Source of the DNA: an uncultured bacterium
GTDB lineage: Bacteria > Verrucomicrobiota > Kiritimatiellia > RFP12 > UBA1067
DNA: 6,471 nt
Direction of reading: 5' to 3'
Assembly: GCA_902779075.1 (NCBI GenBank)
Contig: CACZAK010000436.1
Span: 1-6,471 of the forward strand
The translations under genes were made by a program, and so were the position numbers. Every line of letters begins with the position of its first letter. Position 1 is the first letter of the stretch. Of the stretch, positions 1 through 6,471 are shown in pieces. The notes under the pieces were generated by a model. The model saw nothing but the letters and a program-made list of their open reading frames with translations, made no database searches and had not been told where the DNA came from.

Positions 1-171
1 GTACCGCTGGCTCTTCCTGTTGAGAAACCGCGCCATGCGCTTCAGCACATAGTGGTTCACCTTCCGAAAGACCCTCGACGGGTAGCCGACCGAGTAGAAC
101 GCGCCCCACCCCTCCAGCAATTTTCGAAGTCTGATGCCAGAAGTCCGAAGCCCCTCCGATTGAAAACGGCG
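1..171 (-). pseudogene. Group II intron reverse transcriptase/maturase, C-terminal fragment
   Basis: The minus-strand frame is open from a TAA at 174-172 to the window edge and encodes 57 residues. It contains KLLEGWGAFYSVGYPSRVF followed by NHYVLKRMARFLNRKSQRY. This matches the conserved end of group II intron-encoded proteins (LLRGWGNYF, then R..R.LNRRSQR), the maturase/thumb region that binds intron RNA during splicing and mobility. The reverse transcriptase palm with YADD, which should lie upstream, is absent: the frame closes at 174 and nothing to the right of it resembles RT. The gene is therefore truncated at its N-terminal side, and its C-terminal end lies outside the window. Loss of the 5' side is the usual outcome of incomplete target-primed reverse transcription of group II introns, but simple deletion is equally possible. 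Confidence in the family is good; the exact left limit of homology (about residue 15) is uncertain. Confidence 0.8.
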
Positions 172-173
172 TT

Positions 174-203
174 ACAATAACACATCACTCAGTGATTTGT
201 CAA
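174..203 (-). promoter_or_regulatory. Candidate leftward promoter with a palindromic operator in its spacer
   Basis: On the minus strand a perfect -35 TTGACA (203-198) is followed after 18 nt by TATTGT (179-174), which carries a TGT extended -10 element. A perfect 6-1-6 palindrome, ATCACT-C-AGTGAT (184-196), sits in the spacer, which is where a repressor site would block polymerase. Transcription would run into the group II intron remnant, so no intact target gene is visible. It may be a relic or may serve something beyond the window. The call rests only on sequence match. Confidence 0.3.
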
Positions 204-222
204 GCCCTCCGGCGGCTTTTTT
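202..222 (+). terminator. Possible weak intrinsic terminator, plus strand
   Basis: AAGCC (202-206) pairs with GGCTT (214-218) around a 7-nt loop and is followed by a run of six T (217-222). It could end plus-strand transcripts, but no plus-strand gene is visible to its left and it overlaps the candidate -35 box on the other strand, so it may be fortuitous. Confidence 0.25.
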
Positions 223-249
223 GCGGAAATGACCGCGCCCGATCCGTCA

Positions 250-305
250 CGTTCCGACCTGTAATCTCAATTGTTCCAAACTGAAATATCACGCTACGGA
301 ACGGG
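250..305. repeat. REP-like palindromic repeat, one full and one partial copy, downstream of hicA
   Basis: Bases 271-305 match 4210-4244 at 28 of 35 positions in the same orientation, sharing AATATCACG and CGGAACGGG. GTTCC (273-277) can pair with GGAAC (298-302). A partial copy, CGTTCCGACCTGTAATCTCA, lies just before it at 250-269. Both full copies lie at the 3' end of a minus-strand gene: this one 54 bp beyond hicA, the other across the stop codon of the HTH-Fic gene. That position and the hairpin fold suggest a dispersed REP-like element acting in termination or mRNA 3'-end protection. No T-run follows on the minus strand, so it is not a standard intrinsic terminator. Confidence 0.5.
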
Positions 306-312
306 CGGATAC

Positions 313-328
313 GGCGGCGGAACGTTGA
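313..328. repeat. Left copy of a 16-bp direct repeat flanking hicBA
   Basis: GGCGGCGGAACGTTGA here matches GGCGACGGAACGTTGA at 856-871 at 15 of 16 positions in the same orientation. Each copy is followed within 6-14 bp by TGCCGTC (335-341 and 886-892). The two copies bracket the toxin-antitoxin pair. Confidence 0.45.
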
Positions 329-358
329 TACTGGTGCCGTCACCGTCTTGCCACGCCA

Positions 359-565
359 TTACTCCGCATCGCCTTCACCATCTGTGTCTGGTGCAGAGAG
401 GCGCTTGATGATTGCACGGGCGGTAAACTCCTTTATCTCGCGATGGCGCGGCACGGGCTGGCAGTCACCCGTTATCACATTTCGATAGAAGTCATGCTTT
501 CCGATCGTGCGAACCAGTACACACCCCTCTGCGATAATACGAGCGATAAGATCGCGACGCTTCAT
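359..565 (-). CDS. hicA: HicA-family mRNA interferase toxin
   Basis: This is a 68-residue protein of usual HicA length with the double-stranded-RNA-binding-like fold of the family. HicA cleaves mRNA and halts translation until neutralised by HicB. Visible family features are the opening MKRRDLI, the GKHDFYR segment with the expected catalytic His at residue 24, and the closing VPRHREIKEFTARAIIKRL, which matches the conserved 'VPrH.eI...T...IIKqL' end. I chose the ATG at 565 rather than a start 27 nt upstream: a GGAG lies about 7 nt ahead of it, and its ATGA overlaps the TGA of hicB, the typical coupled arrangement. The antitoxin gene comes first, the reverse of E. coli hicAB but common elsewhere. 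Expression should depend on the promoter upstream of hicB. No defect is visible, so the toxin is probably active. Confidence 0.88.
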   Translation of the reverse strand: MKRRDLIARIIAEGCVLVRTIGKHDFYRNVITGDCQPVPRHREIKEFTARAIIKRLSAPDTDGEGDAE

Positions 566-771
566 GCGAACTCCATCACGCCTGAACAGCATGGAACGGC
601 AGATGGTATCTCCCCCTCAGACACCATGACGTTTATGCCGTTGCGAAGATCACGGAGCATATACTGCAGTTCATCAAGGGTGTCACCCTCCGTCAGATAA
701 TCCGGGTAATCGTTCCAATATCCGATAAATCCACCTTCCTTTGCGGGCCAGTATGTGTAAGGAATGTTCAT
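562..771 (-). CDS. hicB: HicB-family antitoxin (short form)
   Basis: This 69-residue protein matches the partial RNase-H-fold domain of HicB antitoxins: GGFIGYWNDYPDYLTEGDTLDEL, then LRDLRNGI and a GEIPS turn near residue 54. HicB binds HicA and masks its active site. The start ATG at 771 is preceded by AAAGGA about 10 nt upstream and by a perfect TATAAT. The protein ends just after the core domain and has no added ribbon-helix-helix or HTH, so either autorepression uses another mode or it does not bind DNA directly. It overlaps hicA by 4 nt (ATGA), which makes the pair an operon. Residues 59-62 read PCCS, an unusual cysteine pair in this tail. Confidence 0.85.
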   Translation of the reverse strand: MNIPYTYWPAKEGGFIGYWNDYPDYLTEGDTLDELQYMLRDLRNGINVMVSEGEIPSAVPCCSGVMEFA

Positions 772-781
772 CTTCTGTTTG

Positions 782-803
782 TCCTTTCGCGGATATTATA
801 CCA
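782..803 (-). promoter_or_regulatory. hicBA promoter (extended -10) and ribosome binding site
   Basis: The minus strand reads TGGTATAAT (803-795), a perfect -10 hexamer with a TGn extension, which allows transcription without a good -35 (the hexamer 17 bp upstream is only AACACG). AAAGGA (787-782) lies 10 nt before the hicB ATG. The -10 sits inside an imperfect inverted repeat, GGATAT/ATATTTCC (791-810), a possible site for autoregulation by the HicAB complex. Confidence 0.6.
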
Positions 804-855
804 TATTTCCGCGCAGACGTGTTGGATGAAAGAAACGAACACGCCCAGCGCGCTT

Positions 856-871
856 GGCGACGGAACGTTGA
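856..871. repeat. Right copy of the 16-bp direct repeat flanking hicBA
   Basis: GGCGACGGAACGTTGA is the partner of the copy at 313-328, 543 bp away. The hicBA operon with its promoter lies exactly between the two copies. Confidence 0.45.
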
Positions 872-993
872 CTGCGTGACTTGGATGCCGTCGGAATGAC
901 CACAGATGTTACTATGCAAACCAGGGGCCGACCACTGGGCGGCCCGGAGTGGATGCGGCGGCGGTCCCGGCGAGCCGCCCGCACCCACTGGTA

Positions 994-1014
994 CAACGCG
1001 CTGCCAGCGCGTTG
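994..1014 (-). terminator. Perfect hairpin after the surface protein gene
   Basis: CAACGCGCTG (994-1003) and CAGCGCGTTG (1005-1014) are perfect 10-bp arms around one base, 7 bp beyond the stop codon of the surface protein gene. The fold is very stable and well placed to end or protect the transcript. There is no T-run on the minus strand, so it is not a textbook rho-independent terminator. Confidence 0.5.
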
Positions 1015-1021
1015 CTGTGGG

Positions 1022-2380
1022 CTACCTGACGATGATCATCATCCCCGTGCGGATATAGATGCCGTCGTCCTTCTTGACGATGCGGTACTTCCTTCCGGCG
1101 TCCTCCGCACTGCGGACGAACGTGAGCGTGTCGAGGTTCGTCGGCGCGGTCGTCCATCCGATGATCTTCGAAGGATGTCTGTTCGTGCCGAGCTTCAGCG
1201 CGATCGTCGCGCTGTCGGCGAAGGAAATCTTGCGGCCCGCTTGCGTGCCGTCCAGGCTGAACGTCCCCGTGTTCTCCGAAAGGTCGAGCGTCGCGCCGTC
1301 CGCGAGCCTGATGTTCGGGAAGTCAGGCAAGAGACACTTGAGCGTACCGCCGACGCAGAGCGTCTTAGTGCCGTAATGCGTCGCGTCGGGATCGGTGAAC
1401 GTGAGATTGCGGATGCCGGTGACATCGGAAGCTACGTAGCTTGTCTTGAGCGTCAAATCAACGCCGGTCGCGTCAGTGTTGCCGTCGATGAAACAAACGT
1501 AGTGCATGTCTCCCGTTTCTTCGGACACCTTGATCGATCCGTTCGTGATCGTACAGCTCTCGATGTAGAAGTGGTCGCCAAACAACTTGATGTCAAGTTC
1601 GTGTCCGCCAAGGTTCATGCGCGACTGCCCGAGGGTCCCGTACTCGTACGCGCGCATCGCGTAGGAATTCGTAAGCGCGAAAAGCGAGTCCTTCGAGAGC
1701 AGCACCGTTCCGAGCAGCGAGTCGGCGACATTGTGAGCGGCACGCAAGCCGGAGTTCACGAACGTGCCGCCGTCCATCACTAGGGGATACTTTCCGAACG
1801 CGTACTGCCCGTTGACGTCGAACGTCGCGCCTTCGCGAACGATTATCTGCGGCACGCGCCCGAAATAGACGTCGTTGATGTTGCTCGACCTGACGGTCGA
1901 TGTCTCGTACTGGCGGAACTGGAGCGTCCAGTCGCCCGGCTCCATGATCTCGACGACCTTGCCGTAATAGCGGAAACTGCCGTCGTCCGCCGTCACGGAC
2001 ATGACGTGGTTCGTTTCGCCGTTGTGTATCAGCAGCACATGGAACGGCTCGTCGCGCCTGTCCGGGTTCCCGCAAATTGAACACGTGAACCACAGCGCAT
2101 ACGCGCCGGGATCGTCGATGCGCATCGTCTGCTCGAACCAGGCATCGCCGCCGTTTGCATACGTGCGCAGATATGCAGAGTATTTGCCGACAAAGGAACC
2201 CGTACCCGCCCATGTGCCATTGTCGGTCGAGAGCCCCACGTTCACGCCATCGCACGTCCAGTGCGGATTTTCCGTCCAATTCGTTGAACTCGCGTACTGG
2301 TAGCTTACACTTATGCTCCCCTCGTCGAACGAACCGTTCTTCAGGAGGTTGTTCTCCTCCAGCACGGGCGCGAACACCAC
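1022..2380 (-). CDS. Large secreted surface protein, C-terminal part (after the frame break)
   Basis: This is the continuation, in another frame, of the gene that begins at 3954. Adding one base near 2411-2413 joins the two parts into a protein of about 977 residues. In joined numbering, residues 535-701 are a jelly-roll, carbohydrate-binding-like domain opening NNLLKNGSF and carrying NWTENPHWTCDG, clearly a duplicate of a domain before the break (373-530). Residues 702-955 look like a right-handed beta-helix or autotransporter-passenger region, with repeated 'GATFDVNG', 'GGTFVNSG' and 'GATLDLSENTG' turns. The last residues are KYRIVKKDDGIYIRTGMMIIVR. No outer-membrane beta-barrel, LPXTG or PEP-CTERM signal is present, so anchoring is unexplained. 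The first codon given is a GTG inside the old reading frame and is unlikely to be a true start; alone this part has no signal peptide. Its function is probably glycan or host-surface binding; no catalytic motif was seen. Confidence 0.7.
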   Translation of the reverse strand: MVFAPVLEENNLLKNGSFDEGSISVSYQYASSTNWTENPHWTCDGVNVGLSTDNGTWAGTGSFVGKYSAYLRTYANGGDAWFEQTMRIDDPGAYALWFTCSICGNPDRRDEPFHVLLIHNGETNHVMSVTADDGSFRYYGKVVEIMEPGDWTLQFRQYETSTVRSSNINDVYFGRVPQIIVREGATFDVNGQYAFGKYPLVMDGGTFVNSGLRAAHNVADSLLGTVLLSKDSLFALTNSYAMRAYEYGTLGQSRMNLGGHELDIKLFGDHFYIESCTITNGSIKVSEETGDMHYVCFIDGNTDATGVDLTLKTSYVASDVTGIRNLTFTDPDATHYGTKTLCVGGTLKCLLPDFPNIRLADGATLDLSENTGTFSLDGTQAGRKISFADSATIALKLGTNRHPSKIIGWTTAPTNLDTLTFVRSAEDAGRKYRIVKKDDGIYIRTGMMIIVR

Positions 2381-3954
2381 GTCGTCGATGCTATTCGCAA
2401 GAACCTTGTTCCCTGGATTTCAACGCGGCGGCTGAAATACTGCATGTTCGCGCTCGAAATGGCAAACCCGCAGAGTACGTTCGTCACGCCACCATGGATG
2501 AGATACGCCCGCAGCGTCGCGCCTTTGCGGCTGTTGTTGGGAACTGCCATGTAATTAAACGAGAAACGGTATTTGCCGGGATTCACAACGCGGAACGTCT
2601 GCTCGGCATGCGCCGGGCCGATATTCGCATCAGAACCATCCGACCGAAGGTACATCGCGAACACGCCGACGTTGATTGAAGCATCCACCCAAGTCCCGTT
2701 CGCCTGTGAAATTCCCGCATTCTTTCCGTCGCACGTCCAGTACGGATTCTCCGGCCATGCTGCGGAACTGGTGTACTGATACGTGTTGCCGTTCGTAATC
2801 ACGCACGCGTCGAAATTGCCGTTCATGAGAAGATTGTCGCCCGTAAGGCCGAACGGTTGACGGCGTCCCGGCGTACCGCACTTCAACACGCCCGCCTCAA
2901 TGTCCGTCCCGCCGTGATACGACTGGCACGGGTGCGTCGCGACGAACGTGCCGTCGCCCTGCTTGACGAGTTTTACGTTCCCGGAAATCTGCACCTCGCG
3001 GTTCTCCGTCGTCTCGCCAGCCGCCACGTTGACGCGGAGTTCGGAGGGCGTCGTCGCAGTATTGATGATCTGCCCGCCTTCGTCCGTTGTGTTCGTTCCG
3101 TAATCCGTGAACGTTCCCGTCGTCGGCGCGAGGAATGTCCCTGTTACAAGGTTGTAGAGGCCGACCTCGTCATCAGAGGCATCGGCGGTGCCCTTCGTGT
3201 CCTTCACGGGAACGATGTTGCATTTAAGGTCGCCGTCCCAGCCGTAGGCCCTAAACCAGTAGAACCTTCCCTTCATCTTGTTGCTGTTGTACTGGGAGAC
3301 GTTCCCGGCATCGTCGTAATCGACGATGGTGAGAATTGCGATCGGCCCAGGAGTCTCGACAAACGCACCGTCGCGGGTAACCCTAGAGGACGAGACCGTC
3401 CCATTGTCAATCCTCTTCGTTTCCGCCTTTGAACCGGACAGACTGCTCTCCACCGTAAGCAGATAGTCAACCCCCGTCGAATTGATTCCCAAGCTCGGCG
3501 ACGACTGTTTGCTGCCGTGGTCAACCCGAAATATAGCTTCCGAGTTCTTGAGGCAGGCAAAAGCCTGCGAACCTCCTGATTTGCGAGCGCCGTAAAGAAA
3601 CTGAAGGGAGATTGCGGAATGGCGCAATTTCGTCTCCACATGGTCTAACTTGAATGGCGTGTAGTCGGTCTGGACACACTGCGTACCATCGGCGGTGACG
3701 TATTCAAGTATCTGGTATCTGCCGTTTCCAAGCGTCGGATTTCCGCCGCCCTTGAGACCCTTGACGGTGAGGTTGTGCCCCGCGAGATCGACCGTCGCGC
3801 CATAAGCGACAGAAAGCACACCATCAACGGCCTCGTCGGTAGTGAGCGTGTAGTCCGCGTTGATCGTGCGGTCCGCCGCCAACGACGGCAACGCCGCCAC
3901 GCAAATTACCGCCGCTGAGACTGCGGCTTTCCATGTTTGTTTTCTCATGCTCAT
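2341..3954 (-). CDS. Large secreted surface protein, N-terminal part (frame broken near 2411)
   Basis: Start ATG at 3954: AGGAGA (3966-3961) lies 6 nt upstream, whereas the upstream ATG at 3984 has no such site. Residues 1-26 are a Sec signal peptide (basic MSMRKQTWK, hydrophobic AAVSAAVICVAALP, then SLA before ADRT). Residues 28-66 resemble beta-helix openings of large Kiritimatiellota-type surface proteins (INADYTLT, VDLAGHNLTV). Residues 80-285 resemble a LamG/concanavalin-like jelly roll (ILEYVTADGTQCVQTDYTP, FLYGARKSG, EVGLYNLVTGTFLAPTTGTF). Residues 326-358 match the autotransporter-associated strand repeat (LVKQGDGTFVAT...YHGGTDIEAGVLKC). Residues 373-530 begin the first of two jelly-roll repeats (NLLMNGNF, WPENPYWTCDG). 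After residue 515 the frame is lost and 22 aberrant residues lead to a stop. The correct continuation (NKVLANSIDDVVFAPV) is readable in the next frame. A promoter and hairpin leader precede the gene. Confidence 0.75.
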   Translation of the reverse strand: MSMRKQTWKAAVSAAVICVAALPSLAADRTINADYTLTTDEAVDGVLSVAYGATVDLAGHNLTVKGLKGGGNPTLGNGRYQILEYVTADGTQCVQTDYTPFKLDHVETKLRHSAISLQFLYGARKSGGSQAFACLKNSEAIFRVDHGSKQSSPSLGINSTGVDYLLTVESSLSGSKAETKRIDNGTVSSSRVTRDGAFVETPGPIAILTIVDYDDAGNVSQYNSNKMKGRFYWFRAYGWDGDLKCNIVPVKDTKGTADASDDEVGLYNLVTGTFLAPTTGTFTDYGTNTTDEGGQIINTATTPSELRVNVAAGETTENREVQISGNVKLVKQGDGTFVATHPCQSYHGGTDIEAGVLKCGTPGRRQPFGLTGDNLLMNGNFDACVITNGNTYQYTSSAAWPENPYWTCDGKNAGISQANGTWVDASINVGVFAMYLRSDGSDANIGPAHAEQTFRVVNPGKYRFSFNYMAVPNNSRKGATLRAYLIHGGVTNVLCGFAISSANMQYFSRRVEIQGTRFLRIASTTWCSRPCWRRTTS

Positions 3955-4017
3955 TTTGATTCTCCTTTTTTTGTTGTTGCCCATGTGGGTGGGTTGTTTA
4001 AGATTGGGCGTGAAACT

Positions 4018-4073
4018 CTTGCTGTTGTACGCTTGCTGTCGTGCGCGGAAAACAACAAGCGTACGACAACAAG
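4018..4073 (-). repeat. Long imperfect palindrome in the surface-protein leader
   Basis: Two 22-nt arms (4018-4039 and 4052-4073) are complementary at 19 positions around a 12-nt loop. In the minus-strand RNA two of the three mismatches become G-U pairs, so the fold is more stable in the sense of the surface protein mRNA. Each arm carries CTTG(C/T)TGT twice, separated by (T/C)GTACG, giving four copies of one octamer in mirrored order. It lies about 64 nt upstream of the start codon. Possible roles are an RNA regulatory hairpin, a dyad protein-binding site, or the remains of a small inverted-repeat element. Confidence 0.6.
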
Positions 4074-4090
4074 ATGTGTGCGGAAGGTTG

Positions 4091-4109
4091 AGCCGCCAAG
4101 ATGGTGGCT
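4091..4109 (-). promoter_or_regulatory. Second leader hairpin of the surface protein gene
   Basis: AGCCGCC (4091-4097) and GGTGGCT (4103-4109) form a 7-bp stem with a single G-T pair around a 5-nt loop, flanked by GGAA/TTCC that can extend it. Together with the palindrome at 4018-4073 it makes the roughly 200-nt leader strongly structured. Confidence 0.35.
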
Positions 4110-4160
4110 TTCCCAGTCAATGGGTACGAAACCTTTTGTCCACTAAAAACCATAAGTGGT

Positions 4161-4190
4161 ATTTTAACCGTAAACTAAGCCGTTTGTCAA
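4161..4190 (-). promoter_or_regulatory. Promoter of the surface protein gene
   Basis: On the minus strand a perfect -35 TTGACA (4190-4185) is followed after 18 nt by TAAAAT (4166-4161), five of six -10 positions. The predicted start near 4154 gives a leader of about 200 nt before the ATG at 3954, containing the two hairpins. A CCACT/AGTGG dyad (4140-4144, 4155-4159) overlaps the predicted start and could be an operator. Confidence 0.6.
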
Positions 4191-4209
4191 TTACAAAGAT
4201 AGATTATTT

Positions 4210-4244
4210 TCGTTCCGAACCGTAATATCACGGCGCGGAACGGG
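4210..4244. repeat. REP-like palindromic repeat across the stop codon of the HTH-Fic gene
   Basis: CGTTCCG (4211-4217) pairs with CGGAACG (4236-4242), and inside it CCGT (4220-4223) pairs with ACGG (4230-4233) around AATATC, giving an 11-bp stem with a small internal loop. It matches 271-305 at 28 of 35 positions. The stop codon of the HTH-Fic gene (4230-4228) lies in the inner loop and stem. There is no T-run on the minus strand; a TTATTTT run lies on the plus-strand side before it. Confidence 0.55.
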
Positions 4245-5160
4245 AATCCGCTTCGTCGGGCATGTTGTATTCATCAAGTTCATACGGTTTCAAATACCCC
4301 CCGCGCAACGTCTCCTCGTCAGTACACCATGCATCTTCGTTCTTGGAATAATCTTCATCCGGCTGCTCCAATACGCGCAGACGCCACCATCTAATCATCC
4401 CGCGATAGATGATCACGGGCGGATATCCGTTACGCATCAGGATGAAGTTGACCACCATGTATGCCGTGCGCTCAAGCTGTTCGTCGTATGGCTCCAGGGC
4501 GAGGAAGCGCACGAAGAAGTCCGCAGCCAGCCAGACGGGGTGTTTCTTGAGCGAACGGACGCGCTCCACGCACTTTTTCACGCACTTGCGTCCCTTCATA
4601 GGCTCGCGGTAGTTCGGATCGCCGCACAAGAGCAGTCCGTGCAGCTGTTCCACGAACCGCACCGAAAGCCATCGCCTTTCCTTCAACGCCGCCATAATGA
4701 AATTTATCGCAAGCTGGTGGTACTCCACGTCCTTCCGATTGCACTTCGGCTTGCCTTCAACCGCCCGTCCCGACAGTATCTCGCATACTTCGCCGAAGTT
4801 GAAGGACGAATATTTAAGCGTATGGAGATGGAACGCCGACCCGCGAACGAAGTATTCTAGAGCGTCATCTGGATTGCCGAGCCCCGCTTCCCGCGCATCG
4901 CGCACGGCGGCGTCGGCGTAGCGCAGGTGATTTGCAAGGTGCTTTGGAATGTGAGCCCCCCGGTGCTGGCGTCCGTCAGGTGGCCTCACGGCAACCGTGG
5001 GAATCGTCCATACGCCATCAATAGGCTTCGCGGCGTACACCTTGTCTTCGCGGCAAAGCTGCAACACGCGCCGCTTGGTCATTCCCCAGCGCTTTGCAGT
5101 CTGGGCGGCACTCTGCCGATCAGTGATTTCCGGGCGACTTTGTCTGAAATATTGTTCCAT
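4228..5160 (-). CDS. Winged-helix DNA-binding protein with a catalytically degenerate Fic domain
   Basis: This 310-residue protein fuses two domains. Residues 16-54 form a MerR/excisionase-like winged helix (SAAQTAKRWGMTKRRVLQLC, wing ending GVWTIP) of the kind fused to Fic in gut Firmicutes. Residues 105-252 follow the Fic fold: FNFGEVCEILSG, then VEGKP, then HPVWLAADFFVRFL, then RTAYMVVNFILMRNGYPPVII. At the active site, where Fic AMP-transferases have HPFxDGNGRTAR, this protein reads EPYDEQLERTAY (223-234): the catalytic His is Glu and GNG is QLE, while Pro, the RTA and all flanking helices are kept. The inhibitory (S/T)xxxE(G/N) motif is also lost; an ungapped alignment puts Lys116 in place of Glu. 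AMP transfer is therefore unlikely. The ATG at 5160 is chosen because the HTH begins just after it and the upstream frame opens only with TTG. It diverges from the replication gene, the position of a regulator. Its actual role is unknown. Confidence 0.8.
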   Translation of the reverse strand: MEQYFRQSRPEITDRQSAAQTAKRWGMTKRRVLQLCREDKVYAAKPIDGVWTIPTVAVRPPDGRQHRGAHIPKHLANHLRYADAAVRDAREAGLGNPDDALEYFVRGSAFHLHTLKYSSFNFGEVCEILSGRAVEGKPKCNRKDVEYHQLAINFIMAALKERRWLSVRFVEQLHGLLLCGDPNYREPMKGRKCVKKCVERVRSLKKHPVWLAADFFVRFLALEPYDEQLERTAYMVVNFILMRNGYPPVIIYRGMIRWWRLRVLEQPDEDYSKNEDAWCTDEETLRGGYLKPYELDEYNMPDEADSRSAP

Positions 5161-5169
5161 GGGCGCGGT

Positions 5170-5198
5170 ATTATACAGCAGGTGGGAAGGATATGCAA
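5170..5198 (-). promoter_or_regulatory. Promoter of the HTH-Fic gene, probably giving a leaderless mRNA
   Basis: TTGCAT (5198-5193), 17 nt, then a perfect TATAAT (5175-5170) on the minus strand. The ATG at 5160 is only 9 nt past the -10 box, so transcription would start at or within a few bases of the start codon. The intervening ACCGCGCCC contains no ribosome binding site, which fits leaderless translation. Confidence 0.6.
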
Positions 5199-5271
5199 GG
5201 GGTTTGTGAGGTGTGCTGTAACTCACACCTTTATTTCGCGCCAGAAAACCGCCCTTAAAACTCAATGTTTA

Positions 5272-5296
5272 TGCCATAATCATGCCGAATATGGCA
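5272..5296. promoter_or_regulatory. Inverted repeat in the divergent control region, candidate operator
   Basis: TGCCATA (5272-5278) and TATGGCA (5290-5296) are perfect 7-bp arms 11 bp apart, with a third CATGCCG half-site-like element between them. Centre-to-centre spacing is 18 bp, close to two helical turns. It lies between the HTH-Fic promoter and the rightward promoter, next to A-tracts (5302-5321). This suits binding by a dimeric regulator such as the neighbouring HTH protein, which is inferred from position only. Confidence 0.4.
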
Positions 5297-5335
5297 CGAT
5301 ATAAAAAAATATTAAAAAAAATTCATGCACGTCAG
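5297..5335. other. A-tract-rich stretch, possible bent or easily melted DNA
   Basis: This stretch contains two A-runs of seven and eight (5303-5309 and 5314-5321) separated by TATT, far more AT-rich than the genes on either side. Phased A-tracts bend DNA and often flank replication control regions. No coding is seen. It is followed by AAAACC-GGG-GGTTTT (5337-5351), a perfect 6-bp hairpin. Confidence 0.35.
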
Positions 5336-5347
5336 AAAAACCGGGGG

Positions 5348-5375
5348 TTTTCAGCAAATATGGCTTCTATATATT
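5348..5375 (+). promoter_or_regulatory. Candidate rightward promoter for the replication leader
   Basis: TTTTCA (5348-5353), 16 nt, then TATATT (5370-5375) give a plausible promoter with a start near 5382, just ahead of the structured leader. The -35 overlaps the right arm of the AAAACC/GGTTTT hairpin. A shifted -10 (TATATA, 5368-5373) is possible. Confidence 0.4.
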
Positions 5376-5391
5376 TAAGAGACGTATCTAA

Positions 5392-5517
5392 GGGGCTAAT
5401 AAGGCAAATGCAGCCGCATTTAACCTGAAAGCCCCAGCAACCAATCTCAACCCCAAATAGGACATCAGAGAACTCTAGTCACGTCAACAAGACGCGGCCT
5501 TGTTTTTTGTTGTCCTA
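5392..5517 (+). ncRNA. Structured leader RNA upstream of the replication initiator
   Basis: This is a non-coding stretch between a candidate promoter and the initiator gene. Its first half folds as one long nested hairpin: GGGGCT (5392-5397) with AGCCCC (5430-5435), AGG (5402-5404) with CCT (5424-5426), and AAATGC (5406-5411) with GCATTT (5416-5421) around AGCC. The second half is closed by TAGGACA (5458-5464) with TGTCCTA (5511-5517), which encloses the terminator-like hairpin at 5486-5508. I do not recognise a known riboswitch. The layout suggests either an attenuator controlling initiator synthesis, as in plasmids where a countertranscript sets early termination, or a free small RNA of about 125 nt. 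Complementary arms are directly visible; function is inferred. Confidence 0.45.
5486..5508 (+). terminator. Terminator-like hairpin in the replication leader
   Basis: AACAAG (5486-5491) pairs with CTTGTT (5499-5504) around ACGCGGC, followed by a T-run (5503-5508). The stem is short and AU-rich, so read-through is likely. It lies 40 bp before the initiator start codon, the expected place for an attenuator. Confidence 0.45.
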
Positions 5518-5547
5518 AACTTTTAACCCCTAAAAAGGAAACAACAA

Positions 5548-5661
5548 ATGAACATTGACGTAAAAATGGCGGATCGGATACTTGATACCAAACTGCCGAC
5601 CGCTGTAAAGCTTGTTTACATGGTAATCGTTAACCATGCCAACGCCAAATCCCGCCTGTGA
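5548..5661 (+). pseudogene. Replication initiator, N-terminal fragment (broken winged helix)
   Basis: ATG at 5548 has AAAGGAA (5534-5540) 7 nt upstream, the best ribosome site in this region, so this is the original start. The 37 residues contain KLPTAVKLVYMVIVNHANAK, which matches the first helix of the winged-helix domain of phage-type initiators (typically 'l...aKlVl..la.han..g...PS...La...g.S.sTV...l..L...G'). The frame then ends in TGA at 5659-5661, while the rest of the domain resumes at VSKALKLLVERGFV in another frame. Helix 2 and the start of the recognition helix, about 20 residues, are missing, so a deletion that was not a multiple of three is the simplest explanation. The TGA overlaps the downstream GTG (GTGA), so coupled re-initiation could still produce the second part. 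Confidence 0.65.
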
Positions 5662-6404
5662 GTAAGGCACTAAAGCTACTTGTGGAACGCGGTTTTGTCA
5701 CAAAGTATTCCTCGCCTGGACGAAGAAGTAAAACCTACAAGCCCACAGACCCTACGAGTCCACCAGATGAACTCAACAGTCCACCAGATGAACTCAACAG
5801 TCCACCAGATGAACTTTTAAAGTCCAATAGATGTACTTTAAAAGTACACCAGATGGACACTAACATAAGAATAGAACAAAAGAAAAGAACTACTACATCA
5901 ACATCTATGAACGAGGAGGATGAGGATGAGTTTACATTGATGTTTGACGAGTTCTGGAAGGCGTACCCCGACAAGTGCCTGTCCAAGGCCGACAGGGAAA
6001 AGTGCAAGATGAAGTACGTTGAAGTGCTGCGGGCCGAGCCCGAGCCAAGGAAGTTCCACGGCTTAGTCATGGAAGCACTGGAATGGTGGCGCAATAGCCA
6101 GAAATGGCACGCCGAGAACGGCCGCTACATCTGTGCGCCTCTCAAATGGCTGGAGGATAAATCGTGGGAGATCAAGCCAGCGCAGAGGGTCGAGACGGAG
6201 GCGGAACGAAAAACGGAGGCAAAGCCCGCAGTTCCGAAGAAGTTTGACTGGCGGCTCTGCATTGAGCAGTGCAAGAACTGCACGGCCAACGGCTGCCTCA
6301 AGGGAGTGAAGGTACCGCCTGCATATAACCCAACTCGTCCATACCGGCCGGATGAGTGCGATTACTTCTCCAAGATCGGCGGCGACGTGCGGAAATCAGC
6401 CTGA
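5658..6404 (+). CDS. Phage/plasmid-type replication initiator, main part
   Basis: This encodes 248 residues from GTG. Residues 1-28 are the tail of a winged helix (SKALKLLVERGFV, then a basic wing). Residues 33-67 are the translated iterons (SPPDELN repeated). Residues 92-172 match the C-terminal domain of phage replisome-organiser/initiator proteins: FDEFWKAYPDK, then AL.WW.NSQKWHAENGRYICAP, then KWLEDKSWE. That domain in relatives recruits or loads the replicative helicase. Residues 201-234 hold C201, C205, C208, C213 and C234, a possible zinc site. No helicase loader or helicase gene is visible. The GTG has no ribosome site of its own and overlaps the preceding TGA, so it depends on coupling or is not made; a full protein needs the missing winged-helix segment. 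It diverges from the HTH-Fic gene. Phage and plasmid origin are both possible. Confidence 0.75.
   Translation: MSKALKLLVERGFVTKYSSPGRRSKTYKPTDPTSPPDELNSPPDELNSPPDELLKSNRCTLKVHQMDTNIRIEQKKRTTTSTSMNEEDEDEFTLMFDEFWKAYPDKCLSKADREKCKMKYVEVLRAEPEPRKFHGLVMEALEWWRNSQKWHAENGRYICAPLKWLEDKSWEIKPAQRVETEAERKTEAKPAVPKKFDWRLCIEQCKNCTANGCLKGVKVPPAYNPTRPYRPDECDYFSKIGGDVRKSA
5757..5859 (+). repeat. Five iterons inside the initiator gene (probable replication origin)
   Basis: Five copies of AGTCCACCAGATGAACT start at 5757, 5778, 5799, 5821 and 5843, a period of 21, 21, 22 and 22 bp. Copies 1-3 share the 17-bp core exactly; copy 4 (AGTCCAATAGATGTACT) and copy 5 (AGTACACCAGATGGACA) are diverged. Each unit is nearly palindromic (AGTyCAyC-N-GrTGrACT), as expected for a dimeric winged-helix initiator. 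They lie between the DNA-binding and C-terminal domains, exactly where phage lambda ori lies in gene O. The 1-bp period change at copies 4-5 shifts their translation into a different phase (KVHQMD rather than SPPDELN), so spacing on DNA rather than protein sequence appears conserved. Confidence 0.75.
5862..5914 (+). other. A-rich, strand-asymmetric stretch after the iterons, candidate unwinding element
   Basis: The bases following the last iteron are mostly A with few G or C (for example GAACAAAAGAAAAGAAC, 5874-5890), and the encoded linker is low-complexity (IEQKKRTTTSTS). In lambda-type origins such a stretch is melted first once the iterons are bound. The assignment rests on composition and position. 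Confidence 0.5.
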
Positions 6405-6471
6405 CCCAAGTCCAAGGGCCTCTCACACCCAAGTCCAAGGGCCTCGTACACTCCAGTGTAAGAGCCTCGCA
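6404..6471 (+). repeat. 23-bp tandem repeat running off the window end
   Basis: ACCCAAGTCCAAGGGCCTC occurs identically at 6404-6422 and 6427-6445, and a diverged copy (ACTCCAGTGTAAGAGCCTC) at 6450-6468, all exactly 23 bp apart. The array begins at the last base of the initiator stop codon and continues beyond the window. The third copy includes ACACT-CC-AGTGT (6448-6459 region), a perfect short dyad. The lack of unique spacers argues against CRISPR. It may be a second iteron set, a partition site or a dispersed intergenic repeat. Confidence 0.6.

Follow-up and report, generated by a model that had tools for sequence, protein, structure and literature searches.

HTH-Fic proteins with a degenerate active site lie divergent from phage-type replication genes in uncultured bacteria and are candidate regulators of these genes

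Background

Fusions of a helix-turn-helix (HTH) domain to a Fic domain are already known, and so are degenerate Fic proteins, which are described in the available parts of the relevant papers as toxins, effectors or possible enzymes, with no HTH mentioned there (PMC5651007, PMC2686095, PMC4454073). For the HTH of HTH-Fic fusions, the available part of the Fido paper suggests a possible role in the regulation of fic or of further components of AMPylation (PMC2686095). A genetic arrangement of a regulator facing a replication gene is described for PICI, in which the gene for a Stl/Rpr repressor and pri-rep are divergent and the origin after pri-rep has two sets of iterons around an AT-rich region (PMC6092414). 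A description of an HTH-pseudoFic regulator clade was not found in the open-licence full-text literature searched.

The DNA analysed here, referred to as the window, is a stretch of 6,471 nucleotides from an uncultured bacterium. According to an initial annotation, made from its letters alone, one of its genes encodes an HTH-Fic fusion with a dead Fic active site in the position of a replicon regulator.

Results

The gene listed first in Table 1 specifies a protein in which an HTH and a Fic fold are combined in a single chain, as judged by an AF2 model and Pfam. The Fic fold was detected by profile comparison, by AF2 and by two structural aligners, ruling out a false assignment, and the nearest solved structures over the Fic core are FICD/HYPE and C. 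elegans FIC-1. The initial annotation of a Fic scaffold with a dead active site, whose loop reads EPYDEQLERTAY, was therefore confirmed; structure prediction, suggested there as a check, returned the Fic fold and left this reading standing. The winged helix, described as intact, was borne out as well. The HTH with its wing (residues 15-64) is the best-conserved segment of the family, showing a mean column entropy of 0.90 versus 1.23-2.24 in other parts, and Pfam HTH_17 was matched in 18 of 36 relatives at E<=0.01. Across 36 sequences with identities down to 32% and full-length reading frames, 26 columns are invariant. The Fic-like domain is weakly matched by phrog_11900, a phage family of unassigned function (E 4.2e-6). 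A known defence system was dropped as a candidate, since a PADLOC search revealed nothing beyond weak matches to Fic models.

The same HTH_17-type domain was also encountered fused to HMGL-like aldolase domains (L014 1456-2658; L020 1474-2709), to a C5 cytosine methylase of a Blautia phage (L031 1603-3042), and to an AAA-ATPase with a PDDEXK nuclease (L029 4027-5886). It appears to be a promiscuous N-terminal DNA-binding module.

Table 1. Positions of the features detected in the window
Feature	Position	Strand	Basis and remarks
HTH-pseudoFic gene	4228..5160	-	310 residues; truncated copy (DNA alignment vs L001)
Winged helix-turn-helix, residues 15-64	4969..5118	-	AF2 secondary structure, column entropy, Pfam HTH_17
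Fic-type helical domain, residues 94-264	4369..4881	-	AF2 model, structural alignment
Former active-site loop, reads EPYDEQLERTAY	4459..4494	-	Family alignment
Intergenic region common to both divergent genes	5161..5547	.	AT 59% vs 45% window-wide
RepO/DnaD-like replication gene (rep), broken	5548..6404	+	55-nt deletion vs L001 after 5655; frame shifted
Still-open rest of rep	5658-6404	+	phrog_270 E 1.8e-11
21-bp tandem repeats, 4.6 copies, inside rep	5757..5855	+	Adjoin AT-rich DNA; L001 counterpart 7256-7353
23-bp tandem repeats, 3 copies, 3' of rep	6404..6471	+	Run past window end; L001 6535-6686, 6.6 copies
HicA-like toxin gene	359-592	-	Pfam HicA_toxin E 7.8e-9
69-residue ORF at HicB antitoxin position	562-771	-	Overlaps HicA-like gene; no Pfam match
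Autotransporter-like gene	1022-3984	-	Weak PATR repeat match

Alignment of the window with the DNA of L001, an intact copy, revealed a deletion of 122 nt after codon 305 of the Fic-like gene, which takes out the conserved C-terminal helix and leaves 5 residues where the L001 protein has its C-terminal 58. The rep gene, intact in L001, is frameshifted early by the 55-nt deletion. In the 305 codons common to both copies, 14 nonsynonymous and 10 synonymous changes are present (dN/dS 0.40, one-sided p 0.028). The window thus holds a broken copy of an HTH-pseudoFic/replication pair, and because the last 58 residues are missing and the facing rep gene is frameshifted, this pair is probably no longer a working one. 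The initial interpretation, supported in part, needs this correction for the window copy, and L001, L025, and L002 are better suited than the window for studying the family. The autotransporter-like gene is present as two overlapping ORFs (2341-3984 and 1022-2380), which resembles the effect of a frameshift and is a third defect in the window beside the two deletions.

Functional motifs were compared in an alignment of 53 rows. Among these, 38 belong to the family with the dead active site (33 database proteins, the window, L001, L002, L007, and L025; window/L001/P0002 and L002/P0025 are near-duplicates), and 15 comparison rows are relatives returned by the same searches, L041-L043 being without an HTH within the stretch used. 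Excluded were P0003, P0022, and P0023 as fragments or frameshifted, P0021 as an apparent deaminase chimera, and L021 because of a wrong frame; P0044 and P0045 are later matches outside the alignment. The motif HPFx[DEN]GNGR is retained in 0/38 family rows versus 13/15 comparison rows, among which L010 is cut within the motif and P0039 reads HPFSNGNGT. A single decayed enzyme can therefore be ruled out, and the search for homologues keeping the motif, by which the initial annotation was to be checked, left it unrefuted within the family. The catalytic His is found in one family row (P0036), and ten other residues occupy its position in the remainder. The second Gly of GNGR is changed to Glu in 36 rows and to Pro in two, and the Arg of TxR after the motif to Tyr in 36 and to Phe in two. 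The first Arg is retained in 26/38 rows and the Asn in 22/38.

The inhibitory motif (S/T)xxxE(G/N) was described initially as lost, which applies to the motif as a whole (complete in 0/37 rows), but not uniformly to its Glu, which is present in 18/37. Neither the preceding Ser/Thr nor the following Gly/Asn was found in any of the 37 rows, and a His and a Ser near the former motif are present in all of them. Class I Fic proteins are likewise devoid of the inhibitory motif. The docking-flap segment comprises 41-43 residues in 32 family rows and 52 in six, versus 61-64 in the 15 comparison rows, and is thus 9-23 residues shorter in 38/38; no hairpin is seen in this segment of the L001 model. Length was the better measure of the flap, since a regular expression for it matched just 8/15 comparison rows. 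Apparently, the capacity for catalysis has been removed together with those for phosphate binding and target docking, with the fold and the DNA-binding domain apparently kept under constraint. As replacement or shortening has affected the working parts but not the fold, and several of the new residues are near-invariant, a new function under selection would fit better than simple decay. The earlier notion of a pseudoenzyme with a preserved fold is supported by these data, the fold being documented by AF2 and structural alignment.

In a maximum likelihood tree of 51 rows, from which L007 and L010 were excluded, 37 family rows are located on one side of a 100/100 branch and the 14 others on the opposite side; the tree is unrooted and its comparison set is the output of the same searches. 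Long-branch warnings apply to P0039, P0024, and P0038, and to L002/P0025 joining the P0029 group. Motif-keeping homologues, named initially as a possible refutation, are indeed encoded in this bacterial family, among them HTH-Fic fusions (L034, L035, L036), but they are placed across the 100/100 branch. On sequence grounds, the family is one clade of Fic pseudoenzymes.

Regarding occurrence, four dead copies were detected at E<=1e-15 in three of 114 genomes of the bacterial family, two in G001, one in G002, and a fragment in G064. L025 is the second copy in the genome of L001, whose record is uncultured bacterium RUG10619 (RUG presumably denoting a rumen genome), and the L002 record is Lentisphaerae MAG SIG88. 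At E<=1e-3, 44/114 genomes were matched, and the weaker matches inspected were motif-bearing Fic proteins, HTH parts in other fusions, or stretches ended by contig ends. Searches of the order (161 genomes), the class (345), and a phylum sample (387) yielded no further dead copies at E<=1e-15; the other strong matches inspected carry the motif. The last two protein searches scored just the 7998 and 7995 candidates with the most words in common, and the clusters obtained in the protein searches derive from ena, lgn, or jgi sources, except for one from ncbi (P0038). The fourth genomic copy (L007/L095) is a fragment near a contig end with no replication gene in view. In this region of G064 (L095 17419-19662), the dead-Fic fragment (WPFEEGNECTAY) comes after a 512-residue ORF without Pfam match, an arrangement that may reflect fusion, recombination, or an assembly chimera.

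Three pattern-based scans (A1, A3, A4) of IMG/VR viral contigs gave no relative, which disfavours a viral protein family. In 23 IMG/VR loci with relatives of the RepO-like protein, 0/2209 ORFs match the dead-Fic profile at E<=1, and the primase-like protein of L025 has no IMG/VR relative. By tblastn, three phage records and 190 plasmid records were matched. The two near full-length matches inspected, Javan422 and Leptotrichia, both carry the catalytic motif; a third match is from Mycoplasmopsis.

The position of a replicon regulator ascribed to the window gene was also recovered for its relatives. In each of the three genomic contexts that are complete, namely L001 (with the window), L025, and L002, two of them from one genome, the dead-Fic gene is divergent from a phage-type replication gene, RepO-like in two cases and primase-like in one. 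L001 faces a gene for a RepO/DnaD-like initiator (HTH_36 E 2.2e-11, phrog_270 E 4.1e-20), L025 one for a primase/helicase-like protein of 466 residues (phrog_3022 E 5.3e-42), and L002 one for a RepO-like protein of 207 residues (phrog_270 E 9.3e-19), which is followed by a gene for a DnaC-like loader (phrog_50 E 1.8e-18). The divergent genes are separated by 382 nt in L001/window, 166 nt in L025, and 252 nt in L002, and the modules are flanked by housekeeping or autotransporter-like genes. Around five motif-bearing control loci (L008, L009, L010, L040, L049), a small set, 0/9 neighbour ORFs match replication initiator, primase, or loader families, and the neighbours include HipA, PIN, RadC, and epimerase; L011, the facing side of which is cut at a contig end, is outside this control. 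No second Fic or known antitoxin gene is present next to the dead-Fic gene in L001, L025, or L002, and the HicA-like gene of the window is more than 3.6 kb away.

Short primase/helicase-like proteins (about 430-466 residues) are also encoded repeatedly by orphan genes in this bacterial family (L065-L067, L069, L088, L089). Four of five checked genes of this kind without a dead-Fic neighbour have adjoining tandem arrays of 10-, 11-, or 22-bp units (L108 3912-4031, L109 1743-1847, L089 2787-2890, L069 2746-2816), and L067 has none.

The intergenic region of the window contains an imperfect inverted repeat (5272-5296) with a look-alike in L025, the score of which was equalled in 1/40 shuffles. 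Comparisons of L001/L025, L001/L002, and L025/L002 were no better than shuffles. Because L001 and L002 lend no support to the window/L025 repeat, a shared operator is not established and none is claimed. Promoter and terminator scans gave scores near the shuffle level, and a known RNA in the leader was dropped, since no Rfam match reached the gathering score.

Repeats are also found at the replication genes. The 3' side of the L025 replication gene has inverted arrays of 11-bp units, a stretch of AT-rich DNA, and an array of 22-bp units. The rep gene of L001 and of the window contains 21-bp repeats that adjoin AT-rich DNA and is followed by repeats of 23 bp. The 21-bp array may be origin-like; in phage lambda the origin lies inside the initiator gene O. 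In L002, TRF detected no iteron array, just two copies of an 11-bp unit inside the region. Arrays of the 23-bp ACTGGAGTGTA type are present at two further places in genome G001 with no rep in view (L106 ~4630-4730; L107 ~860-1020), and the nine exact matches of the 23-bp pattern in this genome are distributed as six beside rep and one plus two elsewhere.

No integrase was noticed among the ORFs read around L001, L025, and L002, no flanking repeats above shuffles were seen in L001 and L025 (the L002 flank is short), and xis, attachment repeats, and packaging genes were not found. The window, L001, and L025 are without tRNA genes, and L027 contains one tRNA-Gln about 11 kb from the module. An integration site was dropped on these grounds, no flanking repeats having been found either.

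Discussion

Because the catalytic motif is lost in all 38 family rows, the family is set apart by a 100/100 branch, and replication genes are divergent in 3/3 contexts, these proteins constitute a clade of pseudoenzymes that most likely act as repressors of small phage-derived replication modules. The dead-Fic protein would probably switch the facing genes and not modify proteins. For the family as a whole, descent from Fic enzymes followed by conversion into regulators of such modules is a reading to which we give an even chance. DNA binding, repression, operator, and inducer are inferred. The HTH-pseudoFic protein is probably a dimer, held together by the Fic-derived helical domain, and this dimer would bind the intergenic region common to both genes, repressing the replication gene along with its own. 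Repression might be relieved when a partner, such as a protein brought in by a phage, binds to the scaffold. The initial annotation envisaged the sensing of a nucleotide by the Fic pocket. Since Glu stands in place of the phosphate-binding Gly, and Tyr in place of the Arg, in 36/38 rows, a nucleotide as the signal, and with it a sensor with an intact pocket, is unlikely; this Glu would rather point to a protein partner or a structural role. A bolder proposal, which we regard as possible though doubtful, sees here a new class of master repressors: the Fic enzyme would have become a protein-sensing scaffold on an HTH that silences minimal phage-derived replication modules until binding of a phage protein to the face of the dead active site lets them fire. 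In this proposal, the near-invariant Glu would imitate a phosphate from within the protein and keep the scaffold locked in a single state.

Action at the origin was considered instead: the HTH would bind rep-proximal DNA or repeats, and the pseudoFic scaffold would contact the initiator, serving as an accessory factor or in copy control. Two of the three contexts do have repeat arrays within or next to the replication gene, and the facing replication proteins vary in kind with the regulator constant, but L002 has no array, and a repressor bound at a promoter is a simpler solution than a scaffold touching two unrelated initiators; this explanation seems improbable to us. Still lower is the chance that the proteins are enzymes with an altered chemistry, comparable to Doc, AvrB, or the degenerate, toxic C. 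fetus Fic2. According to the available parts of the sources, Fic2 is toxic despite changes of Gly to Thr and Arg to Ala (PMC5651007), and the H-to-Q Doc clade was argued to be possibly active (PMC4454073). The first Arg and the Asn are indeed kept in many rows (26/38 and 22/38), but the His, on which the toxicity of Fic2 depended (PMC5651007), is gone in 37/38 with ten different substitutes, the Gly is Glu in 36/38, and the flap segment is shortened in all rows.

Slightly behind this in our estimate, and thus very unlikely, is a role as antitoxin or decoy paired with motif-bearing HTH-Fic enzymes, or as inhibitory helix in trans. Neutralisation of one Fic protein by another is known in C. fetus (PMC5651007), motif-bearing HTH-Fic proteins do occur in the same bacterial family, and the inhibitory Glu is retained in 18/37 rows. 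On the other hand, Ser/Thr and Gly/Asn of the inhibitory motif are found in 0/37, the three complete contexts are without an adjacent Fic gene, and a profile search of G001 at E<=1e-3 gave just the two dead copies. The lowest probability is assigned to the family being a collection of functionless, decaying relics. Both window genes are broken, mobility genes are absent nearby, and genomic copies are few (four, one a fragment, in 3/114 genomes at E<=1e-15), but the 26 invariant columns over 36 full-length sequences with identities down to 32%, the near-invariance of the new residues, and a dN/dS below 1 argue against it.

Fic proteins are otherwise studied as enzymes or toxins, and a clade in which the Fic functions appear to be gone, with fold and DNA-binding domain under constraint, would clearly exemplify the recruitment of a Fic pseudoenzyme to regulation. 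The family also points to tiny replication modules in uncultured gut-type bacteria. Since intact copies exist, DNA binding and repression are directly testable.

Among known proteins, the motif-bearing HTH-Fic fusions (HTH_17 + PF02661; L008/L034, L011/L035, L009/L036, L049, Streptococcus phage Javan422 (L028), and Leptotrichia plasmid JCM16776p1 (L030)) share with the family the type of N-terminal HTH, the Fic fold, and a comparable length. They differ by HPFxDGNGRTGR and a segment of flap length, and the five chromosomal motif-bearing loci with neighbours in view have no adjoining match to replication families. FICD/HYPE and C. elegans FIC-1 are active enzymes without an HTH, in which the motif and the inhibitory Glu are intact. 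The degenerate Fido proteins, C. fetus Fic2, AvrB, and the H-to-Q Doc clade, also have an altered motif on a Fic fold (PMC5651007, PMC2686095, PMC4454073), but Fic2, unlike the family, retains the His required for toxicity (PMC5651007). With regard to genetic organization, the modules described here differ from PICI, as far as these are covered in the available part of the source, in the kind of regulator and in that no integrase, xis, attachment repeats, or packaging genes were found. They resemble PICI in the divergent orientation of regulator and replication gene and, in L025, in repeat sets that enclose AT-rich DNA on the 3' side of this gene (PMC6092414).
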